Below are positions 1 through 46,475 of a stretch of 46,475 nt of DNA, one piece after another. The stretch covers positions 1-46,475 of the forward strand of contig CANKQY010000011.1 of NCBI GenBank assembly GCA_947485745.1. Reading direction: 5' to 3'. A model generated the notes under the pieces. That model made no database searches. It worked only from the letters and a program-made list of their open reading frames with translations, and had not been told where the DNA came from. A program made the translations under genes and the position numbers. Every line of letters begins with the position of its first letter. The stretch's first letter is position 1. Source of the stretch: Bacteroidota bacterium (lineage in GTDB: Bacteria; Bacteroidota; Bacteroidia; UKL13-3).

Positions 1-307
1 CGCGTACCAATTTACCACTTTCGTTTTCCTTGCGGCCCACGCGGGTTGCATTGCCTGATTTGTCAACAACCTTTAAGTTTGAAATATGAACAGGAGCTTC
101 TTTCTTAATGATGCCTCCATTCTGATTTTGTGCATTTGGTTTGGTATGACGGCTAACGATGTTAATACCTTCTACCATAGCTCTATTGCTATCAGAAACG
201 ATTTCGATAATACGACCTTTCTTTCCCTTATCGTTACCGGTAATCACCTGAACCATATCACCTTTTTTTACATGGCGCTTAGCCTGACTGTTAAATTTTC
301 TTTCCAT
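1..307 (-). CDS. rplX: 50S ribosomal protein L24, 3' end outside window
   Basis: L24 is an early-assembly protein that helps nucleate 50S folding at the 5' end of 23S rRNA. Translation on the minus strand from the ATG at 307 gives 102 residues opening MERKFNSQAKRHVKKGDMVQ. A KOW motif follows (MVQVITGNDKGKKGRIIEI), then the conserved EGINIVSRHTKP stretch, all typical of L24. The family is usually 100-115 residues, so only a few C-terminal residues are missing beyond the left edge. It is the last gene visible in the long ribosomal cluster and starts one base after the rplN stop. No separate promoter is seen, so it should be co-transcribed from upstream. The identification is secure; only the end is unknown. 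Confidence 0.96.
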   Translation of the reverse strand, partial: MERKFNSQAKRHVKKGDMVQVITGNDKGKKGRIIEIVSDSNRAMVEGINIVSRHTKPNAQNQNGGIIKKEAPVHISNLKVVDKSGNATRVGRKENESGKLVR

Positions 308-308
308 G

Positions 309-677
309 TTATAATACCTCTGGTGCTAATGAAACAATTTTCATGAACTGTTTTTCTCTCAATTCGCGAGCTACTGGCCCAAAAATACGGGTTGCACGAG
401 GTTCATCTTGTGCATTTAATAGCACACATGAATTATCGTCAAAACGAATATATGATCCATCTAACCTGCGAACCTCTTTTTTGGTTCTAACTACCACAGC
501 TTTTGAAACGGTGCCCTTTTTAACGGTTCCCGATGGTATAGCAGATTTTACAGTTACCACAATTTTATCGCCAACAGATGCATATCTTCTGCCGGTACCA
601 CCTAATACACGGATACAAAGTACTTCCTTTGCTCCACTGTTATCAGCTACTTTAAGTCTACTTTCTTGTTGTATCAT
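309..677 (-). CDS. rplN: 50S ribosomal protein L14
   Basis: L14 binds 23S rRNA at the subunit interface (bridge B8 region). The product is 122 residues, the standard bacterial length. It begins [19 protein letters not shown] and contains the L14 signature stretch around [19 protein letters not shown] and the C-terminal [24 protein letters not shown]-type ending. Its start codon shares one base with the rpsQ stop (TAATG), which implies translational coupling. It lies between rpsQ and rplX as in the spc operon of most bacteria. Confidence 0.98.
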
Positions 678-952
678 TATTTAGCTTTTTCAATGATTTC
701 TACTAATCTCCAACGCTTATCTTTGCTAAGCGGACGAGTTTCCATAACTTTAACGATATCGTTAATACCGCATTCATCCTTTTCATCATGCGCCTTAAAC
801 TTAGAAGTCATCTTAATGAACTTACCATATTTAGGGTGCATTACTTTACGCTCAACGGAAACAACAATAGTTTTTTGCATTTTATTGCTAACTACCTTGC
901 CGATGATCACTTTTCTAAAGTTTCTTGCTTCGATTGTATTTTCCATACTCAA
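677..952 (-). CDS. rpsQ: 30S ribosomal protein S17
   Basis: S17 is a primary 16S rRNA-binding protein with an OB fold. The 91-residue product carries the family core [19 protein letters not shown] and the downstream [20 protein letters not shown] region, which is the conserved S17 signature area. The length matches other Bacteroidota S17 proteins. It lies 3 bp after rpmC and overlaps the rplN start by one base, so it is an internal gene of the ribosomal operon. Confidence 0.98.
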
Positions 953-955
953 TGA

Positions 956-1156
956 TTATTGACCAATTGCCAATTGACGTTTCCTTTGTTCTGTCAACAA
1001 ACGAGCAATTAACCTTTTGTTTTCTTTAATAATATTAGGATTCTCAACAGGAGAAATCGCATGATTTAAAACCAATTTGGTTAATCCGGCTCTTTCTTCT
1101 CTAGTCCTAGCTGCCAATTCTTTATTTGACAATTCCTTGATTTCTGCGTTAGTCAT
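956..1156 (-). CDS. rpmC: 50S ribosomal protein L29
   Basis: L29 is a small helical protein near the polypeptide exit tunnel, where it helps dock factors such as SRP and trigger factor. The 66-residue product has the family pattern of two helices with the motif NPNIIKENKRLIARLLTEQRKR (near residues 38-60). It begins MTNAEIKELSNKEL, which matches the usual N-terminus. It sits 2 bp after rplP in the standard order rplP-rpmC-rpsQ. Confidence 0.97.
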   Translation of the reverse strand: MTNAEIKELSNKELAARTREERAGLTKLVLNHAISPVENPNIIKENKRLIARLLTEQRKRQLAIGQ

Positions 1157-1158
1157 AA

Positions 1159-1578
1159 TTATTCGCTATATTCAGGTTTAACAACAAATTTGGTAATTAC
1201 TGGCAATTTCTGGGCAGCTAAACGCATAGCTTCTTGGGCAACTGCCATTGGCACACCGTCTGCTTCAAAAATAATTGTACCCGGACGGCATCTAGCTACC
1301 CAAAATTCAGGTGCTCCTTTACCTTTACCCATACGTACTTCGGCAGGCTTACGTGTCATTGGCTTATCTGGAAATACTCTGATCCAAACTTGTCCTTCAC
1401 GTTTCATGAAACGGTTCAACGCAACACGAGCTGCTTCTAATTGCTTTGATGTTAGGAAACACGTATCTAGTGCTTTCAAACCAAATGATCCAAATGATAC
1501 GGTAAATCCACGTGTGGCATTACCTCTCACTCTTCCTTTTTGTTGCTTCCTATATTTAGTCTTTTTTGGCTGTAACAT
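1159..1578 (-). CDS. rplP: 50S ribosomal protein L16
   Basis: L16 organises the A-site tRNA and peptidyl-transferase region of 23S rRNA. The product is 139 residues and starts [19 protein letters not shown]. It has the conserved [20 protein letters not shown] segment and [17 protein letters not shown]. Length and motifs are standard. It lies 34 bp downstream of rpsC. The first ORF codon is the obvious start because the N-terminus aligns with the family. Confidence 0.98.
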
Positions 1579-1612
1579 TTCTACAGTTATTTATCTCTCG
1601 ATTAATTAATTA

Positions 1613-2437
1613 CTATCTTCTATTAGCGGCTCCTCCGCCTCTATTTCCACCTTCTCTTCTATCTCCGGCACCTCTATTTCCGCCTTCTCTTCTATCTCCA
1701 CCACGGTTTCCACCTTCTCTTCTATCTCCGCCTCTTCTATCAGGACGTCCGGATGGGCCACCTGCTTTTTCGTTTGGATTACTGAATCCTAAGTTAGGAG
1801 ATAAATCACGTTTACCATAAACCTCACCTTTACAAATCCAAACTTTGATTCCGATTTTTCCATAAACAGTTAATGCTTCAGAAATAGCGTAATCAATGTC
1901 TGCGCGAAGTGTATGTAACGGTGTACGTCCTTCTTTAAAAGATTCTGAACGAGCCATTTCCGCTCCACTTAAACGACCTGAAACCATTACCTTAATTCCT
2001 TCTGCTCCCATTCTCATGGTTGAAGCGATAGCCATTTTCACAGCACGCTTGTAAGAAACACGGGCTACAACTTGATTAGCGATTGATTCGCCAACTAACG
2101 TTGCATCTAGTTCTGGACGCTTAATTTCAAAAATATTGATGGCAACATCTTTTTTGGTAAGCTTCTTTACTTCTTCTTTAATCTTATCTACTTCAGAACC
2201 CGCTTTACCAATTACGATACCTGGGCGTGAAGTATGAATGGTAATAATTACACGTTTGATAGTACGCTCGATAATTATCTTTGCAATACCTCCTTTGGTA
2301 ATACGAGCATTCAGATACTTTCTGATTTTCTCATCTTCGATTAGCTTTTCAGCAAAATTATTGCCTCCGTACCAGTTAGACTCCCAGCCTCTGATAATTC
2401 CTAAACGAAAACCTATTGGGTTAACCTTTTGTCCCAT
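1613..2437 (-). CDS. rpsC: 30S ribosomal protein S3 with an Arg/Gly-rich repeat tail
   Basis: S3 lines the mRNA entry channel of the small subunit. The 274-residue product has the usual N-terminus ([20 protein letters not shown]), a KH RNA-binding domain with the GxxG-type loop in [15 protein letters not shown] (about residues 75-90), and the C-terminal S3 domain through [13 protein letters not shown]-like sequence around residue 215. E. coli S3 is 233 residues. Here the last 41 residues (234-274) form a low-complexity tail with three copies of DRREGG-NRG. The tail is positively charged and presumably disordered. Neighbours rplV and rplP are standard. The core assignment is certain; the function of the tail is unknown. 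Confidence 0.98.
1616..1738 (-). repeat. Arg/Gly-rich coding repeats in the S3 tail
   Basis: These 41 codons at the end of rpsC encode three near-identical units of the form [10 protein letters not shown] with a 30-33 bp period. The DNA is correspondingly repetitive and purine-rich on the coding strand. Such tracts can vary in copy number by slippage. The repeat stays in frame with rpsC and ends in AANRR before the stop. Confidence 0.85.
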
Positions 2438-2443
2438 TCTAAT

Positions 2444-2833
2444 TTAATTTGCTTTTTCAATTGATTCATTACTAACTACTTTTACTGCTGCTTTTGAGTC
2501 AACAATTAAAGTTACATGGTTTGAACGCTTGCGTATGCGGTGCGCTCTTCCTTGAGGGGCAGGTCTGATTCTTTTCACCATTGCACCACCATCAACAAAG
2601 ATAGTTTTAACAATAAGTTCACTGTCTTCAACTCTGCTTCCTTCATTTTTTTGCTCCCAATTTGCAATTGCTGAGCGAAGAAGCTTCTCTAAACGAAGAG
2701 AATTTTCTTTCTTAGCATTGAAAACCAAAATATTAAAGGCATCCGCTACACGTTTACCGCGGATCAAATCAGCCAATAACCTCATCTTACGCGGAGAGGT
2801 AGGGCAATTATTTAATTTTGCTACTGCTTCCAT
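2444..2833 (-). CDS. rplV: 50S ribosomal protein L22
   Basis: L22 contacts all domains of 23S rRNA, and its long hairpin lines the exit tunnel. The 129-residue product starts [20 protein letters not shown] (the 'SPRK.R' family start). It contains the C-terminal hairpin sequence [21 protein letters not shown] followed by [10 protein letters not shown], the L22 signature. It lies 5 bp after rpsS and 6 bp before rpsC in the usual order. Confidence 0.98.
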
Positions 2834-2838
2834 TCTTC

Positions 2839-3105
2839 TTAATCTTTCTTAGTAGGATGCGACTTAAATGTACGGGTTGGTGCGAACTCGCCCAACTTAT
2901 GGCCTACCATGTTCTCTGTTACATACACAGGGATAAATTTACTTCCGTTGTGTACAGCAAAAGTATGACCAACAAAATCAGGGGTAATCATAGACCTGCG
3001 ACTCCAGGTTTTGATAACTGACTTTTTCTTGCTATCGTTCATAGTGAAAACTTTCTTTTCAAGTTTTACATCTACAAACGGACCTTTTTTTAATGAACGC
3101 GCCAT
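2839..3105 (-). CDS. rpsS: 30S ribosomal protein S19
   Basis: S19 forms a complex with S13 in the head of the 30S subunit near the A and P sites. The product is 88 residues, starting [19 protein letters not shown]. It carries the S19 signature around [21 protein letters not shown] and [14 protein letters not shown]. Length and sequence are typical. It lies 6 bp after rplB. Confidence 0.98.
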
Positions 3106-3111
3106 ATCTCG

Positions 3112-3942
3112 TTATTTCTTCTTACGACTTTCGATGATAAATGAATTCGAATATTTCTTAGGACTACGTGTTTTGAATCCTTTAGATTTTAATCCTTTAC
3201 GTGAACGTGGGTGACCTCCAGAGGCTCTACCTTCACCACCACCCATTGGGTGATCCACAGGATTCATTGCAACTGGCCTTGTACGTGGTCTCCTACCAAT
3301 CCAACGATTTGCACCCGCTTTACCTTTTACTTCATTCATATGGTCTGGATTTGAAACCTGACCAACAGATGCGTAGCAAGTAACTAATATCTGGCGAGTT
3401 TCACCTGATGCTAATCTTACAGTTGCGTATTTTCCATCTCTATTTAAAAGTGAGGCAGCAGATCCAGCAGATCTTACCATTTGACCACCTTTTCCAGGAT
3501 GTAATTCAATATTGTGAACGGTAGTACCCAAGGGTATTTCACTTAGAGGTAAAGCATTTCCAATTTCTGGTGCAATACCTGTTCCACTGATAACTGTTTG
3601 ACCAGCTTCTAATCCTTTAGGAGCAATGATATAACGCTTCTCTCCATCTGTATATGCTAACAAAGCGATAAAACAAGAGCGATTAGGATCGTACTGAATA
3701 GATTCTACTTTGGCTTCAACACCGAATTTATTACGTTTAAAATCAATAACACGATACAATTTGCGGCTTCCACCACCGATGTAACGCATTGTCATTTTAC
3801 CCGAATTGTTACGACCACCAGAGTTTTTCAAACTCACAATAAGTGATTTCTCCACCTTATAATCCGGCGTCAACTCCTCATAGGTATTTTGAGCTCTGAA
3901 ACGCGTTCCCGGTGTAACTGGTTTAAATTTCCTGATTCCCAT
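3112..3942 (-). CDS. rplB: 50S ribosomal protein L2
   Basis: L2 is one of the most conserved 50S proteins and is needed for subunit association and peptidyl transfer. The 276-residue product begins [17 protein letters not shown]. It contains the SH3-like and OB domains and the hallmark C-terminal motif [18 protein letters not shown] (about residues 225-242), whose histidine is the one implicated near the peptidyl-transferase centre. The length is standard. It lies 8 bp after rplW. Confidence 0.98.
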
Positions 3943-3950
3943 TGTTCGTA

Positions 3951-4241
3951 TTAGATATTTTGGAAGAAGTCAATTTTTTGACCCTCTTGTAATGTAATTA
4001 CAGCCTTTTTGAAAGAAGGTTTACTTCCTGAGAAATGTCCTCTTTTGGTGAATCTGGCTTTAGATTTACCTGCATATATCATGGTGTTAACGTTTGTTAC
4101 ATTCACACTATATGTATCTTCAACAGCTTTTTTAATTTCTGTTTTTGTAGCTGCTTTTGCTACAATGAAACTCACTTTATTCAGCTTCTCGCTGATAGCA
4201 GTAAATTTCTCTGTTACTAAAGGCTTCTTTAAAATAGTCAT
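3951..4241 (-). CDS. rplW: 50S ribosomal protein L23
   Basis: L23 sits at the tunnel exit and is the docking point for trigger factor and SRP. The 96-residue product starts [19 protein letters not shown] and has the family core [21 protein letters not shown] followed by the basic loop [11 protein letters not shown]. Length is normal for bacteria. It lies 1 bp after rplD. Confidence 0.97.
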
Positions 4242-4242
4242 A

Positions 4243-4875
4243 CTATGCCTTATTTAAAATGTTCTCAATAACTTCAACCGAATTCTCTACAAATATTACT
4301 TTGTCTGCATGCAGAATATCATATGTATTCAAATCTTTAGCTGCCATAACTTTCGCTTTTGGCAAGTTTCTACCAGACTTGTAGATATTCTCATTGTAAT
4401 CTGCCAATACCAACAATGTTTTGTTATTAGTAAAGTTCAAACCACTTAGTAAACTAAGGTAATTTTTGGTTTTGGGCTCATCCATTGCAAATATTTCCAA
4501 TACAGAAATATTGTTTTCTTTGGCCTTATAGGCAAGCGCACTCTTACGAGCCAATTGCTTTAATTTCTTGTTCAACTTAAAACTATAATCACGCGGACGT
4601 GGTCCGTGAATTCTAGCTCCACCAACAAAAGTACCAGATTTGATAGAGCCCTTACGAGATCCACCTGTTCCTTTTTGTCTGTGCAATTTCTTAGTTGAAC
4701 CACTTACAGTGCTCTTTTCTTTAGATGAATGAGTACCTTGGCGTTGGTTAGCCAAGTATTGCTTCACATCTAAATAAATAGCGTGGTCGTTAGGATCGAT
4801 ACCAAAAATATCATCATTTAAGGTAACTTTTCGTCCTGTATCAGATCCGCTGGTATTTAATACTGCTAATTCCAT
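4243..4875 (-). CDS. rplD: 50S ribosomal protein L4
   Basis: L4 has a globular body and a loop that lines the narrowest part of the exit tunnel; in E. coli it also represses its own S10 operon. The 210-residue product contains the tunnel loop GSTKKLHRQKGTGGSRKGS followed by GGARIHGPRPRDYSFKLNKK (about residues 58-100), which is diagnostic. The C-terminal domain ends at ENILNKA. It is placed between rplC and rplW with 1-bp gaps. I did not see evidence for or against L4 autoregulation here. Confidence 0.98.
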   Translation of the reverse strand: MELAVLNTSGSDTGRKVTLNDDIFGIDPNDHAIYLDVKQYLANQRQGTHSSKEKSTVSGSTKKLHRQKGTGGSRKGSIKSGTFVGGARIHGPRPRDYSFKLNKKLKQLARKSALAYKAKENNISVLEIFAMDEPKTKNYLSLLSGLNFTNNKTLLVLADYNENIYKSGRNLPKAKVMAAKDLNTYDILHADKVIFVENSVEVIENILNKA

Positions 4876-4876
4876 T

Positions 4877-5494
4877 TTACTTCTCTATCAATACAATCGC
4901 ACCATTATGGCCAGGAACGCATCCCTTAACAACCAATAAGTTTTGATCTTTGTGAACTTTTAAAATTTCCAAATTGGTTTGTTTGATGCGCTTACCGCCC
5001 ATTCTACCGGCCATACGCATGCCTTTAAATACCCTCGAAGGATCAGATGAGGCTCCAATAGAACCCGGGGCACGCAAACGATTGTGTTGACCGTGAGTTT
5101 GCATCCCAACTCCTTGGAAATTGTGACGCTTCACAACACCTTGGAATCCTTTTCCTTTGCTGGTACCAACAACATCCACATATTCACCTTCAGCAAAAAG
5201 GTCTACATTTAAAACTTGACCAACAATTAATGTTTGTTCAAAGCCTTTAAATTCAACCATTTTCGATTTCGGGCTTGTGTTTGCCTTTTTAAAAATTCCA
5301 TTTAGCGCAGCGGGTGTGTTTTTCTCTTTGGCATCACCATACGCAATTTGAACAGCTGAGTATCCATCAATATCTGATGTTTTAACTTGTGTAACAACAC
5401 AAGGTCCCACTTCGATTACGGTGCAAGGTATTTGCTTCCCGTTAGCATCGAAGATGCTGGTCATTCCTAATTTTTTTCCTATTAAACCTGACAT
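4877..5494 (-). CDS. rplC: 50S ribosomal protein L3
   Basis: L3 is an early-assembly protein whose long loop reaches the peptidyl-transferase centre. The 205-residue product opens [20 protein letters not shown]. It carries the L3 signature around [17 protein letters not shown] and the loop [18 protein letters not shown] with GRMGG following. Length is normal. It starts 9 bp after the rpsJ stop. Confidence 0.98.
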
Positions 5495-5503
5495 AATATT
5501 TTA

Positions 5504-5812
5504 TCAAACTTTAATTTCTACATCCACTCCACTAGGCAATTCAAGCTTCATTAAAGCATCGACAGTTTTTGCGGTTGAACTATAAATATCTAACAATCTT
5601 TTGTACGAGCACAATTGAAATTGCTCTCTTGCTTTTTTGTTTACGTGCGGCGAACGCAGAACTGTGTAAATCTTCTTGTGAGTTGGCAATGGTATGGGAC
5701 CGCTTACAACAGCTCCAGTTGCCTTTACAGTTCTTACAATCTTCTCAGCTGACTTGTCAACTAAGTTGTGATCGAACGATTTTAATTTAATCCTTATTCT
5801 TTGGCTAACCAT
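5504..5812 (-). CDS. rpsJ: 30S ribosomal protein S10
   Basis: S10 is a 30S head protein and, in other bacteria, a partner of NusB in antitermination. The product is 102 residues with the family sequence [20 protein letters not shown] and the loop [21 protein letters not shown] (residues 37-57). Length and motifs are standard. It follows fusA by only 4 bp, so the str and S10 groups are joined in one transcription unit and tuf is absent between them. Confidence 0.98.
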
Positions 5813-5816
5813 GATA

Positions 5817-7925
5817 TTAATGCGCTTTCGCGGCTTTTCCGTTAACTTTTGCTAAAACTTCCTCTTGTACGTTTTTGGGTGCTTCTGCATAGTGGTCGAA
5901 CTCCATTGAACTGGTTGCTCTACCTGAAGAAAGTGTTCTCAATTGAGTAACGTATCCGAACATTTCTGCCAACGGAACTTTACCTTTAACAACTGATGCA
6001 CCTGCTCTAGTATCCATACCATCTAATTGACCCCTACGCTTGTTCAAGTCACCAATAACATCGCCCATATTAATTTCAGGTGTTATTACTTCAATCTTCA
6101 TAATCGGTTCAAGCAATACAGGACTCGCTTTACGAGATGCTTCTTTGAACCCAATTTTTGCAGCTAGTTCGAATGAAAGTGCATCTGAATCCACTGCGTG
6201 GAATGAACCATCAAACAAACGAACTTTTAAACTCTCAACTGCAAATCCAGCTAAAACACCATTTTGCATTGCAAGTTTGAAACCCTTTTCAACTGAAGGG
6301 ATAAATTCTTTTGGAATTGATCCTCCAACAATTTCGTTAATGAACTCTAAACCTGGCTTATCTGACGCACCTGGTGTTAATTCAAACTGGATATCAGCAA
6401 ATTTACCTCTACCACCAGATTGTTTTTTGTATACCTCGCGGTGATTAACCGCTTGAGTAATAGTTTCTTTATAAGATACTTGAGGAGCACCTTGGTTGAT
6501 CTCAACTTTAAACTCACGTTTTAAGCGGTCAACAATAATTTCTAAGTGAAGCTCACCCATACCTGAGATAACTGTTTGACCAGAATCTTCATCTGTATGA
6601 ACTTTAAATGTAGGATCCTCTTCAGCAAGTTTGGCCAAAGCCATACCTAATTTATCAGAATCTGCCTGCGTTTTAGGTTCAACAGCTAATCCAATTACTG
6701 GATCTGGAAAATCCATTGCTTCTAAAACTATAGGGAATTTTTCGGCGCAAAGTGTATCTCCAGTTTTGATATCTTTAAATCCAACAGCTGCACCAATATC
6801 ACCCGCTTCTAAACAATCAATAGGATTTTGTTTGTTGGCATGCATTTGGAAAATACGTGAAATGCGTTCTTTGTTTCCACTACGAGTATTTAGGATATAA
6901 GAACCTGCATCTAATCTTCCTGAATAAGCACGCATAAAAGCTAAGCGACCTACAAAAGGATCTGTAGCAATTTTAAACGCAAGGGCTGTGAAAGGTTCGT
7001 CAACACTAGGTTTACGCATTATTTCAGCACCAGTATCAGGATTTGTACCTATAACACCCTCTTTATCCATTGGGCTAGGAAGTAATTCCATTACCAAATC
7101 AAGCATGGTTTGAACACCTTTGTTTTTGAAAGAAGATCCACATAACATAGGAACAATCTTCATATCAATAACTGCTTTACGCAAGGCATCTAATATTTCT
7201 CTTTCAGAGATTGTTGATGGATCATCAAAGAATTTCTCCATCAATTTATCATCATATTCTGAAACAGCTTCTAATAATTTCTCTCTCCACTCGGTTGCCT
7301 CTTCAATCATGTCGGCAGGGATGTCTATGGTTTCATAGGTCATTCCTTTGTCATGCTCGTTCCAGATCATTCCGCGGAAGTTGATTAAATCAACTACACC
7401 TTTGAAACCATCCTCAGCACCAATTGGTAATTGTAAGGGAACTGCATGGCTACCTAACATCTCTTTCACTTGTTTTACCACGTTTAAGAAATCGGCACCA
7501 GAACGGTCCATTTTATTTACGAAACCTAAACGAGCTACATTGTAGTTATTAGCTAAACGCCAGTTGGTTTCAGATTGAGGCTCAACACCGTCAACCGCAG
7601 AGAATAAAAATACCAAACCATCTAATACACGTAATGAACGATTTACTTCAACAGTAAAATCTACGTGACCAGGTGTATCAATAATATTTATATGGTAATT
7701 CTGGTTGCGGTATTTCCACTCAACCGTTGTAGCAGCAGAGGTGATTGTTATACCACGTTCAGCTTCTTGAACCATCCAATCCATGGTAGATGCACCATCA
7801 TGAACTTCACCTATTTTGTGGTTTACACCAGAGTAATAGAGAATACGCTCAGTAGTGGTAGTTTTACCCGCATCAATGTGGGCTGCAATACCTATGTTTC
7901 TTGTATATCGTAAGTCGCGAGACAT
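5817..7925 (-). CDS. fusA: Elongation factor G
   Basis: EF-G is the GTPase that drives ribosomal translocation and, with RRF, ribosome recycling. The 702-residue product has all five EF-G domains. The GTP-binding motifs are AHIDAGKT at residues 15-22 (G1), RGITI at 57-61 (switch area), DTPGH at 83-87 (G3) and NKMD at 137-140 (G4). Domain IV has the [16 protein letters not shown] stretch, and domain V ends near [18 protein letters not shown]. Length is typical of a canonical fusA. It lies 22 bp after rpsG. Its position inside the ribosomal cluster supports it being the main EF-G. Confidence 0.98.
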
Positions 7926-7947
7926 TATTAATTCCTTTATTTCTTAA

Positions 7948-8418
7948 TTAGCTAATTTTAAAATGAGAGAACGCTTTGTTAGCATCAGCCATCTTGTGAG
8001 TATCTTCACGTTTTTTAACAGAAGAACCTTCATTTTTAGATGCAGCTAAAATTTCATTAGCCAATTTATCAGCCATTGTTTTCTCTCCACGGTTGCGAGA
8101 GTATTTAATTAACCATTTCATTCCAACCGCAATCTTACGATCTGCAGGAACTTCCATAGGAATTTGGAAAGTGGCTCCACCAACACGACGTGATTTTACT
8201 TCTACTGAAGGCATTACATTGTTTAATGCTTTTTTCCACACATCTAACCCACTTTCTTGCGCTTTCGCTTCAACCTTAGATAAGGCCGCGTAAAACACAC
8301 CGTAGGCAGTTGCTTTTTTACCTTGCAACATCATGTTATTTACAAATCGGGTTACCAGAACATCGTTAAATTTCGGGTCAGGTAACAAAATATGCTTTTT
8401 AGCTCTTGCTTTTCTCAT
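7948..8418 (-). CDS. rpsG: 30S ribosomal protein S7
   Basis: S7 nucleates assembly of the 30S head and contacts the E-site tRNA. The 156-residue product begins MRKARAKKHILLPDPKFNDV. It contains the S7 signature region VTRFVNNMMLQGKKATA and the GGATFQIPMEVPADRKIAVGMKW hairpin area. The length equals the common bacterial short form. It follows rpsL by 25 bp. Confidence 0.98.
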   Translation of the reverse strand: MRKARAKKHILLPDPKFNDVLVTRFVNNMMLQGKKATAYGVFYAALSKVEAKAQESGLDVWKKALNNVMPSVEVKSRRVGGATFQIPMEVPADRKIAVGMKWLIKYSRNRGEKTMADKLANEILAASKNEGSSVKKREDTHKMADANKAFSHFKIS

Positions 8419-8443
8419 CTGATTATTTGCTTACGCTTATAAA

Positions 8444-8854
8444 TTACTTCTTTTTAGCTTTAGGATCTACGGCAACTTGACCCGGTTTAGGTTTTTTGGT
8501 ACCATATTTAGAACGTCTTTGATTACGTCCGGCAACACCGGCAGTATCTAACGCTCCACGTACAATATGGTAACGAACTCCAGGTAAATCTTTTACCCTT
8601 CCACCTCTTACCAGCACAATAGAGTGCTCTTGTAGGTTGTGACCTTCACCTGGAATGTAAGCATTAATTTCGTTTCCGTTAGTTAAACGAACACGAGCAA
8701 CCTTACGCATTGCCGAGTTAGGCTTCTTGGGAGTTGTTGTGTACACACGGGTACAAACACCTCTACGTTGAGGACATGAATCAAGAGCTGGTGATTTGCT
8801 CTTGGTTGAAACATCTGTGCGGCCCTTACGAACCAATTGTTGAATAGTAGGCAT
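8444..8854 (-). CDS. rpsL: 30S ribosomal protein S12
   Basis: S12 sits at the decoding centre and controls translational accuracy. The 136-residue product starts [20 protein letters not shown]. The fidelity loops are intact: [10 protein letters not shown] contains Lys43 and GGRVKDLPG contains Lys88 and Asp89. Both lysines are the wild-type residues whose changes give streptomycin resistance elsewhere. Asp89 is the residue that RimO methylthiolates in E. coli, and a rimO gene is present at 38364-39677. rpsL is the first gene of the cluster, preceded by the promoter at 8900-8930. Confidence 0.98.
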
Positions 8855-9411
8855 ATACTTACTGTTGAATACGCAATTTTAGTCTTGAAAATGGGACGGC
8901 AAAAGTAGGTGATTGAAGTTAGCAATGCAAGCGCGTCACAAAAAATATTTAAATAATATCATTTGCTGAGCGGGTTAATTGCTAAAATAACCATCAGTCT
9001 TTTCCGTAAATGCCCGTTTTAAGGGGTTGCAAACGTAAGGCTTTATTCCACAAAAGCAAAACTATTTTCCAAAATAATCTACAATAAGTACTGAAAATGA
9101 CCCAGATTATTGCTCAAAATGACCGAATTTGACAACATTTTTAGGTTCAAACCGAAAAAATAATAGGCATAAATTGTAGTGTGAAAAAAATATAACTAGC
9201 TAATATATAATGACTAACACTTAAAATAAAACACAATTATATCAAATTCATTGAGTTTGTCCTTTACAGAAAATAAAATTTTAGCTTAACAAAAAAATCT
9301 TCACGTTTTGATCCAAAATATTGTTCAAAAAAGTTAGAAATTGCACTTTAAAAATTAATTTAATGCAAGTTTACCATCCAATATAACCCATATTCACATA
9401 AATTCGCAGCA
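8855..9411. other. Non-coding divergent gap between rpsL and uvrC
   Basis: This 557-bp AT-rich stretch has no convincing gene on either strand. It holds the rpsL promoter at its left end, one copy of the recurring near-palindrome GGTTTGAACC (9144-9153, reverse orientation), and two direct copies of AAAATGACC 22 bp apart (9094-9102 and 9116-9124). I found no well-formed -33/-7 promoter for uvrC and no tRNA-like or riboswitch-like fold. Confidence 0.7.
8900..8930 (-). promoter_or_regulatory. Promoter of the rpsL ribosomal cluster
   Basis: Read on the minus strand, TTGC is followed after 19 bases by TACTTTTG. This fits the Bacteroidota housekeeping consensus (TTTG or TTG at -33, TAnnTTTG at -7). 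The predicted start of transcription is around 8892-8896, giving a leader of roughly 40 bases before rpsL. It is the only good match upstream of this 8.9-kb gene series. Confidence 0.75.
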
Positions 9412-11214
9412 ATGACAAACCCAAATTTACAAATAATTATATCATCCCTTCCAGAAACACCGGGAGTATATAAATATTTCGACGGGAGCCAAACACTTAT
9501 ATATATAGGTAAAGCAAAAAATCTGAGGAAAAGGGTAAGTAGCTATTTTATAAAAAAGCACCACGACAATAGAAAGACAGAAATTTTAGTCAGTAAAATA
9601 GCTGATATTCAGTTCACTTTGGTGGAAACCGAAATGGATGCCTTGCTATTAGAAAACGTTTTAATTAAGCAGTATCAACCCAGATATAACATCTTATTAA
9701 AGGATGATAAAACATATGCTTCAATATGTATCAAGAATGAAAGATTTCCAAGAGTGTTCTATACCCGCCAAATTATAAGAGACGGCAGCGAATATTATGG
9801 GCCGTATGCCAATGGCAATATGATTTATACTTTGCTCGATTTGATTAAGGCTAGCTATCCTTTGAGAAATTGCACTTTTAATTTAAGCGAGGCCAATATA
9901 CAAGCCAAAAAATTCAAAGCTTGTTTGGAACATGATATTGGCAATTGTATGGCACCTTGTGTAAATCTTCAGGATGAGGCAGATTACATGAAGAACATTA
10001 AGGCTATTAGAAGTTTGTTAAAAGGTAATTTGTATGAAACCAAATCTGAAATAAGGCAATGGATGTTAGAAGCGGCGGCTGATTTAAAGTTTGAGAAGGC
10101 CGCAGCACTCAAACAAAAACTTGAATTATTAGAGACCTATCAGAGTAAATCAACGATTGTAAATGACATAAAGCACGATGTTGATGTATTTAGCATTGTG
10201 AGTGATGAAAAGTTTGCATTTGCCAATTATATAAAGGTATCTAATGGCATTATTGTTCAAACACAAACATTTGAAATAAAAAAGAAATTGGATGAAAGTG
10301 ATGCCGATATGTTGAGTATGGCCATTGCTGAGGTTAGGGAAAAATACCAATCTCGGTCAACAGAAATTATAGTTCCTATTCCATTAGATTGGGAAGATTC
10401 AGGCCTTATCATAACAGTTCCCAAAATGGGTGATAAGAAAAAGGTGCTTGATTTATCTATGAAGAATGCCATGTATTATAAGAAGGAGAAGATGAGTCAA
10501 TATGAATTGCTCAATCCTGATTTTAAAGTGGATCGCATACTTACTTTAATGAAAAACGACTTACGATTAAAGGACCTTCCGCATCACATTGAATGTTTTG
10601 ATAATTCAAATTTGCAAGGTACCAACCCAGTATCTGCTTGTGTAGTTTTTAAGGATGCAAAACCTAGTAAAAAGGATTACCGACATTTTATTCCAAAAAC
10701 GGTTGAGGGGCCGGATGATTTTGCAACCATGCGCGAGGTAGTTTATAGAAGGTACAGAGGCATCTTAGAGGACAATGAAAAACTACCCGATTTAATTATT
10801 GTGGATGGAGGTAAAGGTCAATTAAGTTCTGCCGTAGAAAGTTTGAAAGAGCTTGGTATATATGGGAAAGTACCCATTCTAGGAATAGCAAAAAGATTGG
10901 AAGAATTATATTATCCAGAGGATGAATTTCCGTTGTATATAGATAAAAAATCTGAGACACTCAAAATCATTCAACAATTGCGCGATGAAGCTCATAGATT
11001 TGGGATCACACATCATAGAAATAGAAGAAGTAAGAATGCCATTGTAACCGAATTGGATTCGATTAAAGGGATTGGACCAGAAACAGCAAAAATGCTTTTA
11101 AGGGAATTAAAAAGTGTAAAAAAAGTGAAGGAATCGAATTTAGATATGCTTTCACAAATAATTGGTTCAGCCAAAGGGCAATTGGTCTATAAACATTTTC
11201 ATCAAACAAATTAA
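9412..11214 (+). CDS. uvrC: UvrABC system protein C (excinuclease subunit)
   Basis: UvrC makes both incisions around a lesion during nucleotide excision repair, acting with UvrA and UvrB. The 600-residue product has the expected order. A GIY-YIG nuclease domain comes first (GVYKYF at 18-23 and YIGKAKNLRKR at 31-41), which makes the 3' cut. A UVR motif follows near residues 205-240 (KFEKAAALKQKLELLE) for UvrB contact. Then comes the RNase H-like endonuclease with HIECFDNSNLQGTNPV and IVDGGKGQLSSA for the 5' cut, and last a helix-hairpin-helix pair (SIKGIGPETAKMLLRELKS). The length is standard. It is followed 3 bp later by pabB, probably in one transcript. Start chosen at the ATG that places the GIY motif at its usual distance. 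Confidence 0.98.
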   Translation: MTNPNLQIIISSLPETPGVYKYFDGSQTLIYIGKAKNLRKRVSSYFIKKHHDNRKTEILVSKIADIQFTLVETEMDALLLENVLIKQYQPRYNILLKDDKTYASICIKNERFPRVFYTRQIIRDGSEYYGPYANGNMIYTLLDLIKASYPLRNCTFNLSEANIQAKKFKACLEHDIGNCMAPCVNLQDEADYMKNIKAIRSLLKGNLYETKSEIRQWMLEAAADLKFEKAAALKQKLELLETYQSKSTIVNDIKHDVDVFSIVSDEKFAFANYIKVSNGIIVQTQTFEIKKKLDESDADMLSMAIAEVREKYQSRSTEIIVPIPLDWEDSGLIITVPKMGDKKKVLDLSMKNAMYYKKEKMSQYELLNPDFKVDRILTLMKNDLRLKDLPHHIECFDNSNLQGTNPVSACVVFKDAKPSKKDYRHFIPKTVEGPDDFATMREVVYRRYRGILEDNEKLPDLIIVDGGKGQLSSAVESLKELGIYGKVPILGIAKRLEELYYPEDEFPLYIDKKSETLKIIQQLRDEAHRFGITHHRNRRSKNAIVTELDSIKGIGPETAKMLLRELKSVKKVKESNLDMLSQIIGSAKGQLVYKHFHQTN

Positions 11215-11217
11215 GGG

Positions 11218-12519
11218 ATGCAGGAAACGATTAATAAAAACAGCAAAAGTATTTCAAGCGAATTCATGAAACAGGCATGCACTTGGGCTCAAAAGTTTGA
11301 CACGTTTTGCATTTTAAATAACAATGAAATTGAAAACGCGCTTGGTTTGCAAGAAGTTGAATTTGCTTTAGCTGTTGGCATTAAGGATTCAATTACAGGT
11401 GTTGGAGAAGGAGATTGGGATCAACTCAAAGCCTTTATTGATAAACATTCTGGCGAAACACCGGTATTTGGATACCTTACCTATGATTTAAAAAATCAAT
11501 TGGAGGTTTTACAATCTTTGCACACAGATTATATAGATTTTGCAACATCATTTTTCTTTGCCCCTGTTCATTTGATACTGATAGACAATCAAAGACAATT
11601 GATGGTGATGAGTGATTTTGCGGATGAAATAATGAAGGAAATTGAGTCAGTTGTTATAGCGCCAAACATTCCTCAAAAGCTTCAAATGACTGCCAAGGTA
11701 AGTAGGCAAGAATATATAAATAAAGTTTCTCAAATAAAGGAAAATATAATAAAAGGGGATATTTATGAGCTCAATTATTGTGTTGAATTTTACAATGAAA
11801 ATGCAAAAATAGACCCATTACAAACCTATTTCGCTTTGCAAGAAATATCCCCTACCCCATTTGCTTGTTTTTTTAAGTGGGAGAATCGTTATCTAATTTC
11901 GGCAAGTCCAGAAAGGTTCATCAGGAAATCTTTGAACAAGCTTTTTTCTCAGCCTATTAAAGGAACAGTTAGGAGGTCGGAAGATCCAATTAAAGACTTA
12001 GAATTAATTGAAAATTTGCGAAATTCTGAAAAGGAAAAAGCCGAGAATTTAATGATTGTAGATTTGGTTAGAAATGACTTGGCAAAGAGCAGTATTAATG
12101 GAACTATAGCTGTAGATGAACTATATGGGATATATAGTTTTAAGCAAGTTCACCAAATGATTTCTACCGTAAGCTCAACAATCATTGATGGCATTCATCC
12201 AGTGGATGCAATTGAAAATGCATTTCCTATGGGCAGTATGACTGGTGCACCCAAAGTGATGGCGATGAAGCTGATTGAACAATACGAACAAACTAAAAGA
12301 GGATTATATAGTGGATCTGTGGGGTATTTTGCACCAAATGAAGATTTTGATTTTAATGTTGTAATAAGAAGTATTCAGTATAATGCAAATAACAACTACT
12401 TAAATTTTGAAGTAGGATCTGCCATCACATTTGATAGCCATGCTGAGCAAGAGTATGAAGAATGCATGTTGAAAGCTCAAGCAATGTTAAAAGCCTTAAA
12501 TGCTAGCATCCGTAATTAA
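11218..12519 (+). CDS. pabB: Aminodeoxychorismate synthase component I (PabB)
   Basis: This enzyme converts chorismate plus ammonia to 4-amino-4-deoxychorismate for folate synthesis. The 433-residue product belongs to the chorismate-binding family (PabB/TrpE/MenF). The C-terminal half has the family motifs IKGDIYELNYC, NLMIVDLVRNDLAKS and FPMGSMTGAPKVMAMKLIE. The motif PIKGT contains Lys248; PabB proteins have lysine here, where it attacks chorismate, while TrpE has alanine (PIAGT). That favours PabB over anthranilate synthase. No glutaminase (PabA) or lyase (PabC) is adjacent. The N-terminal ~150 residues are shorter and more divergent than in E. coli PabB. Confidence 0.9.
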   Translation: MQETINKNSKSISSEFMKQACTWAQKFDTFCILNNNEIENALGLQEVEFALAVGIKDSITGVGEGDWDQLKAFIDKHSGETPVFGYLTYDLKNQLEVLQSLHTDYIDFATSFFFAPVHLILIDNQRQLMVMSDFADEIMKEIESVVIAPNIPQKLQMTAKVSRQEYINKVSQIKENIIKGDIYELNYCVEFYNENAKIDPLQTYFALQEISPTPFACFFKWENRYLISASPERFIRKSLNKLFSQPIKGTVRRSEDPIKDLELIENLRNSEKEKAENLMIVDLVRNDLAKSSINGTIAVDELYGIYSFKQVHQMISTVSSTIIDGIHPVDAIENAFPMGSMTGAPKVMAMKLIEQYEQTKRGLYSGSVGYFAPNEDFDFNVVIRSIQYNANNNYLNFEVGSAITFDSHAEQEYEECMLKAQAMLKALNASIRN

Positions 12520-12560
12520 TTGGATAAAAAGGATAAATATAATAAATTGAAACTTATCAA

Positions 12561-13373
12561 ATGAAAATCATTCTACTGCTTGCTTTGCGTTTTATACAAC
12601 CTTGTGAGGATGATAGTACAAGTAATAAATTAATTTCACTGCCAACAGAAAAAATCGTTCCAGTATTTACGGCAGATACAAGAGCAAATAGACTAAGTAT
12701 TCAGGGGAATTTTGATGAAAATAGTTATACAGCCAGCATGGGTGGAATTTTCCCTTTGGTGAATATGAATAAGGGGAAATTTAAATCTCAATTAAGTACG
12801 GCAGGCTCAACCTATTTAACGCTTCTGAGATACGACAATTCTGGGTTGGTGCGAAATGTGGACTTTTTCGTAGATTTATTATTCGATATCAGGTTATCGC
12901 AAAACTGGATAATGAGATTGGGAACAAGTCATACGAGTCAGCACTTAAGCGATGACGCCATTATAGCAGGGAGTTCCTTTAAAAATTTCGCCAAAGATTA
13001 CCATCAATTTATGGCAGTATATCAGTCAAAAAAAAGCGGTATTTTGGGATATGCTGGTATAGAATATATTTATAATTTTAAAACAAATGAAGACCTATCT
13101 AACAATGTTTTATTGCATATAGGATTTGAGCATTATCCATTTTTCACACACAAAAAATGGATTAGAAATTTGTACTATGCTGGTGATATTAAATTAAGGC
13201 AAGAATTAAATTTTGCTCATACGGTAAATGTCCAATTGGGCTATAAAGTTAATTACTTTAACAAACGAGCAATGCGCATAGCTTATGACTTCACTGCAGG
13301 AGTGACTGAAATAGGCTATTACCAGCCACAATATAGAAATTTTAGTCACCTTGGAATTTATTTAGACTTTTGA
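12561..13373 (+). CDS. Putative envelope protein, DUF1207-like
   Basis: A 270-residue protein I do not recognise with certainty. It alternates hydrophobic and polar residues and ends in a terminal phenylalanine (LGIYLDF), as outer-membrane barrels often do. The motif LGTSHTSQHLSDD (near residues 127-139) resembles the His-Ser-His-Leu-Asp core of the DUF1207 family. The N-terminus MKIILLLALRFIQP is hydrophobic but short and is followed by a charged segment, so the signal peptide is atypical. The downstream gene overlaps its stop by one base (TGATG), so the two are probably co-translated and may act together in the envelope. The role is unknown. Coding status is well supported by length and operon position. 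Confidence 0.7.
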   Translation: MKIILLLALRFIQPCEDDSTSNKLISLPTEKIVPVFTADTRANRLSIQGNFDENSYTASMGGIFPLVNMNKGKFKSQLSTAGSTYLTLLRYDNSGLVRNVDFFVDLLFDIRLSQNWIMRLGTSHTSQHLSDDAIIAGSSFKNFAKDYHQFMAVYQSKKSGILGYAGIEYIYNFKTNEDLSNNVLLHIGFEHYPFFTHKKWIRNLYYAGDIKLRQELNFAHTVNVQLGYKVNYFNKRAMRIAYDFTAGVTEIGYYQPQYRNFSHLGIYLDF

Positions 13374-14296
13374 TGAAAAGGCAATTCATTTTCCTATTAA
13401 TGTTGGTTTTGTTTAAACTGAGCCATGCCCAAATGGATACCCTATCTGCTTCATCGGTTCAAACCGAAACCGACACACTATACGCAAAAAGTAAACTTTT
13501 TACTAACAAACAGAAATTGATAATTGGAGGCTTAGCTGCACAACAGTTAGCTAGTTTATATTTAGAATATAAATGGTGGTGGGAAGACAATTATCATCCA
13601 TTTGTAATTAACAATGATGGTGGATTTAACAACTATAGTTCAGGGTTAGACAAAGTGGGCCATTTTTATATTTCATACATGTATAGCAATTTATTGTATG
13701 AATTATTAAAATATGGTGAATTTAAAGAAAAGAATTGCCTACTGGTGAGTGCCGTTATTCCTTTTGTATGGGCATTGAGCATAGAAGTTGGGGATGGATT
13801 TTCTAGCTATGAATTTTCACCAGCAGATTTATTAGCAAATACACTTGGTATCGGTTTTGCTATTGCGCAAAAAAAGGTGCCATATCTTCAAAATTTCAAA
13901 TTTAAATTCAGTTATTTTCCAGGGCAATATTACAGAGAAAACAATTATAAAAATTGGTCGTTAACGGCGGATTATGATGGCCATATTTATTGGTTGGCAA
14001 CTGATGTTTATAATATACTTCCTAAAAAGGCGAAAGGTTTTTGGCCAAAATATTTAAACCTTAGTTTTGGTTATGGGGTTAATCATTTTTCTGAGTCCTT
14101 TTATTATGCTAGCCAAGGATATAAAATTCAAAGAGAATTTTTTATTGGACTTGATTATAATTTAAATGCAATACCAATAAAAAACAAAAGCAGTAAGGCC
14201 ATTGTTAAAATGTTAGATTATTATCATTTTCCTGCACCTGGTATTAAGAAAACAGGAGAAAGTAATTGGCAATTTAAACCACTATTATTAAATTAA
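13373..14296 (+). CDS. DUF2279-type predicted periplasmic/membrane protein
   Basis: The product is about 307 residues, with a clear signal peptide ending at SHAQ (residues 17-20). It contains the DUF2279-like pattern DKVGHFYISYMYS followed about 60 residues later by EVGDGFSSYEFSPADLLANTLG. The family has no established function. The second half is rich in aromatic, alternating sequence compatible with beta strands. I chose the ATG at 13373, which overlaps the previous stop, over a TTG one codon upstream. It is followed 8 bp later by the ferredoxin gene on the same strand. Confidence 0.82.
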   Translation: MKRQFIFLLMLVLFKLSHAQMDTLSASSVQTETDTLYAKSKLFTNKQKLIIGGLAAQQLASLYLEYKWWWEDNYHPFVINNDGGFNNYSSGLDKVGHFYISYMYSNLLYELLKYGEFKEKNCLLVSAVIPFVWALSIEVGDGFSSYEFSPADLLANTLGIGFAIAQKKVPYLQNFKFKFSYFPGQYYRENNYKNWSLTADYDGHIYWLATDVYNILPKKAKGFWPKYLNLSFGYGVNHFSESFYYASQGYKIQREFFIGLDYNLNAIPIKNKSSKAIVKMLDYYHFPAPGIKKTGESNWQFKPLLLN

Positions 14297-14304
14297 ATAA
14301 AAAA

Positions 14305-14625
14305 ATGAGATACGATAAACACCTATTTATTTGCACCAATCAAAAACCAGAGGGCAAAGCTTGTTGCGGAGAAGAAAGAGGCATGGCATTGGTTGAAAAA
14401 TTTAGACAAGTATTGAAAGAAAAAGGATTGAATGGAACCATAAGGGCACAAAAATCTGGTTGCTTAGATGCTTGTAAATATGGACCCGCTATGGTCATTT
14501 ACCCCGAAGGAACTTATTACAAAAACGTTCAAATTAGCGATGTAGAGAGGATTGTAGCATCGCATATCATGAACAATCAAATTGTGGGAGATTTAGCATT
14601 GGTTTGGGAAGATCAAAAAGCATAA
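14305..14625 (+). CDS. Thioredoxin-like [2Fe-2S] ferredoxin
   Basis: A 106-residue soluble protein of the thioredoxin-fold [2Fe-2S] ferredoxin family. The probable cluster ligands are Cys10 (FICTN), Cys20 or Cys21 (KACCG), Cys53 and Cys57 (SGCLDACKYGP). The GC..AC..GP pattern is characteristic, and YPEGTYYKNV follows as in relatives. The electron partner is not identifiable from the neighbours. Its last 13 bp overlap the end of the convergent TonB receptor gene. Confidence 0.9.
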   Translation: MRYDKHLFICTNQKPEGKACCGEERGMALVEKFRQVLKEKGLNGTIRAQKSGCLDACKYGPAMVIYPEGTYYKNVQISDVERIVASHIMNNQIVGDLALVWEDQKA

Positions 14626-16922
14626 TTCAATTGAAAAAGTGTTAATCTTGGCGGCCTCATATCTGCTGGCCTTGTCATTACCTCTGCATTAAAAATATTA
14701 TTAACAATAATGGCTATTCTGTATTTATCATTGATTTGATAAGATAAGCGCATGTCTATGATAACATTACCATTGGCATTTGCTTTTCTAGCTTGATCAA
14801 CGCCTTTAATGAAAGTAGATAATGGCAATTCAACAAAAGCAGCATCTATATTTTCCATATAGCTATTATATCTGATACTATAGCCATACAACCACTTTTT
14901 ATAGCCCAATTGAAGATCCCATTTAAACAAATGTTTGTAACGATATTTTAATACATCTGTGCTATCACTTCTTGTATTTCTAAAAGTATAATTATTGCCC
15001 AATGAATCTGTGGCAAAAACCTGATCAATATTTATCATAATTGGGTTGGTGTAGGTATAACCTAATATGCTTTGGATGGTGAATTTACCAACCTTACGTT
15101 CCAAATTGATGCTCACATCTAAGCCTGGAATTTGCGTTTCGCCGATGTTTAATGAAATAAATCCAACGCTAGGAAAAGGATTAGTGAAATCAGCAATGGG
15201 CTTCCAAATACCAAGATTAAAATCAATCATGTTTTGGTACCTACTATAAAAAAATGCAAGGTCTATGAATCCTTTGATTTTTTTGAATGAAAAACCTTGT
15301 TTAAAACCTATTTCGGCGTTCCAACCCGTTTCACTATTAAGCGCAGGATTTGGAAAAATATTTAGCGCACCTACACTTGTTTGAATATAGCGTTCGGCAA
15401 TGGAAGGAAAGCGATAACCTTGACCATAACTTGCTCGTAAAAAGCTAGCTTTTGCCAATTCATAATTTGCACCAGCTCTAAAAACAGGCTTTCCTTCCTC
15501 TTGGCCATTCATGTTAAAATATTCATATCTTGCTCCGGCGGTTAGGCTAAGTCTATGTAATATGGTTTGATCCAATTGCAGGAATGCAGCGTGGTTTCTG
15601 CTTTGTTGGGTACCACTATACAAAGGGGAATTGGAGTAATTGTAACTACTAACTGCCCCAGCTGTTAGCATCAGCTGCAATCCAGAAAAAAATCGTTGAA
15701 CCTGGTACTCTCCATATAAATTTTTGGATTGATTGTCTTGATTTATCAGAGGATCAGGATTGGTAATATCATTAATTATTTGCATCCACCTACCTCTAAA
15801 ATTGTGTTTAAAGGCACCAGTATAAAAAGAACAAAACGGGTCGAAATAATAATTGAATGACTTGGTAGAAGTAATTTGAGAATCTAAGATAGTATAGGCT
15901 TTTTCGTAGCTCTCCCATAATAAAAACGAGCCACCATTTGAGGCCAAAGTGCCAAAGTTTATTCCATATTGAAAGTTTGTTTTAGGGCTTATTAATAAAT
16001 TGGCGTTTAACCTCAGCCTGTTATCTGATTCGCCCATTCGGTAGCCTTCATCTCGTAAATAATTACCACTAAATGCCATTTGCAATTTATTCTTTTTAAA
16101 GGAATGAAATGCAGAAGCACCATATTGTTTTCTCGTTTCATTAGACCAATTTAGGCTGCTTCTTTTAGGTTTAGAATAAGCACCACTAAATACAGAAAAC
16201 CTGCTGATAGGCTTATTATTCGCCATTTCTGTTCTTAAATGAACAATTCCACTTAAGGCACTAGATCCGTATAGAACTGAGGATGCTCCTTTAACTACTT
16301 CTATTTGTTTTACATTTTCAATTGGAACAAAATTCCATTTTACCTGACCAGCATCACCCGTTAAAAATGGCATTCCGTCTAATAAAACCATCACACGGGA
16401 GCCAGCACCATAAGTCCAACCGCTACCACTTCTGATATTAATTTGTCCATCAATAATATTTACACTTGGTATTTGATCCAAGAGTTTATCCATCATGGTG
16501 GTATTGCGATTTTGTATGAGATAGGGTTGAATAATTTCGGTACTTACTACCATCCTATTCAATGACTGCTCATATCTTCCGGCAGTTACCACCATTTGAT
16601 TTAGTAAATGATCTGAAGGAGTTAGTAGAATTAATAATGCATTTTGTGTGGGTAATGTTTCCAAGGGCACTATTTTTTCTTGGTAACCAATAAGGGTAAT
16701 CCTCATACTTTCATTTAAAGGTAAACTTGATTTTATCGAAAATCTACCCAAGGAATCGCTTATTGAAAACACCTTACCAATCCTTATAATTGCGCCAGAA
16801 ATAGTTTCCTTTGAATTGGCATCTTTAATGAGGCCATCGAGCTCCCTTTCTTGTCCAAAAATTTTTTGGTTCAGAAAGAGGAAAGCAATTATACATATTA
16901 AAAAAAATCTATATCTTGCCAT
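14613..16922 (-). CDS. TonB-dependent outer-membrane receptor
   Basis: An outer-membrane active transporter of 769 residues, powered by TonB. After a signal peptide (MARYRFFLICIIAFLFLNQK and following, ending near FGQ) comes a carboxypeptidase-regulatory-like domain (DGLIKDANSKETISGAIIRI, about 27-105). The plug domain has VMVLLDGMPFLTGDAG and IEVVKGASSVLYGSSALSGIV, followed by the 22-strand barrel ending in LTLFQLNYAF with terminal Phe. The ORF extends 23 codons upstream, but the start at 16922 gives a proper signal peptide. The substrate is not deducible; it is smaller than SusC-type receptors and has no SusD partner. Its start codon lies 13 bp from the start of the divergent secreted protein at 16936. 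Confidence 0.93.
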   Translation of the reverse strand: MARYRFFLICIIAFLFLNQKIFGQERELDGLIKDANSKETISGAIIRIGKVFSISDSLGRFSIKSSLPLNESMRITLIGYQEKIVPLETLPTQNALLILLTPSDHLLNQMVVTAGRYEQSLNRMVVSTEIIQPYLIQNRNTTMMDKLLDQIPSVNIIDGQINIRSGSGWTYGAGSRVMVLLDGMPFLTGDAGQVKWNFVPIENVKQIEVVKGASSVLYGSSALSGIVHLRTEMANNKPISRFSVFSGAYSKPKRSSLNWSNETRKQYGASAFHSFKKNKLQMAFSGNYLRDEGYRMGESDNRLRLNANLLISPKTNFQYGINFGTLASNGGSFLLWESYEKAYTILDSQITSTKSFNYYFDPFCSFYTGAFKHNFRGRWMQIINDITNPDPLINQDNQSKNLYGEYQVQRFFSGLQLMLTAGAVSSYNYSNSPLYSGTQQSRNHAAFLQLDQTILHRLSLTAGARYEYFNMNGQEEGKPVFRAGANYELAKASFLRASYGQGYRFPSIAERYIQTSVGALNIFPNPALNSETGWNAEIGFKQGFSFKKIKGFIDLAFFYSRYQNMIDFNLGIWKPIADFTNPFPSVGFISLNIGETQIPGLDVSINLERKVGKFTIQSILGYTYTNPIMINIDQVFATDSLGNNYTFRNTRSDSTDVLKYRYKHLFKWDLQLGYKKWLYGYSIRYNSYMENIDAAFVELPLSTFIKGVDQARKANANGNVIIDMRLSYQINDKYRIAIIVNNIFNAEVMTRPADMRPPRLTLFQLNYAF

Positions 16923-16935
16923 AAATTTAACTGAT

Positions 16936-17685
16936 ATGAAAAAAATAATACTTTCAATATTAATGATTTGTAGCATGAATTGCATCAACAATTTATTTGC
17001 TCAATGTTCACCAGACACAAGTTTTAAAACTTCGGGCACTTTGCCTGGGGCTTTAGATACAGCTAGAATTGGAGTACCCTATAGCCAAGTTCTTCAATAC
17101 CATATTACCAAAGATACTACTATTTACGTGGCGCAATTGGGTCAAACTGTTAATGCAAAAATAGATACATTATGGATAACAGGTGTAAAAGGTATGCCAG
17201 CAGGATTTACCTATGATTGTCATAATGCTGATTGTAAAATTTTGGGTGGAAAAACTGGTTGTGCTACTTTAAAAGGAACACCCAATGCTGGTCAGGCTGG
17301 CATTTATCCATTGGTGGTATTAATTAGAATAAGGGCTACCGCTTTTTTAGGACCGGTGCCAGTTGCACAAACGGTGAACGATTCTAACTCACGTTACACA
17401 ATAGTGGTTCAAGGAGCAAATGGTGTTGGCGAATTAAGCTCAACGAGCGAGCCAATTTTATATCCCAATCCAGCTAAATCTGAGCTTCAAGTATATGTCC
17501 CAGAATTAAATGAAAAGGCTAATTACATGATTTTGAATTTACAAGGAATGGTTGTTCAAAAAGGTGCTTTTTCTGATCCAAAAGAAGTAAACCACTTAAC
17601 TTTAAATGCTTTTGAAAGCGGTATTTATTTTATTGAGATAAAAACTGAAGAAAAAGTTTGGTTAAAGAAATTTATTGTAGAATAA
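16936..17685 (+). CDS. Secreted protein with type IX secretion sorting domain
   Basis: The 249-residue product has a signal peptide ending about NNLFAQ (residue 23), a middle domain resembling a putative Ig/cadherin-like fold (GMPAGFTYDC, LKGTPNAGQAGIYPLVV), and a C-terminal type A T9SS sorting domain. The tail begins ILYPNPAKSELQVYVPE and ends GIYFIEIKTEEKVWLKKFIV, the standard pattern. It should be exported by Sec, then carried across the outer membrane by T9SS and anchored or released. The reading frame extends 40 codons further upstream, but the ATG at 16936 is the only start giving a signal peptide. Several cysteines (residues 25, ~98-112) may form disulfides. Confidence 0.88.
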   Translation: MKKIILSILMICSMNCINNLFAQCSPDTSFKTSGTLPGALDTARIGVPYSQVLQYHITKDTTIYVAQLGQTVNAKIDTLWITGVKGMPAGFTYDCHNADCKILGGKTGCATLKGTPNAGQAGIYPLVVLIRIRATAFLGPVPVAQTVNDSNSRYTIVVQGANGVGELSSTSEPILYPNPAKSELQVYVPELNEKANYMILNLQGMVVQKGAFSDPKEVNHLTLNAFESGIYFIEIKTEEKVWLKKFIVE

Positions 17686-17705
17686 ACATATTTAACCCTA
17701 TTGTA

Positions 17706-18011
17706 TTATTTACCAAAAAGTCCACCTAAACCGGGCATCATGGTGCTCATCATTGAGCGCATTTCGCTTTCTGACACATTTTCAGCACTTTCCAAAGCTC
17801 TGTTTATGGCCAAAATTAAGTAATCCTCCAATTCTTCTTTTTTTTCTGGATGAAGCAATTCATCTTTTATCTGAACCTCTTGAATTTTTCTATTTCCATT
17901 AGAAATAACTTTTACACCGCCATTTGCAGCCTCACCTATAACTGTAATTGACTCAAGTTTGGTTTTTACACCCACTGCCATTTGCTTTGCAGCGCTTAAT
18001 TTATCGAACAT
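17706..18011 (-). CDS. YbaB/EbfC family nucleoid-associated protein
   Basis: A 101-residue small DNA-binding protein of the YbaB/EbfC family, which binds DNA as a dimer shaped like tweezers and often acts near recR. The core GEAANGGVKVISNGNRKIQEVQI and LEDYLILAINRALESAENVSESEM match the family. The end MMPGLGGLFGK is the usual glycine-rich tail. No recR or dnaX lies nearby. It converges with the upstream secreted protein gene with a 20-bp gap and no obvious terminator. Confidence 0.9.
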   Translation of the reverse strand: MFDKLSAAKQMAVGVKTKLESITVIGEAANGGVKVISNGNRKIQEVQIKDELLHPEKKEELEDYLILAINRALESAENVSESEMRSMMSTMMPGLGGLFGK

Positions 18012-18376
18012 ATTTTTAAAGATTTATTACTCAAAAATAGGGATTATTTGGTTTTGGATTATTGCCAGAAACAGAATATTTATCACCATTGAACTAATAG
18101 CATTAGGAAAACTTAGGTTTATCTTCAATCTTGAGGATTTAAGCAAATGAATAATACTAGAAACAAATTAGGATAAATTGATGTTTATAGGTTAATTATT
18201 TTTGCTACAAGGTAATAGTGAATATAAATACAGCCGTGTAAATTTAAAACGCTCACAATGAGCACCATTTATTCATGATAAAAATCAATGTTCTAAAGTC
18301 AAATTATTTATGGGTAAAAGCAAAAAAAAAGTAAATTTGCCTTCCTTAAAAAGATCTAATTAACAACACAATTCAT
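18012..18376. other. Intergenic region upstream of gcvP
   Basis: This 365-bp gap is very AT-rich and has no supported gene. It contains the gcvP promoter at its right end and a small perfect hairpin (18251-18263, five-base arms around CAA). I looked for the tandem glycine-riboswitch architecture that sometimes precedes gcv genes and do not see it. Confidence 0.65.
18307..18339 (+). promoter_or_regulatory. Promoter of gcvP
   Basis: TAAATTTG at 18332-18339 is an exact TAnnTTTG -7 element. It is preceded after 21 bases by TTTA (18307-18310), a one-mismatch -33 element. Transcription would start near 18345, about 30 bases before the gcvP ATG. Confidence 0.7.
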
Positions 18377-21235
18377 ATGCAAATCAGAGCAAATTACAAC
18401 GACGAATTTATTAATCGCCACAATTCATCAATGGTTAACGATACGGAGGCCATGCTAAAAGTGGTTGGCGTTTCTAGCTTAGACCAATTAATAGATGAAA
18501 CAATTCCAAGCCACATTAGGTTAAAGGAGCGCATGAATTTACCGGCTGCGCTTACAGAAAATGAATTGCTCAGTTTTTTAGGAAGTGTAGCTGCAAAAAA
18601 TAACTTATACAAAAACTATTTAGGTCAAGGCTATTATGGCACACATACTCCAAGTGTTATCCTCCGAAATATTTTTGAAAACCCAGGTTGGTATACAGCC
18701 TATACTCCTTATCAAGCAGAAATTGCCCAAGGAAGATTAGAGGCATTGTTGAATTTTCAAACCATGATCATTGATTTAACAGGAATGGAAATTGCAAATG
18801 CCTCTTTGTTGGATGAAGGCACTGCTGCTGCTGAAGCAATGCACATGTTGCATGCAGAAACCAAGAAAGATAATGCCACCAAATTCTTTGTATCAAATTT
18901 AGTATTTCCACAAACCATTGATGTTTTAAAAACTCGTACTGAACCAATTGGCGTTGAATTGGTAATAGGAGACTACAATAGTGTAGTATTTGACGAAACT
19001 TATTTTGGTGCATTGATTCAGTATCCAGCAGGCGATGGTTCTGTTAATGATTACAGTGAGTTTATGGCAAAAGCCATTGAAGCAAATGTATTAGTTGCCG
19101 TGGCTGCAGATATTTTAAGTTTATCCTTATTAACACCTCCAGGAGAATGGGGTGCTGATGTTGTGGTTGGTTCAGCCCAACGCTATGGTGTACCAATGGG
19201 TTATGGTGGACCGCACGCAGGATTTTTCGCAACAAAAGATGCGTATAAGCGTCAAATGCCAGGCAGGTTAATTGGAGTATCAATTGATAGCCATGGTAAT
19301 CGTGCATTACGTATGGCATTGCAAACACGCGAACAACATATTAAACGCGAAAAAGCAACCTCAAATATTTGTACAGCACAAGTATTGTTATCAATTATGG
19401 CTGGTATGTATGGCGTTTATCATGGGCCAAAGGGATTAAAAGGTATAGCAGGTAGAATCCATGGTTTGACCCAAACTTTGGCTGACAGCTTAGTTGAAAA
19501 TGGCCTAACCGTAGTTACTAAAAACTATTTTGACACCATTACAATCCAGGCAAACAATGCTTCGCAATTATATGATAATTGCTTAAAAGCAGAAATAAAT
19601 ATTGCAATGGTTAATGATACTCAAATCAGAGTTTCTATTGACGAAACTCATACCATATTAGACATCAATCAATTGGCAGGATTATTAACTGGTAAAACAA
19701 TTAATAAAATACAAGCTGTTCAAGTTGAGTTAAAGGTTCCAAATACCTTGGCAAGAAAATCAGATTTCATGACACATCCGGTATTTAACACCCACCACAG
19801 TGAGCATGAAATGTTGCGTTACATTAAATTATTAGAATCTAAAGATCTTTCACTTTGTCATTCAATGATTGCATTAGGATCATGTACCATGAAATTGAAT
19901 GCCACTGCTGAAATGATACCTGTTACAATGCCTGGTTTTGGACAATTACATCCATTTATACCGCGTAACCAAGCAACAGGATATACACAAATTTTTGAAG
20001 AATTAACACATGCATTAAAGGAGGTTACTGGGTTTGCTGGTATTAGTTTGCAACCTAATGCAGGAGCTCAAGGTGAATATGCAGGATTAATGGTGATCAG
20101 AGAATACTTTAAAAGTATAGGACAATCACATAGAAATATTGCATTGATTCCATCATCAGCTCATGGCACAAATCCTGCAAGTGCAACCATGGCAGGCATG
20201 AAGGTAATTGTTACTAAAACGCTTGAAAATGGTTATGTAGACATTGAAGATTTAAGAGCAAGGGCAATAGAACACAAAGACAACCTTGCTTGTTTAATGG
20301 TAACTTATCCATCAACGTACGGAATTTTTGAAGAGCAAATCAATGATGTTTGTAATTTGATACATGAAAATGGTGGCCAAGTGTATATGGATGGTGCCAA
20401 TATGAATGCCCAAGTTGGCTTAACTAGTCCGGCTAACATTGGCGCAGATGTTTGCCATTTAAATTTACACAAAACATTTTGTATACCGCATGGCGGTGGT
20501 GGTCCTGGCATGGGTCCAATTGGGGTTGCAAAACATTTAGTTCCTTTCCTTCCAGGACATTCAGTTATAGATATGAAAGGAGGAGATAAAAGTATGTCTG
20601 CAATATCTGCTGCGCCTTGGGGAAGTGCTTCAATCCTATTAATTTCTTATGCTTACATAAGAATGATGGGTGCCGAAGGATTAGAAAATGCCACAAAATA
20701 CGCGATCTTAAATGCGAATTACATTAAGGCCAGGTTAGAAAATGATTATCATATCATGTATGTTGGAAGCAAAGGACGTTGTGCGCACGAAATGATTTTA
20801 GATACTCGAGTTTTCAAAGGTGTTACTGGAGTTGAGGCAGAAGATATTGCCAAAAGACTAATGGATTATGGATTTCACGCACCAACCATGAGTTTCCCCG
20901 TTGCTGGAACCATTATGATTGAACCAACGGAAAGTGAACCTAAATCTGAATTAGACAGATTTTGTAATGCCATGATTGCCATCAAAAATGAGATAAATGC
21001 GATAGAAAATGGAACAGCGGATATGAAAGACAATGTATTAAAAAATGCACCTCATACAGCTTCAGTTGTTATTGCAGATAATTGGGACCATTCATACTCA
21101 AGAAATGAAGCGGCATATCCATTGCCATATGTTAGGGCGGCTAAATTTTGGCCAACTGTAGGAAGAATTAACAACACACATGGAGATAGAAATCTTATTT
21201 GTTCTTGCTTACCAATAGAAGCTTACCAAAACTAG
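18377..21235 (+). CDS. gcvP: Glycine dehydrogenase (decarboxylating), P protein
   Basis: The P protein of the glycine cleavage system decarboxylates glycine using PLP and passes the aminomethyl group to the lipoyl arm of GcvH. The 952-residue product is the fused type, with an N-terminal half ([20 protein letters not shown] near residues 115-134) and a C-terminal catalytic half. The PLP lysine is Lys699 in [19 protein letters not shown]. The C-terminal end [14 protein letters not shown] is typical. GcvT and GcvH are not adjacent, so they must be encoded elsewhere. It is monocistronic here: its own promoter lies upstream and a strong hairpin terminator follows. Confidence 0.98.
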
Positions 21236-21253
21236 TTTTATCACTAAATAATT

Positions 21254-21302
21254 ATTGCCATCTATAGCATTTAAACAATGTTGTAGGCGGCAATTTTATT
21301 TA
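21254..21302 (+). terminator. Rho-independent terminator after gcvP
   Basis: An 18-bp stem (21254-21271 with 21277-21294) and a five-base loop (TAAAC) are followed by TTTATTTAT. As plus-strand RNA, 17 of the 18 positions pair, three of them as G-U wobbles. The same wobbles become A-C mismatches on the other strand, so the element is directional and serves gcvP rather than the convergent MOSC gene. Confidence 0.75.
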
Positions 21303-22105
21303 TAAGAAATCACTTTCAATTCAATGCCAACAACCACCTTAGCGGTATGGGAAGAAAGCAACATGGTGTTCTCCCCAAAATACACGTGGTTCTGTTTAGA
21401 CCTGAATGTTTGTAAGGTTTTTAGAGGTTCGGGCCCTAGCTCTCCAGATTCTTGGTTAATGGTAATAACTTTGCACCTACCACAGGCTCTGGTAGCTTTA
21501 AATAACAAATCGCCTAAATAAAACTCATCTACGCGGTCTTCTTCAAAGGGTTCAGTTCCATCAAAAACAAAATTCGGTCTGAACCGATTCATCAGGATGG
21601 GTTCATCCAATTTGGCATTGAGATATGACAAGGAAGCAGAGTTGGCCAATAGGAATGGATACCCATCTGCAAAACTAACTGTATCTTCTCCTCTATTGAA
21701 CCTTTGCTCTATGAGTCGCTTACTATTCTCTGCCATAAAAACAAGTTTACAAGGGGTTTGAATACAATCTGAAAACCATTTACTAAAATCTTGATTTGGC
21801 TCAATTGCCGAAACCAAATCACCCCATACTTTAACTTCTATTGAGACACCGGTTTGAGGGCTTAAAGGCAAAACAATTGCTTCACTTTTTGTAGGATGAT
21901 TAATCATCAAAGTATCTTCCATCAATTGAAGTTGAAAAGACACAAGTGTATTTATTTGGCGTTGTGTAATAAAGTTACCGCCCTCATCTACCAGCATAAA
22001 CCTTCTATCAAATTGCAATCCCATAGGCAAAACAAGTGATTCTTGTAATTCAATGCCAGGCAAACCTTTGATAGGATAAATAAATATATGAGTAAGTTTT
22101 GCCAT
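21296..22105 (-). CDS. MOSC domain-containing protein (YcbX/mARC type)
   Basis: The 269-residue product has an N-terminal MOSC beta-barrel domain (IFIYPIKGLPGIEL, GLQFDRRFMLVDEGGNFITQR at residues 8-52) and a C-terminal MOSC domain. The latter has FRPNFVFDGTEPFEED and the conserved cysteine region ATRACGRCKVITINQESGE. Proteins of this type bind molybdenum cofactor and reduce N-hydroxylated compounds (mARC, YcbX) or carry sulfur. No redox partner gene is adjacent. It is separated from the upstream SusD gene by a terminator, so it must have its own promoter, which I could not place. Confidence 0.9.
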   Translation of the reverse strand: MAKLTHIFIYPIKGLPGIELQESLVLPMGLQFDRRFMLVDEGGNFITQRQINTLVSFQLQLMEDTLMINHPTKSEAIVLPLSPQTGVSIEVKVWGDLVSAIEPNQDFSKWFSDCIQTPCKLVFMAENSKRLIEQRFNRGEDTVSFADGYPFLLANSASLSYLNAKLDEPILMNRFRPNFVFDGTEPFEEDRVDEFYLGDLLFKATRACGRCKVITINQESGELGPEPLKTLQTFRSKQNHVYFGENTMLLSSHTAKVVVGIELKVISYK

Positions 22106-22116
22106 GGATCAAACAT

Positions 22117-22148
22117 AAAAAAAACGGACCAATTGGCCCGTTTTTTTT
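22117..22148 (-). terminator. Rho-independent terminator after the SusC/SusD operon
   Basis: A seven-pair stem with an AATT loop is flanked by a run of A on one side and a run of T on the other. Read as minus-strand RNA, all stem positions pair (one G-U), and eight U follow. Read on the plus strand, one position is an A-C mismatch. It lies 18 bp after the susD stop and before the MOSC gene. Confidence 0.85.
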
Positions 22149-22165
22149 ATCAATGAATTCTTAGA

Positions 22166-23572
22166 TTATTGATCCCACCATACTTTGGTTCGGATATCAC
22201 TAATGTTTGTAGCATTGGTATTGTATAAACGCTCTTCCAACACAGTTGGTAAACGTCTAGGCACATTAGAGTTTCCACCAACAGCATTGGTATTTACTTC
22301 CAAAGTTGGAAAACCAGTTCTTCTCCAATCGGAATATACCTCAACTTGAGCAAATAATGACATGTATTTTTGTGTCATAATTTTCTCAAGTGAAATTGAA
22401 GCAGCAGTTTCGGTAGCATATGCAGCAGTGTATGTTGCACCAGCAGTTGCACCTGTAACTTGCTTAACGCTTGCTAAAACAGCCTCGTTAAATGCAATTG
22501 CAGCACCAGCAGCATCGGCCTTACGGAATTTAGCTTCAGCCTCAATAAATTTGGCCTCTGCAAAAGTTACCAATGGGAACTTAGCGTTTTGAGTGGCTAA
22601 GTATTTACCAACATCAGATGCAGTACCATTACCTTCAACACAACTAGTACCAGTGTAATTACCACTGTCGTCTTTTGCTACGTAAAAAGATAAACGTGGA
22701 TCGTTCATTACATTCATGGTATCAGCAATAATGCTACCCATTTTAATATAACCAATACGATCAACTTGGGTGTAAGCATACCATTGGTTGTACTCATTAC
22801 TGTTAGCTCCAAAGATGGCATTACAGTTTGCATCGTTGCTGGTAAAACCAGAAGCATAAGCATTTGTTAAAGCTGCCAATGCGTTTGTAGCAGAACCTGC
22901 AGGATCTTTTTTACTCAAACGATTGTAATAACGAGCCTTTAATACCTGAGCAGTTGCTTTCCAAGCAGCTGCATCACCGCCAAAAATCAAGTCATCATCG
23001 GCAGGTAAAATGGTATTATCGCCATTAGCTTTACCTAATAAAACAATGGCTTCAGACAACATGATTTGGATATCTGCAATTACATCCTCTTGTTTGTCGT
23101 ATTTAGGATTGTAATTGGCAGGACCACCCATACCATTTAAAGCTTCGCGGTTAGGAATATCGCCCCATAAATCGGTGGCAACACCTAAAAACATGGCTTT
23201 CATCACGCGTGAAATACCTTGATAATATGGATTACCAGCACCCGCTTGTGTGTACAATTGGTTTATGTTAACCAAACCATTGGTATAAATAACATCCCAC
23301 TCGTTTGAGTTAGTACCTTCATCTATTTGGTAATCGTTTACCTCTTTTGCTTGGAAATCAATCCCAACAACCTGCTGAGTAATAATAGCAGATTGGCGAG
23401 ATAATTGTCCGTTCATAGTAGCAAAATAAGCTACTTCTACATTAGATAATAATAGTTGTGGAGTTACTTTGCTTGGACTATTTGGGCTCTCGTCGTAGCC
23501 GTCGACAAACTTCTTACAACCGACAGTGGTTATAAGCGCTATCGCTATAAATATTATTGCTATTCTTTTCAT
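22166..23572 (-). CDS. SusD/RagB-family outer-membrane lipoprotein
   Basis: A surface lipoprotein that binds substrate and forms a lid over its SusC partner. The 468-residue product has a lipoprotein signal with the lipobox TVGC (Cys19). It shows SusD-like features: an early NSPSKVTPQLLLSNVEVAYF region, TDLWGDIPNREALNG (about residues 135-149), helix-rich TPR-like segments, and the C-terminal FPTLEVN-NVPRRLPTVLEERLYN portion. It matches the SusD-like type 2 group better than starch-binding SusD itself. It lies 18 bp downstream of the SusC gene and ends before a terminator. The ligand is unknown: no glycoside hydrolase, peptidase or regulator lies alongside. Confidence 0.93.
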   Translation of the reverse strand: MKRIAIIFIAIALITTVGCKKFVDGYDESPNSPSKVTPQLLLSNVEVAYFATMNGQLSRQSAIITQQVVGIDFQAKEVNDYQIDEGTNSNEWDVIYTNGLVNINQLYTQAGAGNPYYQGISRVMKAMFLGVATDLWGDIPNREALNGMGGPANYNPKYDKQEDVIADIQIMLSEAIVLLGKANGDNTILPADDDLIFGGDAAAWKATAQVLKARYYNRLSKKDPAGSATNALAALTNAYASGFTSNDANCNAIFGANSNEYNQWYAYTQVDRIGYIKMGSIIADTMNVMNDPRLSFYVAKDDSGNYTGTSCVEGNGTASDVGKYLATQNAKFPLVTFAEAKFIEAEAKFRKADAAGAAIAFNEAVLASVKQVTGATAGATYTAAYATETAASISLEKIMTQKYMSLFAQVEVYSDWRRTGFPTLEVNTNAVGGNSNVPRRLPTVLEERLYNTNATNISDIRTKVWWDQ

Positions 23573-23590
23573 GTTACTTTAAATTAAATA

Positions 23591-26500
23591 TTAGAATGAT
23601 GCTTTCAATGAGAAAGTGTATGATTTTGTTCCAGGGTTATTGAAATAATCCCATCCACCAATGTTTGAACCAGCACCTGTTAAACTTGTTTCTGGGTCAA
23701 CACCTGTGTAGTCTGTTTTCAACCAAATGTTTCTTCCTACAAATCCAACACTTAAACCTTTGATAATTTTTTGAGCTCTTGCAGGCAAGTTAAATGAGTA
23801 GTTAACACCAATATCACGCAATCTTACCCAGCTTCCATCTTGTACGGCATTTTCTGCAGCACCACCCGCATCACCTCTGTAAGTGCGGAAATAGCTGAAT
23901 GAAGAAATGTATTTGGTATTAGCAGCATAAATTGGGTTGCCGTTAGGATCTGTTCCAGTTTTAACAACACCATCAATTTTATAAGCTTTATCGCGACCTT
24001 CAGCAGACTCATCAGTTTGACCTAATTGGTTCAAACGTGACCAAGTACCATTCCAAATATCACCACCTTGACGAACATCGAACAAGAAAGTGAAAGAAAC
24101 TTGTTTGTAGGTGAAAGTATTTCTTAAACCACCAAACCAATCTGGATAAGGGTTACCTACACGACCGCGCTCACCGCCGTTTTCTAATGTTGGTAAACCA
24201 TTTGCTCCAATGATTAACTGACCATCTGCAGCTCTAGCCCAACGGGTACCATATAATGCACCATAAGGCTGACCTTTGATGGCGTAGTTACCAATTGAGG
24301 AAAAACCTGCTTCAATATCAATTTCGTCTACATTAGGAGCAAGCTCTAAAACTTCGTTGCGAATGCGTGACCAGTTTAAGGTTACATCCCAAGTGAAATC
24401 TTTCATTTGAATAGGAGTTCCTGTAATAACCAATTCATGTCCTTTGTTAACCATTGAACCTAAGTTTTCATAACTAGAGGTAAAACCAGTTGAAGGAGCA
24501 ATTGGACGGTAAACTAACAAATCAGAAGAAGTTTGGTTGAAATAAGTGTAATCAATACCTAAACGGTTGTTGAAGAAACGCACATCTAAACCAATTTCTT
24601 TACCTGTATTTTTCTCTGGTTTCAAATTGGTATTACCCAAATTTGAAGAGTAACCGTAACCGTTGATTCCGGTGTATGGGAATGAAAGTCCGTCTGTAAA
24701 ACCGTCAGTATATGTTGAACGAGTGAAATAAGTACGCGAGCTATATGGAGCAGGGTTGATACCAGCCATTGCATAAGCTACTCTCACTTTACCAAACGAC
24801 ATTTTAGGAATTTTAACCAACTCAGAGAATACAAAAGATAAACTGGTTGAAGGATAGAAGAAGTTGTTTTTAGCAGCACCAAAAGTAGATGCCCACTCAT
24901 TTCTTCCTGTTACACTTAAGAATAAGAAGTTAGAGTATGATAAGTTCAAATCAAAGAACATAGCTGCTGTGCGGACGGTTGCATTACCTTCACTGGCATA
25001 CAAGTTAGCAGCGTTATTTAAGTTGTAATTATCAGGAACACCTAAATCACGACCGCGTAAATAAGCATCTTTGCTAAAACGGTGGTTTAAGTTATTACCT
25101 AACAATAATGATGATTTGATATCTTTAGTAATATCTTTTTTGAGGGTAACCAATAAATCTGAGTAGTACTCTTGATATGAAAGTACGTTCTCATTTATTT
25201 CTCCGCCCGGGGCGTTAGATGGTTGTCTTGAACCTACTGCAAAAACATACTTACGTCTGTCTGTATAAACGTCTGTTCCTGCGCGGTAGGTTATCGACAT
25301 CCAATCTACTGGGTCGATGGTTGTGCTTATATTACCTAAAATACGGTCTACATTGTCAACGAAAGGATTTTCGTTTACTGACCACCATGGGTTATCATAT
25401 GCAGCAAAATAATTACGTTGGGTACCATCTGGGTTTAAGTAACCACCCACAGCTGGATCATTTAAGCGGTATGAATTTGGAGCACGCAATAAAGATAGCA
25501 TCACTCCTGAAAGATTACTACCATTTTGAGCTCTTGTACCACCTGAATTGATATAGTTAACTGTTCCCGACATTGATACTCGTTTAGACAAACGAGAATC
25601 TGAAGTTAAACGAATTGAAGTACGATTAAAATCTGTGTTTGGAACAACACCATTTTGGTTCAATCTACCAACTGAAAATCTTACAGAGCTATTTTCTGTA
25701 TTGTTAGTGATTGAAACATTGTTATTATATGAATAAGCGGTTTTGAAGAAATCGCCCATGTTGTCTGCAGGGTTTGCAGTTTTGCTACCCCAGCTTTGTG
25801 GCGTTATGCCTAATTCATACTTACCTCCATCTATTGAATAATAAGTACCAGAAGCGGTATCAAAAGCTAAGCGACCACCACCAGTAGCAGCAGCGCCACC
25901 AATGGCACCGCGACCTTGGCCATACACCATTTGAAGATTTGGTAATTTGTTTACTTGACTAATTTCAACAGATGAACTTAAATCAACACTAAAACTTTTG
26001 GTTCCTTTTTTACCTTTTTTAGTAGTAATAATGATAGCACCCGCACCAGCCCTTACACCATACAATGCAGCAGCAGCAGGTCCTTTCAAAATGTTGATGC
26101 TTTCGATGTCATCAGGGTTAATGTCCACACCACGATTAGAGGCGTTAACACCTTGAAGATTTCCATTGAATGGATAATCACCTGCAACAGATTGGGCGGT
26201 ACTGTTATCAATTGGCACACCATCAACCACCATTAAAGGTTGGTTGTTTCCGGAGAAGCTGGCATTACCACGTAACAATACTTTTGAAGAAGCACCAGGA
26301 GTACCACCTGAACCTTGCACATAAACACCAGCGGCTTTACCTGCAAGTCCTTGAATAAGGTTTTGCTCACCCGACTTTCTCAATTCATCTCCACTAATTT
26401 TTTGTTGAGAATAACCAAGGGTTTTTCTTTCACGCTCGATACCAAAAGCGGTAACAACCATCTCACCAAGGTTTACGTTGTCTATCATCAATTTTGCATT

Positions 26501-26770
26501 GATTTCAGAAAGTCCTGCAATACTAATTTCTTGGGTTTTGAGGCCTACGCCTTTTAACACAATTGTAGTAGCATCGTTTGGAACATTTAGCACATAACGC
26601 CCGTTGGCATCGGTGACAGTACCCGTTGAGGTACCCTTAACTTGAACTGAAGCACCAATAACGGGCTCCTTACCATCGGTCACAACACCCGTAATTTGTC
26701 GGGTTTGCGCCCATACTGCCACCACGGAAAACATCCATGCTAACAATAAAGTTAGTAGTTTTTTTGTCAT
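23591..26770 (-). CDS. SusC/RagA-family TonB-linked outer-membrane protein
   Basis: The nutrient importer paired with the downstream SusD protein. The 1059-residue product has a signal peptide ending at VWAQ. A CarboxypepD_reg-like domain follows (RQITGVVTDGKEPVIGASV, about 24-100). The plug has VVTAFGIERERKTLGYSQQ, LMVVDGVPIDNS and INILKGPAAAALYGVRAGAG-type motifs. The long barrel closes in the sequence TKSYTFSLKASF. Length and order are those of SusC rather than of siderophore receptors. It is the first gene of the two-gene operon. I could not find a clean -33/-7 pair upstream; only imperfect TAAATTTA sequences lie near 26807-26814. Confidence 0.95.
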   Translation of the reverse strand: MTKKLLTLLLAWMFSVVAVWAQTRQITGVVTDGKEPVIGASVQVKGTSTGTVTDANGRYVLNVPNDATTIVLKGVGLKTQEISIAGLSEINAKLMIDNVNLGEMVVTAFGIERERKTLGYSQQKISGDELRKSGEQNLIQGLAGKAAGVYVQGSGGTPGASSKVLLRGNASFSGNNQPLMVVDGVPIDNSTAQSVAGDYPFNGNLQGVNASNRGVDINPDDIESINILKGPAAAALYGVRAGAGAIIITTKKGKKGTKSFSVDLSSSVEISQVNKLPNLQMVYGQGRGAIGGAAATGGGRLAFDTASGTYYSIDGGKYELGITPQSWGSKTANPADNMGDFFKTAYSYNNNVSITNNTENSSVRFSVGRLNQNGVVPNTDFNRTSIRLTSDSRLSKRVSMSGTVNYINSGGTRAQNGSNLSGVMLSLLRAPNSYRLNDPAVGGYLNPDGTQRNYFAAYDNPWWSVNENPFVDNVDRILGNISTTIDPVDWMSITYRAGTDVYTDRRKYVFAVGSRQPSNAPGGEINENVLSYQEYYSDLLVTLKKDITKDIKSSLLLGNNLNHRFSKDAYLRGRDLGVPDNYNLNNAANLYASEGNATVRTAAMFFDLNLSYSNFLFLSVTGRNEWASTFGAAKNNFFYPSTSLSFVFSELVKIPKMSFGKVRVAYAMAGINPAPYSSRTYFTRSTYTDGFTDGLSFPYTGINGYGYSSNLGNTNLKPEKNTGKEIGLDVRFFNNRLGIDYTYFNQTSSDLLVYRPIAPSTGFTSSYENLGSMVNKGHELVITGTPIQMKDFTWDVTLNWSRIRNEVLELAPNVDEIDIEAGFSSIGNYAIKGQPYGALYGTRWARAADGQLIIGANGLPTLENGGERGRVGNPYPDWFGGLRNTFTYKQVSFTFLFDVRQGGDIWNGTWSRLNQLGQTDESAEGRDKAYKIDGVVKTGTDPNGNPIYAANTKYISSFSYFRTYRGDAGGAAENAVQDGSWVRLRDIGVNYSFNLPARAQKIIKGLSVGFVGRNIWLKTDYTGVDPETSLTGAGSNIGGWDYFNNPGTKSYTFSLKASF

Positions 26771-26851
26771 ATCTTAATATTATTTGTTAATGTGAAGGTA
26801 AAAAAGTAAATTTAGATTTCCAAATAAACCAATTAAAAAAAATATTAAATT

Positions 26852-27868
26852 TTATTTTTTATAGGGTTTATAAGCACTTTCTCTCAAAATTTTATCCCAA
26901 TTGGCATCATTCATTAATTCGTGTAAACTTACTGATGATTGTTTATCCATATATTTCTCAATAATTTTATATCCTATGAATACACCAATAGCAGGAGCAG
27001 ATTCTTGAGGCATTCCAGGTGCAATGGTAAAAGGGCCGTCGTTAAAATAACGCATGTATTGATTTGGTTCGGCGTTAAATAACATTTTCTTTTCAATTAG
27101 GTGCGACCAAACCGCGGCTTCGTTGCTGTTTGCCCAAGCCAATTGACTGGGCGAATAGCCAAATATTAATGAGTCGTTTAGTTGAGGTAAAAGTTGTTTC
27201 ATGAAATACCTTACTTTTCCTTCAAATAACATCATAGCTAAAAACCTTTTGTCTATTAATTGATTCTCAAACTTACCAATAGCAATAGCCTTAATGGCAT
27301 TAGGAACAATATAAGCGCTCTTCAATTTAGCTATCATAAAATCTGGAAACTCCAAAGCTGGATATAGGGGATAATCACTACCCAAATACATATCCAATCC
27401 AATCCCAACAATTGAATCGAAAGTAACATTGGCATACCCAAATTCAGAAATAAATGAAATAAATTGGGGAGTAACATTTTCAGGAAATTCTTTTCGATAG
27501 ATTACCATAGCCCCACCTAACTGTGCTTCTATGGCTGATAAGTTTGGGTAAACAGAATCTACTTCATGTTTGAGTTGGAGAATAGTAGGAAAAGAAATAA
27601 ACTTACTCAAACTAGGTTCATAAGCATCTACTCTTTCCTCCTCACTTATATTCAACATATCTTGAGCGAAACTGTTATAGAAAACAGGATATTTTTTTTG
27701 CAATGCAAGAAAGTGTTCAGGATTTTGCACTGAAATACTGTCGAATAAATCTTGGTCGAACCTATTAATTTTTATTGGGATTGGTTTATCCGTACAACTT
27801 TGGAAAGTAATTATTAAACCCAGAACCAAAAGGACGAAATTGCTATTTATTTTTTTTAAATTCTTCAT
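26852..27868 (-). CDS. gldB: Gliding motility lipoprotein GldB
   Basis: GldB is a lipoprotein required for gliding and linked to type IX secretion in Flavobacterium. The 338-residue product has a lipobox TFQSC (Cys25). The body has family features such as INRFDQDLFDS (near residue 34), LSKFISFPTI, GYANVTFDSIVGIGLDMYLG and FNDGPFTIAPGMPQESAPAIG near the C-terminus. In Flavobacterium gldB neighbours nadE and gldC. Here nadE lies close by in divergent orientation, but I see no gldC. Not all Bacteroidota with GldB glide, so motility cannot be concluded from this gene. Confidence 0.88.
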   Translation of the reverse strand: MKNLKKINSNFVLLVLGLIITFQSCTDKPIPIKINRFDQDLFDSISVQNPEHFLALQKKYPVFYNSFAQDMLNISEEERVDAYEPSLSKFISFPTILQLKHEVDSVYPNLSAIEAQLGGAMVIYRKEFPENVTPQFISFISEFGYANVTFDSIVGIGLDMYLGSDYPLYPALEFPDFMIAKLKSAYIVPNAIKAIAIGKFENQLIDKRFLAMMLFEGKVRYFMKQLLPQLNDSLIFGYSPSQLAWANSNEAAVWSHLIEKKMLFNAEPNQYMRYFNDGPFTIAPGMPQESAPAIGVFIGYKIIEKYMDKQSSVSLHELMNDANWDKILRESAYKPYKK

Positions 27869-27895
27869 ACATTTACAATCTGTTTGAATTAAACA

Positions 27896-27926
27896 TTTGC
27901 AATATCTGAATTTGATATTAAATTTG
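27896..27926 (+). promoter_or_regulatory. Promoter of the PorT-like gene and nadE
   Basis: TTTG at 27896-27899, a 19-bp spacer and TAAATTTG at 27919-27926 form an exact Bacteroidota-type promoter. The start would be near 27932, about 15 bases before the ATG at 27947. The nadE gene follows with a 9-bp gap and probably shares this transcript. Confidence 0.8.
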
Positions 27927-27946
27927 GGCCTAATAACATTTGAAAT

Positions 27947-28678
27947 ATGAAAAGATTTTATTTTTTGGGATTGGTATTTCTGCTTTTAACAAAATACACA
28001 TCGGCACAGGGTGAGGGTGAAAAGTTAGAATTTGGCTTAGGCATCAACCCTTGCTTATCATGGATGAATCCAAGTATGAAAATCTTCAATAGTGGAGGCA
28101 CTACACCTGCTATTGGATTTGGTGCAAAAATAAATTTTAAGCTCAGTCGAAAATATGCTTTGGGATTTGAGGTAAATTTCCAGAACATCAATATCAATAC
28201 TCATTACAACAAAATTGATGTAGTATATAAATTAGATACGTTCAACTCAACTGATTTTACGATGCAATATAATTTAAAATATTTAGAGATACCTGTTCTT
28301 TTAAAAATGCAAACTGAACCTAAAAACAAGCGTGCTTATTATGGAGAGTTTGGTGGTTCATTGGGCTTATTGTTAAATCAATTAGCGGATGTGGAATCAA
28401 AGGAATTAAGTATATCGCAGGTAAATACCAAAGAACCTGAAGAAAACGATAAGTTTATTTTGCAAAATAGTGACAACAATGCAACTATTTATAAAACCAA
28501 TATCAATGCCTTTAAGATTGGCTTAATATTTGGAGGAGGCATACAATATCATTTAACAAATGGGTCTAGATTAGAGTTTGGTTTACGCTACAATATAGGC
28601 TTAACAGATATTTACGACGACAATAAATTAGAAGGCTCAAATCATTGCGCCGGTATAAATATTGGTTTCATTTTCTAA
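27947..28678 (+). CDS. PorT-family outer-membrane beta-barrel protein
   Basis: The 243-residue product has a signal peptide ending at TSAQ (about residue 21) and an alternating beta-strand pattern ending in INIGFIF with terminal Phe. The stretch YNLKYLEIPVLLKMQTE (about 105-122) is the hallmark of the PorT/OMP_b-brl_2 group, in which a strand-turn segment ends in 'YLEIPLLLK'. The second half has FGGGIQYHLTNGSRLEFGLRYNIGLTDI. True PorT is a type IX secretion component, but many paralogs share this fold, so the role is not certain. Its position opposite gldB makes a secretion-related role plausible. Confidence 0.8.
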   Translation: MKRFYFLGLVFLLLTKYTSAQGEGEKLEFGLGINPCLSWMNPSMKIFNSGGTTPAIGFGAKINFKLSRKYALGFEVNFQNININTHYNKIDVVYKLDTFNSTDFTMQYNLKYLEIPVLLKMQTEPKNKRAYYGEFGGSLGLLLNQLADVESKELSISQVNTKEPEENDKFILQNSDNNATIYKTNINAFKIGLIFGGGIQYHLTNGSRLEFGLRYNIGLTDIYDDNKLEGSNHCAGINIGFIF

Positions 28679-28687
28679 TTATCAATA

Positions 28688-30343
28688 GTGAAAATAACCC
28701 TTTCCCAATTAAGTTTTCATACAGGAAACTTTGAAGGTAACACCGCAAAAATGATTAAGGCTATTGAGGAGGCAAAACGCCAGCAATCAGACCTGATCGT
28801 TTTTTCGGAATTAGCTACTTGTGGTTATCCTCCACGAGATTTTCTTGAATTCAAGGATTTTATAAATGAGGCAGAAAAAAGTGTAAAAACCATAGCCGAA
28901 CATTGTATGGGTATTGCTGCCATTGTGGGGTCGCCGAGAATTAACTCAATTATTGCTGGAAAAGATTTATATAACGCGGCCTATTTTTTAGAAGAAGGGA
29001 AAATAAAGCAAATAGTTGACAAAACGCTTTTACCTAATTACGATATTTTTGATGAGTATCGTTATTTTGAACCTAATAAAAATTTCCAAATAGTAAATTT
29101 TAATGGCTTTAAAATAGCCTTAACTATTTGTGAAGATTTATGGAATTTGAATGACAATCCAATGTATGTTACTACTCCAATGGATAATTTAATTAAGTTG
29201 GAACCAGACTTTGTAATAAACATTGCGGCCTCTCCCTTTTCTAAAACTCAAATTGAAGAAAGGAGAAATATATTAATTGGAAATGCAAAAAAGTACCAAT
29301 TACCTATATTTTATATTAACCACATAGGCGCACAAACTCATTTAATATTTGATGGAGGAAGTTGCGTAATCAATAAAGATGGCTCCATTATTGATGCGTT
29401 AAAATCTTTTAAAGAAGATCAAAAGTCATACACAATAAACAAATTAAGTGGCATAAAAATTATTGCTGATACGGATTTGGTTCAAACCGAAATTAGTAGA
29501 AATAAATACCAAGACATTGAGGATGCATTGGTACTTGGGATCAAACAGTATTTTGAAAAGTTAGGATTTTCAAAAGCTATTCTTGGTTTATCAGGTGGCA
29601 TTGATTCTGCGCTTGTAACTTATTTAGCGGAACGGGCACTAGGAAAAGAAAATGTTTGGGCCATTCTTATGCCATCACAATTTAGCAGTAATCATTCTAT
29701 TGATGATAGTATAAAATTGGCTACTAATCTTGGGATAAAACATAATACAATTCCAATTGAAGCTACATTTCAATCGTTTATGGATACGTTAAATCCCTAT
29801 TTTGAAGGCACTACTTTTGGATTAACAGAAGAAAATCTTCAATCTAGAACTAGAGGAGTTTTGTTGATGGGACTAGCTAACAAGTTTGGCTATATTTTAT
29901 TAAACACCAGCAATAAAAGTGAACTAGCGGTTGGATATGGAACTTTATATGGAGATATGTGTGGAGGAATTTCTGTGATTGGAGATTTATATAAAACCGA
30001 AATTTTTGAATTGTGCGAATACATAAATCGAAATGAAGAAATAATTCCTGTAAATATATTAACCAAAGAACCATCTGCAGAGCTGAGACCAGATCAGAAA
30101 GACATTGATAGCTTGCCAGAATATGCTGTTTTAGATAAGATATTATATGCCTATATTGAAGAACGTGAAGGTCCCGCGCAAATTGAGGCATTAGGATTTA
30201 ACAAAGAATTGGTGAAGCGCATTTTAAAAATGGTGAACATGAATGAGTGGAAGCGTTGGCAGGCACCACCGGTTTTAAGGGTTTCAAAAAAGGCATTTGG
30301 GCCCGGAAGGCGATTACCCATATCAGGTAAATACTTAAATTAA
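28688..30343 (+). CDS. nadE: Glutamine-dependent NAD+ synthase
   Basis: Converts nicotinate adenine dinucleotide to NAD+ using ATP and glutamine. The 551-residue product has an N-terminal nitrilase-type glutaminase domain: Glu41 in FSELATCGYPP, a lysine in VDKTLLPNYDIFDEYRYFEP and a cysteine in LTICEDLWNL form the Glu-Lys-Cys triad. The C-terminal ATP-pyrophosphatase domain has LGLSGGIDSALV (P loop) and PSAELRPDQKDIDSLPEY. The start is a GTG, the only one that keeps the conserved MKITLSQLSF start of the glutaminase domain. The final 4 bp overlap the end of the convergent metallophosphoesterase gene. Confidence 0.96.
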   Translation: MKITLSQLSFHTGNFEGNTAKMIKAIEEAKRQQSDLIVFSELATCGYPPRDFLEFKDFINEAEKSVKTIAEHCMGIAAIVGSPRINSIIAGKDLYNAAYFLEEGKIKQIVDKTLLPNYDIFDEYRYFEPNKNFQIVNFNGFKIALTICEDLWNLNDNPMYVTTPMDNLIKLEPDFVINIAASPFSKTQIEERRNILIGNAKKYQLPIFYINHIGAQTHLIFDGGSCVINKDGSIIDALKSFKEDQKSYTINKLSGIKIIADTDLVQTEISRNKYQDIEDALVLGIKQYFEKLGFSKAILGLSGGIDSALVTYLAERALGKENVWAILMPSQFSSNHSIDDSIKLATNLGIKHNTIPIEATFQSFMDTLNPYFEGTTFGLTEENLQSRTRGVLLMGLANKFGYILLNTSNKSELAVGYGTLYGDMCGGISVIGDLYKTEIFELCEYINRNEEIIPVNILTKEPSAELRPDQKDIDSLPEYAVLDKILYAYIEEREGPAQIEALGFNKELVKRILKMVNMNEWKRWQAPPVLRVSKKAFGPGRRLPISGKYLN

Positions 30344-31644
30344 GCCATTCTTGTTAAGGTAAACACAGTAATTTCTGGCATTATTCCAACTCTTCCAGGG
30401 TATCCTAAAAATCCATATCCTCTGTTAACGTATAGCATTTGCTTTTCAATCTTATATAAATCTGCCCAATGAGGATAAATATATTGCGACGGACTCCATC
30501 TAAAATCACCAAGTTCAATACCAAATTGAAAGCCATGTGTATGACCAGACAAGGTTAAATCAATGTCTTGGTGTTTTTTAGAAATGATGGTATCGAAATG
30601 ACTAGGATCATGTGATAATAATATTTTTACAGGCACGTCTTGCATTCCTGCTATTGCTTTATCTATATCTCCAAACTTTTGGAATCTTCCTCTATCACCC
30701 CAATTTTCTACTCCAATTAAGGCGATTTTTTTGTTCTCCTTTTCCAAAAGAACATGTTCATTGCGCATTAAATTCCAACCCATAGATTTATGTATATCCA
30801 CTAAGTCTTGTAAATTTTTACTTTTTTCCTCAGGCGATTTCCAATCAGTTACATAATCTCCGTAATCATGGTTGCCTAGAATAGAATGAACCCCCATTGG
30901 CGCTTTTATTTCCGAAAACATCTCGGCCCAATCATTGGCCTCGTTTGTTCTGTTATTGACAAAATCGCCTGTAAAAACTGCTAAATGTGCTTTTTGCTCT
31001 TTGATTAATTTAATACCTCTATAAACAGCATCTTTATCAAAAAAACTTCCACAATGAACATCTGAAATTTGAAGAATTTTAATTCCATCAAAAGCTTCCG
31101 GCAAATTGGGCAATACAAGATTTACACGTCTAACTTGATAGTTATAGGCCCCAGAAACCAAACCACGGGAGAGCAGGATAAAGGGCGCAGCACCAGCAAC
31201 CAAACCCGCGCGGGCAATAAATTGGGACCTACTTATTTTTTTCTCATCAGATTCAATAGATTCCTTCATTTCTTCTTCTGCAACATCTTCAGATCTATTT
31301 AAAAATGTGCGTTCAATACCTCTCCAAATCCAAGTAAACAATCGCTTAATATCATCAATTACAATGAATACAAAAGTTACTAATTTTGAGGCATAGACAA
31401 TAAAAAAGAATGCCATATAGTAAGTTCTGAAAAGCCTATTTGTTTCCAAAAAATTATTGAAAAGGGAAACCAAACTAATTGTAAACAAAAACACTGGAAT
31501 GGCCCAGTAAAGTAATTTAATAGTTTTTTGATACCAAATAGGTCGGTCTTTAATTAGCACCCTGATAGCCTGCCATAAGTATAAATCTAATAAAACAATA
31601 AATATGGTAACCCCTAAAAACATCTTCAACCTAAAAGACTGCAT
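30340..31644 (-). CDS. Membrane-anchored metallophosphoesterase
   Basis: A calcineurin-like phosphoesterase of 434 residues with three predicted membrane segments (about 9-29, 43-63 and 73-97). A charged linker rich in Glu/Lys (117-140) follows, then a hydrophobic SRSQFIARAGLVAGAAPFIL stretch. The catalytic domain has the two-metal motifs DVH (195-197), GDFVNN (226-231), GNHD (257-260), LSHDPSHFD and GHTH (near 375). It resembles YkuE/YaeI-type phosphoesterases, some of which act on lipid or UDP-sugar diphosphates; the substrate here is unknown. The gene overlaps the nadE stop by 4 bp on the opposite strand. Confidence 0.9.
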   Translation of the reverse strand: MQSFRLKMFLGVTIFIVLLDLYLWQAIRVLIKDRPIWYQKTIKLLYWAIPVFLFTISLVSLFNNFLETNRLFRTYYMAFFFIVYASKLVTFVFIVIDDIKRLFTWIWRGIERTFLNRSEDVAEEEMKESIESDEKKISRSQFIARAGLVAGAAPFILLSRGLVSGAYNYQVRRVNLVLPNLPEAFDGIKILQISDVHCGSFFDKDAVYRGIKLIKEQKAHLAVFTGDFVNNRTNEANDWAEMFSEIKAPMGVHSILGNHDYGDYVTDWKSPEEKSKNLQDLVDIHKSMGWNLMRNEHVLLEKENKKIALIGVENWGDRGRFQKFGDIDKAIAGMQDVPVKILLSHDPSHFDTIISKKHQDIDLTLSGHTHGFQFGIELGDFRWSPSQYIYPHWADLYKIEKQMLYVNRGYGFLGYPGRVGIMPEITVFTLTRMA

Positions 31645-31809
31645 ATTGTATAATTATTAACACTCCAAATAACAAAAGAAAAGCAAGATTGTTCCTACAA
31701 TGATAGAAAGGAATTAAGGATAATGCATAAATAGATTTCCTCATTTTTAAACATAATCAAGAAAAAAATTTGAATTTGCAGAGAATCTAAATTTCTTTAG
31801 TAAAATTGC

Positions 31810-32553
31810 ATGGGTTATATGGGTAAAACAAGTAAAGCATTCATTAAAAAATTAGTACAATTGAAAGATTTCATTTGGCGGATGGCCATACTTTCTTTTC
31901 AGGTAAGCTTGTTTTTCATTATCATATATAGAATGCTACCCGTTCCAATTACACCTCTTCCGCTCGTAAGGGTATTTGAGCAGGCATTTGGCGACGATCC
32001 AGTTAGGTTAAATAAAGATTGGGAAAGCATTGAGAGTTTAGGCAAAAATATCTGTTTGGCTAGTTTAACTTCTGAAGACCCTAAATTTTTCCAGCATCAC
32101 GGTTTTGATTTTGAGCAAATAATTGAATCATTAAAGAAAAGTTTTGATAAGGGAAAAAGACCAAGAGGTGCTAGTACTATTAGCCAGCAAACTGCTAAAA
32201 ACTTGTTTTTTACTCCATCTAGGAGTTGGATTAGAAAAGGCCTGGAAGTATATGTTACCGTTGCGCTAGAATTATTTTGGACAAAGAAAAGGATTTTGGA
32301 AGTTTACCTGAATATTATTGAAATGGGCAATGGAATTTATGGTGCAGAGGCAGCAGCATTATTTTACTTCAATAAATCGTCTTTAAATTTAACTACGCGC
32401 GAGGCAGCAGCAATTGCTGCATGTTACCCAAATCCAAGAAGGTGGAAGGCAAATAAACCATCGAAATACATAAGAAGGAAACAAGAACTCATTGTAAGGT
32501 ATATGTACAAAATTGGTCCTTTACCGTGGGAGAGGAAGTCAAAAAAGAGGTAA
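31810..32553 (+). CDS. mtgA: Monofunctional peptidoglycan glycosyltransferase
   Basis: Polymerises lipid II into glycan strands at the outer face of the inner membrane. The 247-residue product has one membrane segment (about 25-42) and a GT51 domain. The catalytic glutamate is Glu89 in LTSEDPKFFQHHGFD. The second motif is GASTISQQTAKNLFF (about 119-133), followed by RKGLEVYVTVALELFWTKKRILEVYLNIIEMG and the FNKSS-type region. There is no transpeptidase domain, so it is the monofunctional type. An ATG three codons downstream is an alternative start. A strong bidirectional terminator follows. Confidence 0.95.
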   Translation: MGYMGKTSKAFIKKLVQLKDFIWRMAILSFQVSLFFIIIYRMLPVPITPLPLVRVFEQAFGDDPVRLNKDWESIESLGKNICLASLTSEDPKFFQHHGFDFEQIIESLKKSFDKGKRPRGASTISQQTAKNLFFTPSRSWIRKGLEVYVTVALELFWTKKRILEVYLNIIEMGNGIYGAEAAALFYFNKSSLNLTTREAAAIAACYPNPRRWKANKPSKYIRRKQELIVRYMYKIGPLPWERKSKKR

Positions 32554-32592
32554 AAAAAGTACTCCTTACAAATTTGTAAGGAGTACTTTTTT
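32552..32592. terminator. Bidirectional terminator, perfect 28-bp palindrome
   Basis: Positions 32559-32586 read the same on both strands (14-base half-sites, centre between 32572 and 32573). They are flanked by seven A on the left and six T on the right. It lies between the convergent mtgA (ends 32553) and the OmpA-family gene (ends 32591) and can terminate both. Confidence 0.92.
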
Positions 32593-34093
32593 ATTTATTA
32601 TCTCTTAGATTCTGGTCACCAAGCCTAGGCCGACGTTTTTGAACAGGTCTAATAATCCTAAATTCTACTTTTCTATCTAAGCCTTCAGTGCTCATTTGAT
32701 ATTTTTGAACATATGGGTCTTTTGAAGAAAAAACGAGCATTCTATCTTTATCAATTTCGTATACTTTGAACAATTTCCTTTTAACCTCCAATGCTCTTCT
32801 TTCTGCCAAAGTTAGTTGAGTTAAATTAGGCTTATTGTTATCGGCATGCCCAATTATTACTAATTTAGCGGAAGTATCAACCAGAAGAATCCTCGCTATT
32901 TGCTGTAACAAATTATATTGCTCAACATGCACCGTAAAATGATTTGGAGGGAAGATAATTGTTGGTAAACCATAACCACTTTTACTTATAGTAACAAATT
33001 CTGTTTGAGGTATAGAATCATTTAATTTGTATATTAGCTCTGATGAATCATTATAACCGTTACCACCGGCAATACCTGAAGGGAAATATAAGCCAACAGA
33101 TTTATTAAAACCATATGGATCTGGATCTATTGAATCTGGAATACCATCATCATCACTGTCTAGGGTAACACCTTTGGCATCAACCTTAAAGCCTGGTTTT
33201 GTTTCCTTTTCTTTATCCAGGTAATCAGGAATACCATCTTGATCAGTGTCTAATTTCATGGCTTCAGCCTCATCTTTGGCGTTTTTCAATTCACGATAGA
33301 TTTTATCTACGGGGTTACTCCAATCAATATGTGTAGGTTGATTTTTACTAGTGATATTATAAACGATACTAGCCACAAAATAACCATTACCATCTTGCAA
33401 GGTACCAGATTGTGGTGCCAAATCAAGGTTGTCATTTGTACCAATATTATAATTAAACTCACACCCAATATCTATATTTTTGGTTACTTTTCTTTTGTAG
33501 CCGAAGGTTAATGGCAAAACAAGGAAAGATTCGTTAATTGTGCGCGTAACACCTGATGGAGTATCAGGGTTTTGTCTAGAGCCGTTTATAGATTCCCTGC
33601 TTAAACCAAAACCAAAATAAAAATTATTTTTCGGAAAACTTTGACGAAAATCAACTCCACCTAAATTAAACAATAGTTGCAAATTGATATTGCTGACATC
33701 TGTTTTAAAGTAGGAGTTGGTAACACCATTTTTAGAGTCTGGGCCACCGGAGAATTGACCTTGAAGATATTGCAAACGTAAACCCATGATGTGGCTAAAT
33801 GAATATTTAGCAAAAAAGCCAAATCCGGGATATATTGCATCGGCCTTTACATCCCCAGAAAAAAAAGTCATACCAAAATTAACTCCAAGTGCCACTTTAC
33901 CATAACTGGTCTCTGGAATAATATTCATGGTATCGGAATCCTTTTTGGGTTTAGGTTTACCTTTTCCAGAATCGTTTAGCACGCTCATATCTGGCGCATC
34001 TAGCTTCCCTTCCGACCCTTTTTGGGGCGTGTTTTGAGCCAAAGAAATAGTGGCAAACAAAACTAAAAATGATATAAAAAAATTGGCTCTCAT
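32591..34093 (-). CDS. OmpA-family outer-membrane protein with calcium-binding repeats
   Basis: The 500-residue product has a signal peptide (ending SLAQ, residue 20) and an eight-strand-like barrel region (about 45-255). Thrombospondin type 3-like repeats follow (DTDQDGIPDYLD and DSDDDGIPDSIDPDP, about 280-325). A C-terminal OmpA domain binds peptidoglycan: LVIIGHADNNKPNLTQLTLAERRA, then VFSSKDPYVQKY. The barrel ends in THIDWSNPVDKIY, a motif shared with the upstream gene. It probably ties the outer membrane to the cell wall. Its start is 87 bp after the end of the SPOR-domain gene, so the two may share a transcript. Confidence 0.9.
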   Translation of the reverse strand: MRANFFISFLVLFATISLAQNTPQKGSEGKLDAPDMSVLNDSGKGKPKPKKDSDTMNIIPETSYGKVALGVNFGMTFFSGDVKADAIYPGFGFFAKYSFSHIMGLRLQYLQGQFSGGPDSKNGVTNSYFKTDVSNINLQLLFNLGGVDFRQSFPKNNFYFGFGLSRESINGSRQNPDTPSGVTRTINESFLVLPLTFGYKRKVTKNIDIGCEFNYNIGTNDNLDLAPQSGTLQDGNGYFVASIVYNITSKNQPTHIDWSNPVDKIYRELKNAKDEAEAMKLDTDQDGIPDYLDKEKETKPGFKVDAKGVTLDSDDDGIPDSIDPDPYGFNKSVGLYFPSGIAGGNGYNDSSELIYKLNDSIPQTEFVTISKSGYGLPTIIFPPNHFTVHVEQYNLLQQIARILLVDTSAKLVIIGHADNNKPNLTQLTLAERRALEVKRKLFKVYEIDKDRMLVFSSKDPYVQKYQMSTEGLDRKVEFRIIRPVQKRRPRLGDQNLRDNK

Positions 34094-34180
34094 AAAATGG
34101 GACTTTGCATTTTAAAATATCTGCTAAGTTACCTCATTATGCGAGAACCAATAAATTTCTATTAGTCAGTTATCTACAGA

Positions 34181-36112
34181 CTATTGTTTATTGTACATAT
34201 AAATCCAAGAATCTGCATCAATTTCTTTTCTAGCTCTTCTTAATGATTTCAATGCTTCGTTTTTATCCTCAGTAGAAATGATAGACATTCTCAACATTTT
34301 AGAGTTAGCAGAGCTTCTGTATATGCTAGGCTCAAATCCTTTGTTCTCCAAACGAGCCTGGTTAGCAAGGGCAACAGATAATTTGTTAACACTATAACAT
34401 GCTACAATTACATTGTATTTAGAGGGTGGAGGGGTAACATCATCATTAGCAACATAAGGTTTTGGATCTCGCGTAACAACAGGTGCTGGAGGTGTTGGAA
34501 CTGCTTGAGGTATTTGAGGTGCTGGTGCTACTGGAGGTGTTTTTGGAGTTTGTTCTGGAGTTGGAACAATTGCTTCAACAGGCTTAGGAGCTGGCACGGA
34601 ATCAACAACCGCAGTTACTAGAACAGGCTCTGGTGCAGAAACAATCACCATTCTAGCAGTATCAATATTAGGCTCTTGAACTATTGGCTTTTCAATTACA
34701 GGTAATTGCTCAATGGTGGTTGTCTTATCTCTAAAATTATTATAATTTTGATAAGCCCAATCAATATGCACCTTGTCTTTGGTGGTTCCAATTTTATAAG
34801 TAACACCGGTATGTAGGTATAAACTACTGTTTAAAGTTGCCTTTGACCCACCTTGATCAATATATTTTGATTGGGTATAATTTAGATCAGCACCTGCTAT
34901 AAAATCAAACATATAATTGATGTATTTTCTAGCTTCGTAACCAATAATTATTGTTTGTATACCTGGACTTTTAAATAATTTCAAATCTTTAGTACTAGAG
35001 CCATCAGCAAAAGTTGCATCACCTATAGCGGTGGTAAAACCGGCTCCCAAAATAGCATAATGGTTCCAATCTTTCATTGCTTGCGGCTCACCACCTAAAT
35101 TTCGCACGTTAAAAAAAGCACGTAAACTATATTGGCTTAATTTGGTTTTAAATTCTTTTACAGCATCTGGTGTTCCTTTTTTCGGTGTTCCAGAAATATC
35201 TTGATCACCTGCTACCCCACCACGAGTATAATTAAATTGTAAACCCATTGAACTAGTGAAAGAGTGTCTTAAACCTAAACCGAACATTCCTGTAAAATTA
35301 TATCCAACAGGTGTAAACAATATAGGAACGCCAATGGTACCATCAAGAGCCCATTTGCTATACAATTTTTGACTTTCTTTTGGATCTTGAATATTTTTAT
35401 GGCGCCAATCCACCAAATTATTCCAAGGTTTGGCGCCAAATTTTATACTTACACCTGCGTAGAAATTAAGATAATTGTCTAATTTCGGATTTGATTTTTC
35501 CTTTAACCCATCTAAAGAGTATGTTTCACAAATATGGTATTCCATGCCGCCGTATAAATCTAAATTAGCATTGATATAATAACGTGTGCCCAAACCTATT
35601 TGGTAATCTCTGTAAGGTTTCCCGAATTCAGTTGATTGTGAATTGACTCCATTCGCTAATTGTAACGAGGGCTTATAAAAATTATAACTAACACCCAAAT
35701 TCAAAAAAGGCAACCACTTGCTTTCTGGTCTTTTATTTATACCAAAAATATTATAGAGGTTATAGTAAACTACTGCTCCTAGACCATAAACTGGCGTTCT
35801 GTATCTTATAACATCTGAAGCAGTTCCGTCTAGAGTTGGTTTTGGCGAATTGCCTGTTGCGTTATTATAAAAAGTATTCGAACTTAATTTTGCCTCTAAG
35901 GACCAAGTTTTGTTAAATGAATACCGCACAGAAGCACCATAAATACCTATCGGTTTTGACTTTACACTAAAAAATGTAATAGGCACACCCAATCCTATAC
36001 CTACAGACAATTTCTTGGGTTGGCTTTGAGCAAAAATATTCATTGAAATACAGAGAAGCAAGACAGATAAAGAGCCTATTCTCCTGTATATTGAGTAATT
36101 TTTAATTGTCAT
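34181..36112 (-). CDS. Double beta-barrel outer-membrane protein with SPOR domain
   Basis: The 643-residue product has a signal peptide ending about IFAQ (residue 29). Two similar barrel modules follow (about 35-237 and 255-452). Each starts with a GVPI-x-F motif and ends in a V/I-D-W motif. A proline-rich linker (about 495-565) leads to a C-terminal SPOR domain (YNVIVACYSVNKLSVALANQ onward), which in other proteins binds peptidoglycan strands lacking stem peptides. The reading frame continues 28 codons upstream, but the start at 36112 gives the proper signal sequence. A TATTTTTG -7-like element lies at 36130-36137 on this strand. The function is unknown; a wall-linked outer-membrane role is inferred. 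Confidence 0.82.
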   Translation of the reverse strand: MTIKNYSIYRRIGSLSVLLLCISMNIFAQSQPKKLSVGIGLGVPITFFSVKSKPIGIYGASVRYSFNKTWSLEAKLSSNTFYNNATGNSPKPTLDGTASDVIRYRTPVYGLGAVVYYNLYNIFGINKRPESKWLPFLNLGVSYNFYKPSLQLANGVNSQSTEFGKPYRDYQIGLGTRYYINANLDLYGGMEYHICETYSLDGLKEKSNPKLDNYLNFYAGVSIKFGAKPWNNLVDWRHKNIQDPKESQKLYSKWALDGTIGVPILFTPVGYNFTGMFGLGLRHSFTSSMGLQFNYTRGGVAGDQDISGTPKKGTPDAVKEFKTKLSQYSLRAFFNVRNLGGEPQAMKDWNHYAILGAGFTTAIGDATFADGSSTKDLKLFKSPGIQTIIIGYEARKYINYMFDFIAGADLNYTQSKYIDQGGSKATLNSSLYLHTGVTYKIGTTKDKVHIDWAYQNYNNFRDKTTTIEQLPVIEKPIVQEPNIDTARMVIVSAPEPVLVTAVVDSVPAPKPVEAIVPTPEQTPKTPPVAPAPQIPQAVPTPPAPVVTRDPKPYVANDDVTPPPSKYNVIVACYSVNKLSVALANQARLENKGFEPSIYRSSANSKMLRMSIISTEDKNEALKSLRRARKEIDADSWIYMYNKQ

Positions 36113-36211
36113 AGATTGTAAGTATATTTCAAAAATAATAATTACTATTCGTTTAAAAAAGAAAAAAATCTTTAATCGAAAAGCATTATTAGGCAAATAA
36201 TATAACCAAGC

Positions 36212-36775
36212 ATGGATTCAATCAAAACACAAAATAACGCTTTAAACCGCTTATCTAAAGAAAGCTTCAAGTCATCTTTGAAGTCTGACATTCATATCAT
36301 TTTAGATAACCTAAGAAGCGGAAACAATATTGGTTCTATCTTTAGGAGTTCAGACGCCTTTAGGATAAAAAGCATATACATATCAGGGAGTTCCGCCATC
36401 CCTCCTAACAAAGAAATCTTAAAAACAGCCCTTGGAGCAACTGAAACAATAGACTGGGAATACATCGAAAATCCAATAGAAATAGTTAAAAATTTACAAG
36501 AAAATGGAGTTAAGGTATTTGCCATTGAACAAGCTTCTAATAGTATCCTTTTGAATCAATTTTTCATTAAATCGCAAGAACCAATAGCCTTAATTTTCGG
36601 AAATGAGGTGGAGGGCGTTAGTCAGGAATTGATAAATATTTGTAACGGATGCATAGAAATCCCTCAATTTGGGACCAAGCATTCTTTAAATGTGGCAGTT
36701 TCTTCTGGTATTGTTTTATGGCATTTAACCAATCAATTACTAAACCAAGAAGAACAAACTAATCTTCACAAATAG
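36212..36775 (+). CDS. TrmH/SpoU-family RNA 2'-O-methyltransferase
   Basis: A SAM-dependent SPOUT enzyme of 187 residues. All three family motifs are present: motif 1 LDNLRSGNNIGSIFRSSDAF (31-50), motif 2 ALIFGNEVEGVSQE (126-139) and motif 3 EIPQFGTKHSLNVAVSSGIV (149-168). The trefoil-knot SAM site is formed by motifs 2 and 3. Without a substrate-binding extension, the RNA target (tRNA Gm18 or rRNA) cannot be decided. Its 3' end overlaps the end of the convergent bshC by 17 bp. Confidence 0.93.
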   Translation: MDSIKTQNNALNRLSKESFKSSLKSDIHIILDNLRSGNNIGSIFRSSDAFRIKSIYISGSSAIPPNKEILKTALGATETIDWEYIENPIEIVKNLQENGVKVFAIEQASNSILLNQFFIKSQEPIALIFGNEVEGVSQELINICNGCIEIPQFGTKHSLNVAVSSGIVLWHLTNQLLNQEEQTNLHK

Positions 36776-38363
36776 CTAATTCTCCAGAGAAAGGCTCTAT
36801 TATTTCAAAAATCTGAGCCAAAAGTGGCTCTTCAAACATCAGCTCCATTTGCAATAGGGTTTCAACACGTTCTTGAAAAACACCATTAGGAAACAACCTT
36901 GATCGTAATTTCAACATCCTATCAATTTGGATTTGTTCATTTAATTCCAAAACCTTTTTTATGTCTGTTGACTTACTTTTATAAAATTCCTTTGCCTTTA
37001 ATTTTGATTCCAAAAATTCCTTACTAATCTGGGTATCCATTGGCCTAAAGGCATCTACCAATGTCTGCATGTCATTCAAAATGGTTTCAAATTTCTCCTG
37101 AAAATTTAAAGGTTGAACCCTTTCAATTAATCTTTGAGTTGCGATTTTCTCCGACTCAAGCATGTCAGATAACCCTAAACCCAACTTTTCAATTTTATCT
37201 CTTAATCCCTTACCCAAAACTAAATTCATAAAACGCAAAACAACCAAAGGGTATTGAATATGGAATGCTTCAAAATTTGATTTAAGTTGTAACCAATAAG
37301 CTACTTCTCCAGGACCTCCTACATAGGCCAAATTTGGCAGAATAATTTCTTGATAAAGAGGCCTTAAATTCACATTTGGACTAAATCGTTCTGGCCTAGT
37401 TTCAATTTCATGCTTCATTTCCTCTAAGGTAAATGTAAGGTCTCCTTCAACCAAAGTAAATAAGTCACCTTGCTTTTTAAGCATTCTTCTTACAGAATTT
37501 TCATCCAAATAAAAGAAATTAATTGGTCTCGCGTTAATTTGAAGTTTATACTTTTGTTCTAATATTTTATCTGAAATTAATTGGGCATTAAAAGTGGTTT
37601 GATCCAAGATATCACTTTTCATTACATGGGAAAATTTAGCTTTTAGCTCCTTGCTATTGGGATCTAAAATGACTAAACCAAATTCATGAAACAATAAGTG
37701 GTAAAAGCGAATAGTTGCATCTGCCAAGTTAAATGATTTTTGATAGGCAAAATCTATTTTCTCCTGCCAATTCTGTGCAATTTGGTTCGAACCTAAAGCA
37801 ACGCTTAATTGTTCAATTGCTGCAGTAATATCGTTTATAGTTAATTTACCCGTGGCCTTAGATTCAGCATCTTTCTCCCAAGTTATTGTCTTGCCAAAAA
37901 GATAAGTACTTTTTATTTCTTCAAAATCATGGTCCTCCGAGGCCAACCATAGGATTGGAATAAACTTCTTATTAGGAAATTTATTATTTAAATCAGCCGC
38001 CAATTTTATAGCTGTGAGTATTTTATAACTCATAAATAAGGTACCGCCAAATAAACTCAATTGGTGCCCAGTTGTTATAGTAAAGCTATTTGCCTCCCCT
38101 AAACTTACTATGTTGTTGTATGTTTTAGAAATATGCTCGGGCTCAATGCCAGCCTTTTTATATTGAGTCAATAAATGTTGAACCAAAGAAGCCCTATCCT
38201 CAGTCGATAATTTTTTGGAATCAATCAATTTCTCTATTCCATCCATCTGATGCCAATTGCTCACAAAATCCTTTAAGAAGTTATCCTTATTAAGATAATC
38301 TTTTACGATTGGAGGAACCAATTGCGTTTCTGTTAAAGGAAGGGATGAAACGAGTTTAAACAT
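36759..38363 (-). CDS. bshC: Putative cysteine ligase BshC (bacillithiol biosynthesis)
   Basis: BshC is thought to add cysteine to glucosaminyl-malate in the last step of bacillithiol synthesis. The 534-residue product shows the family motifs TITTGHQLSLFGGTLFMSYKI (near residues 95-115) and PILWLASEDHDFEEIKS (about 139-155). The C-terminal coiled-coil region and LPNLAYVGGPGEVAYWLQLK (about 330-349) also match. The gene starts directly after rimO with no gap, in the ftsY-rimO-bshC operon. BshA and BshB are not in the window. The presence of bshC suggests bacillithiol is the main low-molecular-weight thiol. Confidence 0.92.
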   Translation of the reverse strand: MFKLVSSLPLTETQLVPPIVKDYLNKDNFLKDFVSNWHQMDGIEKLIDSKKLSTEDRASLVQHLLTQYKKAGIEPEHISKTYNNIVSLGEANSFTITTGHQLSLFGGTLFMSYKILTAIKLAADLNNKFPNKKFIPILWLASEDHDFEEIKSTYLFGKTITWEKDAESKATGKLTINDITAAIEQLSVALGSNQIAQNWQEKIDFAYQKSFNLADATIRFYHLLFHEFGLVILDPNSKELKAKFSHVMKSDILDQTTFNAQLISDKILEQKYKLQINARPINFFYLDENSVRRMLKKQGDLFTLVEGDLTFTLEEMKHEIETRPERFSPNVNLRPLYQEIILPNLAYVGGPGEVAYWLQLKSNFEAFHIQYPLVVLRFMNLVLGKGLRDKIEKLGLGLSDMLESEKIATQRLIERVQPLNFQEKFETILNDMQTLVDAFRPMDTQISKEFLESKLKAKEFYKSKSTDIKKVLELNEQIQIDRMLKLRSRLFPNGVFQERVETLLQMELMFEEPLLAQIFEIIEPFSGELAICED

Positions 38364-39677
38364 TTAGCTTACAACCTTTCCAAACAAATCGAAATCCTCA
38401 GCCGATTCAATTAAAACATTGGCAAAATCACCCAAACGAACATAATTAGTGGTAGCGTCTACCAATACTTCATTGTCAACTTCCGGACTATCAAATTCGG
38501 TTCGGCCAATAAAATAGCCACCTTCTTTTCTATCGAATAAAACTTTTAAAACCTGGCCAACTCTAGTTTTATTTATTTCTGTACTTATAGACTGTTGCAA
38601 ATCCATCACCATAGCAGCGCGTTCTTCTTTTACATCTTGCGGCACATCATCATCTAAGGTTCCAGAATAAGTTCCATCCTCATGGCTATAGGTAAATATA
38701 CCTAATCTATCAAACCTATTGCGTTTTACAAATTCTAATAAGTCTTTAAAATCTTGTTCAGTTTCACCAGGATGACCTGCAATAAGCGTTGTTCGTATGG
38801 CAATTCCAGGTACTTTTTCTCTAATGGTTTGAACCAACTCTTCAGTTCTTTTGGTGGTGATTCCGCGACGCATGAGCTTTAGCATATTGTCGCTCACATG
38901 TTGCAAAGGGATATCTATATACTTACATATATTATCGCGTTCAGCCATTACCTCTAATGCATCCAAAGGAAATTGAGAAGGATAAGCGTAATGCAATCGA
39001 ATCCATTCTACACCTTCAATATCCGAAATTCTTCTTAATAACTCGGCTAACTTGCGCTCGCCGTATAAATCTAAACCATAAAAGGTACTGTCTTGCGCGA
39101 TCAAAAGAATTTCCTTGGTTCCATTTTTAACAAGTCCTTTAACCTCTGCCTCAATTTGCTCAAAACTTTTTGAAACATGTTTTCCTCTCATGATAGGTAT
39201 TGCGCAAAAAGAACAAGGCCTATCACAGCCCTCAGAAATTTTTAAATAGGCATAATGAGCTGGAGTTGTTGTTACCCTCTCTCCTATTAATTCATGTTTA
39301 TAATCTGCACCAAGTGCTTGCAAAAGTTGAGGTAAATGAGTTGTACCAAAATATTGATCAACCTCTGTAATTTCCTTTTCTAAATCTGGTTTATACCTTT
39401 GAGATAAGCAACCTGTAACGTATAATTTCTCAATCTCTCCCGCCTCTTTTGCCTCGGCCCAACGCACAATGGTATTGATACTTTCTTCTTTAGCATTATC
39501 AATAAAACCGCAAGTATTGATGATTACAATGTTAGCATCATCCGCTTCAGATTCGTGCTCCACTACAAAGTTATTTGCCTTTAGCTGGCTGTATAAAACC
39601 TCGCTATCTACAATATTTTTTGAACAACCAAGTGTTATAATATTGATCTTATCTTTTTTTAATATTTTAGTTTTCAA
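38364..39677 (-). CDS. rimO: Ribosomal protein S12 methylthiotransferase RimO
   Basis: A radical-SAM enzyme that adds a methylthio group to the decoding-centre aspartate of S12. The 437-residue product has the N-terminal MTTase domain with cluster cysteines (Cys18 in TLGCSKN, one in IINTCGFID and one in VTGCLSQRY). The radical-SAM motif is Cys151-x3-Cys155-x2-Cys158 (SEGCDRPCSFCAIPIMRG). A C-terminal TRAM domain covers about the last 70 residues. The CAIPxMRG form distinguishes RimO from MiaB. The substrate rpsL is encoded at 8444-8854 with the target Asp89 intact. It lies 5 bp after ftsY. Confidence 0.95.
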   Translation of the reverse strand: MKTKILKKDKINIITLGCSKNIVDSEVLYSQLKANNFVVEHESEADDANIVIINTCGFIDNAKEESINTIVRWAEAKEAGEIEKLYVTGCLSQRYKPDLEKEITEVDQYFGTTHLPQLLQALGADYKHELIGERVTTTPAHYAYLKISEGCDRPCSFCAIPIMRGKHVSKSFEQIEAEVKGLVKNGTKEILLIAQDSTFYGLDLYGERKLAELLRRISDIEGVEWIRLHYAYPSQFPLDALEVMAERDNICKYIDIPLQHVSDNMLKLMRRGITTKRTEELVQTIREKVPGIAIRTTLIAGHPGETEQDFKDLLEFVKRNRFDRLGIFTYSHEDGTYSGTLDDDVPQDVKEERAAMVMDLQQSISTEINKTRVGQVLKVLFDRKEGGYFIGRTEFDSPEVDNEVLVDATTNYVRLGDFANVLIESAEDFDLFGKVVS

Positions 39678-39682
39678 ATGAG

Positions 39683-40636
39683 CTAGCTTTTAAATAATGA
39701 ATCCATAAACTCATGCTTGTCGAATAACTGTAAGTCGTCGATACCTTCCCCTACACCAATATATTTAACTGGAATTTTAAACTGATCTGCAATACCAATT
39801 ACCACGCCTCCTTTGGCGGTTCCATCTAATTTTGTTAGCGCCAATGCATTTACTTCTGTGGCAGCAGTAAAATGCTTGGCTTGTTCAAAGGCATTTTGCC
39901 CAGTACTTGCATCTAAAACCAAGAGAATTTCATGAGGTGCATCAACAATAACTTTTTGCATCACCCTCTTAATTTTGGTTAATTCATTCATCAAACCAAT
40001 TTTATTATGGAGCCTACCAGCCGTATCAATGATTACCACATCTGCATCCATTTCAAGAGCTTTTTGAACGGTATCAAATGCCACAGAAGCGGGGTCTGTA
40101 TTCATGCCGTGTGAAATAACAGGCACGTCGTTTCTGCTTCCCCAAACCTTCAATTGTTCAACGGCAGCGGCTCTAAAAGTATCACCAGCACCTAAAACAA
40201 CTTTTTTTCCGGCCTTTTTGTATTGGTTTGCCATCTTTCCAATGGTAGTAGTTTTACCAACGCCATTCACACCAACTACCATAACTACATATGGTTTTAC
40301 ACCTTTTAGGTCGGTAAAATCGGTAGGAATTTGCGACTTATTCTCATCCATTAATTGACTAACCTCATCACGCAGTAAATTATTTAGTTCGGATGTTCCT
40401 AAATATTTATCGGCAGCAACTCGCTTTTGAAGGCGATCAATAATTTTCAAAGTTGTTTCAATTCCAACATCACTGCCAACCAAAATTTCTTCTAATTCAT
40501 CCAAAAATGAATCGTCAATAGAACTTTTACCAACAAGCGCTTTACTAATTTTATCGAGCAAACTGGTTTTAGTTTTCTCCAAACCTTGGTCGAGGCGCTC
40601 CTTTTTATCCTTACTAAAAAAACTAAAGATTCCCAT
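39683..40636 (-). CDS. ftsY: Signal recognition particle receptor FtsY
   Basis: FtsY is the GTPase receptor that takes SRP-bound ribosomes to the translocon. The 317-residue product has a short basic N-terminus (MGIFSFFSKDKKERL) for membrane contact, an N domain, and the G domain with GVNGVGKT (122-129), DTFRAA (152-157), DTAGR (204-208) and TKLDG. The acidic A domain of E. coli FtsY is absent, as usual in Bacteroidota. It is first of the ftsY-rimO-bshC group and is separated from the upstream ribosomal genes by a terminator. Confidence 0.97.
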   Translation of the reverse strand: MGIFSFFSKDKKERLDQGLEKTKTSLLDKISKALVGKSSIDDSFLDELEEILVGSDVGIETTLKIIDRLQKRVAADKYLGTSELNNLLRDEVSQLMDENKSQIPTDFTDLKGVKPYVVMVVGVNGVGKTTTIGKMANQYKKAGKKVVLGAGDTFRAAAVEQLKVWGSRNDVPVISHGMNTDPASVAFDTVQKALEMDADVVIIDTAGRLHNKIGLMNELTKIKRVMQKVIVDAPHEILLVLDASTGQNAFEQAKHFTAATEVNALALTKLDGTAKGGVVIGIADQFKIPVKYIGVGEGIDDLQLFDKHEFMDSLFKS

Positions 40637-40654
40637 GATTAAACCATTAATATT

Positions 40655-40691
40655 AAAACAAAAAAAGCATCCTGCTTTGAACAGAATGCTT
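40655..40691 (-). terminator. Rho-independent terminator after the rpmB-rpmG-DUF4295 genes
   Basis: On the minus strand a ten-pair stem (40682-40691 with 40665-40674, one G-U) and a seven-base loop are followed by a T-rich run (TTTTTT, then G and TTTT). It lies between the DUF4295 stop and the ftsY start, so it separates the ribosomal genes from the ftsY group, or attenuates read-through into it. Confidence 0.8.
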
Positions 40692-40714
40692 TATTGAATA
40701 AGTGTATCAAAAAA

Positions 40715-40864
40715 TTACTTTTTAAAGTAAGTCTTTACTGCCTCGTTGGAGACAATCTCCGATTTAAACGAGTAAGAGCCTTTCGCGTTTTTAACTGCTC
40801 TATAAACCTTAGCAAAATCTTTACCTGCTCCGGTTTTTAATGTTGCAACAACCTTCTTTGCCAT
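40715..40864 (-). CDS. DUF4295 small basic protein
   Basis: A 49-residue protein, MAKKVVATLKTGAGKDFAKV at its start and EAVKTYFKK at its end. It matches the DUF4295 family, tiny basic proteins found in Bacteroidota directly after rpmG. The function is unknown; because of the constant location beside L28 and L33, a ribosome-associated role is likely. It starts 7 bp after the rpmG stop and is followed by a terminator. The identification rests on sequence, size and neighbours. Confidence 0.9.
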   Translation of the reverse strand: MAKKVVATLKTGAGKDFAKVYRAVKNAKGSYSFKSEIVSNEAVKTYFKK

Positions 40865-40871
40865 GTCTTAA

Positions 40872-41054
40872 TTATTTAATTTCTTTGTGAACAGTAACCT
40901 TCTTCATAATTGAATTGTATTTTTTCAATTCAATACGCTCGGTTGTATTTTTACGATTTTTTGTAGTAATGTACCTGCTAGTTCCAGCCAAACCACTATT
41001 TTTATGCTCGGTGCATTCTAAAATTACTTGAATTCTATTACCTTTTCTTGCCAT
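40872..41054 (-). CDS. rpmG: 50S ribosomal protein L33
   Basis: L33 is a small protein near the E site. The 60-residue product [20 protein letters not shown] has the family core [20 protein letters not shown]. Only one cysteine is present, so this is the zinc-free (C-) form rather than the CxxC zinc-ribbon form. It lies between rpmB and DUF4295 on the same strand. Confidence 0.96.
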
Positions 41055-41071
41055 TTCTTTATATCTCCCTC

Positions 41072-41302
41072 TTAAATAACGCCGTTACGGATGTACTCGT
41101 TCAATACAGAACTGATACCCCTTTTGTTAATGGTTTTAATTGCTTTAGTAGATACCTTTAAGGTAATCCAGCGGTTTTCTTCAGGTATAAAGAATTTCTT
41201 TTCCTGCAAATTTGGGTAAAAGCGACGTTTGGTCTTACGGTTTGAGTGAGACACTTTATTACCCACCATAGGGCGCTTACCGGTTAAATCACATACTCTC
41301 AT
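41072..41302 (-). CDS. rpmB: 50S ribosomal protein L28
   Basis: L28 assembles late into the 50S subunit. The 76-residue product has the N-terminal [20 protein letters not shown] and [18 protein letters not shown] pattern that defines the family. It lacks the zinc-binding cysteine set of some L28 forms; only Cys4 is seen. It is the first gene of the rpmB-rpmG-DUF4295 group and has a likely promoter just upstream. Confidence 0.96.
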
Positions 41303-41327
41303 GACAATATTTTCTTCAAAAGGACTG

Positions 41328-41357
41328 CAAATATCAGACTTTTTTTCTTAAATACAA
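41328..41357 (-). promoter_or_regulatory. Likely promoter of rpmB
   Basis: Minus strand: TTG (41357-41355), a 19-bp spacer, then GATATTTG (41335-41328), which has one mismatch to TAnnTTTG. The start of transcription would be about 41321, giving a short leader of roughly 20 bases. Confidence 0.5.
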
Positions 41358-41554
41358 TAATTTTAAAAAACTTTTCCAAGTGAGTCGCAAATTGTCTGAA
41401 TTTGGAAACACCTATAAAATTAGTCAAGATATTTATTTTCAAGAATTTAATACTAAGCCTGCCCTTGAAACGGGGCTGCAATATCGTTAAATATTTCAGG
41501 AAGTTGGCAGTTGAACCAAAATTAATTTGCTTTGCTGTAAAATAAATCAAAAAA

Positions 41555-42334
41555 ATGGAATTCCAATTTATACTAGTTGAGCCAAATTATGCGGCCAATA
41601 TTGCACTTATCAGTCTTAACCGACCAAAAGAATTAAATGCATTAAATTTACAATTGATGTTGGAGCTCAAGCAAGCTTTGGCAGATTTGGATGAGCAGGA
41701 AGATGTTCGTTGTATAATAATAACGGGAAATGAACAGGCATTTGCCGCAGGTGCGGATATCAAACAAATGGAAAGTAAAAATCCAATCGACCTACTAAAA
41801 ATAGATCAATTTGAAACTTGGGATCAAATAAGAAAAACCAAAAAGCCGATAATTGCTGCTGTTTCTGGCTTTTGTTTGGGAGGTGGTTGCGAATTGGCCA
41901 TGACCTGCGATATGATCATAGCAAGTGAAACCGCTAAGTTTGGTCAGCCCGAAATAAAAATTGGTATTATGCCCGGAGCTGGAGGAACACAAAGGTTAAC
42001 AAGAGCGGTTGGCAAAGCTTTAGCCATGGAAATGGTGTTAACCGGGAAGTTTATTTCTGGAGAAGAAGCTCAAAAAGCAGGATTGGTTAATAAAGTTGTT
42101 CCCGTGGAAGTATATTTAGATGAGGCCGTTAAATTAGCGAAAGAAATTGCTCAACTAAGTCCAATTGCTGTGCGTTTGGCAAAAGAAAGCGTACTCAAGG
42201 CATTTGATAGTGGCCTTCAAGAAGGTTTATTTTTTGAACGCAAGAACTTTTATATGTGTTTTGCAAGCGAAGATCAAAAAGAAGGAATGAGTGCGTTTGT
42301 TGAAAAACGTAAGCCAGAATTCAAAGGCAAATAG
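41555..42334 (+). CDS. Enoyl-CoA hydratase (crotonase)
   Basis: Hydrates trans-2-enoyl-CoA in fatty acid beta-oxidation and related pathways. The 259-residue product has the oxyanion-hole segments AAGADIKQM (near 64-72) and GFCLGGGCELAM. Both catalytic glutamates are present, Glu113 in GGCELAM and Glu133 in GQPEIKIG, 20 residues apart as in rat mitochondrial crotonase. GAGGTQRLTRAVGKALAMEM follows, also very close to the mitochondrial enzyme. The substrate chain length cannot be read. It is followed 16 bp later by queA, perhaps on the same transcript, though no functional link is known. Confidence 0.95.
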   Translation: MEFQFILVEPNYAANIALISLNRPKELNALNLQLMLELKQALADLDEQEDVRCIIITGNEQAFAAGADIKQMESKNPIDLLKIDQFETWDQIRKTKKPIIAAVSGFCLGGGCELAMTCDMIIASETAKFGQPEIKIGIMPGAGGTQRLTRAVGKALAMEMVLTGKFISGEEAQKAGLVNKVVPVEVYLDEAVKLAKEIAQLSPIAVRLAKESVLKAFDSGLQEGLFFERKNFYMCFASEDQKEGMSAFVEKRKPEFKGK

Positions 42335-42350
42335 TATTCTTTTTTATCAA

Positions 42351-43577
42351 ATGAATCCAAAAGATATTTCCATTTCAGAATACTCCTATCCGCTGCCAAA
42401 CGAAAAAATTGCAGTTTTTCCTTTAAAAAAAAGAGATCAAAGCAAGCTACTGGTTTTTGAACAAGGAAAAATTACTGACAAGGTTTTTGCTGAGTTACCC
42501 AATTTGTTAGCACCTCATTCTTTATTGGTTTTTAACAATACATTGGTTGTTCATGCCAGAATTTTATTTCACAGGTCTTCAGGTGCACAAATAGAAATAT
42601 TTTGTCTTGAGCCTTTTGAGCAAGATTACCCAAGCGCATTTGCGGCAATTAAATCTTGTACTTGGAAATGTTTAATTGGTAACTTCAAAAGATGGAAGGG
42701 AGAGTTATTACAGAAAGAGATTTTGGTTCGAACCGAAAAAATAAATTTTACTGCAACCTTAGTTCAAAAGCACGGACAATTTTGGGAGGTAAGATTTGAA
42801 TGGGATAACAACTCAATTTTGTTTGGAGAATTGTTATTCCATGCCGGAATTTTGCCCCTTCCGCCATACTTAAATAGAGATGCAGAAGAAAATGATGAGC
42901 AACAATACCAGACAACTTATGCCAAAGAAAAGGGCTCTGTAGCGGCACCTACAGCAGGTTTACATTTTACAGATGAAACATTTACCCAATTGGCTAAAAA
43001 CGACATTAATACCACAGAGTTAACGCTTCATGTGGGTGCTGGAACTTTTATGCCTGTAAAATCTGAAACCATGTTGGGCCATGAAATGCACCAAGAACAT
43101 TTTTATGTATCCATTAAAACCATCAATGATTTACTGAGTGCCTTGGCAAGTAAGGCGCCGATTATTGCTGTTGGTACCACCTCATTACGCACCATAGAAA
43201 GTTTGTATTGGTTTGGGGTAAAAATTTTAAAAAACGGTTTGAACCAATCAAGCATTTTGATAAACCAATGGGATCCTTATGAATTGGGAAATGATATTGA
43301 AACTATAATTGCTTTAGAAGCCGTTCAAAATTATTTAATAAGTAATAATTTGCAAGAGTTAAGGGGCATTACTCAACTTCTCATTGCGCCTGGATATCAA
43401 TTTAAATTGGCAAAGGCCATTGTTACTAATTTTCATCAACCCAATAGCACACTTTTGTTATTAATTGCCGCGTTGGTAGAAGAGCAATGGAAAACAATCT
43501 ACGCGCATGCTTTGAAGAATGATTACCGATTTTTAAGCTTCGGAGATAGCAGCTTGCTTTGGGGCAAAAACAGTTAA
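42351..43577 (+). CDS. queA: tRNA ribosyltransferase-isomerase QueA
   Basis: QueA transfers the ribosyl part of SAM to preQ1 in tRNA anticodons, giving epoxyqueuosine. The 408-residue product starts MNPKDISISEYSYPLPNEKI. It contains the family segments SLLVFNNTLVVHARILF, GSVAAPTAGLHFTDETF (about 198-214), LTLHVGAGTFMPVKSE and TNFHQPNSTLLLLIAAL. I chose the ATG at 42351; the frame runs 20 codons further into the upstream gene without family similarity. The product is longer than the E. coli enzyme (about 356). Its stop codon shares two bases with that of the channel remnant on the other strand. Confidence 0.95.
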   Translation: MNPKDISISEYSYPLPNEKIAVFPLKKRDQSKLLVFEQGKITDKVFAELPNLLAPHSLLVFNNTLVVHARILFHRSSGAQIEIFCLEPFEQDYPSAFAAIKSCTWKCLIGNFKRWKGELLQKEILVRTEKINFTATLVQKHGQFWEVRFEWDNNSILFGELLFHAGILPLPPYLNRDAEENDEQQYQTTYAKEKGSVAAPTAGLHFTDETFTQLAKNDINTTELTLHVGAGTFMPVKSETMLGHEMHQEHFYVSIKTINDLLSALASKAPIIAVGTTSLRTIESLYWFGVKILKNGLNQSSILINQWDPYELGNDIETIIALEAVQNYLISNNLQELRGITQLLIAPGYQFKLAKAIVTNFHQPNSTLLLLIAALVEEQWKTIYAHALKNDYRFLSFGDSSLLWGKNS

Positions 43578-43720
43578 TTAATCCATGATTTGAGGATTTC
43601 CATTTGAGAGGAATTGCCAAGAATGATGAGTTTCATGCCATCATCCAATACCATATTGATATTGGTATAAACAATATAAGATCCATCACCTTTTTTGAGC
43701 CCAATAACATTTGCAAAAAT
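43574..43720 (-). pseudogene. Remnant of an ion channel/transporter (TrkA-C/RCK_C domain end)
   Basis: The minus strand reads IFANVIGLKKGDGSYIVYTN and continues through VLDDGMKLIILGNSSQMEIL to a stop at 43574. This has the form of a TrkA-C (RCK_C) domain C-terminus: 'NVIGL..dGsyiv....' then 'l.dGmkLiiLG...qm..l'. That domain caps many potassium channels and related transporters. There is no usable start codon in front, and two in-frame stops (43721-43723 and 43730-43732) precede it, so the rest of the gene is missing. The break coincides with an 18-bp repeat (43700-43717, copy at 43783-43800). Family assignment from about 46 residues is moderately firm; its status as a broken gene is clear. 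Confidence 0.7.
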
Positions 43721-43800
43721 TTATCGGTTTTATTCTGATAAATTTAGGTGAATTTTGAAATATGTTTGGTAATTCGAAAATGCCAAATTACATTTGCAAA
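43700..43800 (+). repeat. Imperfect 18-bp direct repeat, two copies
   Basis: Copies at 43700-43717 and 43783-43800 match at 16 of 18 positions; their last eleven bases, ACATTTGCAAA, are identical. The first lies at the broken end of the channel remnant. The second contains the -7 element of the perR-like promoter. A recombination footprint is a possible explanation. Confidence 0.7.
43765..43796 (+). promoter_or_regulatory. Promoter of the perR-like/ahpC operon
   Basis: TTTG (43765-43768), a 20-bp spacer and TACATTTG (43789-43796) make an exact -33/-7 match. The start would be near 43802. No other candidate is seen before ahpC, so both genes probably depend on it. Confidence 0.82.
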
Positions 43801-43829
43801 TAATTATTCTCAAATAAGAATTATTATTA
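43798..43829 (+). promoter_or_regulatory. Two Per-box-like operators
   Basis: Two 15-base 7-1-7 sequences lie over the predicted transcription start and leader: 43798-43812 (10 of 14 matches to the B. subtilis Per box TTATAATnATTATAA) and 43815-43829 (11 of 14). Their centres are 17 bp apart. The left one includes the perfect palindrome AATAATTATT (43799-43808). The region is AT-rich, so chance matches are possible; the location in front of a PerR-like gene supports autoregulation. Confidence 0.5.
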
Positions 43830-43834
43830 ATTAA

Positions 43835-44278
43835 ATGATCGCAACATTAACAGAAATAAAATCTCAATTCAAGGAATTAGGCATTAAGTCTACCATTCCT
43901 AGAACTGTTATTTACCAATCGTTAATGAAATTTGAGCACCACCCGAGTGCAGAGGAAATATACCTTGGCATTCAAAAAAAATATGCTGGAGTATCTCTGG
44001 CAACTGTATACAAAACGCTAGACTTATTGGTTCAAAAAGGACTGGCACACAAAGTAGTAACTGATGAAGATAAAGTAAGATACGATGCCAGAACCGACCA
44101 ACACATTCATTTGTATTGCAATAAAACAAAAAAAATAATGGATTATGAAGACCCTACTTTGGAGCAAATAATTATGGATTACCTCAATAAAAAAGGCATT
44201 CCAGGATTTAACTTCAGTCAAATACAGGTAAATATCAAAGGAGAAATTTCAAACAAAAAAATAAATAGAAAATTATGA
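43835..44278 (+). CDS. Fur-family peroxide-type repressor (PerR-like)
   Basis: A 147-residue metalloregulator with a winged helix (about 1-80: VSLATVYKTLDLLVQKGL is the recognition helix region) and a dimerisation domain. The five ligands of the PerR regulatory metal site are all present: His36, Asp84, His90, His92 and Asp103 (B. subtilis His37, Asp85, His91, His93, Asp104). The structural zinc site is not: only Cys95 of four cysteines remains, Thr98 replaces the second, and the C-terminal CxxC pair is absent. It overlaps ahpC by 4 bp (ATGA), so the two are translated together. A role in repressing ahpC and itself until peroxide oxidises the metal site is inferred. Confidence 0.85.
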   Translation: MIATLTEIKSQFKELGIKSTIPRTVIYQSLMKFEHHPSAEEIYLGIQKKYAGVSLATVYKTLDLLVQKGLAHKVVTDEDKVRYDARTDQHIHLYCNKTKKIMDYEDPTLEQIIMDYLNKKGIPGFNFSQIQVNIKGEISNKKINRKL

Positions 44279-44919
44279 CCATGTTAGTAGGAAAAAAAGC
44301 GCCTCATTTTAGCGCTGATGCCGTTGCAAACGGCGGTGATTTTGTAGAAAACTTTTCATTAAACGATTACGAGGGAAAGAAACACGTTTTATTTTTCTTT
44401 TACCCTTTAGATTTCACGTTTGTATGTCCAACCGAAATTATTGCATTCCAAGACAGAATTGCAGATTTTGAATCAAGAGGTGTGCAAGTGGTAGGCTGTT
44501 CAATTGACAGTAAATTCTCTCATTGGGCTTGGTTAAATACCCCAAAAAGTAATGGAGGTATCCAAGGTGTTGAATATCCATTAGTGGCAGATATAAATAA
44601 AACCATTGCCACCAATTATGGCGTAATTGCTGGTAGATATACCTATAACGACGATGAGCAATTGATTTGGGTTGGAGACAATGGAGAGAGTGCCGTTGCT
44701 TACCGTGGCTTATTTTTAATCGACAAAGCGGGTGTAGTTCGTCACCAAGTTGTAAATGATATGCCTTTAGGAAGAAGCATTGATGAAGCATTAAGAATAA
44801 TAGATGCTTTACAATTCTTTGAAGAAAAAGGCGAGGTTTGTCCGGCAAATTGGGAAAAAGGAAAAGATGGTATGAACGCAACCGCAGAAGGTGTTGCAAA
44901 ATATCTTGGATCACACTAA
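44275..44919 (+). CDS. ahpC: 2-Cys peroxiredoxin AhpC
   Basis: Reduces hydrogen peroxide and organic peroxides. The 214-residue product has the peroxidatic cysteine Cys51 in PLDFTFVCPTE and the resolving cysteine Cys189 in EVCPANWEKG, so it is a typical 2-Cys enzyme. The GVIAGRYTY- and YRGLFLIDKAGVVRHQVVND segments are also typical. It starts with an ATG that overlaps the stop of the perR-like gene; a second ATG two codons on is possible. No AhpF reductase is adjacent, so reduction may be by thioredoxin or another thiol system. Confidence 0.95.
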   Translation: MTMLVGKKAPHFSADAVANGGDFVENFSLNDYEGKKHVLFFFYPLDFTFVCPTEIIAFQDRIADFESRGVQVVGCSIDSKFSHWAWLNTPKSNGGIQGVEYPLVADINKTIATNYGVIAGRYTYNDDEQLIWVGDNGESAVAYRGLFLIDKAGVVRHQVVNDMPLGRSIDEALRIIDALQFFEEKGEVCPANWEKGKDGMNATAEGVAKYLGSH

Positions 44920-44959
44920 GTAGTAGAGAAAATCTAAAATTTTAGTAATTTCGGCAGGT

Positions 44960-46249
44960 ATGAAGGACTATTTCTTTTTACCTGCCTTTTTTTTATGGGC
45001 TATTGCAGGTATAGCCCAAACAGATAGCATTATCAATGTTCCACTTTCTCAGTATGTGAAGGATGATAGGTTTGATAAATATCAACTAACAATGGCCTTA
45101 TTTTTAACAGAAGGCGATACTATCAATTCAATGGATTTTGAAGGCACCAGACCCATCAAGCCAATTATCATAAAAAGACCTAAGGGAGCTCAAATTTATG
45201 CCTATGGCAATTTATTTTTTAGTGGTACTCAAAACAGCTATAACCCCGGATACGTAAGCGTTTTGGTTTGCAATCCTTATCACAAACATCCCATTATATA
45301 CATAGATCAAAATCAAAATTTTGATTTTACAGATGATGCAAAATTTATACTCCCCTATTTTGATGAGCCAGGGGTAGAAATTGAATTGGCCAATGAAAAA
45401 GTAACCGAAGGAAAAATCAAAATTGTACTAACTAGAAACAAGTTATTTGGTCAAAAGTACGACTTCAAAAAACAGATGGAAGAGTACTATGAAATGGCTT
45501 ACAAGGGCAGAAAATTTATTGGTTCAGAATTTACTTACCGCGAACAGCGATACATAACAAGAGCCGGAATTGTTAGGCTAGGCAATGAAACTTTTAAATT
45601 AGCCTTGATGGATGTGAACGCCAACGGACTGTACAACGAGCCCGAAATAGACAAAATCCTGTTTAATAATGCCAATGATACTATTATGGATGCCACCAAT
45701 CCATTGAACTATGTGGTAATTTCGAAGGCCGGTAAACCCAGCTATTTTGAGAAAAACGACAAGCTATTCAAAGTCATTGAAGCGGATGCAGCAGGTAGGT
45801 TTATTAAAATAAAAATCAGTAATGATGAGGTAGATTTTAATAAAATAGCAGTAGGTAAAAAAGTACCGAAAGTTAAGCTCACAATGGTAAAAGGCAGAGC
45901 ACTTAAATTGAATAAATTGAAGCGAAAAGAAGTATATATCTATTTTGGCAGTAGAACCAGCAAAAACTTTAAATCAGACACCTTAATTCTGAGGCAAATT
46001 GCGTCATTAGACACCAATTCATTAAAAGTAATTTGCGTTTTGTATGTAAACAAAAGCTATGAATTGCGCATCTTTAATACCGATGCCGAACCCAACTATA
46101 TTTTGGCATATGGAACAAAAGAATTGAGTAATAAACTTGGCATTAATAGTGTGCCTCAAAGTTTGTATTTAGGCAAAAGAAGAAGGGTAAAAAAATACGG
46201 TTTGAACCCAAATGAATTTTTAAGGGATTGGATAGCTAAACATCCTTAG
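44960..46249 (+). CDS. Secreted protein with cysteine-less thioredoxin-like domain
   Basis: A 429-residue protein with a signal peptide ending at GIAQ (about residue 20). I do not recognise the N-terminal ~290 residues; they are beta-rich, with short Asp/Asn-rich turns such as DQNQNFDFTDDAK and DVNANGLYNEPEID that may bind calcium. The C-terminal ~130 residues resemble TlpA/AhpC-type thioredoxin folds (VGKKVPKVKLTMVKGRALKL, EVYIYFGS, then GINSVPQSLYLG with the cis-proline position). Where the CxxC should be it has GSRTSKN (330-336), so it cannot do thiol chemistry there. It is 40 bp after ahpC, perhaps in the same transcript. The function is unknown. Confidence 0.8.
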   Translation: MKDYFFLPAFFLWAIAGIAQTDSIINVPLSQYVKDDRFDKYQLTMALFLTEGDTINSMDFEGTRPIKPIIIKRPKGAQIYAYGNLFFSGTQNSYNPGYVSVLVCNPYHKHPIIYIDQNQNFDFTDDAKFILPYFDEPGVEIELANEKVTEGKIKIVLTRNKLFGQKYDFKKQMEEYYEMAYKGRKFIGSEFTYREQRYITRAGIVRLGNETFKLALMDVNANGLYNEPEIDKILFNNANDTIMDATNPLNYVVISKAGKPSYFEKNDKLFKVIEADAAGRFIKIKISNDEVDFNKIAVGKKVPKVKLTMVKGRALKLNKLKRKEVYIYFGSRTSKNFKSDTLILRQIASLDTNSLKVICVLYVNKSYELRIFNTDAEPNYILAYGTKELSNKLGINSVPQSLYLGKRRRVKKYGLNPNEFLRDWIAKHP

Positions 46250-46253
46250 TTTA

Positions 46254-46475
46254 TTACCAACTTCCACCGGCGCCACCGCCACCAAAGCTTCCGCCGCCAA
46301 ACCCACCAAAACTACCTCCGCCAGAACCGCCGCCGCTGCTAAATCCACCACCACCAAAGGTACCCATAAATGGAGTTGCTCCATAAAATCTGCCGCCTCT
46401 ACCTCCGCCGCCCTTGCCAGAAAATACGAGGAAAAGTACAACAACTATGATTATCAGCAGTATTTTTAAAGGTGA
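46254..46475 (-). CDS. Glycine-rich C-terminus of a probable TPM-domain (YgcG-like) protein, partial
   Basis: The minus strand from the right edge reads a hydrophobic membrane segment (LKILLIIIVVVLFLVFSGKG) followed by a tail of Gly/Ser/Phe repeats (GGGGFSSGGGSGGGSFGGFG) ending GGGGAGGSW and two stops. A single transmembrane helix followed by a glycine-rich tail ending in SW is the usual end of TPM_phosphatase/YgcG (DUF477) proteins. The catalytic N-terminal part lies beyond the window, so the family call is inferred from the tail alone. It converges with the upstream gene with a 4-bp gap. Confidence 0.65.
   Translation of the reverse strand, partial: SPLKILLIIIVVVLFLVFSGKGGGGRGGRFYGATPFMGTFGGGGFSSGGGSGGGSFGGFGGGSFGGGGAGGSW

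Follow-up and report, generated by a model that had tools for sequence, protein, structure and literature searches.

In the present study we identified, in a window of 46,475 nucleotides (the whole stretch of DNA that was analysed) from a Bacteroidota genome, a gene for a protein, P0001, in which two duplicated modules, each predicted to form an 8-stranded barrel, are followed by a flexible, Pro-rich, presumably periplasmic linker and a divergent SPOR domain. We consider it probable that P0001 ties the outer membrane to the peptidoglycan.

The open reading frame comprises 643 codons, with the ATG at 36112 and the stop at 34181 (Table 1). No lipobox was seen on reading the signal peptide. The landmarks by which an earlier note on this DNA had delimited the two modules were all recovered, since GVPI-x-F occurs at residues 43-48 and 261-266 and the modules end near VDW (234-236) and IDW (450-452); the Pro-rich linker that the note had placed before the C-terminal domain is equally evident, with 25 Pro in residues 453-565. 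D235 and W236 of the inter-barrel linker are invariant (17 sequences). Pfam PF13505 matches P0001 with an E-value of 3.9e-10 over residues 16-225. Sequence searches against solved structures gave no match for P0001 at E-values up to 1 and mostly designed helical proteins for a relative, and the 46,475-nucleotide window had no Rfam match at gathering scores.

Table 1. Features of the two-barrel gene and of its ompA neighbour, with positions given in the window and residues in the encoded protein.
Feature	Position	Strand	Basis
Two-barrel SPOR protein P0001, 643 aa	34181..36112	(-)	open frame; full-length relatives at 28-67% identity
Signal peptide, residues 1-29, end NIFAQ	36026..36112	(-)	sequence reading; model helix 3-27; Q29 nearly invariant
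Predicted barrel 1, residues 31-227, 8 strands within 35-224	35432..36022	(-)	AlphaFold2 strands; structural matches over 31-227; PF13505
Barrel 1 beta-signal AGVSIKF, residues 219-225	35438..35458	(-)	pattern in 22/22 sequences
Short inter-barrel linker with VDW motif, residues 228-248	35369..35431	(-)	predicted periplasmic (model, alignment)
Predicted barrel 2, residues 249-447, 8 strands within 254-441	34772..35368	(-)	AlphaFold2; OmpA model Z 17.6 over 249-447
Barrel 2 beta-signal TGVTYKI, residues 435-441	34790..34810	(-)	pattern in 22/22 sequences
IDW motif and Pro-rich linker, residues 448-562	34427..34771	(-)	pLDDT <50 at 466-526, 531-560
Divergent, putative SPOR domain, residues 563-643	34184..34426	(-)	model topology; Z 8.4, 7.3; Pfam sub-threshold
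P0002: single predicted 8-stranded barrel ending HIDW, Asp-rich repeats, OmpA peptidoglycan-binding domain	32591..34093	(-)	Pfam, model

The self-alignment proposed in the earlier note bore out its tandem duplication. Aligned as a single pair, residues 29-240 and 246-456 share 22.7% identity over 203 columns (E 2.5e-13), and their score of 52.8 bits stands against a maximum of 25.4 bits in 300 shuffles of the second module. Moreover, the family profiles of barrel 1 and barrel 2 align over 201 columns with an E-value of 3.6e-36 and a probability of 99.93. At the level of sequence comparison the duplication of the module is statistically solid.

An AlphaFold2 model of P0001, built from 22 sequences (mean pLDDT 76), predicted eight strands in each module, with block pLDDT of 77-95 inside the barrels, and disorder from about residue 466 to 560; how the domains lie relative to one another is undefined, the pTM of the model being 0.50. 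Taken alone, residues 31-227 and residues 249-447 each matched 8-stranded outer-membrane barrels in structural alignment with Z of about 15-17.6, the matches being an OmpA model (17.6), NspA (16.6), OmpA with a nanobody (16.4) and OmpW (15.1). The BAM-type beta-signal has the consensus x-G-x-x-hydrophobic-x-hydrophobic, and this pattern closes both modules in all 22 sequences. Side-chain alternation in the predicted strands averaged 3.7 versus 2.2 in shuffled strands; the signal is uneven, one barrel 1 strand scoring 0.86, and 8% of single-strand shuffles reach the observed mean. Structure prediction thus agrees with the two barrels in one chain claimed in the earlier note, and by prediction P0001 is a multi-barrel outer-membrane protein, with two separate transmembrane barrels. 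Neither of the outcomes that the note had named against its own reading, periplasmic beta domains or a single larger barrel, is favoured, since separate 8-strand modules are predicted, large barrels do not superpose on them (see below) and each module bears a beta-signal. We infer that both barrels insert into the outer membrane, with which the signal peptide and the two beta-signals are consistent.

With regard to the C-terminal domain, the SPOR domain named in the earlier note is supported at the level of the fold; the Pfam SPOR score of P0001 is 15.1 bits, below the curated cut-off of 21 bits. SPOR matches were found in 11 of 22 family members at E-values up to 0.1; among eight other relatives, three (L021, L022, L024) pass the cut-off, three (L003, L020, L023) fall short of it and two (L027, L029) have no match. 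The predicted order at residues 566-641 is strand-helix-strand-strand-helix-strand (block pLDDT 64-80, the last block 49). In structural alignment, residues 563-643 match the SPOR domain of CwlC with Z 8.4 (73 residues, 2.2 A) and that of DedD with Z 7.3 (75 residues, 3.2 A), the latter lying in the range below 8 that may reflect merely common arrangements. The predicted structure therefore supports a SPOR fold for the C-terminus of P0001. A search of PDB chains by sequence with the SPOR-domain profile returned no SPOR chain and gave chance matches to pentatricopeptide and reductase chains.

The SPOR domain of RlpA is described as contacting glycan through Q270, the backbone at A273, F274 and arginines including R309 (PMC6895207). 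The position of the conserved Gln, which contacts denuded glycan, is occupied by Ile or Val in all 22 sequences of the P0001 family and the aromatic position by Tyr in all 22 (both matched by motif spacing); an arginine at the likely R309 position (matched by motif) is kept in 21 of the 22. The SPOR sequence L084 from the same genome, as well as L085, was left out of the SPOR alignment (A5). It might be argued from the lost Gln, from the Pfam score under the cut-off and from the absence of SPOR chains among the profile matches that the barrels are as predicted and that the divergent SPOR domain no longer binds peptidoglycan, having taken a protein partner instead or having lost its function. 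We regard this as unlikely, though worth keeping in mind, given that the fold and the apparent R309-equivalent arginine are kept and that mean majority identity is 0.60 in the SPOR domain versus 0.44 in the linker. The fold appears to be kept and the glycan-binding site is partly changed; wall binding by this putative SPOR domain is likely. Highly improbable, in our view, is an arrangement in which both modules combine to form a single barrel of 16 strands, a porin-like channel with its anchor in the wall. Artificially fused OmpX repeats reportedly form larger pores, and the lowest Foldseek E-values for P0001 belong to larger single barrels (FadL, OmpG, porins) aligned across both modules; however, these alignments are no real superpositions, with TM of at most 0.19 by model length and 0.29 by target length and rmsd of at least 16 A among the matches listed. 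In both the model and the VIA alignment there are two modules, and an 8-stranded barrel matches each of them along the length of the module; each module ends in its own beta-signal, and there are relatives that retain one module together with the SPOR domain.

A relation to type IX secretion (T9SS) has likewise to be weighed. The NCBIfam PorG model matches P0001 with 45.8 bits (E 5.7e-12) and hits both barrels in the genome scan (34.8 and 18 bits), a YLD motif, noted on reading between the final two strands, is reminiscent of PorG, and the same genome carries SprA, GldM and PorG. P0001 might thus be a PorG-related accessory that links the outer-membrane side of the secretion machine to the wall. 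We consider this quite doubtful, since 45.8 bits is far under the equivalog cut-off of 130 bits for PorG, a true PorG is encoded elsewhere (contig C12, 144.1 bits) and reading of the open reading frames of 28-42 kb brought up no recognisable T9SS gene. Moreover, the OmpA neighbour P0002 matches the PorG model too, so that such a match marks the barrel superfamily. The PorG match is hence read as shared barrel ancestry and not as PorG function: by profile, P0001 and the PorG/DUF6089 barrels belong to the same superfamily, and P0001 differs from PorG by its duplication and its added SPOR domain. The C12 locus (L076, 427-2235) contains two tandem PorG-like genes, one with 144 bits, above the cut-off, and one with 123 bits, just under it; they are followed, by reading, by an undecaprenyl-diphosphate-synthase-like gene and a BamA-like gene. 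On contig C19 (L081, 907-2958), a 684-residue protein combines a beta-helix-like N-terminal part (by reading) with a PorG-like C-terminal barrel (26.3 bits).

According to the tether that we propose, P0001 would be exported by Sec, each barrel would be folded by BAM through its own beta-signal, and both would come to sit in the outer membrane. Since a barrel with an even number of strands has both termini on the same side, the linker and the SPOR domain would be periplasmic. The linker could let the putative wall-binding domain reach the peptidoglycan and so hold the membrane to the wall, its grip being perhaps where glycan has been stripped of peptides, as at division sites. P0001 probably works beside P0002, whose related barrel bears a different wall-binding domain. 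The OmpA of E. coli has been reported to couple the outer-membrane lattice and the wall (PMC11648852). The genome of P0001 has nine OmpA-domain matches (one with stop codons), so the P0001 tether would be one of several; it also has five TolB matches, all below the cut-off. A bolder version is offered tentatively and may well be wrong: a double barrel arisen by duplication of the whole module, with a BAM signal on each part and a SPOR domain that aims it at peptide-free glycan, would form a barrel-borne tether of the division site, with forms of zero, one and two barrels at one chromosomal place.

Solan et al. are said to have described natural multi-barrel outer-membrane proteins in 2021, with GfcD/YjbH as the example. 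Such proteins were indeed proposed in that year (PMC8592465, PMC9603273), and the GfcD model is described as having a 12-stranded and a 13-stranded barrel separated by an alpha/beta domain (PMC8592465). P0001 has in common with GfcD/YjbH the presence of at least two beta-barrel domains within a single chain; it differs from GfcD in that its barrels are homologous, 8-stranded and OmpA-sized, stand in direct tandem and are joined to a SPOR domain. With OmpA-type tethers (E. coli OmpA, P0002) it shares the 8-stranded barrel, the linker and a cell-wall-binding domain, with the difference that there are two barrels and that SPOR takes the place of the OmpA domain. RlpA, FtsN, DamX and DedD, SPOR proteins that belong to the outer membrane or the division site, also carry the SPOR fold after a long flexible linker. 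They are anchored by a lipid or by one helix, whereas the predicted anchor of P0001 is its barrels and its glycan-binding residues are only partly kept. Multi-barrel outer-membrane proteins are already in print, and what was not found described among the titles and abstracts listed by our search for SPOR-barrel and multi-barrel proteins, a search that mostly covered literature outside subscription journals, is the tandem pair of homologous 8-stranded barrels together with SPOR. Barrel evolution is commonly discussed in terms of hairpins that are amplified inside a single barrel (PMC6340704). In P0001, unlike in hairpin amplification, the repeated unit appears to be an entire 8-stranded barrel, retained as a second one.

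P0002, of 500 residues, is the next gene on the strand of P0001 (Table 1). Its model has eight strands within residues 67-246 and a C-terminal part of low confidence. PF00691 is present in P0002; P0001 gave no match to it at E-values up to 1 and does not belong to the OmpA family in this sense. All 24 loci from named records stem from metagenome-assembled Bacteroidota, three of the records naming ponds, and they represent 22 genomes, since L074 and L075 are apparently the other ends of the genomes of L063 and L064. An ompA gene adjoins the SPOR gene in 22 of the 24; in the remaining two (L063 and L064) the contig stops within the SPOR gene. The gene order ftsY-rimO-bshC-trmH-[SPOR gene]-ompA is kept throughout the genus wherever the contig covers it, and in G022, G027, L067 and L069-L071 trmH was the only one of these genes recognised on that side of the SPOR gene. 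No OmpA neighbour was found beside the one-barrel SPOR genes of six genomes (G026, G028, G019, G032, G436, G438), so the partnership of SPOR and OmpA is not general. A transglycosylase-like gene, mtgA-like by reading, lies at 31810-32553, convergent with ompA. It adjoins ompA in 14 of the 24 loci, and the flanks of about 4-5 kb of L067 and L069-L071, which are from other genera, yielded no copy; we give it no weight because within the genus it travels together with a block of unrelated genes and because it was not recognised in these four loci.

The survey for the same domain order that the earlier note had suggested showed two barrels plus SPOR to be kept in relatives down to 28% identity. 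Of the 64 genomes of the family-level group, 25, the source genome included, carry both barrels and SPOR in one intact frame, and with three more in which the frame is split by contig ends the count is 28 of 64; an artefact or a chance fusion is rejected on these counts. In a class sample of 395 genomes, scored with at most three candidates per genome, 27 had any match, 15 of them outside the family, and none of the matches outside the family spans both barrels. Eleven of these 15 (all except G206, G260, G293 and G396) were inspected: by reading, five are OmpA-like, four HU-SPOR-like, one PorG-like and one a short SPOR protein, and none among the eleven is a barrel-SPOR fusion. A search of viral contigs yielded no relative.

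Two-barrel forms stand beside trmH in genus g1 and in G022, G023, G027 and G421. One-barrel forms stand beside trmH in G034 and G427 (of genus g5, like the two-barrel G022), in G026, and in G019, G032, G436 and G438, where two one-barrel SPOR genes flank trmH; in G028 a one-barrel gene lies about 4 kb from trmH. The SPOR gene is absent from this site in G004, G024 and G035, and trmH there adjoins ompA. In G011, whose ompA is 94% identical to that of the window, two short fragments of the SPOR gene are left in about 440 bases. This remnant (L136, 2730-2852) has short matches to residues 219-243 and 346-372 side by side, with ompA and trmH to either side; in this draft assembly it looks as though two Asp-Trp sites had been brought together by a large deletion. 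One genome of the same genus lacks the gene and another has a remnant of it, so the gene seems dispensable; its absence from sister genomes would suit a component that is helpful without being essential. The relatives with two, one and no barrels at one place, which rest on draft assemblies throughout, constitute a natural series for asking what the second barrel adds to a wall tether and how BAM deals with an internal beta-signal in a chain.

The origin of the second barrel was addressed with a tree of 78 modules, in which the OmpA barrel of G024, the partial barrel of G025 and the barrels of G427, G436 and G438 were not included. The program warns of long branches, and several single-barrel joins lie on such branches. 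The branch that has barrel 1 on one side is supported at only 72/64. As for barrel 2, 22 of 23 rows group at 98/97, and this kind needs two changes. Seven of eight single barrels fall on the barrel 1 side (93/93), and that of G034 pairs with barrel 2 of G023 (93/97). Because each kind of barrel groups across genera, the duplication looks older than the genus. A fusion of the SPOR gene with the adjacent ompA as the source of barrel 2 is not favoured: the profile of the OmpA barrel matches barrel 1 with E 5.1e-12 and barrel 2 with E 1.3e-19, versus 3.6e-36 between the two barrels themselves, and the OmpA barrels are set apart in the tree at 100/100. The second barrel may have come either from an internal duplication or from the joining of two tandem single-barrel SPOR genes. 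In genus g2 (L048, L050, L138, L139), two single-barrel SPOR genes flank trmH and are possible raw material for a two-barrel fusion.
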